In this document: positions 1-64,000 of the stretch, piece after piece | Numbering within the stretch: the first letter of the stretch is position 1 | Layout: each line of letters opens with the position of its first letter | From: Cyanobium sp. NS01 | Lineage (GTDB): Bacteria; Cyanobacteriota; Cyanobacteriia; PCC-6307; Cyanobiaceae | Reading direction: 5' to 3' | NCBI RefSeq assembly: GCF_014280235.1 | Contig: NZ_CP047940.1 | Coordinates: 620,001 to 684,000, forward strand | Length of the DNA stretch: 64,000 nt | Program-made: the position numbers and the translations under genes | Notes under the pieces: generated by a model | The model's input: only the letters and a program-made list of their open reading frames with translations | Database searches by the model: none | What the model was told of the DNA's origin: nothing

Positions 1-1035
1 CACCACGGTGGCTCCCAGAGCCACTGCGGCGATGGGCACCTCAATGCCACGTTCGTGGCCCGAATAGCCCACCGGCCCGCCGGAGAGTTCGCGCAAGCGC
101 GCGAGATAGCGCAGATTCACATCCTTGTAGGGAGTGGGATAGGTGGAATTGCAGTGGAGCAGGGCAAACGGGGCGCCTTGCTGGCGCAGGTGTCGAATGC
201 CGCTGCTGATCTCCAGCTCCGTGGCCATGCCGGTGGAGCAGATCAGGGGCTTGCCCGTGGCGGCGATGGCCGTGAGCAGGTCGTGATTGGTGAAGTCCGC
301 CGAGGCCACCTTGAAGGCCTCCATACCCCAGCGCTGCAACTTTTCGAGGCTGCTGACATCCCACGGTGTGCACAGGGGAATCATGCCCTTGCGGGCCGTG
401 TAGTCAAAGCAGCGGTAGAGCTCGTCGTCTTTCAGCTGGAATCGCTCCAGCAGATCGAGGGTGTACTGGGTACCCAGATCAGAGGCCATGTCATTGCTGT
501 CGCCAGCATTGACATAGAGATTCCTCATTTCCCGCATCTGGAACTTGGCACAGTCCACGCCTGCTGCGGCCGCCGCATCGATCAGCTTCAGGGCCAGCTC
601 GAAGCAGCCATTGTGGTTATTGCCGATTTCCGCAATCAGGAAGCTTGCACTGCCATCCCCGATCACACGACCTGCGAGTCGCAGTTCACGGGCTCCTTCA
701 ATGGCCACGGCGGTGATGCGTCCGTGGCTGTCGAGCAGTGGCACCAACTGGATCTGGGGGCTGAACAGCGGTGCCAGATCGGCTGGGCTCATGCCGACCA
801 GTCCGGAGCGGCACTGGGGATTCATGGCCCGCGTCACCGGCGCGTTCAGATCGATTGGGCTGCAGTTCGCCACCCAGCGGCGAAAGTCACCGTCGCTGAG
901 CACGCCCTGAAGGATGCCACTTTCCGAGACGACAAAAATCAGCCGTGACTTATTGGCCGTGATTTTGGCTAGGGCCGACAGAACAGTGTCTTCTGCGAAG
1001 ACCACAAACTGAGTAAAATTCTGCTCGATCTGCAT
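1..1035 (-). CDS. neuB: N-acetylneuraminate synthase family protein with N-terminal CBS pair (3' end outside window)
   Basis: The frame is open from the ATG at 1035 to the window edge, giving 345 codons without the C-terminus. Residues about 1-120 look like a CBS domain pair (SDGDFRRWV and LLDSHGRITAV are typical CBS turns). The NeuB TIM barrel begins near residue 133 with AEIGNNHNG and continues through FQMRE, STGMATE, HCNSTYP and SGHERG, all signature segments of nonulosonic acid synthases, which condense phosphoenolpyruvate with an amino sugar. The C-terminal SAF/antifreeze-like domain would lie beyond base 1. A neuA homologue lies on the same strand at 4865-5623, which supports a sialic, legionaminic or pseudaminic acid route; the sequence does not say which sugar. 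Confidence 0.88.
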   Translation of the reverse strand, partial: MQIEQNFTQFVVFAEDTVLSALAKITANKSRLIFVVSESGILQGVLSDGDFRRWVANCSPIDLNAPVTRAMNPQCRSGLVGMSPADLAPLFSPQIQLVPLLDSHGRITAVAIEGARELRLAGRVIGDGSASFLIAEIGNNHNGCFELALKLIDAAAAAGVDCAKFQMREMRNLYVNAGDSNDMASDLGTQYTLDLLERFQLKDDELYRCFDYTARKGMIPLCTPWDVSSLEKLQRWGMEAFKVASADFTNHDLLTAIAATGKPLICSTGMATELEISSGIRHLRQQGAPFALLHCNSTYPTPYKDVNLRYLARLRELSGGPVGYSGHERGIEVPIAAVALGATVV

Positions 1036-1201
1036 GGCCTTACCCCTCTAACAACAGCATCGACGATTCAAGCGTTTTGGAATCCCAGTCTGCTGACCCA
1101 GTTGCTCAGACCAGTTTGTCATCCAAGCGGGCCAACTCAGCTGCTGTACTCTCGTCCGCTTTGCGAGAGAACAGTGTTTAATCCTCATAGCAGTGGCCAG
1201 C

Positions 1202-2524
1202 TTACAGGCTGAACCTGGGGCTGGCCAGCAGCAGCAAGCGCCGCCCGAGGCGACTGGGGCAACGCACCGCCTTCAGTCTGCGCTGGATGTTGCCATTGTC
1301 AGGCCGCTGCAGGGCGGCCATCTCCAGCAGTTTCCCCGCCTTGGCGTAGTCGTGGGCCGCGATGGCCGTCTCTGCTGCGCGCCGCAGCTGGTTGCTGGAG
1401 AGGTCGGCGGAATTCACCACATAGCCCCGATGCTCCAGTTCCACCGGGTCTTGAGCAGGGGCGCCAGCCTGTTGGAGCCGGTGGCGCTTGATGGCGTCGA
1501 ACAGCCGGCTCGGGCTGCAGCCCTCGTCGTAGCCCACCCAGTGGAGCCAGGCCGAATCCCCCTGGAGTCCCACCAGGGCGTCGAGGTCGCCGATGGCTGC
1601 CAGGCTGCGCACCAGTCCCGAGCCCCCGAAGAAGTCGCTGCCCAGGTCGCCGCGCAGGCCGAAGTCGCCCATCACCAGCGCTGAGCAGCCATGGTCGAGG
1701 GCGTCGAACAACGCCGTGGAGGACAGCGTGGCGAACAGGCGGCTCTCCGCCAGCAGTGCGGCCAGGGGGGCGTAGGAGACCGTCAGGTTGGCCGGACGAC
1801 GACGGCACACCTGCTCGAGGGTGGTGGTGATGTGCTCGCCGATCTCATGGAAGGTGGCCTCATGGGGAGCCACCCGGGGCTTCAGCACCACCTGCCAGTC
1901 GCTGAACCGCTGGGCCAGGTCCACCACCAGCCTGGCCAGCTGGCGCCGCTCCTCCAGGCTCGCGGGCATGGCCACCTGTTCGGCGAACACCAGCTGCCGT
2001 GGGCGATCGGCCAGGGGCCTCACCTCCGCCACCATGGCCCGCTGTAGTCCGGTGAGCACCGTGCGCTGGCCTCTGAAGGGCGTGTGACGCAGGAAGCGCT
2101 CGAAGCGGGCCTGGTCGCGCGGGCCGTTGAGACAGATCAGGTCGTAGCCCAGGCGCCAGGTGACGGCCTCCTCGAAGCGCTCCAGCACCACGCCGTTGAA
2201 CCCGCAGAAGAGCAGGGCCCTGGGTTGGAGATCGTGCTGACGTGAGCGGAGGTAGGCGCTGCGGAAGCCGGCGATCTTGCTGCCAGTGAGGAACACCCCG
2301 ATCGCCGCGTAGCGGCTGAGACCCGGGTCCTGCAGCAGCGTGGTCCAGCTGCCCTGTTGCACCGTGCCCAGCTGTGCCATCCGCCCCTTCACCGCCTCCG
2401 GGGTGCCGTCCCGGGGGATCAGGTGGATGGTGAGCTCAAGGCCGGCGGCGCGGTGCCCCCGGGCCAGGGCCTCGCAGTACAGCATCTGGCTGTCTGAGTC
2501 GGCGACCAGCAGAACGGCGCTCAT
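1202..2524 (-). CDS. Putative glycosyltransferase, DUF6716-like (paralogue 1 of 3)
   Basis: A 440-residue protein that I read as one of three tandem paralogues. It opens with a Rossmann-like strand (AVLLVADSDSQMLY), and its second half carries LFATLSSTALFDALDHG followed by GDFGLRGDLGSDFF. This is the type of segment used by GT-B/polysialyltransferase-like enzymes to hold a nucleotide sugar. The start is the ATG at 2524, which overlaps the stop of the upstream paralogue as ATGA. The longer open frame upstream is antisense to nothing but runs inside the neighbouring gene and is not used. The C-terminal 90 residues are basic and not shared with paralogue 2. The link to the DUF6716 family is from memory. 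Its substrate is probably a CMP-nonulosonate. Confidence 0.7.
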   Translation of the reverse strand: MSAVLLVADSDSQMLYCEALARGHRAAGLELTIHLIPRDGTPEAVKGRMAQLGTVQQGSWTTLLQDPGLSRYAAIGVFLTGSKIAGFRSAYLRSRQHDLQPRALLFCGFNGVVLERFEEAVTWRLGYDLICLNGPRDQARFERFLRHTPFRGQRTVLTGLQRAMVAEVRPLADRPRQLVFAEQVAMPASLEERRQLARLVVDLAQRFSDWQVVLKPRVAPHEATFHEIGEHITTTLEQVCRRRPANLTVSYAPLAALLAESRLFATLSSTALFDALDHGCSALVMGDFGLRGDLGSDFFGGSGLVRSLAAIGDLDALVGLQGDSAWLHWVGYDEGCSPSRLFDAIKRHRLQQAGAPAQDPVELEHRGYVVNSADLSSNQLRRAAETAIAAHDYAKAGKLLEMAALQRPDNGNIQRRLKAVRCPSRLGRRLLLLASPRFSL

Positions 2525-3570
2525 CGCTGCTCCGCCAGGTCGGTGGCCTGCGCTGGCCTGTCCGCCAGCCACTGGATCAGGGCAGCGGCATCGGGACCGA
2601 TCTCCCAGCCCAGCTCCCGCAGCCAGCCGGGATTGGGGGACGGCAGATGCAGCAGCTCCTCGAGGTTCTCGCAGCTGGTGATCCGGCCCATCAGCCCGGA
2701 GCCGAACAGCAGGGGCCCCTGCATGTCGGAGCGGATGCCGTAGTCGCCCAGCAGCAGCAGCGGCAGCTCCCGGCCCAGGGCCTCCCACAGCAAGGGGCTG
2801 CTGATGGTGGCGCAGACGCCGGCCCGATCGAGGCTGCGGGCCCAGTCCGAAGGCGGGGCCAGGCGCAGGTTGGCCAGGGGCGGGCGCTGCTCCAGCAACG
2901 CGGCCAGGCTGGGTTCGCTGTCTTCGACCGCGGCGGAACCGGCATGGTTCCCTGCATGGCCCAGCCCATCCTGTAAGGGATCGCTCTGAAGGATCACCTC
3001 CCAGTCCGGAGAGCTGGAGCAGAGGCGCTCCAGCACCTCCAGCAGCCGCAGACGCGCCCCCGGGGCGGGCGGCAGCATCGCCTGCTCCAGGAACACCAGG
3101 CGCCGCGGCCGGGATCCTGGGGCTGCGGCAGGGAGCTTCGGCGCCAGCCCCCACAACCCCAGCAAGGCCGTGGGTGGGGGCGATTGCCCGCACGTGCGCA
3201 CCAGGTCTGCCAGCTCCTCCTGCTGACGCGGGCCCTGCAGGCAGAGCAGGTCGACTCCGAGCCGTGGCAGCAGATCCATGGCCAGGTCATCGCCCACCAG
3301 GGGCGTGGACGGTCCACTGAACACGGCCACCGGCGTACGGCCCCTCAGGGCGGCAGCCTGCCGCAGCCGTTGCAGGAAGGGGGGCACCTGCAGGGGGTTG
3401 ATGAACAGCCCCACGCCGTCCAGACCGAGCAGCAGATCGCTGCAGCTCAGGGCCTCCAGCCCCAGGGGCGCATCCAGCAGCACCTCCGCTCCTGCCGACT
3501 CCAGCGCGGTGGCGAGGGCCCCGCAGGCGGAGCGGGTCGCCGGGCTGTCGCTCACCAGCAGCACCCTCAT
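2521..3570 (-). CDS. Putative glycosyltransferase, DUF6716-like (paralogue 2 of 3)
   Basis: A 349-residue protein, the shortest of the three. It starts MRVLLVSDSPATRSACGAL, and near residue 270 carries CATISSPLLWEALGRELPLLLLGDYGIRSD-type residues that line up with paralogues 1 and 3. Both ends overlap its neighbours by four bases (ATGA), so the trio is translationally coupled. It lacks the C-terminal extension of the other two. The nucleotide-sugar binding fold is an inference from the shared S-S/T-x-x-x-x-E/D-A motif. Function is unproven. Confidence 0.68.
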   Translation of the reverse strand: MRVLLVSDSPATRSACGALATALESAGAEVLLDAPLGLEALSCSDLLLGLDGVGLFINPLQVPPFLQRLRQAAALRGRTPVAVFSGPSTPLVGDDLAMDLLPRLGVDLLCLQGPRQQEELADLVRTCGQSPPPTALLGLWGLAPKLPAAAPGSRPRRLVFLEQAMLPPAPGARLRLLEVLERLCSSSPDWEVILQSDPLQDGLGHAGNHAGSAAVEDSEPSLAALLEQRPPLANLRLAPPSDWARSLDRAGVCATISSPLLWEALGRELPLLLLGDYGIRSDMQGPLLFGSGLMGRITSCENLEELLHLPSPNPGWLRELGWEIGPDAAALIQWLADRPAQATDLAEQR

Positions 3571-4868
3571 CGGCCGCGGACGAAGTCCTCAACCCAGTGG
3601 AGACCGAGCACGAGGTCGCGCAGATAGCGCATCACATTTTTGCCGCGGTGGCTGGTCTTGAGGCGTGAACGGTTGCCAGCGCTGCTCAGCATCCGCCGGC
3701 CGCCGTGGCGGAGGGCGTACTGCTGCCAGGGCTCGGCCCCCCAGCCCGGCGGGCCCGGGGAGCTGGAGGGCCTGCTGGGCTGGGAGGCCTCCCTGCCCCG
3801 TTCGAGCAGCTGGGCCATGGCCTCGATGAAGCGTTCGCGGCCGTCCTGACAGCGGCCGTGGCTGTCGAGCCAGGCCTCGTCGTGGATCGGCGTGAACGGA
3901 TCGGCGATGATCGCCTCGAAGCTGCGCACCGTGTTCGAGGCCACGAAGTAGTGGTTGCCAAGCGTTTCGTTCACCCCCAGGTCGGCCACGATGCGGGTGC
4001 TGATGCCCAGGGCCATCGCCTCCATGGCCGCCGTTGACGACACGGTGATGGCGCAGCCGCACTGGCGCAGCAGGGCAAGGCTCGGCTTGTAGTTGATCTG
4101 CAGGTTCGGTGATTTGCGCATCAGCTTCTCGATGCGGCTGGCCATCTCCCCGTGGCGCCTGTGCAGGGTGCGCTCCACTCCGGAGGTGCGCGGCTTGAAG
4201 ATCACCGTGTGGTCTGGCCAGCGCTTGGCGAGGTCGTTGAGCCGGTTGCAGACGTAGTGGCGCTGCAGAGGATTGCCGGGCACCGAAGGCTGTTCAAAGA
4301 AGACGATGCTCGGCTTCTCCACGGGGCCGCGGCGGCCTGGGTGCAGGCTCCAGAGGATCGGCAGGCCCGTCACCACGGCGTTGCTGGCCGAGATTCCCAG
4401 GGCCTGGCAGGCGTGGCTGTAGAGCGCCAGGTCCACCGGGGAGTTGAGGCAGAGCAGATCGGCACCGGAGCGATCCATCATCCCCTCGATCTGGTGGCGG
4501 AAGAGGATGCCGGGGTAGGCGCTCACCGTCAGGGGCCAGCGCCCATCAGGCATCTCCGATCGCAGCAGCATCTGCAGCTCACGGGTGCGCTGGCCGTCCA
4601 GGCCCAGCACCAGGGCATCGAGCTCGGCGAGGGTGGCGCGGATCTGGCGGAGGGTCTGCCAGTCCTGGCGCACGATTGTCACCTTGGCGTCGATCCGCTG
4701 GATTTCAATCAGCTGCCGCCGCGACAGACGGCGGCCCTGGATTTCCAGCAGGAACAGGGTGGTCGTTGCCCCCTGCTTGCGGCACACCGACAACATCGCC
4801 ATGGCGGTCTTGCCAAAGGAGTCGAAGCTCGCGATGGCGGCGATCTGTCGGTCCTGCAGGCGGCTCAT
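3567..4868 (-). CDS. Putative glycosyltransferase, DUF6716-like (paralogue 3 of 3)
   Basis: A 433-residue protein starting MSRLQDRQIAAIASFDSFG at the ATG at 4868, which overlaps the neuA stop as ATGA. The core motif CAITVSSTAAMEAMALG followed by DLGVNETLGNHYF matches the corresponding segments of the two downstream paralogues. FKPRTSGVERTLHRRHGEM resembles the basic nucleotide-binding segment of polysialyltransferase-like enzymes (compare LKPRVAPHEATFHEIGE in paralogue 1). The last 90 residues are basic and low in complexity. Its position directly behind neuA suggests that it uses the CMP-sugar made by NeuA. Confidence 0.7.
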   Translation of the reverse strand: MSRLQDRQIAAIASFDSFGKTAMAMLSVCRKQGATTTLFLLEIQGRRLSRRQLIEIQRIDAKVTIVRQDWQTLRQIRATLAELDALVLGLDGQRTRELQMLLRSEMPDGRWPLTVSAYPGILFRHQIEGMMDRSGADLLCLNSPVDLALYSHACQALGISASNAVVTGLPILWSLHPGRRGPVEKPSIVFFEQPSVPGNPLQRHYVCNRLNDLAKRWPDHTVIFKPRTSGVERTLHRRHGEMASRIEKLMRKSPNLQINYKPSLALLRQCGCAITVSSTAAMEAMALGISTRIVADLGVNETLGNHYFVASNTVRSFEAIIADPFTPIHDEAWLDSHGRCQDGRERFIEAMAQLLERGREASQPSRPSSSPGPPGWGAEPWQQYALRHGGRRMLSSAGNRSRLKTSHRGKNVMRYLRDLVLGLHWVEDFVRGR

Positions 4869-5623
4869 CCGCCCAATCCTCCGGGAACGGCGCCCTCCAG
4901 CAGCGGGGCCAGCTGGCGGCAGAGGGCGAGATCGGCCGGGGTGTCAATCTCCGGGGAGAGCGCCTCGATCTGTACCGGCAGCAGAGGTGGCACGAAGCGG
5001 CTGCCGGCACTCAGGAAGGCCTGGGTACGCAGGGCATAGATGGAGCCTGTCTCGAGAAAGCAGGGCTCCAGATCCTGGCGCCTCTGGCGGGGGCGGCTGG
5101 CGTCGTGGTTAAGGCCCACCCCCCAGCCGTCAGGATCGCGGCCCCACAGGAAGCCGTGCCACGGCGTCACGGCAAAGGCCAGGTTGGCCTCCGACCCCTG
5201 CAGACTCCGCACCACCTGGTCAATCTGCTCGCCGGTGGTGAATGGTGAGGTGCACTGCAGAAAGACGAACACGGGGGGGAGGGCCCCCTGCTGGCCCAGG
5301 TCGCGCAATGCGTGCACCAGGGCCGACTCCGACGACGCCCCGTCGCCTGCCAGCTCCGCAGGCCGGCTCACCAGCTCGGCGCCTGCTGCGGCGGCGGCCT
5401 CAGCGATCGCCCCATCGTCGGTGCTGACCACCACCCTGCCGATGCACGTGGCGGCGAGGGCGCACTGAACCGTGCGACCCACCAGGGGTAGCCCACCCAG
5501 GGGCTGGAGGTTCTTGTGGGGTATGCCCTTGGACCCGCCCCTTGCCGGAATCAGGGCCAGGGGCGGGAGAGCGGGATCGATCAGCGGTTCGGACCAGTCG
5601 TGGCGCGGGATCGGCAGTTCCAT
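4865..5623 (-). CDS. neuA: CMP-nonulosonate (N-acetylneuraminate-type) cytidylyltransferase
   Basis: A 252-residue protein that activates a nonulosonic acid with CTP to give a CMP-sugar. The CTP-binding loop ALIPARGGSKGIPHKN lies near residues 23-38, followed by VVSTDD, FLQCTSPF and an ETGSIYAL segment, all typical of the NeuA/KdsB fold. I chose the ATG at 5623; an in-frame start at 5686 would run back into kpsC. Its stop overlaps the start of glycosyltransferase paralogue 3. With neuB at the window edge it forms the precursor pathway for the surface polymer. The C-terminus lacks the SGNH extension seen in some NeuA proteins. Confidence 0.9.
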   Translation of the reverse strand: MELPIPRHDWSEPLIDPALPPLALIPARGGSKGIPHKNLQPLGGLPLVGRTVQCALAATCIGRVVVSTDDGAIAEAAAAAGAELVSRPAELAGDGASSESALVHALRDLGQQGALPPVFVFLQCTSPFTTGEQIDQVVRSLQGSEANLAFAVTPWHGFLWGRDPDGWGVGLNHDASRPRQRRQDLEPCFLETGSIYALRTQAFLSAGSRFVPPLLPVQIEALSPEIDTPADLALCRQLAPLLEGAVPGGLGG

Positions 5624-5657
5624 CCCCAGGACTCCGGGGTCCGCACTGAGCCCGAAC

Positions 5658-7862
5658 CTAGCAGCGCCCATCGGGGCTCCAGGCACGCAGCCGCGCTCGG
5701 ATCTGGGCCAGCCGGAAGTGCAGCTTCGGCGGTGGATTCAGCCCCAGCAGCTCCAGCCAGCGGGGCAAGGGGGTGGGGAAGGTGCCGGGATCGCGGCGCA
5801 GCAGCCCCAGCTCCTCCACGACCCGCTCCGGTGTGGTGAAGGCGCCTGAAGCCTGGCTCAGATAGATCGGGTAGTGGATCAGGGCGCCGTAGACAAGCTC
5901 ATCGAGCTCCAGATCCCGGCCCCGCCGCTCGCACTGCAGCTGGTCGCGGCTGAGCCCCCAGCCGGCATAGAAGGGCAGGCCCCAGGTCTCCACCGGGATG
6001 CCCCGCAGCAGGGCTTCGAAGCCGGTGATTGAGGTGCGCACGTGCACGCTGTCCACCTCCTGGAGCAGATGGTCCATCGGCGCCTCGGCAAGCACCAGAT
6101 CGCAGTGGCGGTGAGCCTCCGCTTCCCCTGGGCCGGGTTTCTGACGCCCGGAAACCACATCCGGATGGGGCTTGTAAATCAGGAAATCGTCCGGATAGGC
6201 CGCGCGCACCGCCTGCAGCAGCTGCAGATTGCTGCGCACGCTGGCCTGCTCCGGCACGCCATAGCGGATCGAGAGGTCCACCTCCACCTGGCCGGGCACC
6301 AGGCGCACCTGCCTGCGCCCCAGGTCTGAGGGACGGCTCCACAGGGGCGCGCGCAGGTTGTATTTCGTCACCCCCGCAGCCACGATCCGCTGCCGCAGGG
6401 CCGCGGCCCGCTGTCGCTGGGCAGCCGTGAAGCGGTGTTGGGCCAGGAAGGTCTCCAGGTCGCAGGCGCAGGAGGCGTCGTAGTAGATGCCGGAGTGGTC
6501 CACCACCCAGGACACCGGCGGCACCCAGCGCAGCCACCATCCCTGCCCCACCGACCGCAGAAAGCCGTCTTCGGCGTGGATCAGGGGGCTGCCGGCCTTC
6601 CGCAGACCCAGCCCCACCCGGTTGCCCCACACCAGGGATCTCCAACCTGCCTCCCGGGTCGGCCTGGCATGGAAGGGGCGAAAGCGCAGCCGTCCGGGGC
6701 TGAGGGAGCGCTGAAAGCGCCGCACGGCCTGGCGTTTCCAGCCGGCGATCCCAAACACCTCCAGGGCCGGCGGCACCGCGGCCCGCTGGCGCCGCTGCAG
6801 TCCGACATGGGCGATCAGTGCCTCGGGACTGGTGAGCTGGCGGGTTTCGGGATTGAGGTAGCGGGCGTACCCCACCAGGCAGGCATGCACCAGATCCTCC
6901 AGCTGTGCACCTCCTGCGCGGGCTTCCCTTGCCCGGGCCGGGTGATCCGTGGCTGGCAGCCGGTCGTGGGTGAGCCCCCAGCCGGCATAGAAGGGCATGC
7001 CGAAGCAGTGCACGGGCCTGCCCCAGATCAGGGCCTCGAAACCCATCTGGGAGGTCACCACATAAACGGCGCTGGCGGCTTCCAGCAGGGCCGCAGGATG
7101 GCCGCCATCCGCACAGGCCAGCACCCTGGGGTGCTGGAAGACCTCCGCCGGGACATGCCCCCGGCGCTGCCCGCTCACCACGTCGGGGTGGGTCTTCAGC
7201 ACGACCTGGTGCCCGGGGAAGTCCTGCAGCGCGGCCTCGAGCATCGCCAGGAAGCTGGCTGCGGAGGCGGCGCCGTGGCGGATGGAGACATCGCCCGCCA
7301 CCTGATCCACCACCAGCACGAACGGGCCATCGGGGGGCGGCGACTCCCGGGCCCCGTTCAGCTTGCTGACCCGGTGCTCCCGCCAGGCCGCCGCCAGCTG
7401 CCGGGCCCGCTGCTGCTGGGCGGGATCCAGGCCCGAGGCGATCAGCCCCTCCAGCCTGCTCGGCCGGGAGGCGTCGTAATGGATCCCCCGATCGTCCAGC
7501 AGGATGCCAAGCGGCGGTGTGCCCGGTCCTGGATCCACCGAGCGCAGGAAGGCGTCCTCGACCCGCCACAGGGGCAGGCCCTTGCGCACGGCCTCCCGTT
7601 CGCCCCAGAGCCCGCTGCGGCGCCGTCCCCACACCAGCAACGCGTCGGGGTCAAGGCGCCTGCAGGCACGGCGTCCAACCACAACCTGCGCTGGAGCCAG
7701 CAGCGCCTCCAGAGTGGTGTGGGCCAGCACAAGGGGATCGGGAAGGCCGATCAGAGGTTCCGGCCCGCCCAGGGCGGCAGTGGTTGCGGAGGTGCCTCCT
7801 GCAGGGGCGGGACTGGGGCTGGGCAGGAGCGGGAAAGCGGCCGGCTGCGGGCTGGTCGCCAT
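5658..7862 (-). CDS. kpsC: Capsular polysaccharide beta-Kdo transferase KpsC
   Basis: A 734-residue protein with two similar halves, the hallmark of KpsC. Each half carries a KxHPDVVSG motif (LKTHPDVVSG and YKPHPDVVSG) and a GFEAL...PFYAGWGL motif. In enterobacterial capsules KpsC extends the poly-Kdo linker between the lipid anchor and the polysaccharide, using CMP-Kdo, at the cytoplasmic face of the inner membrane. The first 60 residues from the ATG at 7862 are Pro/Ser/Ala-rich and not conserved; an in-frame start at 7940 is also possible. It is divergent from the kpsS fusion gene 108 bases away, so the two probably share a control region. Confidence 0.9.
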   Translation of the reverse strand: MATSPQPAAFPLLPSPSPAPAGGTSATTAALGGPEPLIGLPDPLVLAHTTLEALLAPAQVVVGRRACRRLDPDALLVWGRRRSGLWGEREAVRKGLPLWRVEDAFLRSVDPGPGTPPLGILLDDRGIHYDASRPSRLEGLIASGLDPAQQQRARQLAAAWREHRVSKLNGARESPPPDGPFVLVVDQVAGDVSIRHGAASAASFLAMLEAALQDFPGHQVVLKTHPDVVSGQRRGHVPAEVFQHPRVLACADGGHPAALLEAASAVYVVTSQMGFEALIWGRPVHCFGMPFYAGWGLTHDRLPATDHPARAREARAGGAQLEDLVHACLVGYARYLNPETRQLTSPEALIAHVGLQRRQRAAVPPALEVFGIAGWKRQAVRRFQRSLSPGRLRFRPFHARPTREAGWRSLVWGNRVGLGLRKAGSPLIHAEDGFLRSVGQGWWLRWVPPVSWVVDHSGIYYDASCACDLETFLAQHRFTAAQRQRAAALRQRIVAAGVTKYNLRAPLWSRPSDLGRRQVRLVPGQVEVDLSIRYGVPEQASVRSNLQLLQAVRAAYPDDFLIYKPHPDVVSGRQKPGPGEAEAHRHCDLVLAEAPMDHLLQEVDSVHVRTSITGFEALLRGIPVETWGLPFYAGWGLSRDQLQCERRGRDLELDELVYGALIHYPIYLSQASGAFTTPERVVEELGLLRRDPGTFPTPLPRWLELLGLNPPPKLHFRLAQIRARLRAWSPDGRC

Positions 7863-7970
7863 CCTTTGTGCCGGAGGTTGGTGAGGCAATCTTACGCCTT
7901 GGTCCCTGGATCCATCACCTGTCTCAGTGCCTGTCAGCACTGGGTTTCAGCCCGACCTAGCCGCTGCAGC

Positions 7971-10022
7971 ATGGGAGAATCGGCTCGTCCGGCCGCAGGG
8001 GTGGCATTGGCCAGCGTTCAGATTCGGATCGAAGGCCCGGTGCTGCTCCTGATGGGCCCGATCGGTCTGTTCTTCTCGCGCCTCTGGCGGTATCTGCACG
8101 ACTGTGGCGTGCCGGCCTACAAGATTTCCTATCCGCTGCATGAATTCGGATTTCCTCGGCAGGCCAGGATTCCGTTTTCAGGTTCCATGGAGGAATGGCC
8201 AGCATTCCTGCGGGAGGTGATCCAGGACAAGGGGATCCGCCACCTGTTCATGTATGGCGACTTCATTGATCCGCATCGCCTGGCCATTGAAGTGGCCCAT
8301 AGTCTGAACGTTGATGCCTATGTGTTTGAGCTGGGTTACGTCAGGCCGAACTATGTCACTCTGGAGCGTGATCGCGTCAACTGCCGCTCCAATCTCAACC
8401 AGCCGGTGAGCTTCTATGAGGCCCTGCCAGCGGTGGCTCATCTGCCCCAGGCACGCCTGGATCCTGGTTGGCGCTGGCGCAAGATCTGGAAAGCACCCAC
8501 CTTCTTCCAGCACGCCTTCACGCGCTACAGGATCATTGAAGGGGAGCACAAGTTGCAGCCCTCGCCAGCCTTTCTCTGGTGCCAGGTGCGGGGCTCCGTG
8601 CGCTACTGGATGTATCGGCTGCAGGAACGCAAGCTCAAGCACCTGTTGGTCGAAAACCTGTCGTTCTTCCTGGCGATTCTTCAGGTCTCCAGTGACTCCC
8701 AGATCACCACAGGGTCAGGATTCCGCGGCATGCACGATTTCATTGAAACGGTGATCGTGTCATTTGCAGCCCATGCCCATCCCTCAGATCATCTGGCTTT
8801 CAAGCACCATCCCCGCGATCGTGGTTACAACAACTATAAATCACTGATTCACCTGCTGGCCGAGCGGGAAGGTGTCGCTGGCCGGGTTCATTACTTCCAC
8901 GATGGTCCCCTCAGCGCCTTTATTCGAACCTGTCGCGGCGTGGTCACCGTGAACAGCACCGTGGGGCTGCAGTCTCTTTTCCATGCGGCAGCCACCAAAG
9001 TGATGGGGCAGACGTTCTATAACCTGCCGGGCCTGACGGATCAACAGCCATTGGATGGGTTTTGGGCCGCGCCCCAAACCAGCAGTCGGCCTTTGTTTTA
9101 CCGCTTCTACAACCACCTCGTCACCACCACCCAGATCAACGGCAACTTTGATGGTGAATTCCCTTTCCGCGAGACCTTGCCGGTAGCCCTGTCGGCGCGC
9201 TCCAGTCCAGCGCAGCTGGGGCGGGCTCAGGCCACCAGCCTGGGCTGGGTGGTGCCGCTGAGGGTGATCTATCGCCTGTTCTGCTTCGGGGCCATGTATG
9301 TGGCCTATGCCTTGGAGCTGATCGCTCTCACCCTGAGGCTGCGGCGACTGGCCCGACATTTGCTCACCGCGGTCGCCCGCTTCGGCCTGCGCGCCGTGGG
9401 CATCGATGTGATTGTGGACGACAGCCTGTTGCTGCAGGATGATCAGTGCCGACGCATCCATATCTGGAATCACAACAGCCCCTTTGATGTGTTCGCCATC
9501 CAGGGCTATCTGCAGATTCCCGCTGTCACCACCTCCGGGTTGCATCTGAACCGGTTGCTGCCGTTCTTTGATCGTTCCGCCACCAATGCCGGCCATGTGC
9601 TCCTGGATCATCGTCAACCCGATCAGCGACGCAGCACGCTCTGGAAGTCGTCGCAGGTGCTGGAGCGCCACGGCCAGTTGATGATTGCGCCCAACGGTTC
9701 CCTGAAGACGTCGATCCTGCAGCGCGCTTCCGCCAGTGCCTATCTGCTGGCCCGCCGCCATCGGGCCACGGTGGTGCCCTGGTGGTTTGAGTACAGAGGG
9801 CTGGAGGGCATCGAGGCTGGGGCGCTCTACAGACCACTGCGCCTGCTGGCCCAGCGACTCACGGCCCCACGGGTTGTGCTCCACTGTCGCCAGGGTCGTC
9901 CCGAGGATCTCGGCTTGCCGGTTGAGGAGAACCATCGGGAGGGTTTCTCCCGCCGCGTGATGGCGTACTACTCCCAGGATGCGGCCGGCTGGGCTGAGCG
10001 CCATCACCATCGGGCCAGCTGA
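7971..10022 (+). CDS. kpsS: KpsS-type Kdo transferase fused to a PlsC/OlsA-like acyltransferase
   Basis: This 683-residue protein joins two activities. Residues about 15-410 match KpsS, which adds the first Kdo to a lysophosphatidylglycerol acceptor: MGPIGLFF near 28, FKHHPRDRGYNNY near 277 and VNSTVGLQSL at 327-336. A hydrophobic stretch around 425-460 links to residues 465-683, which look like a lysophospholipid acyltransferase: HX4D at His501-Asp506 (NHNSPFD) and a motif-III-like APNGSLKTS at 573-581, where the usual Glu of PEG is Asn. Ordinary KpsS ends near residue 400. The ATG at 7971 is preferred; a GTG at 8001 is an alternative. The frame stays open upstream but overlaps kpsC antisense. 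The fabF stop abuts this stop convergently. Confidence 0.82.
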   Translation: MGESARPAAGVALASVQIRIEGPVLLLMGPIGLFFSRLWRYLHDCGVPAYKISYPLHEFGFPRQARIPFSGSMEEWPAFLREVIQDKGIRHLFMYGDFIDPHRLAIEVAHSLNVDAYVFELGYVRPNYVTLERDRVNCRSNLNQPVSFYEALPAVAHLPQARLDPGWRWRKIWKAPTFFQHAFTRYRIIEGEHKLQPSPAFLWCQVRGSVRYWMYRLQERKLKHLLVENLSFFLAILQVSSDSQITTGSGFRGMHDFIETVIVSFAAHAHPSDHLAFKHHPRDRGYNNYKSLIHLLAEREGVAGRVHYFHDGPLSAFIRTCRGVVTVNSTVGLQSLFHAAATKVMGQTFYNLPGLTDQQPLDGFWAAPQTSSRPLFYRFYNHLVTTTQINGNFDGEFPFRETLPVALSARSSPAQLGRAQATSLGWVVPLRVIYRLFCFGAMYVAYALELIALTLRLRRLARHLLTAVARFGLRAVGIDVIVDDSLLLQDDQCRRIHIWNHNSPFDVFAIQGYLQIPAVTTSGLHLNRLLPFFDRSATNAGHVLLDHRQPDQRRSTLWKSSQVLERHGQLMIAPNGSLKTSILQRASASAYLLARRHRATVVPWWFEYRGLEGIEAGALYRPLRLLAQRLTAPRVVLHCRQGRPEDLGLPVEENHREGFSRRVMAYYSQDAAGWAERHHHRAS

Positions 10023-11273
10023 TCAGGCCCCCTGCAGCACCAGGGAAATGTTGTGCCCACCAAAGCCAAACGCATTTTTGAGCACATAGCGTTGCTGAAC
10101 CGGCTGGGTGAGCCGGGTGGGTTTCCCCTTGACCAGGTGGAGCTGAACGGCGGGATCCTGGGGCTGACTGTTGGCGCTCACAGGAACCTGCCCGCTGGCC
10201 AGGGACCTGATGGCCATGATGGTTTCCACCGCGCCGGCCCCGCCGAGCATGTGGCCGAACTGTCCTTTCGGTGCCGTCACCGCTAGGGCCGCGTTGGCTT
10301 CTCCCAGAAGCCCACCGATCGCCTGGGCTTCCGCCAGATCACCCATGGCGGTACCCGTGGCATGGGCCTGGATGAAACTCAGATCGGCCACGGCCAGACC
10401 GCTGCGCTGCAGGGCCTGCTGCATGGCTGCCCGGGCCTGGGCGCCATGGGGTTCGGGCGACACCATGTGATGGGCATCGGCGGTGCTTCCCGCATCCAGG
10501 AGGTACGCCTCACAGCGGGCGCCGCGGGCGTTGGCATCGGCCTCGCGCTCCAGAACCAGAATGCCGGCCCCCTCAGCGATCACGAAGCCATCCCGATCCA
10601 GGCCATAGGGGCTGGAGGCCAGCTCCGGAGTGCGGTTCCGGGTGGAGAGGGCGCGCATGGCACTGAAGCCCGCCAGGCCCAGTTGGTTCACGGGGGCCTC
10701 CGACCCCCCCGCCACCACCACATCGGCGCGGTCATCGCGCAACAGCATCAGGGCCCAGAGCAGGGCTTCGGCGGAGGAAGCACAGGCCGAAACGGGAGTG
10801 TGGGCGCCGCCGTGGGCACCGAGGGCAATGCTGATCTGCCCTGCCCCCGCATTGGGAATCAGCATCGGCACCGTCACCGGATTCACCCGCGAGGGGCCCC
10901 GTTCCAGCAGGATCCGGTACTGCTGTCCCATGGTCTCCAGACCGCCGATGCCGCAGCCCACCACCACAGCAACCCGGGGCTCGGGCAGCCCACCAGGAGC
11001 GTCGAGGCCCGCCCCCTGCCAGGCCTCCCTGGCCGCGAGCAAGGCCAACTGGGAGCAGCGATCAAGGCGGCGCCTGAGCAGGGCTTCCAACTGGGCCGTG
11101 GGCTCATTTGGCACGACCCCCGCCAGCCGGGATGGGAGAGCCTGGGCCCAGTCATCCAGTAAGGGACTGATCCCCGAGCGACCCCCTAGGTAGGCCTGCC
11201 AGCCGCTCTCCACCCCGATACCCAGGGGAGAGAGGGCTCCCATGCCCGTGATGGCGATCCTCTCCTTGGCCAC
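10023..11273 (-). CDS. fabF: Beta-ketoacyl-ACP synthase II-type condensing enzyme
   Basis: A 416-residue KAS-II enzyme that condenses malonyl-ACP with acyl-ACP in chain elongation. The catalytic triad is visible: Cys164 (SACASS), His304 (AHATGT) and His341 (FGHMLGG). It begins AITGMGALSPLG, and the Gly-rich C-terminus FGFGGHN is intact. The neighbours are an ACP gene upstream on the same strand and the acyltransferase fusion downstream, not the acpP/tktA context usual for the housekeeping picocyanobacterial fabF. I therefore infer a dedicated paralogue serving the capsule lipid. I cannot exclude that it is the only copy in the genome. Confidence 0.9.
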   Translation of the reverse strand: MAKERIAITGMGALSPLGIGVESGWQAYLGGRSGISPLLDDWAQALPSRLAGVVPNEPTAQLEALLRRRLDRCSQLALLAAREAWQGAGLDAPGGLPEPRVAVVVGCGIGGLETMGQQYRILLERGPSRVNPVTVPMLIPNAGAGQISIALGAHGGAHTPVSACASSAEALLWALMLLRDDRADVVVAGGSEAPVNQLGLAGFSAMRALSTRNRTPELASSPYGLDRDGFVIAEGAGILVLEREADANARGARCEAYLLDAGSTADAHHMVSPEPHGAQARAAMQQALQRSGLAVADLSFIQAHATGTAMGDLAEAQAIGGLLGEANAALAVTAPKGQFGHMLGGAGAVETIMAIRSLASGQVPVSANSQPQDPAVQLHLVKGKPTRLTQPVQQRYVLKNAFGFGGHNISLVLQGA

Positions 11274-11374
11274 GGCTGGTTTGAGCGCTCTGCGCGAAGC
11301 ATGGCCAAACCTACGCGGCGGGGCCTACGGCGTTACAGTCGCTGATCAGACACCGTTGATTGGCTGCGGAACTC

Positions 11375-11722
11375 TCACCGTGTGGTGGGCTGGGTCAGGG
11401 TCCCGGTTCGGGACGTGACGTAATCAACGATATCGCGTACGGTTTTGAAAGTGAGAAGATCCTTTTCCTCTATCTTGATGCCCAACGTTTCGTCGGCTTC
11501 GATCAAAATCTCGTAGAAACCAAGCGAATCAACCCCTACATCATCAATGATGAGGGAATCGAGCTCAATGCCCTCGGGATCGGCACCGGCGATGCGCGCC
11601 AGAATGTCTTTCAGGCCAGCCAGGATCTCAGCCTCGGTGAGAGGAAAACTTGCCTTGGATTGCAGGTGGCCTTCGGAGGGCGGCAGTCCTTCGTTGGATT
11701 CGGGGGTGACTGAATCTGTCAA
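11375..11722 (-). CDS. Acyl carrier protein-like protein
   Basis: A short acidic protein whose core has the phosphopantetheine attachment segment DDVGVDSLGFYE, then EADETLGIKIEEKDLLTF and the helix TVRDIVDYV, as in ACPs. The attachment Ser is in DSL. There is no ATG or GTG in frame: the possible starts are TTG at 11722 (115 residues) and TTG at 11761 (128 residues). The 25-40 residues before the ACP fold (up to SFPLTEAEIL) are longer than in housekeeping ACP (about 80 residues). It lies 101 bases upstream of fabF and 22-61 bases after the GNAT gene, on the same strand. Confidence 0.85.
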   Translation of the reverse strand: MTDSVTPESNEGLPPSEGHLQSKASFPLTEAEILAGLKDILARIAGADPEGIELDSLIIDDVGVDSLGFYEILIEADETLGIKIEEKDLLTFKTVRDIVDYVTSRTGTLTQPTTR

Positions 11723-11783
11723 GAGTTTGTGACTATGACGAGCTGGGGAGGAGCCGATCAAGTGTGCTGGATGCAGTATTTTA

Positions 11784-12758
11784 TCACTGACTCAAGGGTT
11801 GGCCAGCTGGGGCTGCATCGCTGGAGTCAGCTCCAGAAGGTCCGCGGAACCAGGGAAACTGCCGGTACACAGCCGTGTGGGCAAAGCCCACGAAATGCTG
11901 CAGCCGGCGCCGGGGGACCTTGGTGAGGTCGGCAGTCATCAAAATCTCCGTGATCTGGTTAAAGTCTTTGGCAACAGAAATATCATGGGTCTTAGCTCCC
12001 ATGAGGTTGATGTATTGCCGTAACAACACCGGCAGCTTGAAGCTCTCCAGCTCCTTCTGGGTTTCGCCTTCCAGCTTCTGAATCGATGGGCAGCTGCCGC
12101 CTGCATGACGTTCATCGCCACGGAATCCCCTTGGATAGCGGGCTGGAGGGAGGTCAGTGTTGTCGTCCCTGAACGGAGGCAGCATCAGGGAACGGAGGAA
12201 ATAATCGTTAACACTGCCTGGATATTGAAAGTGGTTGTAAGAGACTAATCCGTAAACCGCTGTGTAGCCTGAAGCAGTAGCTGCTTGAAGACCTCCCCGG
12301 AACAGGGTCATCAATGACGCCGGTTGCCGCTGGAATGCTGGTGAAATCGCAACTCTGCCGATTTCGAGATGGCTGCCGCGGGTGATCAGATAGTTCTTGA
12401 TCCCTGGGTAGACATGCTCAAGGTATGACGTCGCCGAGCTGTGGGTCAGGCTGCTGCTGCTGGGGGCTGATGAGAGGGTCTGGGCTGGAACGAACTGCAG
12501 ACGAGCTGTTCCGGCAAGGGCAAATGTGGCATCGTCAACCAGGATAAAATGATCGTAAAATGGATCTCTACCATCCAGATCTTTGTTGTTTCCAGAGCCA
12601 GAAAGCTTCTGCCTGTAGGTTAGCTCTCGAAGCAGGCCAACTTCATCTGAAAAGTTTTCAAAAGTATTTCCCGGAATTAGGAAAAGCGTTAATCCGTAGT
12701 TGGAAAAGAAATAAAATGGCTTGATGTCGTCAATCAGTGCACGGCTCAGGGGGATCAT
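11784..12758 (-). CDS. GNAT-fold N-acyltransferase (OlsB / N-acyl amino acid synthase-like)
   Basis: A 324-residue protein with a GNAT core: ELTYRQKL, then FILVDDATFALAGTARLQF as strands 2-4, then HLEIGRVAISPAFQRQP and SGYTAVYGLVSYNHFQ. The E-I-G-R-V segment followed by the acyl-donor loop resembles OlsB (ornithine N-acyltransferase) and exosortase-associated acyltransferases, which use acyl-ACP. A separate ACP and a KAS enzyme lie directly downstream, which fits an acyl-ACP donor. The ATG at 12758 is chosen because the 23 residues before it are His/Arg-rich and unlike the fold; a longer frame starts at 12827. The exact acceptor amino compound is unknown. Confidence 0.65.
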   Translation of the reverse strand: MIPLSRALIDDIKPFYFFSNYGLTLFLIPGNTFENFSDEVGLLRELTYRQKLSGSGNNKDLDGRDPFYDHFILVDDATFALAGTARLQFVPAQTLSSAPSSSSLTHSSATSYLEHVYPGIKNYLITRGSHLEIGRVAISPAFQRQPASLMTLFRGGLQAATASGYTAVYGLVSYNHFQYPGSVNDYFLRSLMLPPFRDDNTDLPPARYPRGFRGDERHAGGSCPSIQKLEGETQKELESFKLPVLLRQYINLMGAKTHDISVAKDFNQITEILMTADLTKVPRRRLQHFVGFAHTAVYRQFPWFRGPSGADSSDAAPAGQPLSQ

Positions 12759-12915
12759 CGGTCGCTGGGGCTGAGCGCGGTGGAAGTCGTGGAGCCCATG
12801 AAACCACCTGGGGTGACCCCGAACCAAGGCCCAGGGCTTGGGGGCACCAGAGCCCTGCCGGTTGTGAGGCTGTCACCTGGATCAGGCCAGACTCTGCCCT
12901 TACACTGAGCGCCCA
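12759..12915. promoter_or_regulatory. Divergent intergenic region between the GNAT gene and the Wza-like gene
   Basis: This 157-base spacer separates two divergent genes of the surface-polysaccharide block and must hold both promoters. I see no clear -35/-10 pair or recognisable operator in it. Confidence 0.4.
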
Positions 12916-14286
12916 ATGCTGAACCGCCTGAAGCGGCTGGAGATCAGCGTGTCTGTCGAGGTTTCGATGCTGCCCTCCATCCGTGTTCATTTGACGGCCG
13001 CCGTGCAGGCTCCGCTGCGGATCGGGGCTGCAGGACTGCTGCTCGCCAGCCCAGGCCTGATGGTTCCGGGCAACCCCGCTCAAGCAGGCCAGCAGCAGCT
13101 GGCAGGCCGGCTGCGCCCCACAGCCACCCAGGAGGCTTCAGGTCCTTGGTTGGCCCAGCGTCAGGCTTACCCGATGTCCGGGGATCCCCTTTCCCCCCAG
13201 GCAGCCACTCCCGTTCAAAGCCGCATCCTGTCCGAACCAGCGGCGCAGCCGCCGCGCGCCACCCAGCAGGCCCGCCGGGCCATCTTCAGCCCTGAGACCA
13301 GCAATTTCCGCTATCGCCTGGCCCCTGGGGATCGGGTGCGGATTTCGGTGTTCAAGGTGGAGGGTTATGGCGCCGAAACTGAAGTTCTCAGTGATGGCAC
13401 GGTGAACCTGCCTCGGATCGGGTCTGTGAATGTGTGGGGCTTGACCCTAGATGAATCCAACCAGCGCATCACAAGTCTCTACTCCACGATCCTGCGTCGA
13501 CCCCTGGTCTACATCGACCTGATCGCGCCCAGGCCGGTGCGGGTGTCGTTGGTGGGTCAGCTGGAGCGGCCAGGCTTTTATACCCTCAGCCGTGATCCAT
13601 CGACGTCAACGTTGCGAGCGGCAGGCCCCGGTGTGGAGGGCACGGTGGTGGCAACCTCTGGTTGGCCCACCATGGTGGATGCGATCCAGCGGGCAGGCGG
13701 CATCACGGCCATGGGGGATCTCTCCAATCTGGTGCTTGTGCGCCAGGGCAATGTTCCTGGAGAGGCGCCGCGTGAATATCACTTCGACTATCTCAGCGTC
13801 CTGATGAACAATGTACAGGTGGTTAATCCCCTGATTAATGACGGTGACATGATCAGGGTCGGCAAGTTGGAAGGCGCTCGATCCAATGAAGCCTTGATTG
13901 CTACTGGTGCTTCCAACTTCGCTCCCGACGCCATCTCGGTGAATGTCGTTGGTGAAGTAGAGGTTCCTGGTATCAAGCAGGTGAAGTCAAATAGCCCCCT
14001 GACCAATGCGGTGATGGCCGCCGGCGGTCTTGATCCACAGCGCGCCAGGGTCTCCAACGTCCGCCTGCTGCGGTTGGAGGCCGATGGTTCGATCCTTTCC
14101 CAGGAGGTGGCCTTTGACCCTTCAGCCGAACTGGGTTCGGAGGCCAATCCCCCCCTGCGGAATGGTGATGTGATCGTGGTGTCCCGTAACAACTGGACCC
14201 GTTTCAATGACACTCTGTCGCAAGCGGTGGCGCCCCTCGGTCCCCTGTTGAATGCCGCCTCGCTTTACAACATTCTGACTCGCTGA
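12916..14286 (+). CDS. Polysaccharide export protein, Wza/KpsD-like, with SLBB repeats
   Basis: A 456-residue protein. After a long N-terminal region with a hydrophobic segment and a likely cleavage site (NPAQAG near residue 57), a Poly_export domain starts near residue 130 (YRLAPGDRVRISVFKVEGY) and is followed by SLBB-type beta-grasp repeats (SLVGQLERPGFYTL and VNVVGEVEVPGI). This family forms the outer-membrane/periplasmic channel for capsule or exopolysaccharide. It is divergent from the GNAT gene and closes the surface-polysaccharide block. No lipobox Cys is obvious near the N-terminus. Later starts such as the ATG at 12967 are possible. Confidence 0.87.
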   Translation: MLNRLKRLEISVSVEVSMLPSIRVHLTAAVQAPLRIGAAGLLLASPGLMVPGNPAQAGQQQLAGRLRPTATQEASGPWLAQRQAYPMSGDPLSPQAATPVQSRILSEPAAQPPRATQQARRAIFSPETSNFRYRLAPGDRVRISVFKVEGYGAETEVLSDGTVNLPRIGSVNVWGLTLDESNQRITSLYSTILRRPLVYIDLIAPRPVRVSLVGQLERPGFYTLSRDPSTSTLRAAGPGVEGTVVATSGWPTMVDAIQRAGGITAMGDLSNLVLVRQGNVPGEAPREYHFDYLSVLMNNVQVVNPLINDGDMIRVGKLEGARSNEALIATGASNFAPDAISVNVVGEVEVPGIKQVKSNSPLTNAVMAAGGLDPQRARVSNVRLLRLEADGSILSQEVAFDPSAELGSEANPPLRNGDVIVVSRNNWTRFNDTLSQAVAPLGPLLNAASLYNILTR

Positions 14287-14312
14287 GGCGTAGTGTTGAA
14301 TGCTGGGATCGC

Positions 14313-15608
14313 TCAGATCCCCAGCCGCTGCCAGATCACATTCAGATTCCCCCGGTGCAGTTCCGTGGAGAAACAGTCCGCCAAAGCCTCTGCCTTCAGG
14401 AGCTCTGTGACCGCCGGGTCGCCTTCGAGGTTGTGTCGGAAGTTACCGGTTTCGCAATTCCAGGCTGCGTGGGCATGAGTCTGAACAATGTGGTAGGCCT
14501 CTTCGCGGCTGAGACCCGATTCCACTAAGGCAAGCAACACACGCTGACTGAACACAACGCCGCCATAGATGTTCATGTTGCGGGTCATGTTTTCGGGGTA
14601 GATCCCCAGACCCCCTACCACCTCAGTCATCTCCCTCAGCATGAACTGCAGGGTGGCTGAACAATCGGGCAACATCATGCGCTCTACCGAGCTGTGGCTG
14701 ATGTCGCGTTCATGCCAGAGGGCGCAGTTTTCCAGGGCCGCCACGGTGTAGCTGCGCAGCACCCTGGCCAGACCGCTGATCCGTTCGCTGCGGATTGGAT
14801 TGCGCTTGTGGGGCATGGCCGAGCTGCCCTTCTGGCCCTTGGCGAAGTTCTCTTCCACCTCCAGCACGTCAGTGCGCTGCAGATTGCGGATCTCGGTGGA
14901 GAAGCGCTCCAGTGCGGTTCCCACCAGGGCCAGGGTCTGAACGTATTCCGCATGGCGATCGCGGGCGATCACCTGGGTGCTGGCCGTGTCCGGCACCAGG
15001 CCCAACTGCCTGCAGGCGATGGCCTCCACCTCAGGGTCGGTGTTGGCGTAGGTGCCCATGGCGCCACTGATCTGACCCACGCTCACCACCTGCTCGAGCC
15101 GCTCGAGCCGCTCCTGGTTGCGCAGCGTCTCGGCCAGCCAGCCGGCCACCTTGAAGCCGAAGGTGATCGGTTCGCCGTGAATCGCATGGGAGCGGCCGAT
15201 CATCACCGTGTCCTTGTGCTGTCGGGCCAGGTTGCGCAGCGCCTTGGCCAGCTGATCCAGTTCCTGGCGCAGCACCTGCACGGAGGCCTTCATCTGCAGC
15301 GCCAGGCCCGTGTCGAGCACGTCGGAGCTGGTCATGCCCACGTGGATGTAGCGCCCCGCATCGCCCACGTGTTCATTCAGATTGGTGAGGAAGGCGATCA
15401 CGTCATGGCGTACCTCGGCCTCGATGCTGAGGATCCGCTCCACGCTGAAGCTGGCCTTGTCCCTGATCTGGGCCAGAGCCTCGGCGGGCACCCGACCCAG
15501 CTCGCTATTGGCGGCTGTGGCGGCGATTTCCACGTCAAGCCAGCTCTGGAACTTGGCCTGCTCGCTCCAGATGGCGCCCATCTCAGGCAGGGTGTAACGC
15601 TCGATCAA
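14313..15608 (-). CDS. purB: Adenylosuccinate lyase
   Basis: A 431-residue protein that removes fumarate from SAICAR and from adenylosuccinate in purine synthesis. The fumarase-superfamily signature GSSAMPHKRNP is present, as are HVGMTSSDVLDT and GRSHAIHGEPI. The family begins at IERYTLPEMG, which places the start at the TTG at 15608 and gives the usual length of 431. The open frame continues upstream to 15779, but the added residues are not family-like. It is convergent with the Wza-like gene. Confidence 0.95.
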   Translation of the reverse strand: MIERYTLPEMGAIWSEQAKFQSWLDVEIAATAANSELGRVPAEALAQIRDKASFSVERILSIEAEVRHDVIAFLTNLNEHVGDAGRYIHVGMTSSDVLDTGLALQMKASVQVLRQELDQLAKALRNLARQHKDTVMIGRSHAIHGEPITFGFKVAGWLAETLRNQERLERLEQVVSVGQISGAMGTYANTDPEVEAIACRQLGLVPDTASTQVIARDRHAEYVQTLALVGTALERFSTEIRNLQRTDVLEVEENFAKGQKGSSAMPHKRNPIRSERISGLARVLRSYTVAALENCALWHERDISHSSVERMMLPDCSATLQFMLREMTEVVGGLGIYPENMTRNMNIYGGVVFSQRVLLALVESGLSREEAYHIVQTHAHAAWNCETGNFRHNLEGDPAVTELLKAEALADCFSTELHRGNLNVIWQRLGI

Positions 15609-15693
15609 GGCCCAGCGGGTGGGAACGGCCCATCCAATGTATGGGTCGGTATGGATGGGGCCGTCCAGGACGCGGCTGTAAGGCCCACCGGGA

Positions 15694-15942
15694 TCAGGCC
15701 AGGCCCCTGAGCTGACGGTGGGCCACCTCCCACTGCACCATCGCCCCCCAGCTCTGTTGGCGTACCCAGCAGCGCCCACCCCGGCACTGGATCAGCTGGA
15801 AGGGGGGGAGGTCGGGGGGCTGGTTGCGCAGCGTGACAAAGCTGCCAGGGCTCAGGGCCTCGATGAGCTGGGCCGACTGACGGTGGCGTTCCAGGTCGGC
15901 CACCTGGGCTGTGGGTGGAATGCTGGCTGCGCTGGACTGCAT
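15694..15942 (-). CDS. Small conserved cyanobacterial protein of unknown function
   Basis: An 82-residue protein. The N-terminal helix is charged (ADLERHRQSAQLIEAL), followed by a compact beta-rich half (SFVTLRNQ, FQLIQCRGGRCWVRQQSWG). Two Cys in CRGGRC could bind metal or form a disulfide. It lies 85 bases upstream of purB on the same strand. Similar short proteins with this C-terminal pattern occur in picocyanobacteria as far as I recall. No function can be assigned. Confidence 0.65.
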   Translation of the reverse strand: MQSSAASIPPTAQVADLERHRQSAQLIEALSPGSFVTLRNQPPDLPPFQLIQCRGGRCWVRQQSWGAMVQWEVAHRQLRGLA

Positions 15943-16069
15943 ACTGCCGCTCAGGGGCTGGGGCCATCTTCAGGCGGCTGCGGGCGCCGCCGTGGACAAT
16001 CCACGCAATCTGTTCGGTTTGCCTTGTGGTTTGATCAGGGAACGGCAACACCTGTCCGCTCCCGCAGTC

Positions 16070-16936
16070 GTGGCCTCGAAACAGCGCCTGGATCTGGAAC
16101 TGGTGGCCCGCGGCTTGGTTGAGACACGCCAACAGGCCCAGGTGCTGATCCGCGCCGGCCGCGTGCGCAGCGGCGAGCGCATCCTCGACAAACCCGGCAC
16201 TGAGGTGGCGCCTGCGTTGCCGCTGAACGTGCTGCAGCTGCCCCGTTACGTGTCCCGCGGTGGCGAGAAGCTGGAGCTGGCCCTGGCCAGCTTCCCGATC
16301 CGTGTGAGGGGTCGGGTGTGTCTTGATGGCGGCATCTCGACGGGCGGCTTCACCGACTGCCTGCTGCAGCACGGGGCTGCGCGGGTGTACGGCATTGATG
16401 TGGGTTACGGCCAGACGGCCTGGCGGCTGCGCTGTGACCCGCGGGTGGTGCTCAAGGAGCGCACGAACCTGCGCCATCTCACCCCTGAAGCGCTGTTCGG
16501 CGCGAGCGACCCCAGACCGGATCTGGCCGTCGCCGACGTGTCGTTCATCTCCCTGGCCCTGGTGCTGCCGGCTTTGCTGGCGCTGCTGAGAGGATCATCA
16601 GCCACTGCAGGGCGCGATCTGATCCTGCTGGTCAAACCCCAGTTCGAGGTGGGGAAGGGCCAGGTGGGCAAAGGCGGTGTGGTCCGCAGTCCGCAGGCCC
16701 ATGTCGGGGCGATCACGTCGGTGCTGGCGGCTGCTGAACAGCTGGGCCTTCAGGCCTCAGGCCTTGTGGCCTCTCCGATCACAGGCCCTGCCGGCAACCA
16801 CGAGTACCTGCTCTGGCTGCGTTCGGCGGCATTGGAAAGGGTTCCAGCGCTGGCGAACTGGGGTTTGCCGCAGGATCGGAAGGACAGGATTGCAGCGATC
16901 AAAGCGTGCGTTGACCTAGCCCTGGCCCCCCCCTGA
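16070..16936 (+). CDS. tlyA: TlyA-family S4-domain RNA methyltransferase
   Basis: A 288-residue protein from the GTG at 16070. Residues about 1-60 form an S4 RNA-binding domain (RLDLELVARGLVETRQQAQ, then IRAGRV). The rest is an FtsJ/RrmJ-type methyltransferase: STGGFTDCLLQ, GIDVGYGQ, ADVSFISL and LVKPQFEVGKGQVGKGG. TlyA proteins 2'-O-methylate rRNA. The frame is open to 15911, but the extra 53 residues do not resemble the family. It is divergent from the small gene at 15694-15942. Confidence 0.9.
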   Translation: MASKQRLDLELVARGLVETRQQAQVLIRAGRVRSGERILDKPGTEVAPALPLNVLQLPRYVSRGGEKLELALASFPIRVRGRVCLDGGISTGGFTDCLLQHGAARVYGIDVGYGQTAWRLRCDPRVVLKERTNLRHLTPEALFGASDPRPDLAVADVSFISLALVLPALLALLRGSSATAGRDLILLVKPQFEVGKGQVGKGGVVRSPQAHVGAITSVLAAAEQLGLQASGLVASPITGPAGNHEYLLWLRSAALERVPALANWGLPQDRKDRIAAIKACVDLALAPP

Positions 16937-16986
16937 GCCGGTGTCGTGGGAAGGGGGCAGGGCAGAGCGGTCAGAGCCCGACGGAC

Positions 16987-17346
<360 letters not shown>

Positions 17347-17415
17347 TCAGGGTCTCATGGCTCGCCGCTTTTGGCGGAGACGGGTCCATTAGGCCTGAGC
17401 CAAGGGGGTGTTGTC

Positions 17416-17429
17416 GTAGCCAATGTTAC
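17416..17429 (-). promoter_or_regulatory. NtcA-binding box upstream of glnB
   Basis: The sequence matches the NtcA consensus GTA-N8-TAC exactly (GTAGCCAATGTTAC on the plus strand; the motif is palindromic). A TAATGG hexamer, a possible -10, follows about 24 bases closer to glnB, roughly the spacing of NtcA-activated class II promoters. The distance to the glnB ATG is about 90 bases. NtcA control of glnB is well known in cyanobacteria. The site could also influence queF, which starts 102 bases to the other side. Confidence 0.75.
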
Positions 17430-17531
17430 TTGGCCAGCGCCTCGACAGGATCCCCGCTTCTGGGCCGGAGCGGGCCCCAGGCCCACAGATGGTTTCAGCC
17501 ATCATGGTCGTGACCCGCTCAGTGCCCTGCC

Positions 17532-17972
17532 GTGTCCACGCCATCTGCCACGCCCGAGGCGAGTGCCGGCTCCGCCCCGGGCCGCACCCAGACCCCCCTC
17601 TACGGCGAACGGGCCATCGCAGAATCCCGGTTGATCTGCTTTGACAATCCCCGGCCGGGGCGTCCTTACGACATCGCCATCACCCTGCCGGAATTCACCT
17701 GCCTTTGCCCCTTTTCGGGCTATCCCGATTTCGCGACTCTGCGCCTGCTCTACCAGCCAGGTCCCCGGGTGATGGAGCTCAAGGCGATCAAGCTCTACGT
17801 GAACAGTTACCGCAATCGCAGCATCTCCCATGAGGAGGTGGCCAACCGGATCCTGGACGACTTCGTGGTGGCCTGCGAGCCGACATGGATGCAGCTGGAA
17901 GCTGATTTCAATCCGCGCGGCAACGTCCACACGGTGGTCACGGTTCGCCACGGCATTCGTCAGGCCTGCTGA
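17532..17972 (+). CDS. queF: NADPH-dependent 7-cyano-7-deazaguanine reductase
   Basis: A 146-residue T-fold enzyme that reduces preQ0 to preQ1 for queuosine in tRNA. The catalytic Cys lies in [13 protein letters not shown], and the QueF motif MELKAIKLY...YRN is present, followed by the short (unimodular) C-terminal end. It starts at a GTG. Its 3' end overlaps the convergent ccs1 gene by 13 bases. Confidence 0.95.
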
Positions 17973-19252
17973 GGCGGGTTCAGCAACTCAGGCAGCTCCC
18001 GTGCGAAGGCCGTGAGATTGCGGTTGCAGAGGCCGGCCACGTGCAGCCTCCCGGCCTCGCTGATCGCCCAGAGCTGGCGCGTGGCCAGCAGGCTCAGGCC
18101 ACCGCCGGCCAGGGCGATGGCAAACCCCGCGTACACCAGGGGCACTCCCGGATCACGCTTCAGCAGGATGCCGCTGGCCGGCAGCACCGAAGCCACCCGC
18201 ACCGGCAGGCCGTTGACCTCCAGTGGGGAGGCGCCGATCCCCAGCTGCCCGAGCCTGGCGCCATCAGCCCCGAACACCTCCACCGGACCCTGCTCGCTGC
18301 TGAGGCTGAGCAGGACAGGATCGGAGCCATCGGGTCGGGTGGGCAGCACCAGGCCCCACACCTGCTCCCCCAGCTCAGGGAAGCTCTGCAGTGGAAGTTG
18401 CAGCAGCGGGCTGCGGCCCAGTTGAACAGTGATGGCGGCCAGCCCCCAGTCGGCCTGGTAGAGGGTGACGCCCTGGAAGCGCAGGGGGTGGTTGACGCTG
18501 ATCTGGGAAGCCTTCAGCAGCGTGCCGGTCTCGCCGTCGCCTTCCAGCAGCCGCAGGTCGGAGCGGAACTGTTCCGGCCGCCCGGCGGGATCGCGCTCCA
18601 CGGCGAAGCTGTCGAGGGCGAGGGTGAGGGTGCTGTGGCCGCGGCTGTCCACCAGCTCCAGGCTGCGCCCAGGTGCCAGGAATTGTTCAGCCCGCTGGCC
18701 CCCGAGGGCTCCCCAGGCGGCCCCCAGCATCAGCACCACCATGCCGGCATGCACCAGCAGGGGGCCCACCCGCCCCAGCACGCCCCGCCGGGCGGCGAGG
18801 CGATCGGGCTGGCGCTGCACCTGCCAGCCCTCGGCCCGCAGCCGATCCTCCAGGCGTTGCAGATCGGCGCTGGCGTCGTCGCAGGCCCGTGTTTCGGCCA
18901 CGTTCAGCTTGCTGAGCTGACGCGGGCTGCGGTAGTCGACCCAGCGCAGCGAGGCCCGCAAGGCGGGCCACTGGCGCCTCCAGCTGCAGAGCAGAAGCGA
19001 GAGGGCCAGCCAGGCCAGCAGGGCCAGGAACCAGTGGCTGGAATACACATGGTCGAGTTCCAGGGCGAGCACCCTGTCGGCATTGAGTACCCCCAGCCAG
19101 GGCTGGGGGTCGTAGAGCTGGTGGTACAGGCCCTCCGGCTCCTTCTGCGGAATGGCCGTGCCGACACCGCTGGCGATGGCGATCACGATCAACAGACCGA
19201 TGGCCAGACGGAGATCGGCAATCCAGCCAGCCAGGCGTTGCAGGGCACTCAT
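17960..19252 (-). CDS. ccs1: Cytochrome c biogenesis protein Ccs1/ResB
   Basis: A 430-residue ResB-family membrane protein of the System II cytochrome c maturation machinery, acting with CcsA at the thylakoid or plasma membrane. Membrane segments are visible near residues 13-31 ([20 protein letters not shown]), 72-90, 160-185 and 375-395. The conserved start IADLRLAI and the IPQ motif after helix 1 are typical. It follows ccdA by four bases, so ftsW-ccdA-ccs1 form one operon that supplies disulfide reduction and haem ligation. Confidence 0.93.
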
Positions 19253-19256
19253 GGGG

Positions 19257-19985
19257 TCAGGTCCAGTTGGCGACCAGCATCACCAGACCCGTGGCCAGCA
19301 GCACGGCGCCGCTCAGGGGCGGCACCCATTGGCCCAGGCGCCGCAGTCTGAGCAGACCCTGCAGGCTGGCGGCTACGGTGCCGGCCAGCAGCAGAGGCAC
19401 CACCTGCCCGGCCCCGAAGCTGGTGAGCAGGAGCATGCCCACCAGGGGCTTGCCCACCTGGGCCATCCAGGCCAGCAGCACCGCCAGCACGGGCGTGGTG
19501 CAGGGCGTGGCGGCAAGGCCAAAGGCCAGGCCCGCGGCCAGGGGGGCCAGGGGTGCTGGAGCATGCTGGCGCCAGCGTTCGGGATCCGGGCCGGCAGGAA
19601 GCTGCAAAGGCAGCCAACCCAGCAGATTGAGGCCCATGGCCAGGGCGATCAGGGCCACGACGGTGGGAATCAGGCCGGGAATCTGGCCGTAGATCCTGCC
19701 GAGCAGCCCGCTGGCCAGGCCCAGCAGCACCAGGGCGGCAACGATCCCGGCAGCGAAGCTGGCACTGCGCAGCCAGGGCCGGCCTGCCTCGCTCTGGTCG
19801 CTGAACCCGGCCAGGTAGGCCAGGGTCACCGGCAGCAGGGAGAGGGAGCAGGGGCCGAGGCTGGTGAGAACCCCGCCGCCGAACACCACAAGCAGGGTGG
19901 CGGGCCCGGGATGCTGGAGCGAGTTCTGGAGCAGCAGCTCACTGTTGCGGGCCCAATCGGCCAGTGCTGCGCCAGCTTCGATCAT
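19257..19985 (-). CDS. ccdA: Thiol-disulfide interchange membrane protein CcdA
   Basis: A 242-residue protein with about six hydrophobic helices. It moves reducing equivalents from stromal/cytoplasmic thioredoxin across the membrane to apocytochrome c. The two redox Cys sit in [10 protein letters not shown] and ATPCTTPVL, at the matching positions of the two halves. It is placed between ftsW and ccs1 with spacings of 9 and 4 bases. Confidence 0.93.
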
Positions 19986-19994
19986 GGGTTCAGC

Positions 19995-21215
19995 CTATCG
20001 GGCCGGCTGGGGGCGACGCCGGCGGGGTTCGGGGGCGAGGCCTCCTGATTCCAGCGAGCAGCGAATCAACAGGCCGCAGATCAGCAGGCTGGCGAGCAGG
20101 GAATTGCCCCCATAGCTGATCAGGGGCAGCGGCAGCCCCGTGGTGGGCATGGCCCCGCTGGCCACGGCAATGTTGAGAATCGACTGCCCCACCAGCAGGG
20201 TGGTGGCGCCCATGGCCACGAGTCGCTGCTGGTTGCTGCGGCAGCTGAGCGCCACCCGCACCCCCACAAAGCCGAACAGGAGCAGGAACAACAGCAATGC
20301 CACCGAGCCCACGTAGCCGAATTCCTCGGCATACACGGCAAAGATGAAGTCGGTGGTCTGGATCGGCAGGTACTGGAGCTTCTGGGTTGAGAGGCCGAAT
20401 CCCTCTCCGAGCAGCCCACCGGAGCCGATGGCCAGCAGGCTCTGCACAAGCTGGTAGCCGTCGCCCTGAGCGTCCCGCCAGGGGTCCAGGAACGAGATCA
20501 CCCGCAGGCGTTGGTAGTCGTTGATCAGAATGCTGACCGAGCCCAGCAGGCCCCCCGCGGTGGCGGCCCCCAGCAGCAGGGGCAGTCCCACCCCGGCAGC
20601 CAGGGCCATCAGCCAGAGCAGGAGTCCGGTGAGGGCGGCGGTGCTGAGGTTGGGCTGTTTGAGCACCAGCAGGATCAGGGTTCCGAACACGCCCAGCCAC
20701 AGGAGCTTCTGGTCGAGGCTGATGCGGCGCCAGTGGGCGAACAGGGCGGCCCCCTGCAGCACCACGAAGGGCTTCACCAGCTCGGAAGGCTGGATCTGGA
20801 TGGGGCCGAGCACCAACCAGCGACTGGCGCCATTCACGGTGCTGCCCACCACCAGGGTGGCGGCCACCAACAGGGTGCCGATCAACAGGGCGAGGGGAGC
20901 CAGATGCAGCCAGCGCCGCAGACTGGTGCGCACGGCCATCCAGAGCAGTCCCCAGCTGGCCACCGTCCAGATCAGTTGGCGCTTGAGATAGAAAGCGCCA
21001 TCGCCCATCTCCCGCTCGGCCACCCACCAGCTGGCGGAGGCGAGCACCAGCAAGCCCATCAGGCTCCACAGGGCCACCAGGGCCAGCAGCAGCCTCGCTT
21101 CCGCAGGCCACTCGGCCCATGGCCAAGGCCGAAGGGGCCGCCCAGGTTGAACGGTGTGGGGTCGGCGGCCCGGCCGTCGTGGCCGTGCGGCTGTGGTCGC
21201 AGCAGTGGAGGTCAC
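19995..21215 (-). CDS. ftsW: SEDS-family peptidoglycan glycosyltransferase FtsW
   Basis: A 406-residue polytopic membrane protein of the division machinery that polymerises lipid II with its partner class B PBP. Typical segments are LIGTLL, NGASRWL, IQIQPSELVK, VYAEEFGYVG and PLPLISYGGNSLLA. The cytoplasmic N-terminus is Arg/Pro-rich. FtsW rather than RodA is favoured by the operon with ccdA and ccs1, which is common in cyanobacteria, but sequence alone separates the two poorly here. Confidence 0.9.
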   Translation of the reverse strand: MTSTAATTAARPRRPGRRPHTVQPGRPLRPWPWAEWPAEARLLLALVALWSLMGLLVLASASWWVAEREMGDGAFYLKRQLIWTVASWGLLWMAVRTSLRRWLHLAPLALLIGTLLVAATLVVGSTVNGASRWLVLGPIQIQPSELVKPFVVLQGAALFAHWRRISLDQKLLWLGVFGTLILLVLKQPNLSTAALTGLLLWLMALAAGVGLPLLLGAATAGGLLGSVSILINDYQRLRVISFLDPWRDAQGDGYQLVQSLLAIGSGGLLGEGFGLSTQKLQYLPIQTTDFIFAVYAEEFGYVGSVALLLFLLLFGFVGVRVALSCRSNQQRLVAMGATTLLVGQSILNIAVASGAMPTTGLPLPLISYGGNSLLASLLICGLLIRCSLESGGLAPEPRRRRPQPAR

Positions 21216-21344
21216 GGAGTGGGCAACGGTGCCTGGCAGGACCAGGAAGGACTCCTATTGAGACGTGTCTCACCCCTGCTTGTCGAGTCTTGAGGCCGCC
21301 CATGCAGCTGTCCTGTCATGGATCGCTGCGCGTTGGTGAGCATG

Positions 21345-21369
21345 AAAAAGCCCGGCACATGGCCGGGCT
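21345..21369 (-). terminator. Rho-independent terminator after apcC
   Basis: On the minus strand an 8-bp GC-rich stem (AGCCCGGC paired with GCCGGGCT, loop of five) is followed by five T. It lies 48 bases after the apcC stop and would end the apcA-apcB-apcC transcript. Confidence 0.88.
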
Positions 21370-21416
21370 GGTGAGGTGCTGGGTGAATCGAGAAGACAGA
21401 ATGAACCAGGATTCAC

Positions 21417-21617
21417 TCAGTTGCCGACGTTCACTTGACGGCCGCCGGTAGCCAGTTCAACTTTGAGAATCTTGCCGCCCTGCTTCATGATTCGCTGCTG
21501 TTCAGCAAACCAGCTCTCGTAGGGCACCCACTTGGTGAAGTAGGTGTTTTGGAGTTCGCGCTGGGTGCGCGACTTCTCTGGGCAAGGGATGCAGGCAGTG
21601 ATTTTGAACAGGCGCAT
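21417..21617 (-). CDS. apcC: Phycobilisome core linker ApcC (L-C 7.8)
   Basis: A 66-residue small core linker that caps allophycocyanin trimers. MRLFKITACIPCPEKSRTQ, ELQNTYFTKWVPY and KILKVELATGG follow the family along the whole length. The start is the ATG at 21617; the frame is open upstream but overlaps apcB. It is the last gene of the apcA-apcB-apcC operon and is followed by a strong terminator. Confidence 0.95.
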   Translation of the reverse strand: MRLFKITACIPCPEKSRTQRELQNTYFTKWVPYESWFAEQQRIMKQGGKILKVELATGGRQVNVGN

Positions 21618-21651
21618 GGAGTGATCCGCAGGGATAGACGGAAACTCTGGA

Positions 21652-22140
21652 TCAGTTGCCCAGACCCGAGCAGATGTAGTCGAAGTAGACGGCCATTTCA
21701 CGGCCGGCATCGGGGCCCACCAAGGAAGCGGTGACTTCCTTCATGGCTTGGATCGACTGCACGGTGGCGCCGATGGGAACACCCAGGGAGTTGTAGGTTT
21801 CCTTGAGGCCGTTGAGAACCCGCTCATCCAGGATGGACGTGTCACCCGCCAGCATGGCGTAGGTGGCGTAGCGTAGATAGTAGTCGAGGTCGCGAATGCA
21901 GGCCGCATAACGACGGCAGGTGTACATGTTGCCGCCGGGACGGGTGATGTCCGAATACAGCAGCGACTTGGCTACAGCCTCTTTGATGATGCCGGAAGCA
22001 TTGGCGCTGATCGTGGCGGCGGCACGGACGCGCAGCTCACCGCTGGCGAAGTACTGCTCCAGACGACCCATGGCGGAGCCGTCGAGATACAGGCCTTGAA
22101 CGTCGGCCTGATTGATGACGTTGGTGATGGCGTCTTGCAT
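21652..22140 (-). CDS. apcB: Allophycocyanin beta subunit
   Basis: A 162-residue globin-like phycobiliprotein of the phycobilisome core. Cys81 ([13 protein letters not shown]) is the phycocyanobilin attachment site and Asn71 is the residue normally methylated. It is 42 bases downstream of apcA. Length and sequence are ordinary for the family. Confidence 0.97.
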
Positions 22141-22182
22141 GAATCCTGCTGAAGGCGTAGGAGGAAAAGGGAAAGAGCAGCC

Positions 22183-22668
22183 TCAGGAGAGGGCGCCGAT
22201 GACGTAATCGAAGTAGAAACCAGCTTCTTCGGCGTCACCACCCGTGAGCATGCCGGTGGCCACGTTCTTCATCTCGCGCACAGCCTCGGCCATGGCATCG
22301 AGAGGCGTGCCCAGGGAGCGGTACATCTCCTTGGCACCGATGATCCCGATTTCCTCAATGGGTGTCACATCACCGGCCACAACGCCGTAGGTGACCAGGC
22401 GCAGGTAATAGTCCATGTCCCGCAGGCAAGACGCGGTCATCTCCTCGCCGTAGGCGTTGCCGCCAGGGGAGATGACGTCGGGACGCCGCTGGAACAGCGC
22501 ACCCCCGGCCGTTTTGACGATGCGTTCGCGGCTCTCGCTCAGGACCTGGGCCACGCGCACACGGCGCTGGCCTGCGGTCACGAAGGATTTGATCTGGTCG
22601 AGTTCGCCAGGGCTGAGATAGCGGGCTTCGGCGTCCGCGTTGATGATCGAGTTGGAGACGATGCTCAT
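22183..22668 (-). CDS. apcA: Allophycocyanin alpha subunit
   Basis: A 161-residue phycobiliprotein, [20 protein letters not shown], with the chromophore Cys81 in [13 protein letters not shown]. It pairs with ApcB into (alpha-beta)3 trimers. It is the first gene of the apcABC operon; the 571-base region upstream separates it from apcE. Confidence 0.97.
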
Positions 22669-23239
22669 GCAGTTCTGCCTCGAAACAAGCGGCCGCCTTG
22701 ACGGAGACCGGTATCCGGTGGGTAAGGGAGTGATCGACTCGCGCCGATCGCCGAATCATTCTGCGCCAAGGCCCCGCCATGGCTCCTGCTCCGGTAACAG
22801 TTCTTCATGGCTTGACGTTGAAGGAAAAGCACTGGGGCGCAAGGGGTTTGGTGGATGTTTCCAATAGTGAATAAACCCTGCGACGCTCCTGGCTGGGGTC
22901 GTCTGCAGGGGTGGCTGTTGCCTCCATCGGCTCCAGCAAAGGATTGGTGTGCAAGCATAGTTTTGCTGCGATCAATCACCTCTCTTTGAAGTTCTCACCA
23001 GCAGAGGATGTTGCGCTCATGGGTGTTATCGCCTCAGCCCCTCATCCAGCAAGGATCGACGGATGTGGGACGCAAGGCTTGCTGCGGCAATCTGATGGCT
23101 ACCGTTCAGCCGATTGATCAATGGCTGCCTCAGTGGCGGTGATGTGGCCCGGAGCCTGGGGCATCTGGCCCAGGCGTGCTCATGGGTCCGGGCTCCTCCA
23201 GAGCCTTGGCCCCAGCTCAGGAAGGGTCTGAGGCCTCCG
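22669..23239. other. Intergenic region between apcE and apcA
   Basis: This 571-base stretch has no supportable gene. It must carry the apcA promoter and leader and the 3' end of the apcE transcript. On the minus strand there are AT-richer patches near 22855-22880 and 22950-22975 that could hold promoter elements, but no convincing -35/-10 pair. A weak CCTGGG/CCCAGG inverted repeat near 23156-23176 lacks a T-run. Confidence 0.5.
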
Positions 23240-26200
23240 CTAAATGGCTCCGCCCGGGGCTGGGTTCAGCCCTCCGTTGCCACCATAGAGAGCCGCCGTG
23301 CGGTTCACGGTGCTGAGGGGAATGCCATCAGCTGTGTCCAGACCGCGCACGTAGGGAACCGTGTCCTGGCCAAAGGCCTCGGCGTATTCCTGGCTGTTCA
23401 GCAGCTCCTGCACGGCAGCAACCTGACCGGCGGCGCCCCTCGTGGCCAGATAACGGCTCACTTCCTGGGGCTGGGCCGCCCGTCCCAGCAGCGCCAGGTA
23501 GGCCGCTGAAGCCGCCCGCAGCGGTGCCATGCGGTTGAGCCGCTGCTGGAACAACTCACCGGTGGCCACCTGGGCCACGAATTCGGCAGCTGTCAGCTGA
23601 ACGTTGCGGAACTGGGACTCGGCATCCTTGAGGCGCTCGACCCCCAGGGGAATGCGGTTGAGCAGTTGGCGGTAGGTGGTGGTGACGGCTTCCTGCACCT
23701 GGGCCTCGCTGGCGGTGCGGCCCACGCGCACCGGACGCCCGAGGCTCTGGCGCCGGCGGAAGCCCTGGGGCTGGCCGGGACGCAGGGCCCGTTGCATGGC
23801 CGCTCCAGGTTGCAGGGCGGGCGCTGCCGCCAGGTTGTCAGCAACGGCCTTGCTCCAGCCACCGGCGACCGGGGCCTGGGCCGCAGAGGGGCTCTCAAAG
23901 CCCTGGCCACCGGGGGTGCTCCAGAAGGCATTGACTCCAGGGGCACGCCAGGTGCGTTGCGGCGCAGGCTGCTGGCGGACACTGGCGCTGGAGGTCTGGG
24001 GGCCGGCTGGCCGGTTGACCTCGCCACCGACAAGCTTGGCGGTCCAGACACCGCGGATGACCTCGCTGCGCTGCGGCAGGTTGCGCGGGGTGATGTCGCC
24101 CACGGTGCGCACGGCCAGGGGCGGAGCCACCTCGGGGCGCTTGGTGGGCGTGAGGTCCGGGTAGGCGGCCGCGTTGAAGGGCCGGTTCAGACCAGGCACC
24201 TTGCGGGCGGTGCGATCGGCCGGGGTGACGAAGCGCTCAAAGGGAACCGTGTCCTCGCCGAAGCAGTCGTTGTACTCCCGGCTGTTGAGCATGGCGTCGA
24301 TGACGCCATAGAAGCCCTGGCGAGCTGCCGTGTCGAAGTAGGCATCGATTTCCCAGCGGCCGAAGCTGGGGCGGCCCAACAGGCGCCGATGCATCACTTC
24401 AATGGCCTTGGTGATGTAGAGGCCGCTCCAGTAGCGCCGGCGGAAGGCGTTGGAGCGGGCCACCTGGCGCACGAACTCCCTCAGGCTGATGTCGCCGTTC
24501 TCCAGCTTGATCTCTTCCACCTTGTTGCGCTCGCCGGCATAGCCGCTGTTGCCGAGCACCTGCACATACACCGCATTGATCACGGCCTGGGTGCTGGCTT
24601 CGGTGCCGCGGATACTGGGCTGGCCGCCGCGGCGGGGCACGGAGTTGCCACCGGTGGCGATCTGCTGCAGGCGCACCACCTTGGGGCCGACCCGCCGGGG
24701 AACGGCCTTGCGGAACTGGCGGCTGTCCATCTGGCCGGGCTGGTTCAGGCCGTTGCCGATCAGGATGCGTCGGCTGTCATAGCCGAACGGGGCTGGACGG
24801 GTGGCCACCTTGGCGGTGCTGGAGGGGAAGATGGCGCCGTAGGTGAGGCCCAGCGGATCGTTGCTGCCGCCGTAGGGGTGCTGATCGGGATAGGGCTGGC
24901 TGTAGGAGGCGTAGAGGGTGACGTATTGGGGGGCTCCCTCAAAGGGTGCGCTGAAGCGGAACAGCTTGCGGTTCGAACCCCAGCCGGCGCTTTCCTGGGC
25001 TTCCTCGCCGAGGTCACGCAGGTAGGGAACGGTCTCTTCACCGAAGACCCGGGCGTACTCCATCGAGTTCACCAGGCAGTCGACCAGACCGGGCAGGCCC
25101 TGGGCGCTGACGATGTCGAAGTAGGCAGTGAACTCTTCTCTTGAGCTGAGGCCCCTGCCAAGGAAGTGGCGGAAGGCCAGCTCCACGGCCCGGCTGTTGG
25201 AAAAGCGGCCGTAAAACTGCTTCTGGTAGTCGCGGCTGCGGCCGAGAGCGCGGATGAACTCGCGCATCGAGAGCTGGCCCTGGCGCGTCTGGGTGGCCTC
25301 CACGGAGCACACCTCCTGGCCGTAGCCCTTGACGATGTCGCGCTCGAAGACCTGGCGGTAGGCCGCCCGGATCACCTCGGCCTTCTGGGCACCGGTCATG
25401 GCCGGCTTCATCACGAAGCGCAGGGCCTTGCCCTGGGCGCCGAGGGCGTAGGTGGCGGGGAGCTGCAGCCCCTGGGTCACGGAGCTGCCCAGCCGTTGGC
25501 GAGCCGAGGGCGTCGGAATCGCCAGCTCGGCGATAAGCACATTGAAATACTGGATCACCAGCTGGCGGGTGCCAGGCTCGGCCTTGAACAGGCCGGCAGA
25601 GGCCGCCCGCATTTCCTGCAGGGCCACGTTGGTGGCCGTCAGGGAGCAGGCCTTCTCCAGCACATCGCGGAGGCCGCGGGTGTTGACGGCCAGGATGCTG
25701 GGGTCGCCGGCCACCAGGGCGTAGCCCACGTAGCGCAGGAACCAGGCCAGGTCGCGGATCGATTTCCGCATCCTGGCGGTGCCGTACAGGCCCACCGCAA
25801 TCGGCGAGAAGCCGGTCGGCAGCACCACGCGCACGTCGGCGTCGCCACCGGCTCCCTCCAGCAGGCGGCTGATCAGGTTGCCGCGGCCGGTGCTGCCGCT
25901 GGCCCCTGCGTAGGTTTCGACCGAACGGCGAAAGGCGGCCTGATCAGCGGCCAGCACGGCGGTCTGGCTGCCCGAGCGGGCCGCAGGACTGAGGGGCGCA
26001 TCCAGGTAGGAGAGCGGCGTTCCACCCGAGAAGATCCTGTTGGCCGCCTTGGCCACGATGAAGTCGGCATTGTCCGAAATGCGACGGGCTGCCTCCACCC
26101 GCCTCTGGCCGCTCTGAAAGAACGTGACCAGGTTGTTCAGCTCACCCCCATCCGGGAAGCGGTCTTCCTGCTCCGCCTGACGGACGCTGGACAGCGGCAG

Positions 26201-26257
26201 GGTGTCGTAGCGCTGGGGAGCAACCCTGGTGCTGCCGCTGCTGGCGGTCACGGTCAT
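23240..26257 (-). CDS. apcE: Phycobilisome core-membrane linker phycobiliprotein ApcE
   Basis: A 1005-residue terminal emitter and scaffold that joins the phycobilisome core to the thylakoid. Residues 1-240 form the phycobiliprotein-like domain with a loop insertion (about 75-150) and a bilin-binding Cys204 (EKACSLTATN). Three REP linker domains follow at about 285-415, 550-675 and 850-970, each ending with a segment like YARVFGEETVPY, separated by arms rich in Pro, Arg and Gln. Three repeats predict a tricylindrical core. The ATG at 26257 is the family start; the frame is open to 26509. It is divergent from the methyltransferase gene. Confidence 0.96.
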   Translation of the reverse strand: MTVTASSGSTRVAPQRYDTLPLSSVRQAEQEDRFPDGGELNNLVTFFQSGQRRVEAARRISDNADFIVAKAANRIFSGGTPLSYLDAPLSPAARSGSQTAVLAADQAAFRRSVETYAGASGSTGRGNLISRLLEGAGGDADVRVVLPTGFSPIAVGLYGTARMRKSIRDLAWFLRYVGYALVAGDPSILAVNTRGLRDVLEKACSLTATNVALQEMRAASAGLFKAEPGTRQLVIQYFNVLIAELAIPTPSARQRLGSSVTQGLQLPATYALGAQGKALRFVMKPAMTGAQKAEVIRAAYRQVFERDIVKGYGQEVCSVEATQTRQGQLSMREFIRALGRSRDYQKQFYGRFSNSRAVELAFRHFLGRGLSSREEFTAYFDIVSAQGLPGLVDCLVNSMEYARVFGEETVPYLRDLGEEAQESAGWGSNRKLFRFSAPFEGAPQYVTLYASYSQPYPDQHPYGGSNDPLGLTYGAIFPSSTAKVATRPAPFGYDSRRILIGNGLNQPGQMDSRQFRKAVPRRVGPKVVRLQQIATGGNSVPRRGGQPSIRGTEASTQAVINAVYVQVLGNSGYAGERNKVEEIKLENGDISLREFVRQVARSNAFRRRYWSGLYITKAIEVMHRRLLGRPSFGRWEIDAYFDTAARQGFYGVIDAMLNSREYNDCFGEDTVPFERFVTPADRTARKVPGLNRPFNAAAYPDLTPTKRPEVAPPLAVRTVGDITPRNLPQRSEVIRGVWTAKLVGGEVNRPAGPQTSSASVRQQPAPQRTWRAPGVNAFWSTPGGQGFESPSAAQAPVAGGWSKAVADNLAAAPALQPGAAMQRALRPGQPQGFRRRQSLGRPVRVGRTASEAQVQEAVTTTYRQLLNRIPLGVERLKDAESQFRNVQLTAAEFVAQVATGELFQQRLNRMAPLRAASAAYLALLGRAAQPQEVSRYLATRGAAGQVAAVQELLNSQEYAEAFGQDTVPYVRGLDTADGIPLSTVNRTAALYGGNGGLNPAPGGAI

Positions 26258-26325
26258 TGACGAGAGCGAACCGGGCCGCGCCAACCTACGGCTCGTTGCC
26301 AGGAGCAACGGGAGCTGTTGAACAA

Positions 26326-27669
26326 ATGTTTGCAGCCCCGGCAGCTCCCGCAGTCCCCCCGGTGGGCCCTTCGGCTGGGGCCGCCGTGAAATGCTCGCCC
26401 CCAGATCGCCCTGCTGCCGTGTCCGCCACTGATGCCGCCACCCCTGTGGTGAGCGCCTTCTACGACCGCTTCCCCTACCCCGCCGACCCGCTCCAGGACG
26501 GCCCTCCACCTGGGTACAACTGGCGCTGGTGCGTCGACAGCGCCTGGGTGGCGGCCACCGGTGCCCTGCCGCCCCCCGGCGCCTCAGGCAGGCGGGCCTG
26601 GCGGATCCTGGACGCCGGCTGCGGCACCGGGGTGAGCACCGACTACCTCTGCCATCTCAACCCGGGCTCGTCGGTGCTGGCTGTGGACATCAGTGCCGGT
26701 GCCCTGGACGTGGCCCGGGAGCGCACCCGCCGCTCCGGCGCTGCCCAGCAGGTCGGGGAGCTGCGCATCGAGCAGCGCAGCCTGCTCGACCTGGCCGGCG
26801 AGGGACCCTTCGACTACATCAACTCGGTGGGTGTGCTCCATCACCTGCGTCAGCCGGAGGCCGGGCTGAAGGCCCTGGCGGGCCTGCTCAGGCCCGGCGG
26901 CCTCCTGCACCTGTTCCTCTATGCCGATGGGGGACGGTGGGAAGTCCACCGCATCCAGCGCAGCCTCGGCCGTCTGGGGGTGGGTAGCGGCAGCGAGGGG
27001 ATGCGGCTGGGGCGCCAGCTCTTCGCCGATCTGCCCGAGACCAACCGGCTGCGGCGGCACCACGAGCAGCGCTGGGCCCTCGACACCGCGGCCGAGGCCA
27101 ACTTCGCCGACATGTACCTCCATCCCCAGGAGACCAGCTACAACCTGGAGCGATTGATGGCCTTCGTGCAGAGCGCGGAGCTCTCGTTTGCCGGCTTTTC
27201 CAATCCGGGCGTCTGGGACCCGGCCCGGTTGCTGGGCGGCGAGCTGCTGGAGAGGGCCCAGGCCCTGCCGGACCGGGAGCGCTGGGCTCTGGTGGAGGAT
27301 CTGGACCCTGAGATCAGCCACTTCGAGTTCTTTCTCTCCCGGGGGCCCCTGCAGCGGCGAGGCTGGGATCACGATGGTGCACTGCTTGCGGCCGGCGGCA
27401 TCCGCAACCGCTGCCTCTGGGGCTGGCCCTCCAAGGAGCTGCTCGATCCGGATCTGATGCCCCTGAGCCTCAGCAGCGAGGCTCTGGCCCTGATGCAGGC
27501 CCTGGAGGCCGCCCCCCCGGGCACGGCGATCGGCGCTCTGCCTGCTGAGAGCTCGACAGCCAGCGCGACTGACGACACAATCGACGCATCGAGCCAGCGC
27601 AGGCTGTGCGCCGCCCGGGAGCTATTGGCCGCCCGGGTCTTGCTGCCACTGGCTTCTGGGGCTGCGTGA
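26326..27669 (+). CDS. Class I SAM-dependent methyltransferase of unknown substrate
   Basis: A 447-residue protein from the ATG at 26326. The SAM-binding motif ILDAGCGTGVSTDYL is followed by VLAVDISAGAL and YINSVGVLHHL, a standard Rossmann methyltransferase. A short motif before it (FYDRFPYPADPLQDGPPPGYNW) and a C-terminal 200-residue extension are characteristic of a conserved cyanobacterial type. An ATG exactly antisense to the apcE start (26257) and a GTG at 26419 are alternative starts; the Ala/Pro-rich N-terminus favours a late one. The substrate is unknown. Confidence 0.8.
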   Translation: MFAAPAAPAVPPVGPSAGAAVKCSPPDRPAAVSATDAATPVVSAFYDRFPYPADPLQDGPPPGYNWRWCVDSAWVAATGALPPPGASGRRAWRILDAGCGTGVSTDYLCHLNPGSSVLAVDISAGALDVARERTRRSGAAQQVGELRIEQRSLLDLAGEGPFDYINSVGVLHHLRQPEAGLKALAGLLRPGGLLHLFLYADGGRWEVHRIQRSLGRLGVGSGSEGMRLGRQLFADLPETNRLRRHHEQRWALDTAAEANFADMYLHPQETSYNLERLMAFVQSAELSFAGFSNPGVWDPARLLGGELLERAQALPDRERWALVEDLDPEISHFEFFLSRGPLQRRGWDHDGALLAAGGIRNRCLWGWPSKELLDPDLMPLSLSSEALALMQALEAAPPGTAIGALPAESSTASATDDTIDASSQRRLCAARELLAARVLLPLASGAA

Positions 27670-27818
27670 TAGATTCCGCGCGCCTTCTAGGGTTGGCTCG
27701 GTTGACGGTTTCTCCACCTTGCCTGCCTGGGCAGCCCTTGGCTGATCAGGTGACAGGACCGGTCGACGCCGTCCAGCCGGCAGCGGACGTGGACCCTGCT
27801 GCCGAGCCTGACAACGGC

Positions 27819-28154
27819 ATGGCCGAGTACTACCGGCTCCAACGGAAGCTGCAGCAGTTCACCCTGGTTCTCAGCGGTATGGCCGTTCTGGTCACCGCTC
27901 TGCTGTTGAGCTGGAGCACAGCGTTCGCTGTGCTGGTGGGGGCTACCGCGGCCCTGCTCTATCTGCGCCTGCTCGGGCGCAGCGTCAGCCGGCTGGGTGG
28001 TGAGCGACGCGGCATGGGCAAGGCCCAGCTGCTCGTGCCCATTCTCCTCGTGCTGGCAGCCTGCCGCCTGCCCCAGCTTGATCTGCTGCCTGCTTTCCTG
28101 GGGTTCCTGCTCTACAAGCCCGCAGTGATCCTGCAGGCCGTGCTCGACGCCTGA
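27819..28154 (+). CDS. atp1: ATP synthase subunit I (Atp1/UncI-like)
   Basis: A small membrane protein at the head of the ATP synthase operon, 25 bases before the a subunit gene, thought to help assemble the c-ring. [16 protein letters not shown] is followed by two to three hydrophobic helices ([14 protein letters not shown], then [15 protein letters not shown] and [12 protein letters not shown]). Start choice is uncertain: TTG at 27738 and GTG at 27750 also lie in the same frame and would add an acidic tail. Conservation is low in this family; position supports the call. Confidence 0.8.
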
Positions 28155-28179
28155 CTTTCCCGTTCCCCTGATCTTCCCG

Positions 28180-28908
28180 ATGCTTGCGCTGCCCTCCAGT
28201 CTTCCTTTCGCCGAGCTTGAGGTGGGTCAACACCTCTACTGGCAGCTGGGCAACTTCAAGATCCATGGCCAGGTGTTCCTGAGCTCCTGGGTCGTGATCG
28301 GTGCCCTGTTGGCTCTGGTGATCGCCGGAACCCGCAAGCTCGAGCGAGACCCGCGCGGCACCCAGAACCTGCTCGAATTTCTGTGGGATTACATCCGCGA
28401 CCTCTCGCGGGAGCAGATCGGTGAACGGGCCTATCGAGACTGGATGCCCTTCATCGGCACGCTGTTCCTGTTCATCTTCGTGAGCAACTGGGGTGGAGCG
28501 CTTGTCCCCTGGAAGCTGATCCACCTGCCCAGTGGGGAGCTTGGCGCCCCGACAGCCGACATCAACACCACCATTGCCCTGGCACTGTTGGTATCGCTTG
28601 CTTACTTCTACGCTGGCCTGAGTCGGAAAGGACTGCGTTACTTCGAGTATTACGTGGAGCCCACGCCGATCATGCTCCCGTTCAAGATCGTTGAGGATTT
28701 CACCAAGCCACTTTCGCTCTCTTTCCGACTTTTCGGCAATATCCTGGCCGATGAATTGGTGGTGGCCGTGCTGGCTTTCCTTGTGCCCCTGCTGGTGCCA
28801 CTTCCGGCCATGTTCCTGGGCCTGTTCACCAGCGCGATCCAGGCTCTGATTTTCGCCACCCTTGCCGCTTACTACATCGGTGAGGCGGTCCACGAGGAGC
28901 ACCACTGA
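28180..28908 (+). CDS. atpB: ATP synthase F0 subunit a
   Basis: A 242-residue subunit forming the proton half-channels next to the c-ring. The essential Arg lies in [15 protein letters not shown], and the preceding [16 protein letters not shown] and [14 protein letters not shown] segments are canonical. Second gene of the atp1-a-c-b'-b-delta-alpha-gamma operon. Confidence 0.97.
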
Positions 28909-29319
<411 letters not shown>

Positions 29320-29417
29320 TCGGCTTCTGAGTGGACGGTTGGTGGGGGCATCACGCCCCTGCCATCTGGCAGCTCGGCCCCCCTTTCCATCCCGATCCTT
29401 CCAGCGCATCGATTCCC

Positions 29418-29891
29418 ATGACCAGCTGGCTTCTGCTCGCCGAAGCAGGCGCACCCGAGGGAGGTCTCTTCGACCTCGACGCCACCTTGCCGCTGATGGC
29501 TGTGCAGGTGGTTCTCCTCACCTTCATCCTCAACTCGCTGTTCTTCCGTCCCGTCGGCCGGGCCGTTGAGGAGCGCGAGGGCTTCATCAGCACCAGTCGC
29601 GCCGACGCCAAGCAGAAGCTGGCCCAGGTGGAGCGGCTGGAGGGCGACCTGCGCGAGCAGCTCAAGGAGGCCCGCCAGCAGGCCCAGAAGCTGATCGTGG
29701 AAGCCGAGCAGGAAATGGATCAGCTCTACCGTTCTGTGCTTGCTGCAGCGTCCGCAGAGGCCAACGCTCAGCGGGAAGAGGCCCGGCGTCAGATCGATGT
29801 CCAACGGGATCAGGCCCTCGTCCGCCTCAGCGGAGAGGCCGATGGCCTGGCCGATCTGATCGTCTCCCGTCTGCTGGCCCCAGCGCCATGA
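29418..29891 (+). CDS. atpF2: ATP synthase F0 subunit b'
   Basis: A 157-residue peripheral stalk subunit. The start is the ATG at 29418; upstream frame (to 29331) is not family-like. One membrane helix ([18 protein letters not shown]) is followed by a long charged coiled coil with [16 protein letters not shown]. It overlaps the b subunit gene by four bases (ATGA). Having both b and b' is typical of phototrophs. Confidence 0.95.
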
Positions 29892-30408
29892 TCCCCATGT
29901 TCCCTCTTTTCGCCAGCCACGGCAGCTTTGGTCTGAACCTCGATCTGTTCGAGACCAACATCATCAACCTGGTGATCGTGATCGCCGCCCTCTGGAAGTT
30001 CCTTCCCAGTTTTCTGGGCGGAATCCTGGAGCGCCGCAGGGCCGCCATCCTCAGCGATCTCGACGATGCCGAGCAGCGCCTGAGTCAGGCCAATGCCAGT
30101 CTGTCCGAGGCTCAGGCGGCCCTGGCCTCAGCCCAGCAGAAGGCCGAGCAGATCCGGGTGGATGGCAAGGCCCGGGCCGCCGCCATCCGAGCTGAGAGCG
30201 AGGCCCGCACCGTCGATGAGATGGCCCGCCTCAAGCAGGGCGCCATGGCCGATCTCGATGCGGAGGCCGCAAGGGTCACCGAGGGCCTGCGCCGGGAAGC
30301 CGCCAGGCAGGCGATCGACAAGGTGCTCGCCAGCCTTTCTGGGAAGCTCGATGCTGCAGCCCAGGCCCGTCTGATCGATCAGTCCATCCAGAATCTGGGG
30401 AACGTCTG

Positions 30409-30409
<1 letters not shown>
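29888..30409 (+). CDS. atpF: ATP synthase F0 subunit b
   Basis: A 173-residue stalk subunit. The N-terminal segment [20 protein letters not shown] is the membrane anchor, followed by [20 protein letters not shown] and a long heptad coiled coil. Its start overlaps b' (ATGA) and its stop overlaps the delta start by one base (TGATG), implying translational coupling. Confidence 0.96.
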
Positions 30410-32567
<2,158 letters not shown>

Positions 32568-32585
32568 GCAGGAGAGAACGAACCG

Positions 32586-33539
32586 ATGGCCAACCTCAAA
32601 GAAATCCGGGACCGGATCAGCTCCGTCAAGAACACCCGCAAGATCACTGAGGCGATGCGCCTTGTGGCTGCGGCCAAGGTGCGTCGCGCCCAGGATCAGG
32701 TGCTGCGCAGTCGCCCCTTTGCCGATCGCCTGGCTCGCGTGCTGGAAAACCTTCAGTCGCGCATGGGCTTTGAAGATGTGGACGCTCCTCTGCTGGAGTC
32801 CCGCCCGGTCGATCAGATCACCCTGCTCGCTGTCACGGGTGATCGTGGTCTCTGTGGCGGCTACAACGCCAACATCATCAAGCGCACAGAGCAGCGCCAC
32901 GCTGAGCTTGTGGGCCAGGGCTTCAAGGTGGACCTGGTGCTGATCGGCCGCAAGGCCATCACCTACTTCCAGAATCGCGCCAGCATCTACACCATCCGCG
33001 CCACATTCACAGGCCTTGAGCAGGTGCCCAGTGCGGAGGAGGCCAGGGCCATCTCCAATGAGATCCTGGCGGAATTCCTCTCCGCCTCCACCGATCGCGT
33101 GGAGATCATCTTCACCAAGTTCATCAACCTGGTGAGCTCCAGGCCTGTCATCCAGACACTCCTGCCCCTGGACCCCCAGGGCATCGCCACCCCCGAGGAT
33201 GAGATCTTCCGGCTCACCACCCGCGAAGGTCGCCTGGTGGTGGAAGCCGGCAACTCCAGCAACGTGGCCCCTGCTCTGCCTTCAGACATCATCTTTGACC
33301 AGAGTCCGGAGCAGCTGCTGAACGCCCTGCTGCCGCTCTACATGCAGAACCAGTTGCTGCGTTCCCTGCAGGAGGCGGCCGCCTCGGAACTGGCCAGTCG
33401 GATGACGGCCATGAACAATGCCAGCGACAACGCCAAGGCTCTCGCCAAAACGCTGACGCTGGACTACAACAAGGCCCGCCAGGCTGCCATCACCCAGGAG
33501 ATCCTGGAGGTTGTGGGCGGTTCTGCCGCCATGGCCTGA
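32586..33539 (+). CDS. atpG: ATP synthase F1 subunit gamma
   Basis: A 317-residue central rotor. The ends [24 protein letters not shown] and the C-terminal [12 protein letters not shown] are canonical. An insertion of about 35 residues after position 205 ([17 protein letters not shown]) is the cyanobacterial/plastid gamma insert, here without the two redox Cys of chloroplast gamma. An AGGAG-type site precedes the ATG. Last subunit gene of this operon; beta and epsilon are at 45210-47111 on the other strand. Confidence 0.97.
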
Positions 33540-33572
33540 GGCCCGCCAGGCCTCAGCTGCTGAATCCTCCCC

Positions 33573-34340
33573 TTGGATTGTCCAGGTTCAGAGCTCCATC
33601 TCAGGCCGCTGTTCCCGGTGGCCCTCGCCGAGGTGCAGCGACGGCCTGATCCGCTTGAGCTGGCCATCCAGCTGCAGGATCTCCGGGCCCTGCGCGGTGA
33701 GGCCTGCAGCAATCCTGACCCCGGATGCGCCTGGACCGGCGATCTGCAGGGGGTGTGGCAGTTGCATCGCCACGCCACCTTTGCTCCCCTGGTGCGACAG
33801 CTGTGTGGCCATGCCGCAGAGTTTCTGGAGCAACTTGGTTTCGCGCCAGAGCGGGTGGCCCTGCAGGTGCAGCGCTGCTGGCCGGTGCTCAGCGAGTTCG
33901 GCCAGGTGGTGGGCCGCCACCACCACCCCAATGCCCATCTCAGCGCGGTCTATTACTTCACCGGCGATGGCGGCGGCGAGCAGGGCAGCCTGCGCCTGTT
34001 CGCGCCGACCACGGGCAATGAGTTGGTGCCGGGCATGGCCGTGGGCCATGACGGACCCCTGCGGGCCTCGGCCTGGACCCGGCCGTGGGTGGATGTGGCT
34101 CCCCGCGCCGGCCTGCTGCTGCTGTTCCCAGCCAGCCTCGATCATGCGGTGCTGCCGAACCGCGATCCCGACAGCCTTCGCTGCTCCCTGAGCCTGGACC
34201 TCGTGCTCAGCGCTCCCGCCGGAACCGCCCCACCGGAATACCTCGCACCCCATCCAAGCCACTGGCAGGATCTCGGTTCCGGACCGATCGGCTGGGAGGA
34301 TGGACAGCACCAGCCCGACGACGGACGCCTCCGTGACTGA
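33573..34340 (+). CDS. 2OG-Fe(II) oxygenase family protein
   Basis: A 255-residue protein from a TTG at 33573, 33 bases after atpG. RHHHPNAHLSAVYYF supplies the first metal His and the beta strand of the double-stranded helix; LLLFPASLDHAVLPN and CSLSLDL supply the distal His and the co-substrate region. This pattern matches the putative 2OG-Fe(II) oxygenases with an H-P-N-x-x-L-S-G/A-V-Y-Y motif. The substrate is unknown. It overlaps the ferredoxin gene, which suggests co-expression, perhaps with the ferredoxin as reductant. Confidence 0.82.
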   Translation: MDCPGSELHLRPLFPVALAEVQRRPDPLELAIQLQDLRALRGEACSNPDPGCAWTGDLQGVWQLHRHATFAPLVRQLCGHAAEFLEQLGFAPERVALQVQRCWPVLSEFGQVVGRHHHPNAHLSAVYYFTGDGGGEQGSLRLFAPTTGNELVPGMAVGHDGPLRASAWTRPWVDVAPRAGLLLLFPASLDHAVLPNRDPDSLRCSLSLDLVLSAPAGTAPPEYLAPHPSHWQDLGSGPIGWEDGQHQPDDGRLRD

Positions 34341-34665
34341 CGCGCCCCAGACTTTCACGATCACAGCTGAGATCGACGGCACCAGCCACACCTTCCCCTG
34401 CCGAGCCGACCAGACCGTGCTGGCGGCGGCCGAGCTGGCCGGAGTGCCCCTGCCCAGTTCCTGCTGTTCCGGGGTCTGCACCACCTGTGCGGCTCTGATC
34501 GGCTCGGGCCAGGTGCGCCAGCCCGACGCCATGGGGGTGAAGCCGGAGCTGCAGGAGAAGGGCTATGCGCTGCTGTGCGTGTCCTTCCCCACCAGCGACC
34601 TGACCCTCAAGGCCTGCATGGAGGACGCTCTGTACGACCTCCAGTTCGGCCAGTACCAGAAGTGA
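34300..34665 (+). CDS. Plant-type [2Fe-2S] ferredoxin
   Basis: A 121-residue protein. The cluster ligands are in SSCCSGVCTTCAA and, 30 residues on, LLCVSFP, which gives the CX4CX2C...C pattern. The sequence differs from PetF photosynthetic ferredoxin (no RAGAC segment), so it is a specialised paralogue. Two starts are possible: ATG at 34300, overlapping the oxygenase by 41 bases, or GTG at 34333, overlapping by 8. It shares GTGA with the next gene. Confidence 0.92.
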   Translation: MDSTSPTTDASVTDAPQTFTITAEIDGTSHTFPCRADQTVLAAAELAGVPLPSSCCSGVCTTCAALIGSGQVRQPDAMGVKPELQEKGYALLCVSFPTSDLTLKACMEDALYDLQFGQYQK

Positions 34666-34877
34666 GCGCCCCATCCAGCGCCGAGTTCCTCACCCCCGGC
34701 TCGCTTGAGCTCAGATCTGTCGAGCTGCGGTTGCAGCGCTGTCCGGGGGCCCTGCTCCCCCAGGTGCTGGCGGCCCTGGCCTTGCACGGCCGGCCGCTGC
34801 GCTGGGCCATCACTGGAGTGTGCGGCGATGGCCTCACCCTTGAAGCTGTGGTGATCGGCCCGTCCGGCCGGCCGTGA
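34662..34877 (+). CDS. Small conserved protein of unknown function
   Basis: A 71-residue protein from the GTG at 34662, overlapping the ferredoxin stop by four bases and the following DUF3326 gene by four bases. The sequence has an amphipathic middle (LQRCPGALLPQVLAALALHG) and a conserved-looking end PLRWAITGVCGDGLTLEAVV. The alpha/beta pattern suggests a small folded domain. The tight coupling on both sides argues that it is a real gene. Confidence 0.7.
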   Translation: MSAPSSAEFLTPGSLELRSVELRLQRCPGALLPQVLAALALHGRPLRWAITGVCGDGLTLEAVVIGPSGRP

Positions 34878-35989
34878 TCGCCCCTGAAGCGGTGCTGTCG
34901 CCACCGCTGCCCACCCTGTTGGTGGTGCCCACGGGCATCGGCTGCGCCCTCGGGGGCTATGCCGGCGATGCCCTGCCTGCCGCCCGACTGCTGGCAGTGG
35001 CCAGCGGCTGTCTCATCACCCATCCCAATGTGATGAACGGGGCGGCGCTCTATTGGCGGGACCCCCGCATCCACTATGTGGAGGGGGCGGCCCTGGATCG
35101 CTTCGCTGGCGGCAGCCTGGCCCTGCGACCGGTGCGGAGCCAGCGGCTCGGGGTCCTGTTCGACGACGGCATTGAACAGCCCCTGCTGCAGCGCCATCTC
35201 CAGGTGGTGGATGCCTGTCGGGCCACCCTGGGGCTCACGATCGGCCCGGTGCTGGGCACCGCTGGGCCGCTGCAGGTTCGCCTGGAGCGGGGCCCCAGTG
35301 GGGCCAGCTGGGGCAGCCTGGGCCGGCCGGATCTGCTGCTACTGGGGGCGGAACGGCTGCGGGCCGCCGGAGCCACGGCCATCGCCGTGGTGGCGCGCTT
35401 CCCGGACGATGCCGATGCTGAGGCCCTGGCGGCCTACCGGGGCGGCTCCGGCGTCGACGCCCTGGCCGGTGCCGAGGCGGTGATCAGCCACCTGCTCACC
35501 GATCAGCTGGGGCTGCCCTGTGCCCATGCCCCCGCCTTGGCTGCCCTGCCCCTGGACCCGGCCCTCGACCCCAGGGCTGCCGCCGAAGAGCTCGGCCACA
35601 CCTTTCTCCCCTGTGTGCTGGTGGGCCTCAGCCGCGCCCCCGACCTGGTGCCGCTCTGCAACGGCCGCCCGCCCTGGGCCAATCCGGGCCTGCTGCTGCC
35701 CGAGCAGATCGGAGCGGTGGTGGCTCCGGCCGGTGCCCTGGGGGGAGCGGCGGTGCTGGCCTGCGCCGAACGCGGTGTGCCCCTGATCGCGGTGGAGAAC
35801 CCCTGCGTGCTGCAGGTGGATGGGGCGGCCCTGGGGCTGGAGGTGCTGCCGGCGCGCAGCTACAGCGAGGCCGCCGGCCTGGTGCTGGCCCTGCGGGAGG
35901 GGATCTGCCCCACGGCCCTGAGTCGGCCCCTCCCCTGCCGCCCCTCAACCCGGGGGGGGGAACCTCTGGGGCCTCACTCCCGGTGGTAG
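34874..35989 (+). CDS. DUF3326 family protein
   Basis: A 371-residue protein from a GTG. The conserved opening is [21 protein letters not shown], then [11 protein letters not shown] and [11 protein letters not shown], as I recall for DUF3326 of cyanobacteria and plants. A Rossmann-like arrangement and [26 protein letters not shown] near the C-terminus suggest nucleotide or small-molecule binding. No biochemical function is known to me. It overlaps the convergent rlmH by 16 bases. Confidence 0.85.
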
Positions 35990-36411
35990 GGCCCGCCCTG
36001 GAGGATGGTCTGGGCCCTGTAGAGCTGCTCCACCAGCAGCAGCCGGGCCAGCTCATGGGGGAAGGTGAGGGCTGAGAGGCTCAGCTGCCAGCTGGCCTCG
36101 GCCTTGAGCTGGGCGTGCAGACCATCGGCCCCGCCGATCGCGAAGGCCAGCCTGAGGGAGCCGCGCTGCAGCAGCTGAGCGGCGAGCTGGCGCGACGGCA
36201 GGACCTGGCCCTCCTCGCTGAGGGCGATCAGCTGCTCATCGCGCCGCAGCTGGGCGCGGATCGCCTCGGCCTCGCGCAGGGGATCGCTGTCCTTGAGCTC
36301 CACGATCGTGAGACCCGGCAGGCGCTTGGCATAGTGCGCCAGTCCATCCCGCACCCAGCTCCTGCGCAGCTTGCCCACTGCGAGGATCCGGATCCGGCTC
36401 GGATTCAGCAT
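35974..36411 (-). CDS. rlmH: 23S rRNA (pseudouridine1915-N3)-methyltransferase
   Basis: A 145-residue SPOUT methyltransferase. The trefoil-knot signature FAIGGADGL followed by [24 protein letters not shown] is diagnostic, with the C-terminal GGPYHRE. The start is the ATG at 36411; the frame runs on upstream to 36504 but adds residues unlike the family. Confidence 0.96.
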
Positions 36412-36427
36412 GCGGGGGGCTCGCCGC

Positions 36428-37540
36428 TCAGCGCAGACAGGCCATCGGGTGTCGCGGCGACACGCCGAGGGCCCTGGCGACGCCGGGATGGCAGACCGCA
36501 CCATCCACCGTGTTCAGCCCGGAGAGCAGCTCCGGCCGGTCGGTGACGGCCTCCGCCAGCCCCCGGCCCGCCATCACCAGGATGTAGGGCAGGGTGACAC
36601 TCATCAGGGCCTCGGTGGAGGTGAAGGGCACCGCCCCGGGCATGTTGCCCACGGCGTAGTGCTGCACGCCGTGCACGGCATGCACGGGTTCGGTGTGGGT
36701 GGTCTCCCGGCTGGTGGCGATGCAGCCCCCCTGGTCGATGGCCACATCCACGATCACCGAACCCGGCTTCATCCGCTGCACCAGCTCCTCGTCCACCAGG
36801 GTGGGGGCCCGCCCCCCCGGGGTGAGCACAGCCCCGATCACCAGGTCGGCACCGGGCACCAGGCGCTCCACCAGGCTGCGGCTGCTGACCAGATTCACCA
36901 GCCTGCCGCGGCGGTCGGCCTCCAGCTGGCGCAGGCGCTGGGGCGAACGGTCAAGCAGGAACACTTCGGCGTCCATGGCGGCGGCGATGCGAGCGGCGTT
37001 CCAGCCCACGGTGCCGGCCCCCAGCACCACCACCCGGGCCGGCCGCACACCGGTGCAGCCGCCCATCAGGATGCCGCGGCCGCCGTGGGGCTTCTCCAGC
37101 AGATGGGCGCCCACCTGGGCCGCCAGCCGACCGGCGATCTCGCTCATCGGCGCCAGCAGGGGCAGGCTGGTGTCTTCCAGCTGCACCGTCTCGTAGGCCA
37201 CGGAGGTGGTGCCCGCCTCCAGCAGGGCCCGGCCCACGGCCGGGTAGGCGGCGAGGTGCAGATAGGTGAACAGCACCAGGTCGCTGCGCAGGTAGACGAA
37301 TTCCTCGGGCTGGGGTTCCTTCACCTTCACCACCAGGTGGGCGGCCCAGGCCTCCTCGCAGCTCACCAGCCGGGCGCCGGCGGCACTGAAGTCGGCATCC
37401 TCCATGCCGGCGCCGAGGCCGGCGCCCTGCTGCACCCGCACCTCCATGCCCTGGCCCACCAGCTCCCGCACCCCATCGGGGGTGAGGGCCACGCGCCGCT
37501 CGTCGCGCTTGATTTCCGTGGGCACACCGATGCTCGCCAT
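36428..37540 (-). CDS. ald: Alanine dehydrogenase
   Basis: A 370-residue NAD-dependent enzyme that interconverts alanine and pyruvate plus ammonia. The family start [18 protein letters not shown] follows the ATG at 37540; an in-frame ATG at 37579 adds 13 residues. YLHLAAYP, the NAD-binding [14 protein letters not shown] and the C-terminal [13 protein letters not shown] are all present. It is 16 bases downstream (on the other side) of rlmH and 31 bases after the nadE end, same strand. Confidence 0.95.
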
Positions 37541-37610
37541 CGGCGCTGTGAGGGGAAGGGACGAAGCCTGGGCAGCCATGCAGACGCGGTAGGCGTGTCC
37601 CCAGACTGGC

Positions 37611-39302
37611 TCAGCCAGCGGCGATCGGCATCCGCCAGCCGCTGCCGAAGGCGTGACCGCTCACTTTGAGCACCGGTGCCGCCTGGCGGCGCTTGAACTC
37701 CGCCCGCTGCATCAGCCCATGCACACGGGCGGCCAGGGCGGGGTCGCTGCCCTGGGCCACCAGCTCCTCGGGGCTGCGGTGCTCCTCCACCAGGGCCTGG
37801 AGCAGGGGGTCGAGCTGGCCGTAGTCGGGGAGCGAGTCGCTGTCGCGCTGGTCGGGGCGCAGTTCAGCGCTGGGGGGCTTCTGGCGGATGGCCGCCCCGA
37901 CCAGCTCCCCCTCGGCCGGCAAGCCCAGGGCCGCGCGGCAGGCGGACGATTCCGGGCTGTCGAGCCAGGCGCACAGGGCAAAGACGGTGCTCTTGTAGAG
38001 ATCGCCGATCACGGCCAGGCCCCCGTTCATGTCGCCGTAGAGGGTGCAGTAGCCCACGGCGAGTTCGGATTTGTTGCCCGTGGAGAGCAGCAGCGGGCCG
38101 TCCTGGTTGGCCACCGCCATCAGCAGGGTGCCGCGGATGCGCGACTGAAGATTCTCGGCTGTCAGCCCCGCCGGCTCCTGCCCCAGGGCTGGTGCCAGAG
38201 CTGCATCGAAGCCGCCCATCAGCTCGGCGATCGGCACCGTGTCGGTGTCCAGGCCCAGGCGGCTGGCCAGGGCCAGAGCATCGGCCAGCGAACCCTCGGA
38301 GCTCCAGGGGGAGGGCATCAACAGGGCCCGCACCTGGCCCCCCCCCAGGGCCGCCACCGCCAGGACCGCCACCAGGGCGGAGTCGATGCCGCCGCTGAGG
38401 CCGAGCAGCGCCCGCCCAAAGCCGCACTTGGCCGCGTAGTCGCGCACCCCCAGCACCAGCGCCCGAAACAGCTGCTCGATCGGTTCAGGCAGAGCCCTGA
38501 CCAAGCCAGTGCTGTGCAGGGGGTTCCAGGGCTCCAGGGCCTCCTGGCAGCTCGGCAGCTGACACACCACGGCCCCCGCCCGGTCCACCACAAAGCTGGC
38601 CCCATCGAAGACCAGCTCGTCGTTCCCTCCCACCTGGTTCACGTACACCACCGGACAGCCCAGCCGCCGGGCCGCCCGGGCCCCCAGGGCATGGCGCAGG
38701 GCGGCCTTGCCTGGGTTGAAGGGGGAGGCCGAGAGGTTGATCAGCAGGTCGAGCTCCTGGTGCTCCAGGGCCGCCAGTGGATCCGGTCCCGCCAGACGGT
38801 GACCCTGGAGCTCCTCCTCGACCCACAGGTCTTCGCAGATGGTGAGCCCCAGCCGCAGGCGACCAGCCTGGCCGTTCAGTTGCAGCACGGCCGGCGCCGC
38901 CCCCGGGCGGAAGTAGCGCTGTTCATCGAACACGTCGTAGGTGGGCAGCAGCTGTTTGCGCGCCACCACCCGCCAGCTCCCCGCCTGCACCAGGGCCAGG
39001 GCATTGAACAGGCTGGGCAGGGCTGAGCTGCCACTCGGCTCGGCGATGCCCACCAGCACAGCCACCCCCGGGCAGTGGGCAGCCAGGTCTGCCGCCAGCT
39101 GCCCCAGCACCCGGGCCTGGCTGGCCAGGCGCGACCCTTGCAGCAGCAGGTCCCGCGGCGGATAGCCCCAGAGCGAGAGCTCGGGGGTGAGCACCAGCTC
39201 AGCCCCGCCGCTGGCCGCTTCGCGGCAGGCCCGCAGGATGCGCTCGCCATTGCCCCGCAGATCTCCCACGAGGGGATTGAGCTGGGCGAGGGCGAGCTGC
39301 AT
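37611..39302 (-). CDS. nadE: Glutamine-dependent NAD+ synthetase
   Basis: A 563-residue bifunctional enzyme for the last step of NAD synthesis. The N-terminal nitrilase-type glutaminase has the Glu41-Lys116-Cys156 triad (TPELSLWGYP, ARKQLLPTYDVFDE, LTICEDLW). The C-terminal synthetase has the PP-loop SGGIDS at 303-308 and STGNKSELAVGY. The start overlaps the nadD stop by one base, so the last two enzymes of the pathway are coupled. Confidence 0.97.
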   Translation of the reverse strand: MQLALAQLNPLVGDLRGNGERILRACREAASGGAELVLTPELSLWGYPPRDLLLQGSRLASQARVLGQLAADLAAHCPGVAVLVGIAEPSGSSALPSLFNALALVQAGSWRVVARKQLLPTYDVFDEQRYFRPGAAPAVLQLNGQAGRLRLGLTICEDLWVEEELQGHRLAGPDPLAALEHQELDLLINLSASPFNPGKAALRHALGARAARRLGCPVVYVNQVGGNDELVFDGASFVVDRAGAVVCQLPSCQEALEPWNPLHSTGLVRALPEPIEQLFRALVLGVRDYAAKCGFGRALLGLSGGIDSALVAVLAVAALGGGQVRALLMPSPWSSEGSLADALALASRLGLDTDTVPIAELMGGFDAALAPALGQEPAGLTAENLQSRIRGTLLMAVANQDGPLLLSTGNKSELAVGYCTLYGDMNGGLAVIGDLYKSTVFALCAWLDSPESSACRAALGLPAEGELVGAAIRQKPPSAELRPDQRDSDSLPDYGQLDPLLQALVEEHRSPEELVAQGSDPALAARVHGLMQRAEFKRRQAAPVLKVSGHAFGSGWRMPIAAG

Positions 39303-39898
39303 CAGGGCTGGGGATGGCCATAGAGATTCTGCTGCTGCAGCACAGGCCAGACGCTGTCGGGCACCTGGGCGCGATCCGGCTGGAGGCGCAGGGACGAACT
39401 GGCGCTGGCCGGAATCGCCAAAGGCAGCACCTCAATCTGGGCGCCGAGTCTGTGCAGGGGGCGCAGATCGGTCTCTGCCACGGGCCAGCCCACCCGCGGC
39501 ACGATTGCCAGCCGGCAGCGCTGCAGCAGCTTCTCCGCCTCTTTCCAGCGCGGGATCTGGGGGGCCAGGTCACTGCCAACCACAAACACCAGCTGAGCCC
39601 CAGGCCAGGTGGCGGCGGCCCGCTCCAGGGTGGTGATCGTCCAGGGACTGCTCAGCTCCTGATGCTGCTCCAGCCGCGGTTCATGGAGGCCCCGCACCAG
39701 GGCCCCCAGCAGCGCGGCCCGCTGGGCCAAGGGGGCACCATGCTGCTTCATCGGATTGTCACTGGCCCAGGTGGCCACCCGTGGGAAGTGCTGCAGCAGC
39801 CCCTCCAGCAGGGCCTGGTGGCCCCGGGTGGGGGGGTCGGCACTGGTGCCGAACAGGGCGATGGCGTCGCCCCCAGCGTTCAGGCCAGGCCGGCTCAT
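39302..39898 (-). CDS. nadD: Nicotinate-nucleotide adenylyltransferase
   Basis: A 198-residue nucleotidyltransferase producing deamido-NAD. The ALFGTSADPPTRGHQAL segment provides the (H/T)xGH motif in the form TRGH. The family's C-terminal ISST-type motif is weak (IPASASSSLR). The ATG at 39898 overlaps the GTPase stop as ATGA; the frame is open upstream to 39979. Directly followed by nadE. Confidence 0.9.
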   Translation of the reverse strand: MSRPGLNAGGDAIALFGTSADPPTRGHQALLEGLLQHFPRVATWASDNPMKQHGAPLAQRAALLGALVRGLHEPRLEQHQELSSPWTITTLERAAATWPGAQLVFVVGSDLAPQIPRWKEAEKLLQRCRLAIVPRVGWPVAETDLRPLHRLGAQIEVLPLAIPASASSSLRLQPDRAQVPDSVWPVLQQQNLYGHPQP

Positions 39899-41256
39899 GG
39901 CAGCAGGCCCTGCCAGGGGGGCGGGCTGGAATCCCCAGGCGTGGCGGCCTGGGAGCGCTCCGGCCAGGTGCCCAGCCACAGGCGCACCTCCGGGTCACTG
40001 GCGGCCAGCCTTCGCAGCAGCGAACCAGGCCGGCCCCCGCCCCTGGCGGCCCGGACCAGTTCCAGCGCCGCCAGCCTGCCGGTGCGGCGGGTGGTGTGCA
40101 CCGCCAGGGCCGCCTGGGCCACCGCCACCGGCGCGGCAGGGGCAAGGCTCAGGCCGCCACTCAGGGGCGCCGCCGCCAGCAACAGCTGCTTCAGGCCCCC
40201 CAACAGGGCCTGGAGGCCGAGCTGGGCGCCGCCCAGCAGGGCGTTGTGGCCACTGAGCCGCGTCAGCAGCTGCCGGGCCCGGGCCCCCTCCATCGGCAGG
40301 CCGTACAACTGGCAGAGCTGCATCACCAGGGCGGTGTCGCTGGCCAGGCCACCGGCCAGATCGAGCAGCACCAGTGGATTGGCCGCCACCCCCGCCGCCT
40401 TCAGGGCCGCGAACCTGCCGATCAGCCCCTGGGCCGCCCGGCGGCTGTGCCCCAGCCGCGCGGCCTGCAGAGCCCGGTGGAACCGCTCGGCGGCCCTGAG
40501 GCTGTTGATGGCCAGCAGCAGCTCACCCTGGCTCTCCAGCAGGGCGATCAGCAGCCGCTCCAGCGGGGCCACGGAGGGCTCCAGGGGCTCGCTGCGCACC
40601 CGCCCATCGGCCAGCAGCCGCGCCCGCCGCGGCGCCGCGGCCACGGCCACCAGCTCCAGCTGCCGCGCCTGGGGCGGCAGCCGCCGCCGGATGCTCTCCA
40701 GCAGGCCTTGGCGCTGCTCGGCGGGCCAGCAATCGCACCTGTTGAGCACCAGCAGCACGGGCTTTCCAGCGGCCAGCAGCACGTCCAGGGCCTGGCGCTC
40801 GATGGCGCTGAGATCGGCGTCCAGCACCATCAGCACCAGATCGCAGCCCAGGGCCACCCGGCGGGCCAGCCGTGCCCGCGCGGGCGCTCCGATCTCGTCG
40901 AGCCCTGGGGTGTCCACCAGTTCCGCAGCGGTCAGGCCCGCCAGCGGCTGGGGCCACAGTGCCGCCTGCTGGTGGCGCGTGCAGCCGTGGGCCACGTCGG
41001 TGGCGAAGGCCTGGCGCCCCAGCAACGCGTTCAACAGGCTCGACTTCCCCACGCCCACCCGGCCGTAGACGGCCAGCCGCGGTTGCCGCTGGCGCAGCCG
41101 CTGCAGCTGGCGGTCGAGGGCGGCCAGCTGGCCCTGCAGCACGCTCGCTTCGCGGCCACTGAGGCTGAGCGATCGGCGCCACTGGTCCAGCAGCAGCCTT
41201 GCCCGCTCAGGGGAGTCCGGTGGCCGCTGCCGCTGGGCGGGAAGGGTGGGGCTCAT
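39895..41256 (-). CDS. Era-like GTPase with C-terminal DUF697-type region
   Basis: A 453-residue protein. G1 is GRVGVGKSS near residue 65, G3 is DTPGLDE, and the G4 position reads LNRCD instead of NKxD. The C-terminal half contains two hydrophobic, Ala/Gly/Leu-rich stretches (NALLGGAQLGLQALLGG and LAPAAPVAVAQAALAV), as in cyanobacterial GTPases carrying DUF697, which probably associate with membranes. It overlaps nadD and the CNNM gene by four bases on either side. Function is unknown. Confidence 0.82.
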   Translation of the reverse strand: MSPTLPAQRQRPPDSPERARLLLDQWRRSLSLSGREASVLQGQLAALDRQLQRLRQRQPRLAVYGRVGVGKSSLLNALLGRQAFATDVAHGCTRHQQAALWPQPLAGLTAAELVDTPGLDEIGAPARARLARRVALGCDLVLMVLDADLSAIERQALDVLLAAGKPVLLVLNRCDCWPAEQRQGLLESIRRRLPPQARQLELVAVAAAPRRARLLADGRVRSEPLEPSVAPLERLLIALLESQGELLLAINSLRAAERFHRALQAARLGHSRRAAQGLIGRFAALKAAGVAANPLVLLDLAGGLASDTALVMQLCQLYGLPMEGARARQLLTRLSGHNALLGGAQLGLQALLGGLKQLLLAAAPLSGGLSLAPAAPVAVAQAALAVHTTRRTGRLAALELVRAARGGGRPGSLLRRLAASDPEVRLWLGTWPERSQAATPGDSSPPPWQGLLP

Positions 41257-42269
41257 GGCGCCGAGGCCTCAGCACTCCCCTGGGGGCGACGCCACCAGCC
41301 GGCCAGCACGGCGAGCACGGCCTCGGCGCCGATCACCCCCACGAAACCGCCGAATTCATCCACCACCACGCGCACACCGCCGCTGTTGCGGCGAAAGCCG
41401 GTGAGCAGGCGGTCGGCGCGAATCATCTCCGGCACGTACTCCACCGCCTCGCTGAGGTCGGCAGGCGTGCGCTCGCCATGGCCCTGCAGCAGGGCCGTGA
41501 GCAGCTGTTCCCGGCTCGCCACGCCGAGAATTTCATCCACCTCCTCGCCGAGCACCACCCACCAGGGGGCGTTGGTGGCCAGCAGTTCCGCGCGGGCCTC
41601 GGTGAGGGTGGCCGCCCCGCGCAGGGTGGGAGCGGCCACCCTGGGGGTCATCAGATCCCTGGCCGTGAGGTCGTTGAGCTGAAACACCTTGGCGATCATC
41701 GCGGCCTCATCGGCTTCGATCTGTCCCTTCTGGGACCCGAGTCTGGCGAGCAGGCGAATCTCCTCCTCATCCGTGCTGATCTCGCTCTCCGCCGTGATCG
41801 CCGGCAGGACCAGCTCCAGCAGCAGCACCAGGGGAAGCATCAGCCGGCCCAGCAGGTAGAGGGCCGGGGCGCTGGCCAGGGCGACCGGCAGGGCCATGCG
41901 GCTGCCCAGCGCCTTGGGCAGGATTTCCCCCAGCAACATCACCAGCAGCGTCAGGCCCACCGAGAACAGGGGCAGGGCCACGCCCTCCACGCCGTACCGG
42001 GAGAACACCTGGGCGGCATAGCCCCCCAGCATCAGGCTGCCGAAGATGTTGAAGCCGTTGTTGGCGATCACCAGCACCGAGAGGGTGCGGCCGAGGCGCT
42101 GGCGCAGCTGGGCCAGGCGTCGGGCGCCCCGCACCGGTCTGCTGCGCGCCTGCAGCTCGTGCACCCGCAGGGGGTTCACGGTGAGCAGGGCGGCCTCCAC
42201 CCCGGAGCAGAGGGCCGAGCCCACCAGCACCACCAGCACCAGCAGGGCCAGAGCCACCAGGTCGTTCAT
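41253..42269 (-). CDS. CNNM-domain transporter with CBS pair
   Basis: A 338-residue protein. Three to four membrane helices form the CNNM/DUF21 domain (LCSGVEAALLTV and VIANNGFNIFGS are typical, and GEILPKALG marks the conserved loop). Two CBS modules follow (LMTPRVAAPTL and ILGVASREQLL...VVVDEFGGFVGVI). The C-terminal CorC_HlyC domain is absent. Members export or regulate Mg2+/divalent cations. The start ATG at 42269 begins directly with the first helix. Confidence 0.88.
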   Translation of the reverse strand: MNDLVALALLVLVVLVGSALCSGVEAALLTVNPLRVHELQARSRPVRGARRLAQLRQRLGRTLSVLVIANNGFNIFGSLMLGGYAAQVFSRYGVEGVALPLFSVGLTLLVMLLGEILPKALGSRMALPVALASAPALYLLGRLMLPLVLLLELVLPAITAESEISTDEEEIRLLARLGSQKGQIEADEAAMIAKVFQLNDLTARDLMTPRVAAPTLRGAATLTEARAELLATNAPWWVVLGEEVDEILGVASREQLLTALLQGHGERTPADLSEAVEYVPEMIRADRLLTGFRRNSGGVRVVVDEFGGFVGVIGAEAVLAVLAGWWRRPQGSAEASAP

Positions 42270-42384
42270 TCAGGTGGGGGCAGGCCCGTTGCCATCGAAG
42301 GGGTGGATCGCTCCATTAAATCCGCCTGCGCCACCGCTGTCGCCCACGGACCGTCAGCATGGTCGCTGCGCAGGGTTCGTCAGC

Positions 42385-43716
42385 ATGGCCGCAACGGCTC
42401 TTCCCGATGTGTCGATTCATGCCGAGCGGCGCGCCCGCTTCCTGCAGCAGCTCGGCGGTGCCGCGGCGGTGATCCCGGCGGCCCCGCTGGTGACCCACCA
42501 CGCCGACTGCGAGTACCCCTTTCGGCAGAACAGCGATTTCTGGTATCTCACCGGCTTCGACGAACCCGATGCGGTGGCTTTGTTCCTGCCCCACCGCCCG
42601 GACTCGCCCTTCGTGCTGTTCGTGCAGCCCAAGCAGCCCAGCGCTGAAGTGTGGACCGGCGTGCGCTGGGGCACCGAGGGCGCGGTGGACCAGTTCGGGG
42701 CCTCGGCGGCCCATCCGCTCTCGGAGCTGCCGACCCGACTGGCCGACTACCTCGAGGGCGCCGAGGGCATTGCCTTCCGGGTGGGTCGCCACCCGGCGGT
42801 GGAGCCCCTGGTGCTGCAGGCCTGGGGCCAGCAGCTGGACCGGGCGCCGAGGCGGGGGGGCGCTGCCCTCGGCCTGGTGGCCCCCTGCCCGCTGCTGCAT
42901 GCCCTGAGGCTGCGCAAGGGGGAGGATGAACTCGAGCGCCTGCGGGAGGCCGGCCGTATCTCGGCAGAGGCCCATGAACTGGCCCGGCAGGTGGCCCGCC
43001 CCGGCCGGAATGAGCGGCAGGTGCAGGCGGTGATCGAGCAGCATTTCCTGGAGCAGGGGGCCCGGGGACCCGCCTATGGCTCGATCGTGGCGGGCGGCGA
43101 CAACGCCTGCGTGCTGCACTACACCGCCAACAGCGCTCTCCTGCGGGACGGCGATCTGCTGCTGATCGATGCCGGCTGCAGCCTGGCCGACTACTACAAC
43201 GGCGACATCACCCGCACCTTCCCGGTGAACGGACGCTTCAGCGCCGAACAGCGCGAGCTCTATGCCCTGGTGCTGTCGGCCCAGGAGGCGGCAGTGGCCG
43301 CCGTGGCCCCGGGCCACACCGCCGAGGCCGTCCACATGACCGCCGTACGCGTGCTGGTGGAGGGCCTGATCGAGCTGGGCCTGCTGAGCGGCAGCGTCGA
43401 CGGCGTCATCGAGCAGGGCGCCTTCCGGCACCTGTACATGCACCGCACCGGGCACTGGCTCGGCCTGGACGTCCATGACGTGGGGGCTTACCGACTCGGC
43501 GAGCACCCGGTGCAGCTGGAGCCGGGCATGGTGCTCACGGTGGAGCCGGGGCTGTACGTGAGCGACCGGCTGGCCGTGCCGGAGGGCCAGCCCGCCATCG
43601 CGGAGCGCTGGAAGGGCATCGGCATCCGCATCGAGGATGACGTGGCCGTCACCGGCCGGGGCCATGAGGTGCTGACGGCCACAGCCCTCAAGAGCCTCAG
43701 CGCGATGGAGCGCTGA
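42385..43716 (+). CDS. pepP: Xaa-Pro aminopeptidase (M24B)
   Basis: A 443-residue metallopeptidase that removes N-terminal residues before proline. The N-terminal aminopeptidase-P domain contains NSDFWYLTGFDEPDAV. The M24 domain shows the dinuclear metal ligands: two Asp in LIDAGCSLADYYNGDITRTF, His in HRTGHWLGLDVHD, and Glu in LTVEPGLYV and IRIEDDV. The ATG at 42385 is used; the open frame further upstream overlaps the CNNM gene. Its 3' end overlaps the convergent HAD gene by 20 bases. Confidence 0.95.
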   Translation: MAATALPDVSIHAERRARFLQQLGGAAAVIPAAPLVTHHADCEYPFRQNSDFWYLTGFDEPDAVALFLPHRPDSPFVLFVQPKQPSAEVWTGVRWGTEGAVDQFGASAAHPLSELPTRLADYLEGAEGIAFRVGRHPAVEPLVLQAWGQQLDRAPRRGGAALGLVAPCPLLHALRLRKGEDELERLREAGRISAEAHELARQVARPGRNERQVQAVIEQHFLEQGARGPAYGSIVAGGDNACVLHYTANSALLRDGDLLLIDAGCSLADYYNGDITRTFPVNGRFSAEQRELYALVLSAQEAAVAAVAPGHTAEAVHMTAVRVLVEGLIELGLLSGSVDGVIEQGAFRHLYMHRTGHWLGLDVHDVGAYRLGEHPVQLEPGMVLTVEPGLYVSDRLAVPEGQPAIAERWKGIGIRIEDDVAVTGRGHEVLTATALKSLSAMER

Positions 43717-44491
43717 GCGACGCCAGCAGGCGCTCCAGGCGCTCCGGCAGGGCCTGGGTGCTGGGGATCACGGCGTCGGCCCCGGCCTGGAGCAGGGAAG
43801 CCTCGTAGCGGCGGAGTGCGGCTGGATCGCTGCGCAGGTGGGGAGGTGCCACCCCGAGGGCGAGAAGGGGCTGCTCGGGCAGCTGCTGCCGGGCCCGCAC
43901 CACGGTGAGCACGTCCGCCACGGTGTCGCCCAGGTAGAGCACCGGTGGGCTGGAGGCCAGGCCCAGGGGTGCTTCGGCCAGCTGGGCGGCCAGACGCAGC
44001 AGGCCTGTGGGATCGGGTTTGTCCGGAGCATCGCCCATGGCGAGCAGGGGAGGCTGCTCCAGGCCCAGCCGCTGCTCCAGCACGTAGCGGGCGGAGGGGG
44101 GTTCGGCACCGCTCACGAAGCCCCAGGCCACCTGGGCATGGCTGAGCCACGTGAACAGGGAGGCGTCCACCAGCAAGGGCTCCTGGCCGATGAACCCCTG
44201 CCACAGGCCCGGATCTCCGTGGGGGTCGCCGCCGAAATAGTGACGGCTGAACACCTCCACCAGGGCCTGCCGCTGGGGCAGGGGGGTGTGGCCGTGGCGG
44301 CGCAGCAGCTCCAGGGAGGCATCCCAGTCGTTGTTCCAGCGACCCTCGCCCTTGAGGGCGTCGATCGTGGTCGCATCCGGCCGCCAGCCGGCGTAGTGCT
44401 GCACGGTTTCGGCCAGGGCGCGGCGGTAGCTGCCGGACACGTCACGGATCACACCGTCGATGTCGAAGAGCTGGACAGCGCGAGGACTCAG
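43697..44491 (-). CDS. HAD-superfamily hydrolase, probable CTG start
   Basis: The nucleophile motif FDIDGVIRDVSGSYRRAL is present only if translation begins upstream of the GTG at 44452, because that GTG encodes the Val inside the motif. No ATG, GTG or TTG occurs in the open frame before it; the best candidate is the CTG at 44491, giving LSPRAVQLFDIDGV and 264 residues. Other HAD motifs are present (FVSGAEPP, GDAPDKPDP with the Lys, LYLGDTVADV). It resembles cyanobacterial IA-type HAD phosphatases. Substrate unknown. It is divergent from psrp3. Confidence 0.78.
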   Translation of the reverse strand: MSPRAVQLFDIDGVIRDVSGSYRRALAETVQHYAGWRPDATTIDALKGEGRWNNDWDASLELLRRHGHTPLPQRQALVEVFSRHYFGGDPHGDPGLWQGFIGQEPLLVDASLFTWLSHAQVAWGFVSGAEPPSARYVLEQRLGLEQPPLLAMGDAPDKPDPTGLLRLAAQLAEAPLGLASSPPVLYLGDTVADVLTVVRARQQLPEQPLLALGVAPPHLRSDPAALRRYEASLLQAGADAVIPSTQALPERLERLLASLSAPSR

Positions 44492-44529
44492 GGGGCTGCG
44501 GAAGCTCGGCTGATAGGTTAGTTGTTTGA

Positions 44530-45030
<501 letters not shown>

Positions 45031-45089
45031 GGCGGTGCGGCGGCTCTTCTGCTTCCGTCACCATCGTCAGATGCCTCCGTCAGGTCATC

Positions 45090-45114
45090 AGCGTCCCGGT
45101 CGGGACGCTTTTTT
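45090..45114 (+). terminator. Rho-independent terminator after psrp3
   Basis: A perfect 9-bp stem (AGCGTCCCG with CGGGACGCT) with a two-base apical spacer, running into six T. It lies 60 bases after the psrp3 stop. Confidence 0.9.
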
Positions 45115-45156
45115 GATGGCCGGGGGGATCACGCCAACTGGTGCCTGTGGCTTGAC

Positions 45157-45186
45157 GGCCCCATGGAACCATCACTCCATGGGGCC
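45157..45186 (-). repeat. Inverted repeat downstream of atpC
   Basis: A perfect 11-bp stem (GGCCCCATGGA paired with TCCATGGGGCC) with an eight-base loop, 23 bases after the atpC stop. There is no T-run, so it could be an mRNA 3' stabiliser or a rho-assisted end for the atpD-atpC transcript. Confidence 0.7.
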
Positions 45187-45209
45187 TCAGCCTCGCTGAG
45201 CGCCGAGGC

Positions 45210-45620
45210 TCAGGACTGGCCCCGGGTGGCCTGGAGCCAGGCCCGGGCCTTGGCGAGGGCCTGCTGAGCTTTCAGCTTTTCCGTGCTCGGAGTTGTGCCC
45301 TCAAAGCCGGCGGCGGCGGCCTGGGCCGCTTCGAACTCAGCCTCGGCTGCGGTGGCGTCGATGCTGGCGCCCAACTGGGCGCCGTTCACCAACACCGTGA
45401 CCTCGTCGGCTTCCACTTCGGCAAAGCCACCGAGCAGGGCGATCGAGCTCCAGGAGCCTCCCGCCCGCAGGCGCATCACCCCTGTGTCCAGGGCCGCCAG
45501 CATGGTGACGTGGCCGGGCAGGATGCCCACCTGGCCTGTGGTGCTGGGCAGAATCACCTCTTCGGCGCTGCCATCAAAAACGCTCTGGTCGGGCGCCAGA
45601 ACTCGGAGAGTCAGGGACAT
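45210..45620 (-). CDS. atpC: ATP synthase F1 subunit epsilon
   Basis: A 136-residue subunit that couples rotor to c-ring and inhibits hydrolysis. It has the beta-sandwich segment ILPSTTGQVGILPGHVTML and the C-terminal two-helix region (LKAQQALAKARAWLQ). It lies 30 bases downstream of atpD, the standard cyanobacterial atpD-atpC pair. Confidence 0.97.
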   Translation of the reverse strand: MSLTLRVLAPDQSVFDGSAEEVILPSTTGQVGILPGHVTMLAALDTGVMRLRAGGSWSSIALLGGFAEVEADEVTVLVNGAQLGASIDATAAEAEFEAAQAAAAGFEGTTPSTEKLKAQQALAKARAWLQATRGQS

Positions 45621-45650
45621 GATGAAAACCTCAGGGTTGAAGGAGCGGGA

Positions 45651-47186
<1,536 letters not shown>

Positions 47187-47286
47187 TTACCACCGGGCCG
47201 CTCAGCAAAGGCGCCTGGCGGGCTGAGCAGGGTTCGGTGACCCGCACACCGGATGGGGTGGCTGGAGGGCGGTCGCGCCGCATAGG

Positions 47287-47313
47287 TTGGCACTCGCAGG
47301 GCCAGAGTGCCAA
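47287..47313 (+). promoter_or_regulatory. CIRCE operator for HrcA upstream of groES-groEL
   Basis: A perfect 9-9-9 inverted repeat: TTGGCACTC, nine-base spacer, GAGTGCCAA. It differs from the consensus TTAGCACTC/GAGTGCTAA by one symmetric base. It lies 54 bases before the groES ATG, as expected for HrcA repression of the chaperonin operon under non-stress conditions. Confidence 0.93.
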
Positions 47314-47366
47314 CTCGGGTCTTGCATGGCGTCTCTGGCGCCATGTCGTTGCTATCGCATCTATCC

Positions 47367-47678
47367 ATGGCTGCTGTTTCCCTCAGCGTCTCCACGGTTA
47401 AGCCCCTCGGAGATCGCATTTTCATCAAAGTCTCTGCCTCAGACGAAAAAACCGCCGGCGGCATCCTTCTGCCCGACACCGCCCAGGAAAAGCCCCAGGT
47501 CGGGGAAGTGGTTCAAGTGGGTGCCGGCAAGCGCAATGACGACGGTTCCCGCCAGGCTCCGGAAGTGAGCATCGGCGATCAGGTGCTCTACAGCAAGTAC
47601 GCCGGTACCGACATCAAGCTCGGCTCCGATGAATACGTGCTGCTGTCCGAGAAGGACATCCTCGCCGTCGTCAGCTGA
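47367..47678 (+). CDS. groES: Co-chaperonin GroES
   Basis: A 103-residue protein from the ATG at 47367, with the family segment [12 protein letters not shown], the mobile loop [19 protein letters not shown], and the C-terminal SEKDILAVV. It caps GroEL. An upstream ATG in frame (47343) lies near the CIRCE and is not family-like. Confidence 0.97.
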
Positions 47679-47713
47679 ATTCCAGCTCCACGCTGAGTGC
47701 TGTGGCGCGCTGA

Positions 47714-49396
<1,683 letters not shown>

Positions 49397-49444
49397 TTCG
49401 CCACGGTGTCATCCGGGCGGGATGCTGTCATCCCGCCTCCAGCA

Positions 49445-49470
49445 AGCGCCCCTCCGGGGGCGCTTTTTTT
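49445..49470 (+). terminator. Rho-independent terminator after groEL
   Basis: An 8-bp stem (AGCGCCCC with GGGGCGCT) closes a four-base loop and runs into seven T. It lies 49 bases after the groEL stop. Confidence 0.93.
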
Positions 49471-49512
49471 GGTCGTCCTTGCCGGCTGTTGGGCTGTGGC
49501 CCTGCCAGCTTT

Positions 49513-49857
49513 CTAGGGGCCGGAATGCACTGGCGGCGATTGCGGCGGGGGCTCGAGGGGCTGGATCACTGAGGGTTGGAACACCGGCGGCGGGGACTGG
49601 GCCGGCTCGGATGGCCCGGCAGATTGCTGGGACGGCCTTGATGGCTCTCGTGGTGTGGGAGTGGGAGCCTCAGGCTCAGGTTCGAGGGACCTGTCGAGCA
49701 ATTGCTGGTTGAGCTGCTCTCTGAGGGTTTGAATCTCCTTCTGATTCTGCAGCTCGCGCTGCCGCTGATTATCAACAAAACGGTAGACCGTGACAACAGT
49801 GAGGGCAATTGTGCCGATCGCTGCAAATGTGGAGATTGTTGCTTGAAACCTGCTCAT
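49513..49857 (-). CDS. Membrane-anchored Pro-rich protein of unknown function
   Basis: A 114-residue protein. Residues about 6-24 form one membrane helix (TISTFAAIGTIALTVVTVY), followed by a charged coiled-coil stretch (NQRQRELQNQKEIQTLREQL) and a tail of about 55 residues rich in Pro, Ser, Glu and Gln. It starts three bases after the SGNH-like gene stop, so it is the last gene of that run. No family is recognised. Confidence 0.65.
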   Translation of the reverse strand: MSRFQATISTFAAIGTIALTVVTVYRFVDNQRQRELQNQKEIQTLREQLNQQLLDRSLEPEPEAPTPTPREPSRPSQQSAGPSEPAQSPPPVFQPSVIQPLEPPPQSPPVHSGP

Positions 49858-49860
49858 CTT

Positions 49861-50625
49861 TCAGGATTGCCCTGATGACATTACTCTAGCTGTTGCCAGG
49901 TTGGCCGCCCTCATGCTCGCCTTCTGCTGCTGTAGCTGAACCCTCAACAGCGGCTCCAGCTGGTTGACGAACAGCCGCTGCCAGTACGCATCCGACATGT
50001 GCACGCAATCGTCCCCTGATCTGTTGCGGAGATAACGGGGCATGGTCACCAGGTCGCGATCCAGGGTGTCTGAGGCCTGGGGACACAGAAGGATGCCGGC
50101 CTCCTGGCAGAACGCCTCCAGATGGGTCTGGAAGCGCCGTTTCACCGCCGTTGGCACCACGCGGTAGTGCTTCATGCGGGCCTCGGGGTCGCGAATCAGG
50201 ATCACGGGGGCCTCGGTGAGCTGGGGAAACAGGGCCAGGGGCTCATTGAACCAGCGAAAGCGCTGGCCCTGACGGGTGATCCAGGGATGCAGGGGCAATC
50301 CCTCCAGGCTCAGCCGCAGCAGGGCCTCCGAGAGTGGAAGGCCATCCCGGAAGGCGAACCAGGGCTGAATCCACTGGCCGACGAAGATGATGGCGGCATA
50401 GAGGCTCAGATCACGCCGCTCTGTGGGCATGGTGCGGTTGCCAAACACCGTGCTGCCTTCCACGCCGTAACGCCCACCCCTGGCACTCCAGTTGCGGTTG
50501 GCGGGGGCAGCGGTGATATAGAACTCGGCGCTGTAGTCGCGCAGCAGCCCTTCGTGCAGGCGGCGAATCGCTGAATTCTTGGTATTACCCAGGTGGGAGC
50601 CTCCGCACCAGAGGACCCGCTTCAT
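49861..50625 (-). CDS. SGNH-hydrolase-like protein linked to GSCFA protein
   Basis: A 254-residue protein from the ATG at 50625, overlapping the GSCFA gene stop as ATGA. The N-terminus MKRVLWCGGSHLGN could hold the block I Ser (GGSHL), and near the C-terminus DDCVHMSDAYW provides a D-x-x-H arrangement like the catalytic Asp-His of SGNH/GDSL esterases. Sequence in between does not match a named family I know. Coupling with a GSCFA gene suggests an acyl-esterase or transferase acting on a surface polymer. Confidence 0.62.
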   Translation of the reverse strand: MKRVLWCGGSHLGNTKNSAIRRLHEGLLRDYSAEFYITAAPANRNWSARGGRYGVEGSTVFGNRTMPTERRDLSLYAAIIFVGQWIQPWFAFRDGLPLSEALLRLSLEGLPLHPWITRQGQRFRWFNEPLALFPQLTEAPVILIRDPEARMKHYRVVPTAVKRRFQTHLEAFCQEAGILLCPQASDTLDRDLVTMPRYLRNRSGDDCVHMSDAYWQRLFVNQLEPLLRVQLQQQKASMRAANLATARVMSSGQS

Positions 50626-51776
50626 GGGCCGAAGGCCTCCAGCAGGGCCTCTTCGCACTGCAGATCGCCGCTCCGCTGTCGCTGGTTGGTCTGTCGTTCG
50701 GCCCGTTGGCCCTGGCGCCGCACCCGGGAGGCGCTTTTGCCCCGCACTCTGGTAGGCATCGTCGCCCCTGGGCTGGTGTCAGCTCCCAGGCCATTGCGGC
50801 TGAGGGCCTCGGACCTGTGGGCTTCCAGGAAGGTGTCCATCGCCACGCTCACGCCCTGGCTGCGCACCGAGCGCAGATTGGCCTCGTAGAAGACACCGCG
50901 GGCCGCCTGGTTGGTGATGATCTCGTAGGAAGGGAAATAGTCGATGGCCTCAGAGCCGGCCGCCAGATCACCTGCCGCCGCCCGCAGCACGGCCTTGGAG
51001 TAGGTGGTGGCAGCGAGCACGTGGTCACCACTGGCTGTGGCCGTGAGCGGCACCGGCGACACGGTGAGCAGCATCTGAAAGGAACGGCCGCGCCGCAGGC
51101 TCAGCACCACCCGACGGAAGCTCTGCAGCGCCTGAATCACACTGGCGCAGCCGTAATTTCTGAAGGCATACCGTTGTGGCTCGAACTGGCCGGCGATCGT
51201 GCCGGGAGCGGTGGGGTACACCGTGTCCTGCAGCCCGCCGGGGCGCACCCAGGCTTCCGTGAGGCCGAGGGTGAAGATGAATAGATCCATGCGCTTGAAC
51301 ATCAGTCTCACCCGGGTGAGGTGATGGCGGCGATGCTCCCTCACGGCATCTGCACTGTCCAGGCCTTCAGGTTCGACGCCCGGCCGCTGGGCATCAAACC
51401 AGCGGCCGTCCCGCTCCCAGGCGGGTTCCTGGGGCTGAAAGCGGCCCCGTGCTTCCTGGGCCAGCTGGAGCAGCTGCTGGGCGGTGTAAATGTTGCCGTA
51501 GCGGCAGGAATAAAGCGAGAATCCGAAACGCTGATGGTGTTCTTCCGGCAAGGAAAAGGGCGGTCTTTCCAGGTCAAGGACGTTGAAGTGATGCGCCCTC
51601 AGATGGCTGGTGATGTGCTGAGCAAAGCAGCTGCCGGCGGTCGCAATCTTGGTGTCTGGGCTGATCTTCCACTTGGGTTGATAGAGATCGCTCTGATCGA
51701 AGGGGGAGGCCTCCACCACCGCCTTGCGCCAGAAAGCCCTGCTCGGCAGGGCGCTGTAGGGACTCGTCACGGGCAA
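50622..51776 (-). CDS. GSCFA domain-containing protein
   Basis: A 384-residue protein. The name-giving motif lies near residue 47 (ATAGSCFAQHI), and the downstream RFGFSLYSCRYGNIYTA and FTLGLTEAW segments are typical of GSCFA proteins, a clade related to SGNH hydrolases. The C-terminal 60 residues are basic and of low complexity. It is the first of three coupled genes ending at 49513, and follows msrB by 20 bases on the same strand. Its substrate is unknown. Confidence 0.9.
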   Translation of the reverse strand: MPVTSPYSALPSRAFWRKAVVEASPFDQSDLYQPKWKISPDTKIATAGSCFAQHITSHLRAHHFNVLDLERPPFSLPEEHHQRFGFSLYSCRYGNIYTAQQLLQLAQEARGRFQPQEPAWERDGRWFDAQRPGVEPEGLDSADAVREHRRHHLTRVRLMFKRMDLFIFTLGLTEAWVRPGGLQDTVYPTAPGTIAGQFEPQRYAFRNYGCASVIQALQSFRRVVLSLRRGRSFQMLLTVSPVPLTATASGDHVLAATTYSKAVLRAAAGDLAAGSEAIDYFPSYEIITNQAARGVFYEANLRSVRSQGVSVAMDTFLEAHRSEALSRNGLGADTSPGATMPTRVRGKSASRVRRQGQRAERQTNQRQRSGDLQCEEALLEAFGP

Positions 51777-51796
51777 TCAGCACGGTTTGCGGACAA

Positions 51797-52285
51797 TCAG
51801 CTGGGCACGAAGCGCAGGGCGACACCGTTGTTGCAGTAGCGCTTGCCCGTGGGCCTGGGGCCGTCAGCGAAGACATGGCCCTGGTGGCCGCCGCAGCGAC
51901 GGCAGTGGTATTCGGTGCGGGGCACGATCAGCTTGAAATCCTTCTTGGTGCCGATGGCGTTGGGCAGGGGGTCCCAGAAGCTCGGCCAGCCGGTGCCGCT
52001 GTCGTACTTGGTGCTGGAGCTGAACAGGGGCAGGTCGCAGCCGGCGCAGCTGTAGGTGCCCTGACGCTTTTCGTCATTGAGCGGGCTGGAGAAGGGGCGC
52101 TCGGTGCCCTCCTGGCGCAGCACCTTGAAGGCCTCGGGGCTCAGTCGCTTGCGCCACTCCGCTTCGCTCAGCTGCCAACTCGGGTCGTTGGCCTCTGCAG
52201 AGGCATCGGCCCGGCATCCTGTGGCAAGCAGACCGGCCAGGCCCGAGGCGACGCCGGTGAGCAGGTTGCGACGGGACATCGGCAT
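51797..52285 (-). CDS. msrB: Peptide-methionine (R)-S-oxide reductase, exported form
   Basis: A 162-residue protein. Zinc Cys pairs are in CAGCDLPLF and CRRCGGHQGH, and the catalytic Cys is in RYCNNGVALRF. The N-terminus reads MSRRNLLTG...LLATGC, a twin-Arg plus hydrophobic stretch and a lipobox-like Cys, suggesting Tat export and perhaps lipid attachment to the thylakoid or plasma membrane. ATG at 52279 (Met3) is an equally good start. It lies between secG and the GSCFA gene in one minus-strand run. Confidence 0.93.
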   Translation of the reverse strand: MPMSRRNLLTGVASGLAGLLATGCRADASAEANDPSWQLSEAEWRKRLSPEAFKVLRQEGTERPFSSPLNDEKRQGTYSCAGCDLPLFSSSTKYDSGTGWPSFWDPLPNAIGTKKDFKLIVPRTEYHCRRCGGHQGHVFADGPRPTGKRYCNNGVALRFVPS

Positions 52286-52311
52286 CAGAGAGGGGAAGGC
52301 AAGGGGCGGGC

Positions 52312-52542
52312 TCAGGCCAGCCAGCCGGCACTCAGCACCACGGCCAGGGCCAGGAACAGCACCAGCAGGGTCCAGGTGACGCGGTTGAGGGTCTGTTCAG
52401 CGCTGCGGGCGCTGGTGAACATCGAGCCGCCGCTGGACGCCAGGCCACCCATGCCGTCGCCTTTGGGGCTGTGCAGGAGAATGGTCAGGATCAGGAGAAT
52501 GCCGGTGGCGGCCCAGACCCAGGCCATCACGGAAGCAACCAT
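52312..52542 (-). CDS. secG: Preprotein translocase subunit SecG
   Basis: A 76-residue protein with two membrane helices (WVWAATGILLILTILLH and WTLLVLFLALAVVLSAGWL) separated by the conserved loop SPKGDGMGGLASSGGSMF. It associates with SecYE. It follows gpmI by 24 bases. Confidence 0.95.
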   Translation of the reverse strand: MVASVMAWVWAATGILLILTILLHSPKGDGMGGLASSGGSMFTSARSAEQTLNRVTWTLLVLFLALAVVLSAGWLA

Positions 52543-52566
52543 GGCTGCGGGTGCGGTTGTCGCAGG

Positions 52567-54150
52567 CTAGACGCTCAGGGTCTGCGGCACCCGGTTCTCC
52601 GCCACGGTGACGGTGCTCGGCTCCACCAGGGAGGTGCCGGTCATCAGGCTTGGCTTGGGAAGCCCCAGGATCTCCAGCAGGGTGGGGGCAATGTCGGCCA
52701 GTCCGCCGTGCTCGCGCAGGGTCACGGCGTTGCCGTGGCCAGGCAGCTTGCGCCGCTCCCCCTCCACCAGGATCACCGGCACCGGGTTGGTGGTGTGAGC
52801 TGTCCAGGGGCGGCCATCGCTGCCCACCATCACCTCGGCATTGCCGTGGTCGGCGGTGATCAGCAGCGTGCCGCCCATGCGATTGGTGGCTTCCATCAGG
52901 CGGCCCACGCAGCGGTCCACGGTGCCGATCGCCTCGGTGGTGGCCTGGATCTGGCCGGTGTGTCCCACCATGTCGGGGTTGGCGTAGTTGATCACCACCA
53001 GGGCATAGAGGCCCTTGCGGATCGCCGCCACGCAGCTCTCGGTGAGCTGTTCGGCCGACATGGCCGGGGACTGGTCGTAAGTGGCGACCCTGGGCGAAGG
53101 CACCAGGTGCCGGTCTTCCCCCGGGAAGGCCTGCTCAATCCCGCCATTCATGAAGTAGGTGACATGGGGGTATTTCTCCGTTTCTGCGGTTCGGAACTGG
53201 CGCAGGCCCGCCTCCGACACCGCCTGCCCCAGGAGGCCATCGAGGGATTCCGGTGGGAAGGCCACCTCAACCGGCAGGCCCCGCTCGTACTGGGTGAACG
53301 TGACCACCTGCAGCCTGGGGGGATCGGTGCGGGGGAAGCCCTCGAAGTCGCTGAGCACCAGAGCGCGGACCAGTTGCCGCACCCGGTCGGGACGGAAGTT
53401 GAAGCAGATCAGGCCGTCGCCGGACTTCAGATGGCCCTCGCTCAGCCGCACCGGCTCCAGGAATTCATCGCCCACGTCGGCCCCATGGGAGGCGGCGATG
53501 ACCTCCGCCGCTGACTGACCCGTGGGCTCTCCGGGCTCGGTGTAGAGGCGATAGGCCCGCTCGGTGCGCTCCCAGCGACTGTCGCGGTCCATGGCCCAGT
53601 ACCGCCCGCAGGCGGTGGCGATGCGGCCGACCCCTGCCGCCGCGATCTGGGCCTCGACCATCGCCGCGTAGGTGAGGGCGCTGGTGGGGGCTGTGTCGCG
53701 GCCATCGGTGATCAGATGCACACACACATCGCTCAGACCCCGCCCGGCGGCCCACTGCAGCAGGCCCCCGAGGTGGCTGATGTGGCTGTGCACCCCGCCA
53801 TCGGAGCAGAGGCCCAGCAGGTGCAGGGTGCCGCCGCTCTGGAGCAGGGAATCGGCCAGGGTGTTGAGGGCGCCGTTGCGGGCCAGGGAGCCATCGCGGA
53901 CGGCCTGGGTGATACGCACCAGTTCCTGGCGGATGACCCGACCTGAGCCAATCGTGAGGTGGCCCACCTCGGAATTGCCCATCTGATCATCCGGCAGGCC
54001 CACGGCGGCGCCGCTGGCCTCGATCAGGGTGTGGGGATAGGCGTGCCAGAGGGCATCCATCACCGGGGTGTCGGCGAGGCGGATGGCGTTGTTGGTCTGT
54101 TCGCGGCGGTGGCCCCAGCCGTCGAGGATGGCCAACACCACGGGAGCCAC
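52567..54150 (-). CDS. gpmI: 2,3-bisphosphoglycerate-independent phosphoglycerate mutase
   Basis: A 527-residue two-domain enzyme of the alkaline phosphatase superfamily that interconverts 3- and 2-phosphoglycerate. AILDGWGHR and [13 protein letters not shown] contain the metal Asp and catalytic Ser; [20 protein letters not shown] and ITADHGNAE supply further metal ligands. I take the GTG at 54150 ([13 protein letters not shown]), because the additional 35 residues from the GTG at 54255 are Ser/Gly/Arg-rich and unlike the family, but the longer start is not excluded. Confidence 0.93.
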
Positions 54151-54449
54151 GGAGCCGGAGCCATCAGCTGAGCGCCCCTGCAGCCTGGAGGCCGACGCAC
54201 CCTCCCTGGAACCCACGGCTGACTGCTGGGAGGGCTTTGCTGACACCCGGCTCACCTCACATGCTGGAAAGTGTCTTCGGGAGTCAACTTACAGCCCGTT
54301 TGTAACGGTCTTGCGTTGCTTCCATTCAGCGTCAGGTTTTGGTCACACTCCTGGCGATGGGCGGCCCTGCCAGTTCTCCGATAGCCGGGCTGGCTGGAGC
54401 CTCGCTCTGCCTACGATTCAGTCTGAGTGCCCTGGAGCTTTCTCTGCGC

Positions 54450-54986
54450 ATGGCCAGGCTGGCACTTCTCTCCAGCGGTGAGCTGGCCCGCACCCTCGAT
54501 CGGCTGGCCACCCAGGTGCTGGAGGCCGAGCCGGACGCTGAGGCGCTGCTGTTGCTGGGAATCCCCACCAGGGGCGTGGCCCTGGCCGAGGTGCTGGCCT
54601 CAAGGCTGGAGCAGCTCAGCGGCCAGTGCGTGGACCGGGGCGCCCTCGATCCCACCTTTCACCGGGACGACCTCGATCGGGTGGGCACCCGTCTGGTGCA
54701 GCCCACGGCCCTGCCGGTGGCCCTGGAGGGACGCCATGTGCTGCTGGTGGATGACGTGATCTTCACGGGCCGCACGGTGCGGGCTGCCCTGGAGGCGCTG
54801 CAGGCCTGGGGGCGCCCCAAACGGGTGGGCCTGCTGGTGATGGTGGACCGGGGGCACAGGGAAGTGCCGATCCAGCCCGACTTCTGCGGCCGCGTGGTGC
54901 CGACCAGCCGCCAGGAGTCGATTCAGCTCTGTCTGCGCGGCATCGACCCGGAAGAGGGTGTCTTTCTGATCCGCCCCTCAACCTGA
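54450..54986 (+). CDS. pyrR: Bifunctional pyr operon regulator / uracil phosphoribosyltransferase
   Basis: A 178-residue PRTase. The PRPP-binding motif is LLVDDVIFTGRTVRAAL, and IPTRGVALAEVLA and the basic VMVDRGHRE-VPIQPDF segment are as in PyrR. The ATG at 54450 gives the usual length; the frame is open upstream to 54339. In cyanobacteria PyrR is likely an UPRTase, as no attenuator hairpin for pyr genes is visible here. Confidence 0.92.
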   Translation: MARLALLSSGELARTLDRLATQVLEAEPDAEALLLLGIPTRGVALAEVLASRLEQLSGQCVDRGALDPTFHRDDLDRVGTRLVQPTALPVALEGRHVLLVDDVIFTGRTVRAALEALQAWGRPKRVGLLVMVDRGHREVPIQPDFCGRVVPTSRQESIQLCLRGIDPEEGVFLIRPST

Positions 54987-55014
54987 GAGAGCGGGGACTG
55001 GACATGGGCCCGGC

Positions 55015-55233
55015 TCAGGCGGCTTCGAGCTCATCGGGGCGGAAGTGGGCCCTGAATTTTCCGAACACGACGATCACGGGCAGGGTGGGGCTGATCACCC
55101 GTCCTTTCCATTCGTTCAGCACCGTCTTCACTTCACCCTGCTGACCCTTCAGATCAAAGGCCTCGCCGCGGTGTTCGGGATGGTGATACACCACCACGCT
55201 CTGGCAGACCCTGACCTGATCCCCTGGCTGCAT
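55015..55233 (-). CDS. ftrV: Ferredoxin-thioredoxin reductase variable chain
   Basis: A 72-residue SH3-like subunit that stabilises the catalytic chain of FTR, linking photosystem I electrons to thioredoxin. MQPGDQVRVCQSVVVYHHP and KGRVISPTLPVIVVFGKF are the family pattern. The start is the ATG at 55233; upstream frame is shared with the next gene on the strand. It is 53 bases after the membrane-anchored unknown and convergent with pyrR. Confidence 0.93.
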   Translation of the reverse strand: MQPGDQVRVCQSVVVYHHPEHRGEAFDLKGQQGEVKTVLNEWKGRVISPTLPVIVVFGKFRAHFRPDELEAA

Positions 55234-55286
55234 GAACGACCCGACACTCAAGGCCCCAATCTTGTCATGGCGCGCCTGAGCCTTCC

Positions 55287-56114
55287 TCAGCGCTGACAAC
55301 CGCTCTCCGGCCCGGCCTCGACCACCTCGCCGCCGAGGGCCCGGCAGGCGGCCTCGAAGGCGGCCCATTCATCCATGCCGGCAGCGATGCGCTGCTGCAC
55401 TTGCCGGTCCAGCTGCTCAAGGGGCACCGAGTGGGGCAGGGCGCCATGGCCATCCCGTTGGCGATCTGGACCGCGCAGGCTGCCGATGCCCACTTGGACC
55501 TCCTCCCTGACGGCCTCACTCTGCTGCTTCCACCAGGGATGGTCGATGCGGTTGAGGGCCTCAAGGGCCTCCCACCAGCGCTTCTCCTGACTCAGGCGCT
55601 GGGCCCGCTTCAGCTGCTGCTGGTTGCGGCTCCAGATCTCCCTGAGCCGGTTGCCCAGGGACCGCCGGTCGGGGCGCTCGTGCTCGCCCATGGGTTCGAG
55701 CAGGGCGAGGCTTCCCTCGAGATCGCCGGCTTCAAAGCGGGCCATGGCCCGATCCTGAAGGGCCACCTGCCAGGCGTCGAGGCGCTGGCGGTCTTCCGGC
55801 CGGGCCGCTTCGGAATTGACCAGCTGCAGCTGCAGCCGCAGGGCCTCGCCCCACTGCTCTTCCTCCCACAACTGGCCGGCTTGACGCCGGCGGCACTGGC
55901 CCTGCTCCTGAGCAGCGCCGCCGCCCAGCCAGCGCAGGGCCTGCAGCTGGGCGCCATAGCGCAGGCAGGCGTCCAGGTCGCCGCGTTCGGCGGCCGTCTC
56001 AAGACGGCCAGGCAGTTGGCGTTCCCACCACCAGGCCCCCCCCGCCATCGCGGCCACCAGCCCGACAGCAACAGCAATCCAGACGCGAGGTCGCCGAAGC
56101 GGACGCAGGGCCAA
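55287..56114 (-). CDS. Membrane-anchored protein of unknown function, helical repeats
   Basis: About 275 residues from the TTG at 56114 (ALRPLRRPRVWIAVAVG). One membrane helix (VAVGLVAAMAGGAWWW) is followed by a mostly helical, charged domain that repeats short patterns (QLWEEEQWGEALRLQLQLV, RFEAGDLEGSLALLEPM, EKRWWEALEALNRI), suggestive of TPR-like pairs. No known family is recognised. No ATG or GTG offers a better start. It sits between hsp70-like and ftrV genes on the same strand, gaps 53 and 114 bases. Confidence 0.75.
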   Translation of the reverse strand: MALRPLRRPRVWIAVAVGLVAAMAGGAWWWERQLPGRLETAAERGDLDACLRYGAQLQALRWLGGGAAQEQGQCRRRQAGQLWEEEQWGEALRLQLQLVNSEAARPEDRQRLDAWQVALQDRAMARFEAGDLEGSLALLEPMGEHERPDRRSLGNRLREIWSRNQQQLKRAQRLSQEKRWWEALEALNRIDHPWWKQQSEAVREEVQVGIGSLRGPDRQRDGHGALPHSVPLEQLDRQVQQRIAAGMDEWAAFEAACRALGGEVVEAGPESGCQR

Positions 56115-56228
56115 AAGGGGGCAGATCCCAGCTATGCAGCTCCCATGTAAGCGCCCCCGCTGCGCTCTGGCAGGCCCTGCCAAGGCCTGGGGGCCTGGGC
56201 CATGCAGAGCCGATCCGGTGAATCCGTC

Positions 56229-57809
56229 TCAGCGGACCGGCCCCAGGGACCGCTCTGGGCCCTGCTCCTCGGTGAGCAGGTCCGTGACGCGCAGCACCAG
56301 CTGCCCCTGGGCATCGATCCCGAAGCTCAGGCGCAGCCGATCCACCCCCTGGCTGCCGGGCGGATCGAGGGGCAGGGCCACCAGCGGCTGGCTCCAGCGC
56401 CGCACGCCGGCCTCACCGGCCTGGCGTCGGCGCAGCACGGGCAAGCCGTCTTCGAACAGCACTTCGCGCCGTTGCTCATCAACGGGCTCCCCGAAGATCA
56501 GCTCCAGTTCCCGCTGCCCGTCCTGACTGCAGGCCAGCACCAGCTCCAGGGGATGTTCCGTGGGCCAGCTCTGGCCTGCCACGAACAGGGCATGCCAGTG
56601 GTGGCAGGCGCTGCGCCGATCCCAGCAGCGCAGGCTCACGCCATGGCTGAGCACGTCATTGACGCGGACGCCCGGGGTGAGGGCGAGGGCGCCGAGGGCG
56701 ACGGCCTCCACCGGCCGCTGGTCGCGGATGGTCACCCCTGGGCAGCGTCTGGCCAGCCACTCCCTCACGGCTCCCAACTGGCTGCCTCCCCCCACCGGCA
56801 GCACCGCCCCGATGTCGCCCAGGCCCATCCCGGCGCGGCGTCCGGCGGCCAGGACCTGCTCCAGCAAGGCGTCGAGTTCCTCCAGCAGGCCCTGCTGCTC
56901 CAGCAGCGCGTCGAGTTCACTGCGGTTGAGCCGCCACTCCAGCGGCGCCCTGCCGGGTGAACTCACCAGCACCCGCGCCTCGGGCACCTGGCTGAGACGG
57001 CACTTGAGCCGTTCGGCCCCATCCAGCAGGGCCGGCTCGGCCTGGCCGTCGCTGCCCAGCTCGCCGCAGAGATGGTGGGCGATCCAGCGATCGATGTCGC
57101 GGCCGCCCAGGGCCACGCCGGCCTTGCCGATCACCGTGGCGCAGCGCAGGGCCTGGCGGCTGCTGCCGAGGTCGCGGCCCGCGAAGCGGAGCAGCTGGGC
57201 AATCGGCATCGCCCGGCCCTCGCCCCCCTCCAGCCGCACCAGGGAGAGGTCGATCGTGCCGCCTCCCACGTCCACCACCAGCACGGTGCTGCCGGCCGCC
57301 AGCCCGGCGCCGATCGCCGCTGCGGTGGGCTCATCCACCAGGGCCACTTCGGCCACATCCAGCGCGCTGCAGGCCTGCAGCAGCCAGTTCCGATAACCCC
57401 GGTAGCCCTCGATCGGGGCGGTGAGCACAAGCCGGCCGGGTTCCAGGTCGGGCGGCAGGGCCTCCCAGAGCAGCCGCAGCAGAAGGCTGGCGCTGGTCTC
57501 CGGGGCCAGCGGCAGGGCGCTGGCGTCGTTGCTAGCGGCAGCGGTCGGCGCCGGGCCAGCGCCGATCCGGCGTTTGAAATCCCGCTGCAGCTCCACTCCG
57601 GTGGACTGGGCCAGACCTGCCTCCAGCACCTGGCGGCCCACCAGGGGTCTGGGACTGTCGGCGCTGGCCAGCCACAGCAGCGAGGGGATGACCGGCGGCT
57701 CCTCCAGGCTGAAGGGGGAGAGGGCCAGCAACACCGGAACCCCCCCTGGTGCCTGATAGGCCACCACGGTGGTGCTGCTGCCGAGATCAATGGCGAGCGT
57801 GCCAGCCAT
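56229..57809 (-). CDS. Hsp70-family ATPase without the C-terminal lid
   Basis: A 526-residue protein. The actin-like ATPase has phosphate 1 LAIDLGSSTTVV, the EPTAAAIGAGLAAG segment, phosphate 2 VVDVGGGTIDLSLV and the adenosine motif VLPVGGGSQL. After residue 365 comes a beta-sandwich-like region (LRLSFGIDAQGQLVLRV) but no helical lid; DnaK itself has about 630 residues. It is upstream of the TPR-like membrane protein on the same strand. Such shortened Hsp70 proteins occur in cyanobacteria without assigned clients. Confidence 0.9.
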   Translation of the reverse strand: MAGTLAIDLGSSTTVVAYQAPGGVPVLLALSPFSLEEPPVIPSLLWLASADSPRPLVGRQVLEAGLAQSTGVELQRDFKRRIGAGPAPTAAASNDASALPLAPETSASLLLRLLWEALPPDLEPGRLVLTAPIEGYRGYRNWLLQACSALDVAEVALVDEPTAAAIGAGLAAGSTVLVVDVGGGTIDLSLVRLEGGEGRAMPIAQLLRFAGRDLGSSRQALRCATVIGKAGVALGGRDIDRWIAHHLCGELGSDGQAEPALLDGAERLKCRLSQVPEARVLVSSPGRAPLEWRLNRSELDALLEQQGLLEELDALLEQVLAAGRRAGMGLGDIGAVLPVGGGSQLGAVREWLARRCPGVTIRDQRPVEAVALGALALTPGVRVNDVLSHGVSLRCWDRRSACHHWHALFVAGQSWPTEHPLELVLACSQDGQRELELIFGEPVDEQRREVLFEDGLPVLRRRQAGEAGVRRWSQPLVALPLDPPGSQGVDRLRLSFGIDAQGQLVLRVTDLLTEEQGPERSLGPVR

Positions 57810-57893
57810 GGCGTCCTTCTAGACGGTCGGAGTGGGGGTACGGGAGTTCCCGGGGTAGTGGCCTACGCTTGATGCTCTGTGGTAATCGATCCG

Positions 57894-58124
57894 ATGCAAC
57901 GTGGTCTGGACGTGAATGCCAAGGAACTGGCCCAGCGGGCGGAGAGCCTGATCCGCCACTCCAGCAACCGCTACCTCACCACGGTTCGCATCGCCTTCCG
58001 CGCCAAGCAGCGTCGTTTTGACGACTTCGACGGTCTGCTGGACGAGTCGATGATCAAACCCGTGCAGCGGGCGATTGTCGAACTGAGCGACGAGCAGGAT
58101 CAGCCGGCCCTGTTGCCTGGCTGA
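57894..58124 (+). CDS. rpoZ: RNA polymerase omega subunit
   Basis: A 76-residue protein. [35 protein letters not shown] and the C-terminal [12 protein letters not shown] follow cyanobacterial RpoZ. The ATG at 57894 is preferred; a GTG at 57879 would add five residues. It is divergent from the Hsp70-like gene and followed by the DUF1818 gene after 20 bases. Confidence 0.93.
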
Positions 58125-58144
58125 CCGACGCAGTCCCCCTGGCT

Positions 58145-58591
58145 GTGGAGGTTCTCGAGGGTCAGGGATGGCGGTTGGTGGTGGACCCCTGCCGCGCCCC
58201 CTGGCCCGTGCTGATCGGCGCTGAGGGGTGGGCCGCCGAACTCAGTGCTGGCGAGGCCCGCCTGCTGGCGAGCGGTGTGCAGGAGCTCGCTGCCCAGCTG
58301 GAGGCCCTGGCCGATCAGCTGATGGCGGAAGAGTCCATCACCCTGGAATTGGAGCGACCCTGTGGCGCCGGCTCCCTCTGGCTGGAGATCGAGGGCCACC
58401 GCAGGGCCTGGGCCCTGCGGCTCGTGCTGGCCCCGGGCCCGGAGCGGCGCGGCATCGAGGGGCGCTGGTGCCCTCAGGGCAGCGCCGCCATCGCGGCAGC
58501 CCTGGAGCAGGCCCTGCAGGGCTTGGAGCTTCAAGCCCCGGAGCTTTCAGCTTCCCAGCAGGGGCCCGTGAGCTCATGCAGGGCGCTGTAG
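58145..58591 (+). CDS. DUF1818 family protein
   Basis: A 148-residue protein from a GTG. The conserved pattern is GWRLVVDP...PVLIGAEGWAAEL, then ADQLMAEESITLELE and WALRLVLAPG...RGIEGRW, as I recall for the cyanobacterial DUF1818 family. No function is known. It follows rpoZ by 20 bases and overlaps the convergent dehydrogenase by 61 bases. Confidence 0.85.
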   Translation: MEVLEGQGWRLVVDPCRAPWPVLIGAEGWAAELSAGEARLLASGVQELAAQLEALADQLMAEESITLELERPCGAGSLWLEIEGHRRAWALRLVLAPGPERRGIEGRWCPQGSAAIAAALEQALQGLELQAPELSASQQGPVSSCRAL

Positions 58592-59424
58592 TCGAGCCCA
58601 TCAAGGGGGCTGCCGGCTGCCCGTTCCAGCAGCGCCGCCAGGCCCGCCAGCCCTTCGGTGTGCAGGCCCTGGCGCTGGGCTGCCTGCAGGAACAGGTTCA
58701 GGTCCTTGCGCAGGTGGGCGGTGGGGAAGTTGGGATTGGCGTAGTCGCCAGCCACCATCCGGGGGAGCTTCTTGTCGAAGGTGGGGGCATGCAGGGCACT
58801 GCCCCGCAGCACGGCCAGAAAGCTTTCCCTCTCCACCCCGGCCGCCTGAACCAGCTGCAGCGAGAGGCTGAAGGCATGGGTAAGGCTGGCGATCAGCTGG
58901 TTGAGGGCCAGTTTGGTGTGCATGGCCCGGCCCACCGGACCCAGATGGATGGGCTGGGGCCCCAGCTCCCGCAGCAGGGGCAGGGCCTCGGCAAACAGCT
59001 CGGCCGGCCCCGCCGCCATCACCTGCAGGCGGCCGGCCAGGGCTTCCGGCCTGCTGCCCAGCACCGGTGCCTCCAGGTAGCGGCCGCCACGGCCCGCGAT
59101 CGACTCCGCCAGCTCCTGGCTTTCCCATGGCCCGATGGTGCCCATCTGCACCACCCGCAGGCCTGCCAGCTCCAGCTCTGGTTGCTCCAGCAGTACCTGG
59201 CGGAAGGCGCTGGCATCTGACAGCACGGTGATCACCCAGCTGCAGCCCTGCGTCGCGGCGGCGGGGCTCGCGCAGGCCAGGGCACCGCAGGTCTCCAGGG
59301 CCCGCAGCCGGGCAGGGCTGCGGTTCCAGGCCTGAACGCTGTAGCCCTGCCGCAGCAGCCGTTCGGCGATGGCGCCTCCCAGCAGTCCGGTGCCGAGCAG
59401 GGCGATCGGGGCGGCAGTAGGCAT
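58531..59424 (-). CDS. Beta-hydroxyacid dehydrogenase family oxidoreductase
   Basis: A 297-residue NAD(P)-binding protein. The Rossmann motif is IALLGTGLLGGAIAERLL; then AWNRSPARL, the substrate-loop EAPVLGSRPEA and the catalytic region GRAMHTKLALNQLIA with the Lys. This is the 3-hydroxyisobutyrate dehydrogenase/glyoxylate-succinic semialdehyde reductase clade. Which acid it reduces is not clear from sequence. Confidence 0.85.
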   Translation of the reverse strand: MPTAAPIALLGTGLLGGAIAERLLRQGYSVQAWNRSPARLRALETCGALACASPAAATQGCSWVITVLSDASAFRQVLLEQPELELAGLRVVQMGTIGPWESQELAESIAGRGGRYLEAPVLGSRPEALAGRLQVMAAGPAELFAEALPLLRELGPQPIHLGPVGRAMHTKLALNQLIASLTHAFSLSLQLVQAAGVERESFLAVLRGSALHAPTFDKKLPRMVAGDYANPNFPTAHLRKDLNLFLQAAQRQGLHTEGLAGLAALLERAAGSPLDGLDYSALHELTGPCWEAESSGA

Positions 59425-59826
59425 CGGCGGACTCCGGGGGCCCCCAGCTTGTGCCGCTGATCCCGGCTGAGACGGTTCCGGTTCAGCCTGAGGTGATCAG
59501 CAGTGCTGATTGTTCCTGCCCTGCTGGAGATCCCCCAGGCCAGCCCCTCTTTTTCCACAGGTTTTCCCGGGGGGCCTGTCGCCCCGGCCTGGCACCTGCC
59601 CGGTCCTGGGGAGAGGGGGCGCAGTGAGGGGCTTGGCGCCTCGCTCCCCTTGACAGGTCGCTCTCGAGGCTGGTGAGCCTTGGTAGGGGAGCGCCGTGGC
59701 GGGAGCACCCCTGCTGCAGCAGGCGATCTCAGGGTGGGAGCCCCTCTGCGTGGCCCGGACCGGCGGCATTTGACCCTCCGCACGACCTATGGGCTACTGG
59801 GTGACGATCGCCGGGCTGAAGCCGCT
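59425..59826. other. Intergenic region between the dehydrogenase and DUF2811 genes
   Basis: This 402-base spacer lies between divergent genes and should hold both promoters. It is GC-rich with short G and C runs (for example around 59565-59580). Open frames in it are not supported. I see no hairpin with T-run and no RNA gene. Confidence 0.45.
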
Positions 59827-60093
59827 ATGACCAACGCCGATGGCAGGGATGGTTCGGTCGACGCCTCTGCCCCTGAGCCCTCCCCCACCGTGAGCCTGCA
59901 GGCCTGCGTCCCCGAAGGGTTGCTGCGCAGCATGCGGCTGTTCATCGAACGTCACCCCCACTGGGATCAATACCGCCTGGTGCAGGCGGCCCTGGCGGGA
60001 TTCCTGGTGCAGAACGGAGAGCCGAGCCGCGAGCTCACCCGCACCTACCTGGCCACCCTGTTCCCGACTCAGGCGGAGTTCAGGGGCCGTTGA
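59827..60093 (+). CDS. DUF2811 family protein
   Basis: An 88-residue protein. SLQACVPEGLLRSMRLFIERHPHWDQYRLVQAALAGFLVQNG is the conserved cyanobacterial DUF2811 pattern, followed by SRELTRTYL. The first 20 residues are variable. The ATG at 59827 is used. It overlaps the convergent membrane protein gene by 25 bases. Function unknown. Confidence 0.85.
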   Translation: MTNADGRDGSVDASAPEPSPTVSLQACVPEGLLRSMRLFIERHPHWDQYRLVQAALAGFLVQNGEPSRELTRTYLATLFPTQAEFRGR

Positions 60094-60833
60094 GCCGGGA
60101 TGCCGAAGAGCTGGCGGTAAGCGGCGGTCTGGATGCAGGTGGCCACCGGCAGGGCCACCACCAGCCCCAGCAGCAGGCCCAGGAACCCTGCCAACACCAC
60201 CAGGATCAACACCAGGGTGAGCCCCAGGGCCTGCAGCCAGTGGGGATCAATCGCCCGGCGCCCCTCTCGGAAGGCCCCAAGCGGCGAGGCCTGGCCGAGC
60301 ACGCTGATCGGCAGGCAGAGCAGTTGGTCGGTGGCCAGGTACACCGTCACGGCCCAGCCCGCCAGCAGCGGCAGCCACGACAGCAGCGGCTGAATCAGGG
60401 CCAGCAGCCAGCCGCTGGCCTGGGCGAGCCGGGCAATGGCGCCCAGCACCAGCAGCACCAGCCCCAGGGTGCCTGCTCCCCGCAGCATCGCCCGGCCATC
60501 GGGCCGCAGCATCCGGCGCAGCCGGGGTCGGCCATGGTCCAGAGCCGTGCTGGCGCCGTGCAGCAGCCCCACGGCCAGCCAGAGATTGCTGAGTCCCCAG
60601 CAGAACCACGCGATCACGAGCAACAGCTGGGCGCCGGCGTCCGGCTGGCCGAAGGGCGTCAGCAGCTGGTCCTGCTGAAAGCGGATCGCCAGCTGGCAGA
60701 GCAGGTTCGCTGTTCCCAGCACTGTGGTGAACAGCACGAAGGGAACCGGCGTTCTGATGAAGGCCTGCCAGCCCTCCTCCACGGCCCGTCGGATCGCGAT
60801 GGCGGGTGTGGCCGCGGCCACTGGATCAGCCAT
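60069..60833 (-). CDS. Polytopic membrane protein of unknown function
   Basis: A 254-residue protein with about five to six hydrophobic segments (FVLFTTVLGTANLLCQLAI, LLLVIAWFCWGLSNLWLAVGL, LGLVLLVLGAIARL, WLPLLAGWAVTVYLA, LGLTLVLILVVLAGFLGLLLG). This pattern resembles glycerophosphodiester-type or DUF975-like membrane domains, but no family is secure. It overlaps the EVE gene by one to three bases (the ATG at 60833 meets its TGA). Confidence 0.72.
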   Translation of the reverse strand: MADPVAAATPAIAIRRAVEEGWQAFIRTPVPFVLFTTVLGTANLLCQLAIRFQQDQLLTPFGQPDAGAQLLLVIAWFCWGLSNLWLAVGLLHGASTALDHGRPRLRRMLRPDGRAMLRGAGTLGLVLLVLGAIARLAQASGWLLALIQPLLSWLPLLAGWAVTVYLATDQLLCLPISVLGQASPLGAFREGRRAIDPHWLQALGLTLVLILVVLAGFLGLLLGLVVALPVATCIQTAAYRQLFGIPAQRPLNSA

Positions 60834-61303
60834 CAGGTTTCCCCGGGGCCGGCGGCGAGGAGCGTCTCGAGTCGCCGGGCGGTGGCCTCCGGCACGGGCA
60901 GGATCGACAGCCGGTTGCCCCGTTTCACCACGCCCAGCGCCTCAGGGGTAAAAGCCTGCCGCAGGGCATCGAGGCTCAGCATCCGGGGGTAGGTGGTGCG
61001 ATAGCGCAGGCGGACGCAGTCCCAGCGGGGGGTTTCCGGGGAGGCGGCGGCATCGAAATACTTCGAGGCCGGATCGAACTGGCTGGGATCCACCAGGTGG
61101 GTTTCAATCACCTCCATCAGGCCGACGATGCCCGGTGGCTTGGTGTTGGAGTGATAGAAAAAGGCCAGATCTCCCGGCACCATGCTGCGCATGAAATTGC
61201 GCGCCTGGTAGTTGCGGATCCCATCCCAGAGCGTGGTGCCTTCCCGCCGCAGGTGGTCGATGCCGTAGACCCCGGGCTCGCTCTTCATTAACCAGTAGGC
61301 CAT
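60833..61303 (-). CDS. EVE domain-containing protein
   Basis: A 156-residue protein of the EVE/PUA-like fold. MAYWLMKSEPGVYGIDHL, then WDGIRNYQARNFMRSM, GDLAFFYHSN and GIVGLMEV follow the family that binds modified bases. It is widely conserved in cyanobacteria as a single-domain protein. Role unknown; the gene is 62 bases after murD on the same strand. Confidence 0.92.
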   Translation of the reverse strand: MAYWLMKSEPGVYGIDHLRREGTTLWDGIRNYQARNFMRSMVPGDLAFFYHSNTKPPGIVGLMEVIETHLVDPSQFDPASKYFDAAASPETPRWDCVRLRYRTTYPRMLSLDALRQAFTPEALGVVKRGNRLSILPVPEATARRLETLLAAGPGET

Positions 61304-61365
61304 CGCACCGCCAGCCAGAAACCCATGCTAGAGGCAGCGCCGGAGGGTGACAGGGGCCGGCATGA

Positions 61366-62784
61366 TCAGGTCTTGAGGTTGAGCACCAGCTCGCGGAAGT
61401 GGTTGCCGCGCGCCTCAAAATCGCTGTACTGATCGAAGCTGGCGCAGGCTGGTGAGAGCAGCACGGCCCGGCACGCCAGGCTCTCGGCGGCCTGCCGAGC
61501 CAGGGGCACGGCGTCCTCCAGTCCCTCACAGTGATGCACCACGCCTGCGAATCCTGCCTGCTGCAGCAGGGTCCCGAACCGCTCACGGGCCGCGCCGAAC
61601 AGCACCACCGCCAGGGCCTTCTGCCGGAGGGCATCCAGCCACTGGCGGGCCTCACCGAGCTTGGCCTGCCCCCCGGCCAGCACCACCAGGGGACCCTCGA
61701 GGGCTCGCACGGCCACCACGGCGGCGTCGTAGTTGGTGGCTTTGCTGTCGTTGTAATAGGTGATGCCCTCCAACACCTCGATGCGCTCCAGGCGGTGCGG
61801 CACCCCCTGGAACAGGCGGAAGGCCCGCTCCATGCTGGGGCCCTCGAGGCCGGCTTCCAGGCCGACGGCGGCGGCAAGCAGCATGTTCTGAAGGTTGTGC
61901 TGCCCTGGCATCTGCAGACAGGTGGCGTCCATCAGATCGTGGGCGTGGCCGCCTCGCTCCTGCCAGATGCGGCCCCGCTCGATCCAGAGCAGGGGCTGGA
62001 TCGAGGGCGGCAGGGCCTGTCGCGGCCCGGCGCTGACCCAATGGGCTCCCGGCCAGCTGTCGGCATGGCGGCGCAGATCGGGGTCGTCGGCATTCAGCAG
62101 GCGCACGGCGCTGTGCTCCAGCAGGCTCCGCTTGATCGCCCGGTAGGCCTCCAGGCTGCCGTGCCGTTCCAGGTGGTCAGGGGTGAGCGTGGTCCAGAGG
62201 CCCACCCGGGGCGCCACCACCTGAGCCGCCTCGATCTGATAGCTGCTCAGTTCCACCACCATCCATTGCGGCAGCCCCTCGGGGGCGCTCAGCCGCTCCA
62301 GCACCAGCTCCGCGGCGGAGAGGCCCACGTTGCCGGCCATCGGCGCATCGATGCCGTTGCTGTTGAGCAGGTGGTGCACCAGATGGGTCACCGTGGTCTT
62401 GCCATTGGTGCCCGTGATGCCGATCCAGGGCACCGGTCGGCTGGCCTCCCAGGCCGGCACCAGTTCCCCATCCACGCGCACGCCGCGGCGCCGCAGATCC
62501 TCCATGGCCGGATGGTCCCAGCGAATGCCGGGGCTCAGGATCAGCCGCTCCAGCTGGGGTCCCAGGCTGTCGAGCGCCTTGACCTCCAGGGGGATGCCCA
62601 GGCGTGCCTCGATCCCCAGCTGCCGCAGCTGTTCAGCACGCCGGCGCTGCTCGGCGTCAGTGGCCGAATCGATCACGCACACCCGATGGCCCTCCCGGTG
62701 GAGCAATCGAGCGGCGCCAGAGCCGGAGCGTCCGATCCCCACCACGGCGGTCAGACCCTCACGGCGCAGGGGCGTGGTGGACAT
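61366..62784 (-). CDS. murD: UDP-N-acetylmuramoyl-L-alanine--D-glutamate ligase
   Basis: A 472-residue Mur ligase that adds D-Glu to UDP-MurNAc-L-Ala. The ATP motif GITGTNGKTTVTH is at 122-134, then the NxGxxA-type AGNVGLSA, HLERHGSLEAY, and the C-terminal YYNDSKATNYDA and SPACASFDQYSDFEARG signature. Length is normal. Confidence 0.97.
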   Translation of the reverse strand: MSTTPLRREGLTAVVGIGRSGSGAARLLHREGHRVCVIDSATDAEQRRRAEQLRQLGIEARLGIPLEVKALDSLGPQLERLILSPGIRWDHPAMEDLRRRGVRVDGELVPAWEASRPVPWIGITGTNGKTTVTHLVHHLLNSNGIDAPMAGNVGLSAAELVLERLSAPEGLPQWMVVELSSYQIEAAQVVAPRVGLWTTLTPDHLERHGSLEAYRAIKRSLLEHSAVRLLNADDPDLRRHADSWPGAHWVSAGPRQALPPSIQPLLWIERGRIWQERGGHAHDLMDATCLQMPGQHNLQNMLLAAAVGLEAGLEGPSMERAFRLFQGVPHRLERIEVLEGITYYNDSKATNYDAAVVAVRALEGPLVVLAGGQAKLGEARQWLDALRQKALAVVLFGAARERFGTLLQQAGFAGVVHHCEGLEDAVPLARQAAESLACRAVLLSPACASFDQYSDFEARGNHFRELVLNLKT

Positions 62785-62820
62785 CGGGGGCGGCGCTGCA
62801 GGGCGCCGGTTCAGACAAGT

Positions 62821-62891
62821 GGGCGATACTGGAATCGAACCAGTGACTCCTACCGTGTCAAGGTAGTGCTCTACCTCTGAGCTAATCGCCC
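62821..62891 (-). tRNA. tRNA-Val (anticodon GAC)
   Basis: On the minus strand the sequence folds into a cloverleaf: acceptor GGGCGAT with ATCGCCC, D stem GCTC/GAGC, anticodon stem CTACC/GGTAG with loop TTGACAC (anticodon GAC), and T arm ACTGG-TTCGATT-CCAGT. The 3' CCA is not encoded. Confidence 0.97.
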
Positions 62892-62941
62892 GTAGGACGG
62901 GTTTGAGGTGTGACGGTTCAAGCCTGAAGCTGGATGCTGAT

Positions 62942-62971
62942 CGGCTTGATGTTGAACGGCTTGATGCTGAA
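62942..62971 (+). repeat. Two tandem copies of a 15-bp repeat
   Basis: Two adjacent 15-base units (CGGCTTGATGTTGAA and CGGCTTGATGCTGAA) differ by one base, in the 281-base spacer between tRNA-Val and the PSII S4 gene. Fragments of the same unit flank them (GGATGCTGAT before). The rest of the spacer shows no gene. Confidence 0.7.
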
Positions 62972-63172
62972 CGAAACCCTGAACGGATAGATCAGCCCAG
63001 GAACGTCAAACAACGAAATGACGACGACGCTGGTGGTGAGCAATGACCAGGCCGGAAGCCTGGATTCAGTGATCAACGGATCCCGTTCTGGAGCGGGATG
63101 CCATCGCTGCCGTGCCCTGCCATGACAAGGTGATTGGAACCTAGCAGTCGGAGCTCCTGCAACCAGCCGCCA

Positions 63173-63955
63173 TCAGCGGCGCTGCAGGGTGATGCGGAAG
63201 CGGTCGCGCTTGGTGGGGCTGATCGCCTCCACCTGCAGCTCCCCCTTGCCGCTCAGCTGCACCCGGTCGCCCTCCACCAGTTCGTGGCCGGGGCGGGTCA
63301 CCGCGGCCCAGTTGAGCCGCACCTGTCCGTCGCGGATCCAGCTGCCCATCCGACTGCGCGAGACGCCGAAGCCGGCGGAGGCGACCGCGTCCAGCCGCCT
63401 GGAGGCCTCCACCGTGTCGATACGGCGCGGCAGGCGGCGCCCCGGAGGCTGCAGTTGCTCCAGGGGCAGGGGCTCCAGGCTTACCGGCACGCTGCGCACC
63501 CTCAGGTCCACCGCCTCGGGGAGGGCCCAGCTGGTGGCGATCACGGCCTGGGCGCCACGGTCGCCGCGCAGCCAGAGATCGCCCAGGGCTTGCGGCGGTA
63601 GCCCCGCGGTGGTGAGGCTGGCGCGGAAATCGGCTGGTTCAGCCGGATCGAACAGGAAATTGCCGTTCAGGCTGAGGCCACCCAGGGCTGCTTCCACCGG
63701 ATCGCACTCCTGGGCGCCGTCCCGCCGGCTGAGCAGCAGCCGGCGGCGCTCCGCCCCGCTGTAGCCCCCCTCGGCATGGAGCTGCAGTTCGGCCAGATCG
63801 CCCAGGCGCTGCTGGGCCTCCTCCAGCACCGAGCCCTCCAGAAAACCGCTCCAGAGGGGCTGCCAGGTGTGCAGCACCCGTTCGGCGCTGGCGATCAGGG
63901 CCTCCAGCTCGCCTGGATGGCGGCTGCCCGACAGCAGGTCGCGGCGGGGCAGCAT
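63173..63955 (-). CDS. Photosystem II S4-domain protein
   Basis: A 260-residue protein. The C-terminal S4 RNA-binding domain (GFGVSRSRMGSWIRDGQVRLNW, then ELVEGDRVQLSGKGELQVE) follows an N-terminal domain with AELQLHAEGGYSGAERRRLLLSR and DPVEAALGGLSLNGNF, matching the cyanobacterial and plant proteins called PSII S4. Its start overlaps the stop of a gene entering from the window edge by one base (TGATG). Confidence 0.88.
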   Translation of the reverse strand: MLPRRDLLSGSRHPGELEALIASAERVLHTWQPLWSGFLEGSVLEEAQQRLGDLAELQLHAEGGYSGAERRRLLLSRRDGAQECDPVEAALGGLSLNGNFLFDPAEPADFRASLTTAGLPPQALGDLWLRGDRGAQAVIATSWALPEAVDLRVRSVPVSLEPLPLEQLQPPGRRLPRRIDTVEASRRLDAVASAGFGVSRSRMGSWIRDGQVRLNWAAVTRPGHELVEGDRVQLSGKGELQVEAISPTKRDRFRITLQRR

Positions 63956-64000
63956 CAGCGGTCTGCCAGGCGCACTACCGCCAGGGGCCGGTGCTGCTGC
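63955..64000 (-). CDS. 3' end of an upstream gene (partial)
   Basis: The last 15 codons of a minus-strand frame (ending RPLAVVRLADR) are open from the window edge to a TGA that overlaps the PSII S4 ATG by one base. The coupling suggests a real gene in operon with it. Too little is present to name it. Confidence 0.45.
   Translation of the reverse strand, partial: QQHRPLAVVRLADR

Follow-up and report, generated by a model that had tools for sequence, protein, structure and literature searches.

What could be gained by placing a capsule Kdo transferase and an acyltransferase on one polypeptide chain, and which lipid would such a protein serve? The locus raising this question lies in Cyanobium sp. 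NS01, within a stretch of 64,000 nucleotides (contig NZ_CP047940.1, positions 620,001 to 684,000; hereafter the window, whose numbering we use). There, a single 683-aa frame on the plus strand runs from an ATG at 7971 to a stop at 10020-10022, and the first-pass annotation had read it as a KpsS-type transferase fused to a lysophospholipid-type acyltransferase (LPLAT). This reading is confirmed by the open frame and by two Pfam domains, both above their gathering scores, and the motifs on which it was based (HHPRD and VNSTVGLQSL in the KpsS half, N500-H501...D506 in the LPLAT half) are all present. The features of the protein are as follows.

7971..10022, plus strand: KpsS-LPLAT fusion protein, 683 aa, fused likewise in relatives
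8013..9200, plus strand: KpsS-type retaining beta-Kdo transferase half (residues ~15-410), by PF05159 and fold matches
8694..8696, plus strand: D242, candidate catalytic nucleophile of the KpsS half, invariant in alignments
9255..10019, plus strand: LPLAT half (residues 429-683) with an N-terminal helix pair, by PF01553 and predicted PlsC fold
9471..9488, plus strand: HX4D catalytic motif H501-D506, conserved across aligned relatives
9690..9701, plus strand: motif III variant PNGS (P574-S577) replacing PEGT; P[NS]GS is common to relatives

An assembly or frame artefact, or the mis-joining of two genes, can be ruled out as the cause of the fusion by homologues in many genomes of Cyanobium/Synechococcus, which align through both halves at 45-84% identity. 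None of the 13 matches in the genus search contains an internal stop, and the single TGA found in each of four matches of the family search (genomes G144, G191, G307 and G313) falls where the alignment overruns the frame end. Most alignments of the homologues start at residue 4-18, and the ATG at 7971 may thus be the wrong start. Searching a viral library with the fusion gave partial matches that have no bearing on this reading.

The protein has a match in 12 of the 13 genomes of the window's genus, the window's own included, and in 44 of 300 genomes of the family (8 of 59 genera); 40 of these 44 cover both halves, the four that have no match spanning both being G066, G107, G135 and G301. In a sample of the phylum, both halves are matched in 11 of 386 genomes, all belonging to the window's family, and four further genomes gave remote matches to the LPLAT half only. 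A scan of named contigs for two short KpsS peptide patterns, which would miss any LPLAT joined to a KpsS of divergent sequence, returned 53 loci, of which 50 are cyanobacterial judging from their gene content; the remaining three come from different phyla and have an unfused KpsS. By profile, the 50 comprise 33 fused forms (including locus L109, whose LPLAT motifs are lost), 11 unfused Prochlorococcus forms, L113 with a degenerate C-terminus and five at a contig edge. One of the 50 comes from a metagenome-assembled genome labelled Bifidobacterium breve, which groups inside the cyanobacteria and whose label looks wrong. Among plasmid records, 0 of the 101 with a match reach 80% query coverage, and in the plasmid records, the contig scan and the phylum sample, which together make a thin sampling, we saw no KpsS-LPLAT fusion outside Cyanobium/Synechococcus. 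For the comparisons below, 93 fetched loci and the window were reduced to 66 distinct cyanobacterial KpsS longer than 330 aa by excluding duplicates, fragments and three outgroups.

The following putative capsule genes lie around the fusion.

1..1035: NeuB gene
4865..5686, minus strand: CMP-sugar synthetase (PseF/KdsB-like), PF02348; 117 bits for PseF, under the cut-off of 205.7
5658..7940, minus strand: KpsC, dual Kdo transferase, with four stretches of PF05159 (E 8.1e-79) and matches to KpsC structures (E 2.5e-57)
12916..14286, plus strand: Wza/KpsD-type outer-membrane export protein, PF02563 and SLBB

In the first half of the fusion, PF05159 (Capsule_synth) covers residues 94-393 (E 1.6e-53; 182.6 bits against a gathering score of 20). 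The NCBIfam KpsS equivalog NF050054 scores 270.4 bits over residues 24-393, under its 600-bit cut-off, and it is for this reason that we use the name KpsS-type. By sequence this half has no match in the PDB; the relationship becomes visible through a fold search, in which the best structural matches to the first half of the full model are the Kdo transferases WbbB (Z 15.8), KpsC (Z 13.6) and KrkA (Z 12.2). D242 is aligned, via the KpsC of the window, with the residue replaced in the KpsC D160N and D160C structures, an assignment that rests on alignment. The domain, the predicted fold and the aligned aspartate together place this half in the retaining Kdo-transferase superfamily, as far as sequence and model can tell. 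The PseF-like cytidylyltransferase and the NeuB gene nearby might suggest a donor sugar other than Kdo. That idea is weakened by a KdsA above its cut-off in the same genome and by Kdo transferases being the best fold matches; it is more likely that the two genes serve the repeat unit of the capsule.

Further components lie elsewhere in the window's genome (G000), where KpsM-like (96.7 bits) and KpsE-like (179 bits) matches, both under their equivalog cut-offs, are found 25-27 kb before the window, and KdsA lies at ~192 kb, adjoined by frames that look KdsD- and KdsC-like by eye. KdsA is present in 43 of the 44 genomes with the protein (42 above cut-off), the exception being the 77% complete G007, versus 99 of the 256 others (91 above cut-off), a comparison inflated by relatedness. 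In 15 chosen genomes, KpsE-like matches of 140-229 bits occur in all ten that have the protein, and the five that do not have it yield one match of 24 bits. KpsM alone is a poor marker, giving 18-31 bits in three of the same five genomes as against best scores of 64-140 in the ten. The LPS of Synechococcus WH8102 and CC9311 contains no Kdo (PMC4515613), so that a Kdo pathway needs another use, and the Kdo therefore probably goes to the capsule; this could explain the destination of Kdo in relatives of strains with Kdo-free LPS.

As to the second half, PF01553 (Acyltransferase) is found at residues 496-606 (E 9.5e-7; 29.1 bits against a gathering score of 23). Modelled alone, residues 429-683 reach a mean pLDDT of 89.8 and a pTM of 0.87, and the top structural match of this model is PlsC (5kym; Z 15.8, rmsd 3.9, 226 aligned). 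The LPLAT fold claimed in the first-pass annotation hence withstood the structural comparison, as a prediction; its start at residue 465 did not, the unit beginning at about residue 429 so as to include the N-terminal helix pair. The full-length model (pLDDT 79.7, pTM 0.58) leaves the relative placement of the two halves uncertain. Within the putative active site, N500, H501 and D506 are invariant in alignments of 23 and 20 sequences, from both of which the motif-less members were left out. L090, a candidate for loss of the HX4D aspartate, was set aside, the codon being ambiguous. With a domain above its gathering score, the HX4D motif and the modelled fold, the half may be assigned to the LPLAT superfamily.

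The further structural matches, which include glycerol-3-phosphate acyltransferases (Z ~11), PatA (Z 10.4) and LpxM (Z 9.3), bear on the kind of acceptor. PatA and LpxM acylate sugars, and it is conceivable that the LPLAT half does likewise, attaching its acyl chain not to a lipid headgroup but to a Kdo residue or a nucleotide sugar and so producing a glycolipid anchor, as VexE does for the Vi capsule. We regard this as improbable given that PlsC matches better, that VexE carries a TPR domain and no Kdo transferase, and that the N-acyltransferase encoded nearby would be superfluous in such a scheme. VexE is nonetheless a precedent for a capsule-dedicated LPLAT, being likewise a two-domain protein with an LPLAT that works specifically on the lipid anchor of a capsule exported by an ABC transporter. 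It differs in its TPR-LPLAT architecture and in acylating UDP-GlcNAc (PMC9597891), and the Vi system, according to a review (PMC12220298), has neither KpsS nor KpsC.

The main and simpler rival to a dedicated anchor is acylation of lyso-PG. On this account, the LPLAT half (re-)acylates lyso-PG or Kdo-lyso-PG, the capsule is anchored by ordinary PG, and the neighbouring lipid genes serve another product. Such a role is in keeping with PlsC being the closest relative of the LPLAT half that has a solved structure, and KpsS itself reportedly transfers Kdo to (lyso-)PG, the anchors of Escherichia coli K5 being both mono- and diacyl (PMC7694667). The details of the LPLAT half fit it less well. PlsC-type LPLATs carry PEGT(R) as motif III, and 5kym has FPEG at this place; the fused half instead has PNGS, and fused and free-standing relatives alike have P[NS]GS with the exception of L043 and L093, where the proline is lost, and of four motif-less loci. 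Its score with the PlsC model TIGR00530 is 22.9 bits, under the cut-off of 102.95. The five other PF01553 matches of the same genome all have D/E-G at the motif III position, and because the acidic residue kept in these five is missing from the fused half, we argue that its acceptor differs.

The gene neighborhood speaks to the same question. Next to the fusion lie the following genes.

10023..11273, minus strand: FabF-like ketosynthase, PF00109/PF02801, Cys-His-His motifs at 162, 303 and 340
11375..11761, minus strand: acyl carrier protein (ACP), PF00550 (E 3e-12), DSL serine with DSL at residue 68
11784..12827, minus strand: OlsB-like N-acyltransferase (GNAT), PF13444 (E 7e-10; 40 bits against 22.4)

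The ketosynthase scores 426.6 bits with the fabF equivalog, under the cut-off of 493.75, and lies above the PRK07314 subfamily cut-off. The best NCBIfam match of the GNAT is the C-terminal, OlsB-like half of OlsF (NF052615; 53.5 bits against a cut-off of 620), and four divergent relatives have the same best match, their OlsF/OlsB scores likewise being far under the cut-offs. A convergent GNAT is present in all 58 distinct loci with more than 4.5 kb of downstream sequence, and adding the shorter loci that extend over its position brings the count to 62 of 63; the eight of the 66 loci with less than 4.5 kb comprise four with the GNAT (L065, L084, L107, L121), three that end before its place (L056, L094, L109) and L125, which covers the place and has no GNAT. 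The ketosynthase and ACP are more variable, being present at 37 of the 58 longer loci and absent at 21. Of the 44 genomes in the family sample that match the fusion, 42 have PF13444, as against 8 of the 256 others (p 1e-40, a test inflated by relatedness), and the two misses, G135 and G301, both hold a mere fragment of the protein.

A GNAT so regularly beside this module and so rare in the rest of the family sample speaks against ordinary PG as the anchor. The first-pass annotation had taken lyso-PG to be the lipid that the acyltransferase makes or reshapes; in view of the GNAT, the frequent ketosynthase and ACP, and a motif III that has no acidic residue, that part of its proposal is weakened, and the same evidence favors, but does not prove, a dedicated, non-glycerophosphate acceptor. 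An exception in favor of PG is the Prochlorococcus locus L125, which keeps kpsC, kpsS and the LPLAT gene; neither the 2.5 kb past its LPLAT nor a tblastn search of the locus revealed a GNAT. This genome is partial, and the GNAT could sit elsewhere in it. On balance, we hold ordinary PG to be a rather unlikely anchor. A glycosyltransferase-like frame directly follows the LPLAT gene in L125. The converse case is Prochlorococcus L119, which has the GNAT and no LPLAT, while G066 retains a shrunken remnant of the fused LPLAT, its two PF01553 matches being on other contigs. Considered with the loci that have no ketosynthase and ACP, these exceptions (G066, L119, L125) indicate that any one of the lipid steps may be missing or may be provided from another place.

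How, then, might the two halves work together? What we observed are domains, folds, motifs, a recurring gene set, the occurrence of fused as well as split forms, and Kdo genes; catalytic activity, step order and lipid identity are inferences. In general terms, the fusion would join two consecutive steps in assembling the lipid terminus of a group-2-like capsule, on a dedicated anchor that is probably not ordinary lyso-PG, a proposal whose chances we put only just short of even. In more specific terms, which we offer tentatively and would expect to fail in some respect rather than to hold throughout, picocyanobacteria could build their Kdo capsule on a locally synthesized anchor of the aminolipid type, by OlsB-like N-acylation followed by O-acylation and addition of the first Kdo by the KpsS-LPLAT protein. 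First, the GNAT would transfer an amide-linked acyl chain from acyl-ACP onto an amine headgroup, a dedicated ketosynthase and ACP supplying the acyl-ACP in many strains. Second, the LPLAT half would add a second chain as an ester to the same lipid, either ahead of Kdo attachment or immediately following it. The KpsS half would attach the first Kdo with CMP-Kdo as the donor, so that the lipid would be handed from one site to the other within a single chain. Finally, KpsC would lengthen the Kdo linker and a KpsMTED-type machine, an ABC exporter, would export the capsule. We know of no precedent for a KpsS acting on an aminolipid acceptor.

If the dedicated acyltransferase matters, its history should be informative. 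In Prochlorococcus the genes for KpsC, KpsS and an LPLAT lie side by side, the latter two abutting or slightly overlapping, and the LPLAT gene is present with both motifs in 10 of 11 loci, the remaining one being L119. The two separate proteins envisaged in the first-pass annotation thus do exist, but in Prochlorococcus; the frame in the window encodes one protein. In a tree of KpsS, the Prochlorococcus branch is nested within the fused forms as sister to fused G125 (support 100/98), and the split is for this reason probably derived. It is thus likely, though not certain, that the split came later than the fusion, given a long outgroup branch, weak deep forks and AT-rich rows of odd composition.

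The fused LPLAT has also decayed in place. Both motifs are lost in 4 of 53 distinct fused loci (L045, L046, L051 and L109), and in all four an intact free-standing LPLAT lies directly downstream, versus 2 of the 49 other fused loci, namely L043, whose fused motif III has no proline, and L044 (Fisher p 5e-5, a value that ignores kinship, the four loci being close kin and perhaps reflecting one to three events). In a tree that omits the remnants of L046 and L051, the six free-standing LPLATs group together (98/92) and separately from the fused domains. Omega was computed on 14 chosen pairs, with dS saturated in two and the G066/G107 remnant pair treated apart. For the C-terminal half it is 0.07-0.14 in seven pairs of intact domains versus 0.27-0.50 in four pairs with a degenerate domain, three of which stand at dS 1.7-2.5, near saturation, while the sound pair, L046-L051, gives 0.33. 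The KpsS halves of the same intact and degenerate pairs give 0.02-0.06; the remnant pair gives 0.08 in both halves. By these ratios, the four motif-less fused LPLATs show relaxed selection.

Such decay could be taken to mean that the LPLAT half is a mere membrane-association module with dispensable chemistry, a notion with which the long helix pair at its start and the persistence of degenerate LPLATs attached to KpsS would agree. We find it very improbable in light of the intact replacement at every motif-less locus, the low omega of intact domains relative to degenerate ones, and the preservation of both motifs in 65 of 72 fused rows, duplicates counted. The intact replacements and the omega pattern rather indicate that selection generally keeps an acyltransferase beside KpsS, whether or not on the same chain. 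The proposal in the first-pass annotation that the lipid and first-sugar steps are coupled thereby gains support, both from the existence of fused and split forms and from the replacement of decayed domains by intact copies.

The locus can be compared with known systems. KpsS of E. coli is a free-standing protein of ~400 aa that is not known to have an acyltransferase, GNAT, ketosynthase or ACP partner. It shares the PF05159 GT-B retaining Kdo-transferase fold and the kpsC neighbor of the group 2 capsule locus, but its acceptor is (lyso-)PG (PMC7694667). The aminolipid systems OlsB/OlsA and OlsF (ornithine lipid) and GlsB likewise pair a PF13444 N-acyltransferase with an O-acyltransferase, which in the OlsA type belongs to PF01553 (PMC11631085); their products, however, are membrane aminolipids, and the GNAT described here scores far under their equivalog cut-offs. 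According to a review (PMC12220298), ABC-exported capsules share a conserved lipid terminus with Kdo on PG, the Vi antigen being the exception. If our proposal is true, a third kind of anchor would stand besides PG and the acyl-HexNAc of Vi. To our knowledge, the Ols and GlsB systems have no Kdo transferase partner.

The kps cluster itself is known. Marine Synechococcus clusters, reported as similar to the E. coli kps genes in two papers (PMC10119275, PMC7522525), possibly represent the same loci, namely the kps-like clusters Syn-eCAG_008/009 and a 12-gene cluster of clades III and WPC1; neither main text uses the term "acyltransferase". The first-pass annotation knew of no described KpsS of this architecture, and we likewise found no description of the fusion with an LPLAT in open-licence papers, although this is weak evidence of absence. 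The fusion and the lipid genes beside it suggest that Cyanobium and Synechococcus build their own lipid anchor for the capsule. Abundant photosynthetic bacteria appear to own a Kdo-capsule machinery with a built-in lipid module, and the chemistry of capsule anchoring in marine and freshwater picocyanobacteria becomes directly testable.

A cyanobacterial survey (PMC4594306) describes KpsS/KpsC, KpsF and KpsU as confined in their distribution and infers from this that cyanobacterial polymers have no poly-Kdo linker or that their Kdo is attached otherwise. Among our Prochlorococcus loci, L122 holds KpsE, KpsM and an ABC ATPase by NCBIfam (KpsM and KpsE under their equivalog cut-offs), together with Wza, KpsC, KpsS, the LPLAT and the GNAT. 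In L120, a close relative of L122, KpsF is named with its subfamily cut-off passed, and KdsA-like frames can be recognized there by eye.

A NeuB-type synthase gene lies near one for a PseF-like cytidylyltransferase, which raises the possibility that a nonulosonic acid is part of the capsule in addition to Kdo. These two genes and those mapped between them in the window are:

1-1035, minus strand, NeuB-type synthase with a CBS-like stretch at its N-terminus
1202-4868, minus strand, three consecutive genes for putative DUF6716 glycosyltransferases (domain match)
4865-5686, PseF-like cytidylyltransferase

Locus mapping located DUF6716 genes likewise in marine and Cyanobium-type capsule loci; they are missing from the maps of L049, L053 and L055 and of the loci that lack the ketosynthase and ACP.

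The lipid module is not complete at every locus. In L055 (genome G066; 8744-10837, minus strand) and L113, KpsS bears a shrunken C-terminal LPLAT remnant devoid of the NHx4D motif, and no free-standing LPLAT lies within either locus; ketosynthase, ACP and the OlsB-like GNAT are nevertheless retained. The Prochlorococcus locus L125 (11195-14439) has kpsC, kpsS and LPLAT, the latter directly followed by a glycosyltransferase-like frame (12016-12960), and no GNAT was found in it.

In a single-cell genome, which contributed both L070 and L095, one frame of 1388 aa spans KpsC, KpsS and LPLAT (L070:8721-12887, minus strand). Since KpsC occupies a different frame in the close relative L094, this frame reflects either a frameshift or a genuine triple fusion.

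A cyanobacterial capsule locus, L097, also resides on a contig labelled as a Bifidobacterium breve MAG. It clusters with G284 in both the KpsS and LPLAT trees, and the contig is probably mislabelled or misbinned.

The window's kpsC (5658-7940) lies on the strand opposite to kpsS, as in its two nearest relatives, L031 and L032; the remaining mapped loci showing both genes have them in the same direction. An additional 1.2 kb (L067:7545-8767) separates kpsC from the KpsS-LPLAT frame in L067, from which the related L038 differs.
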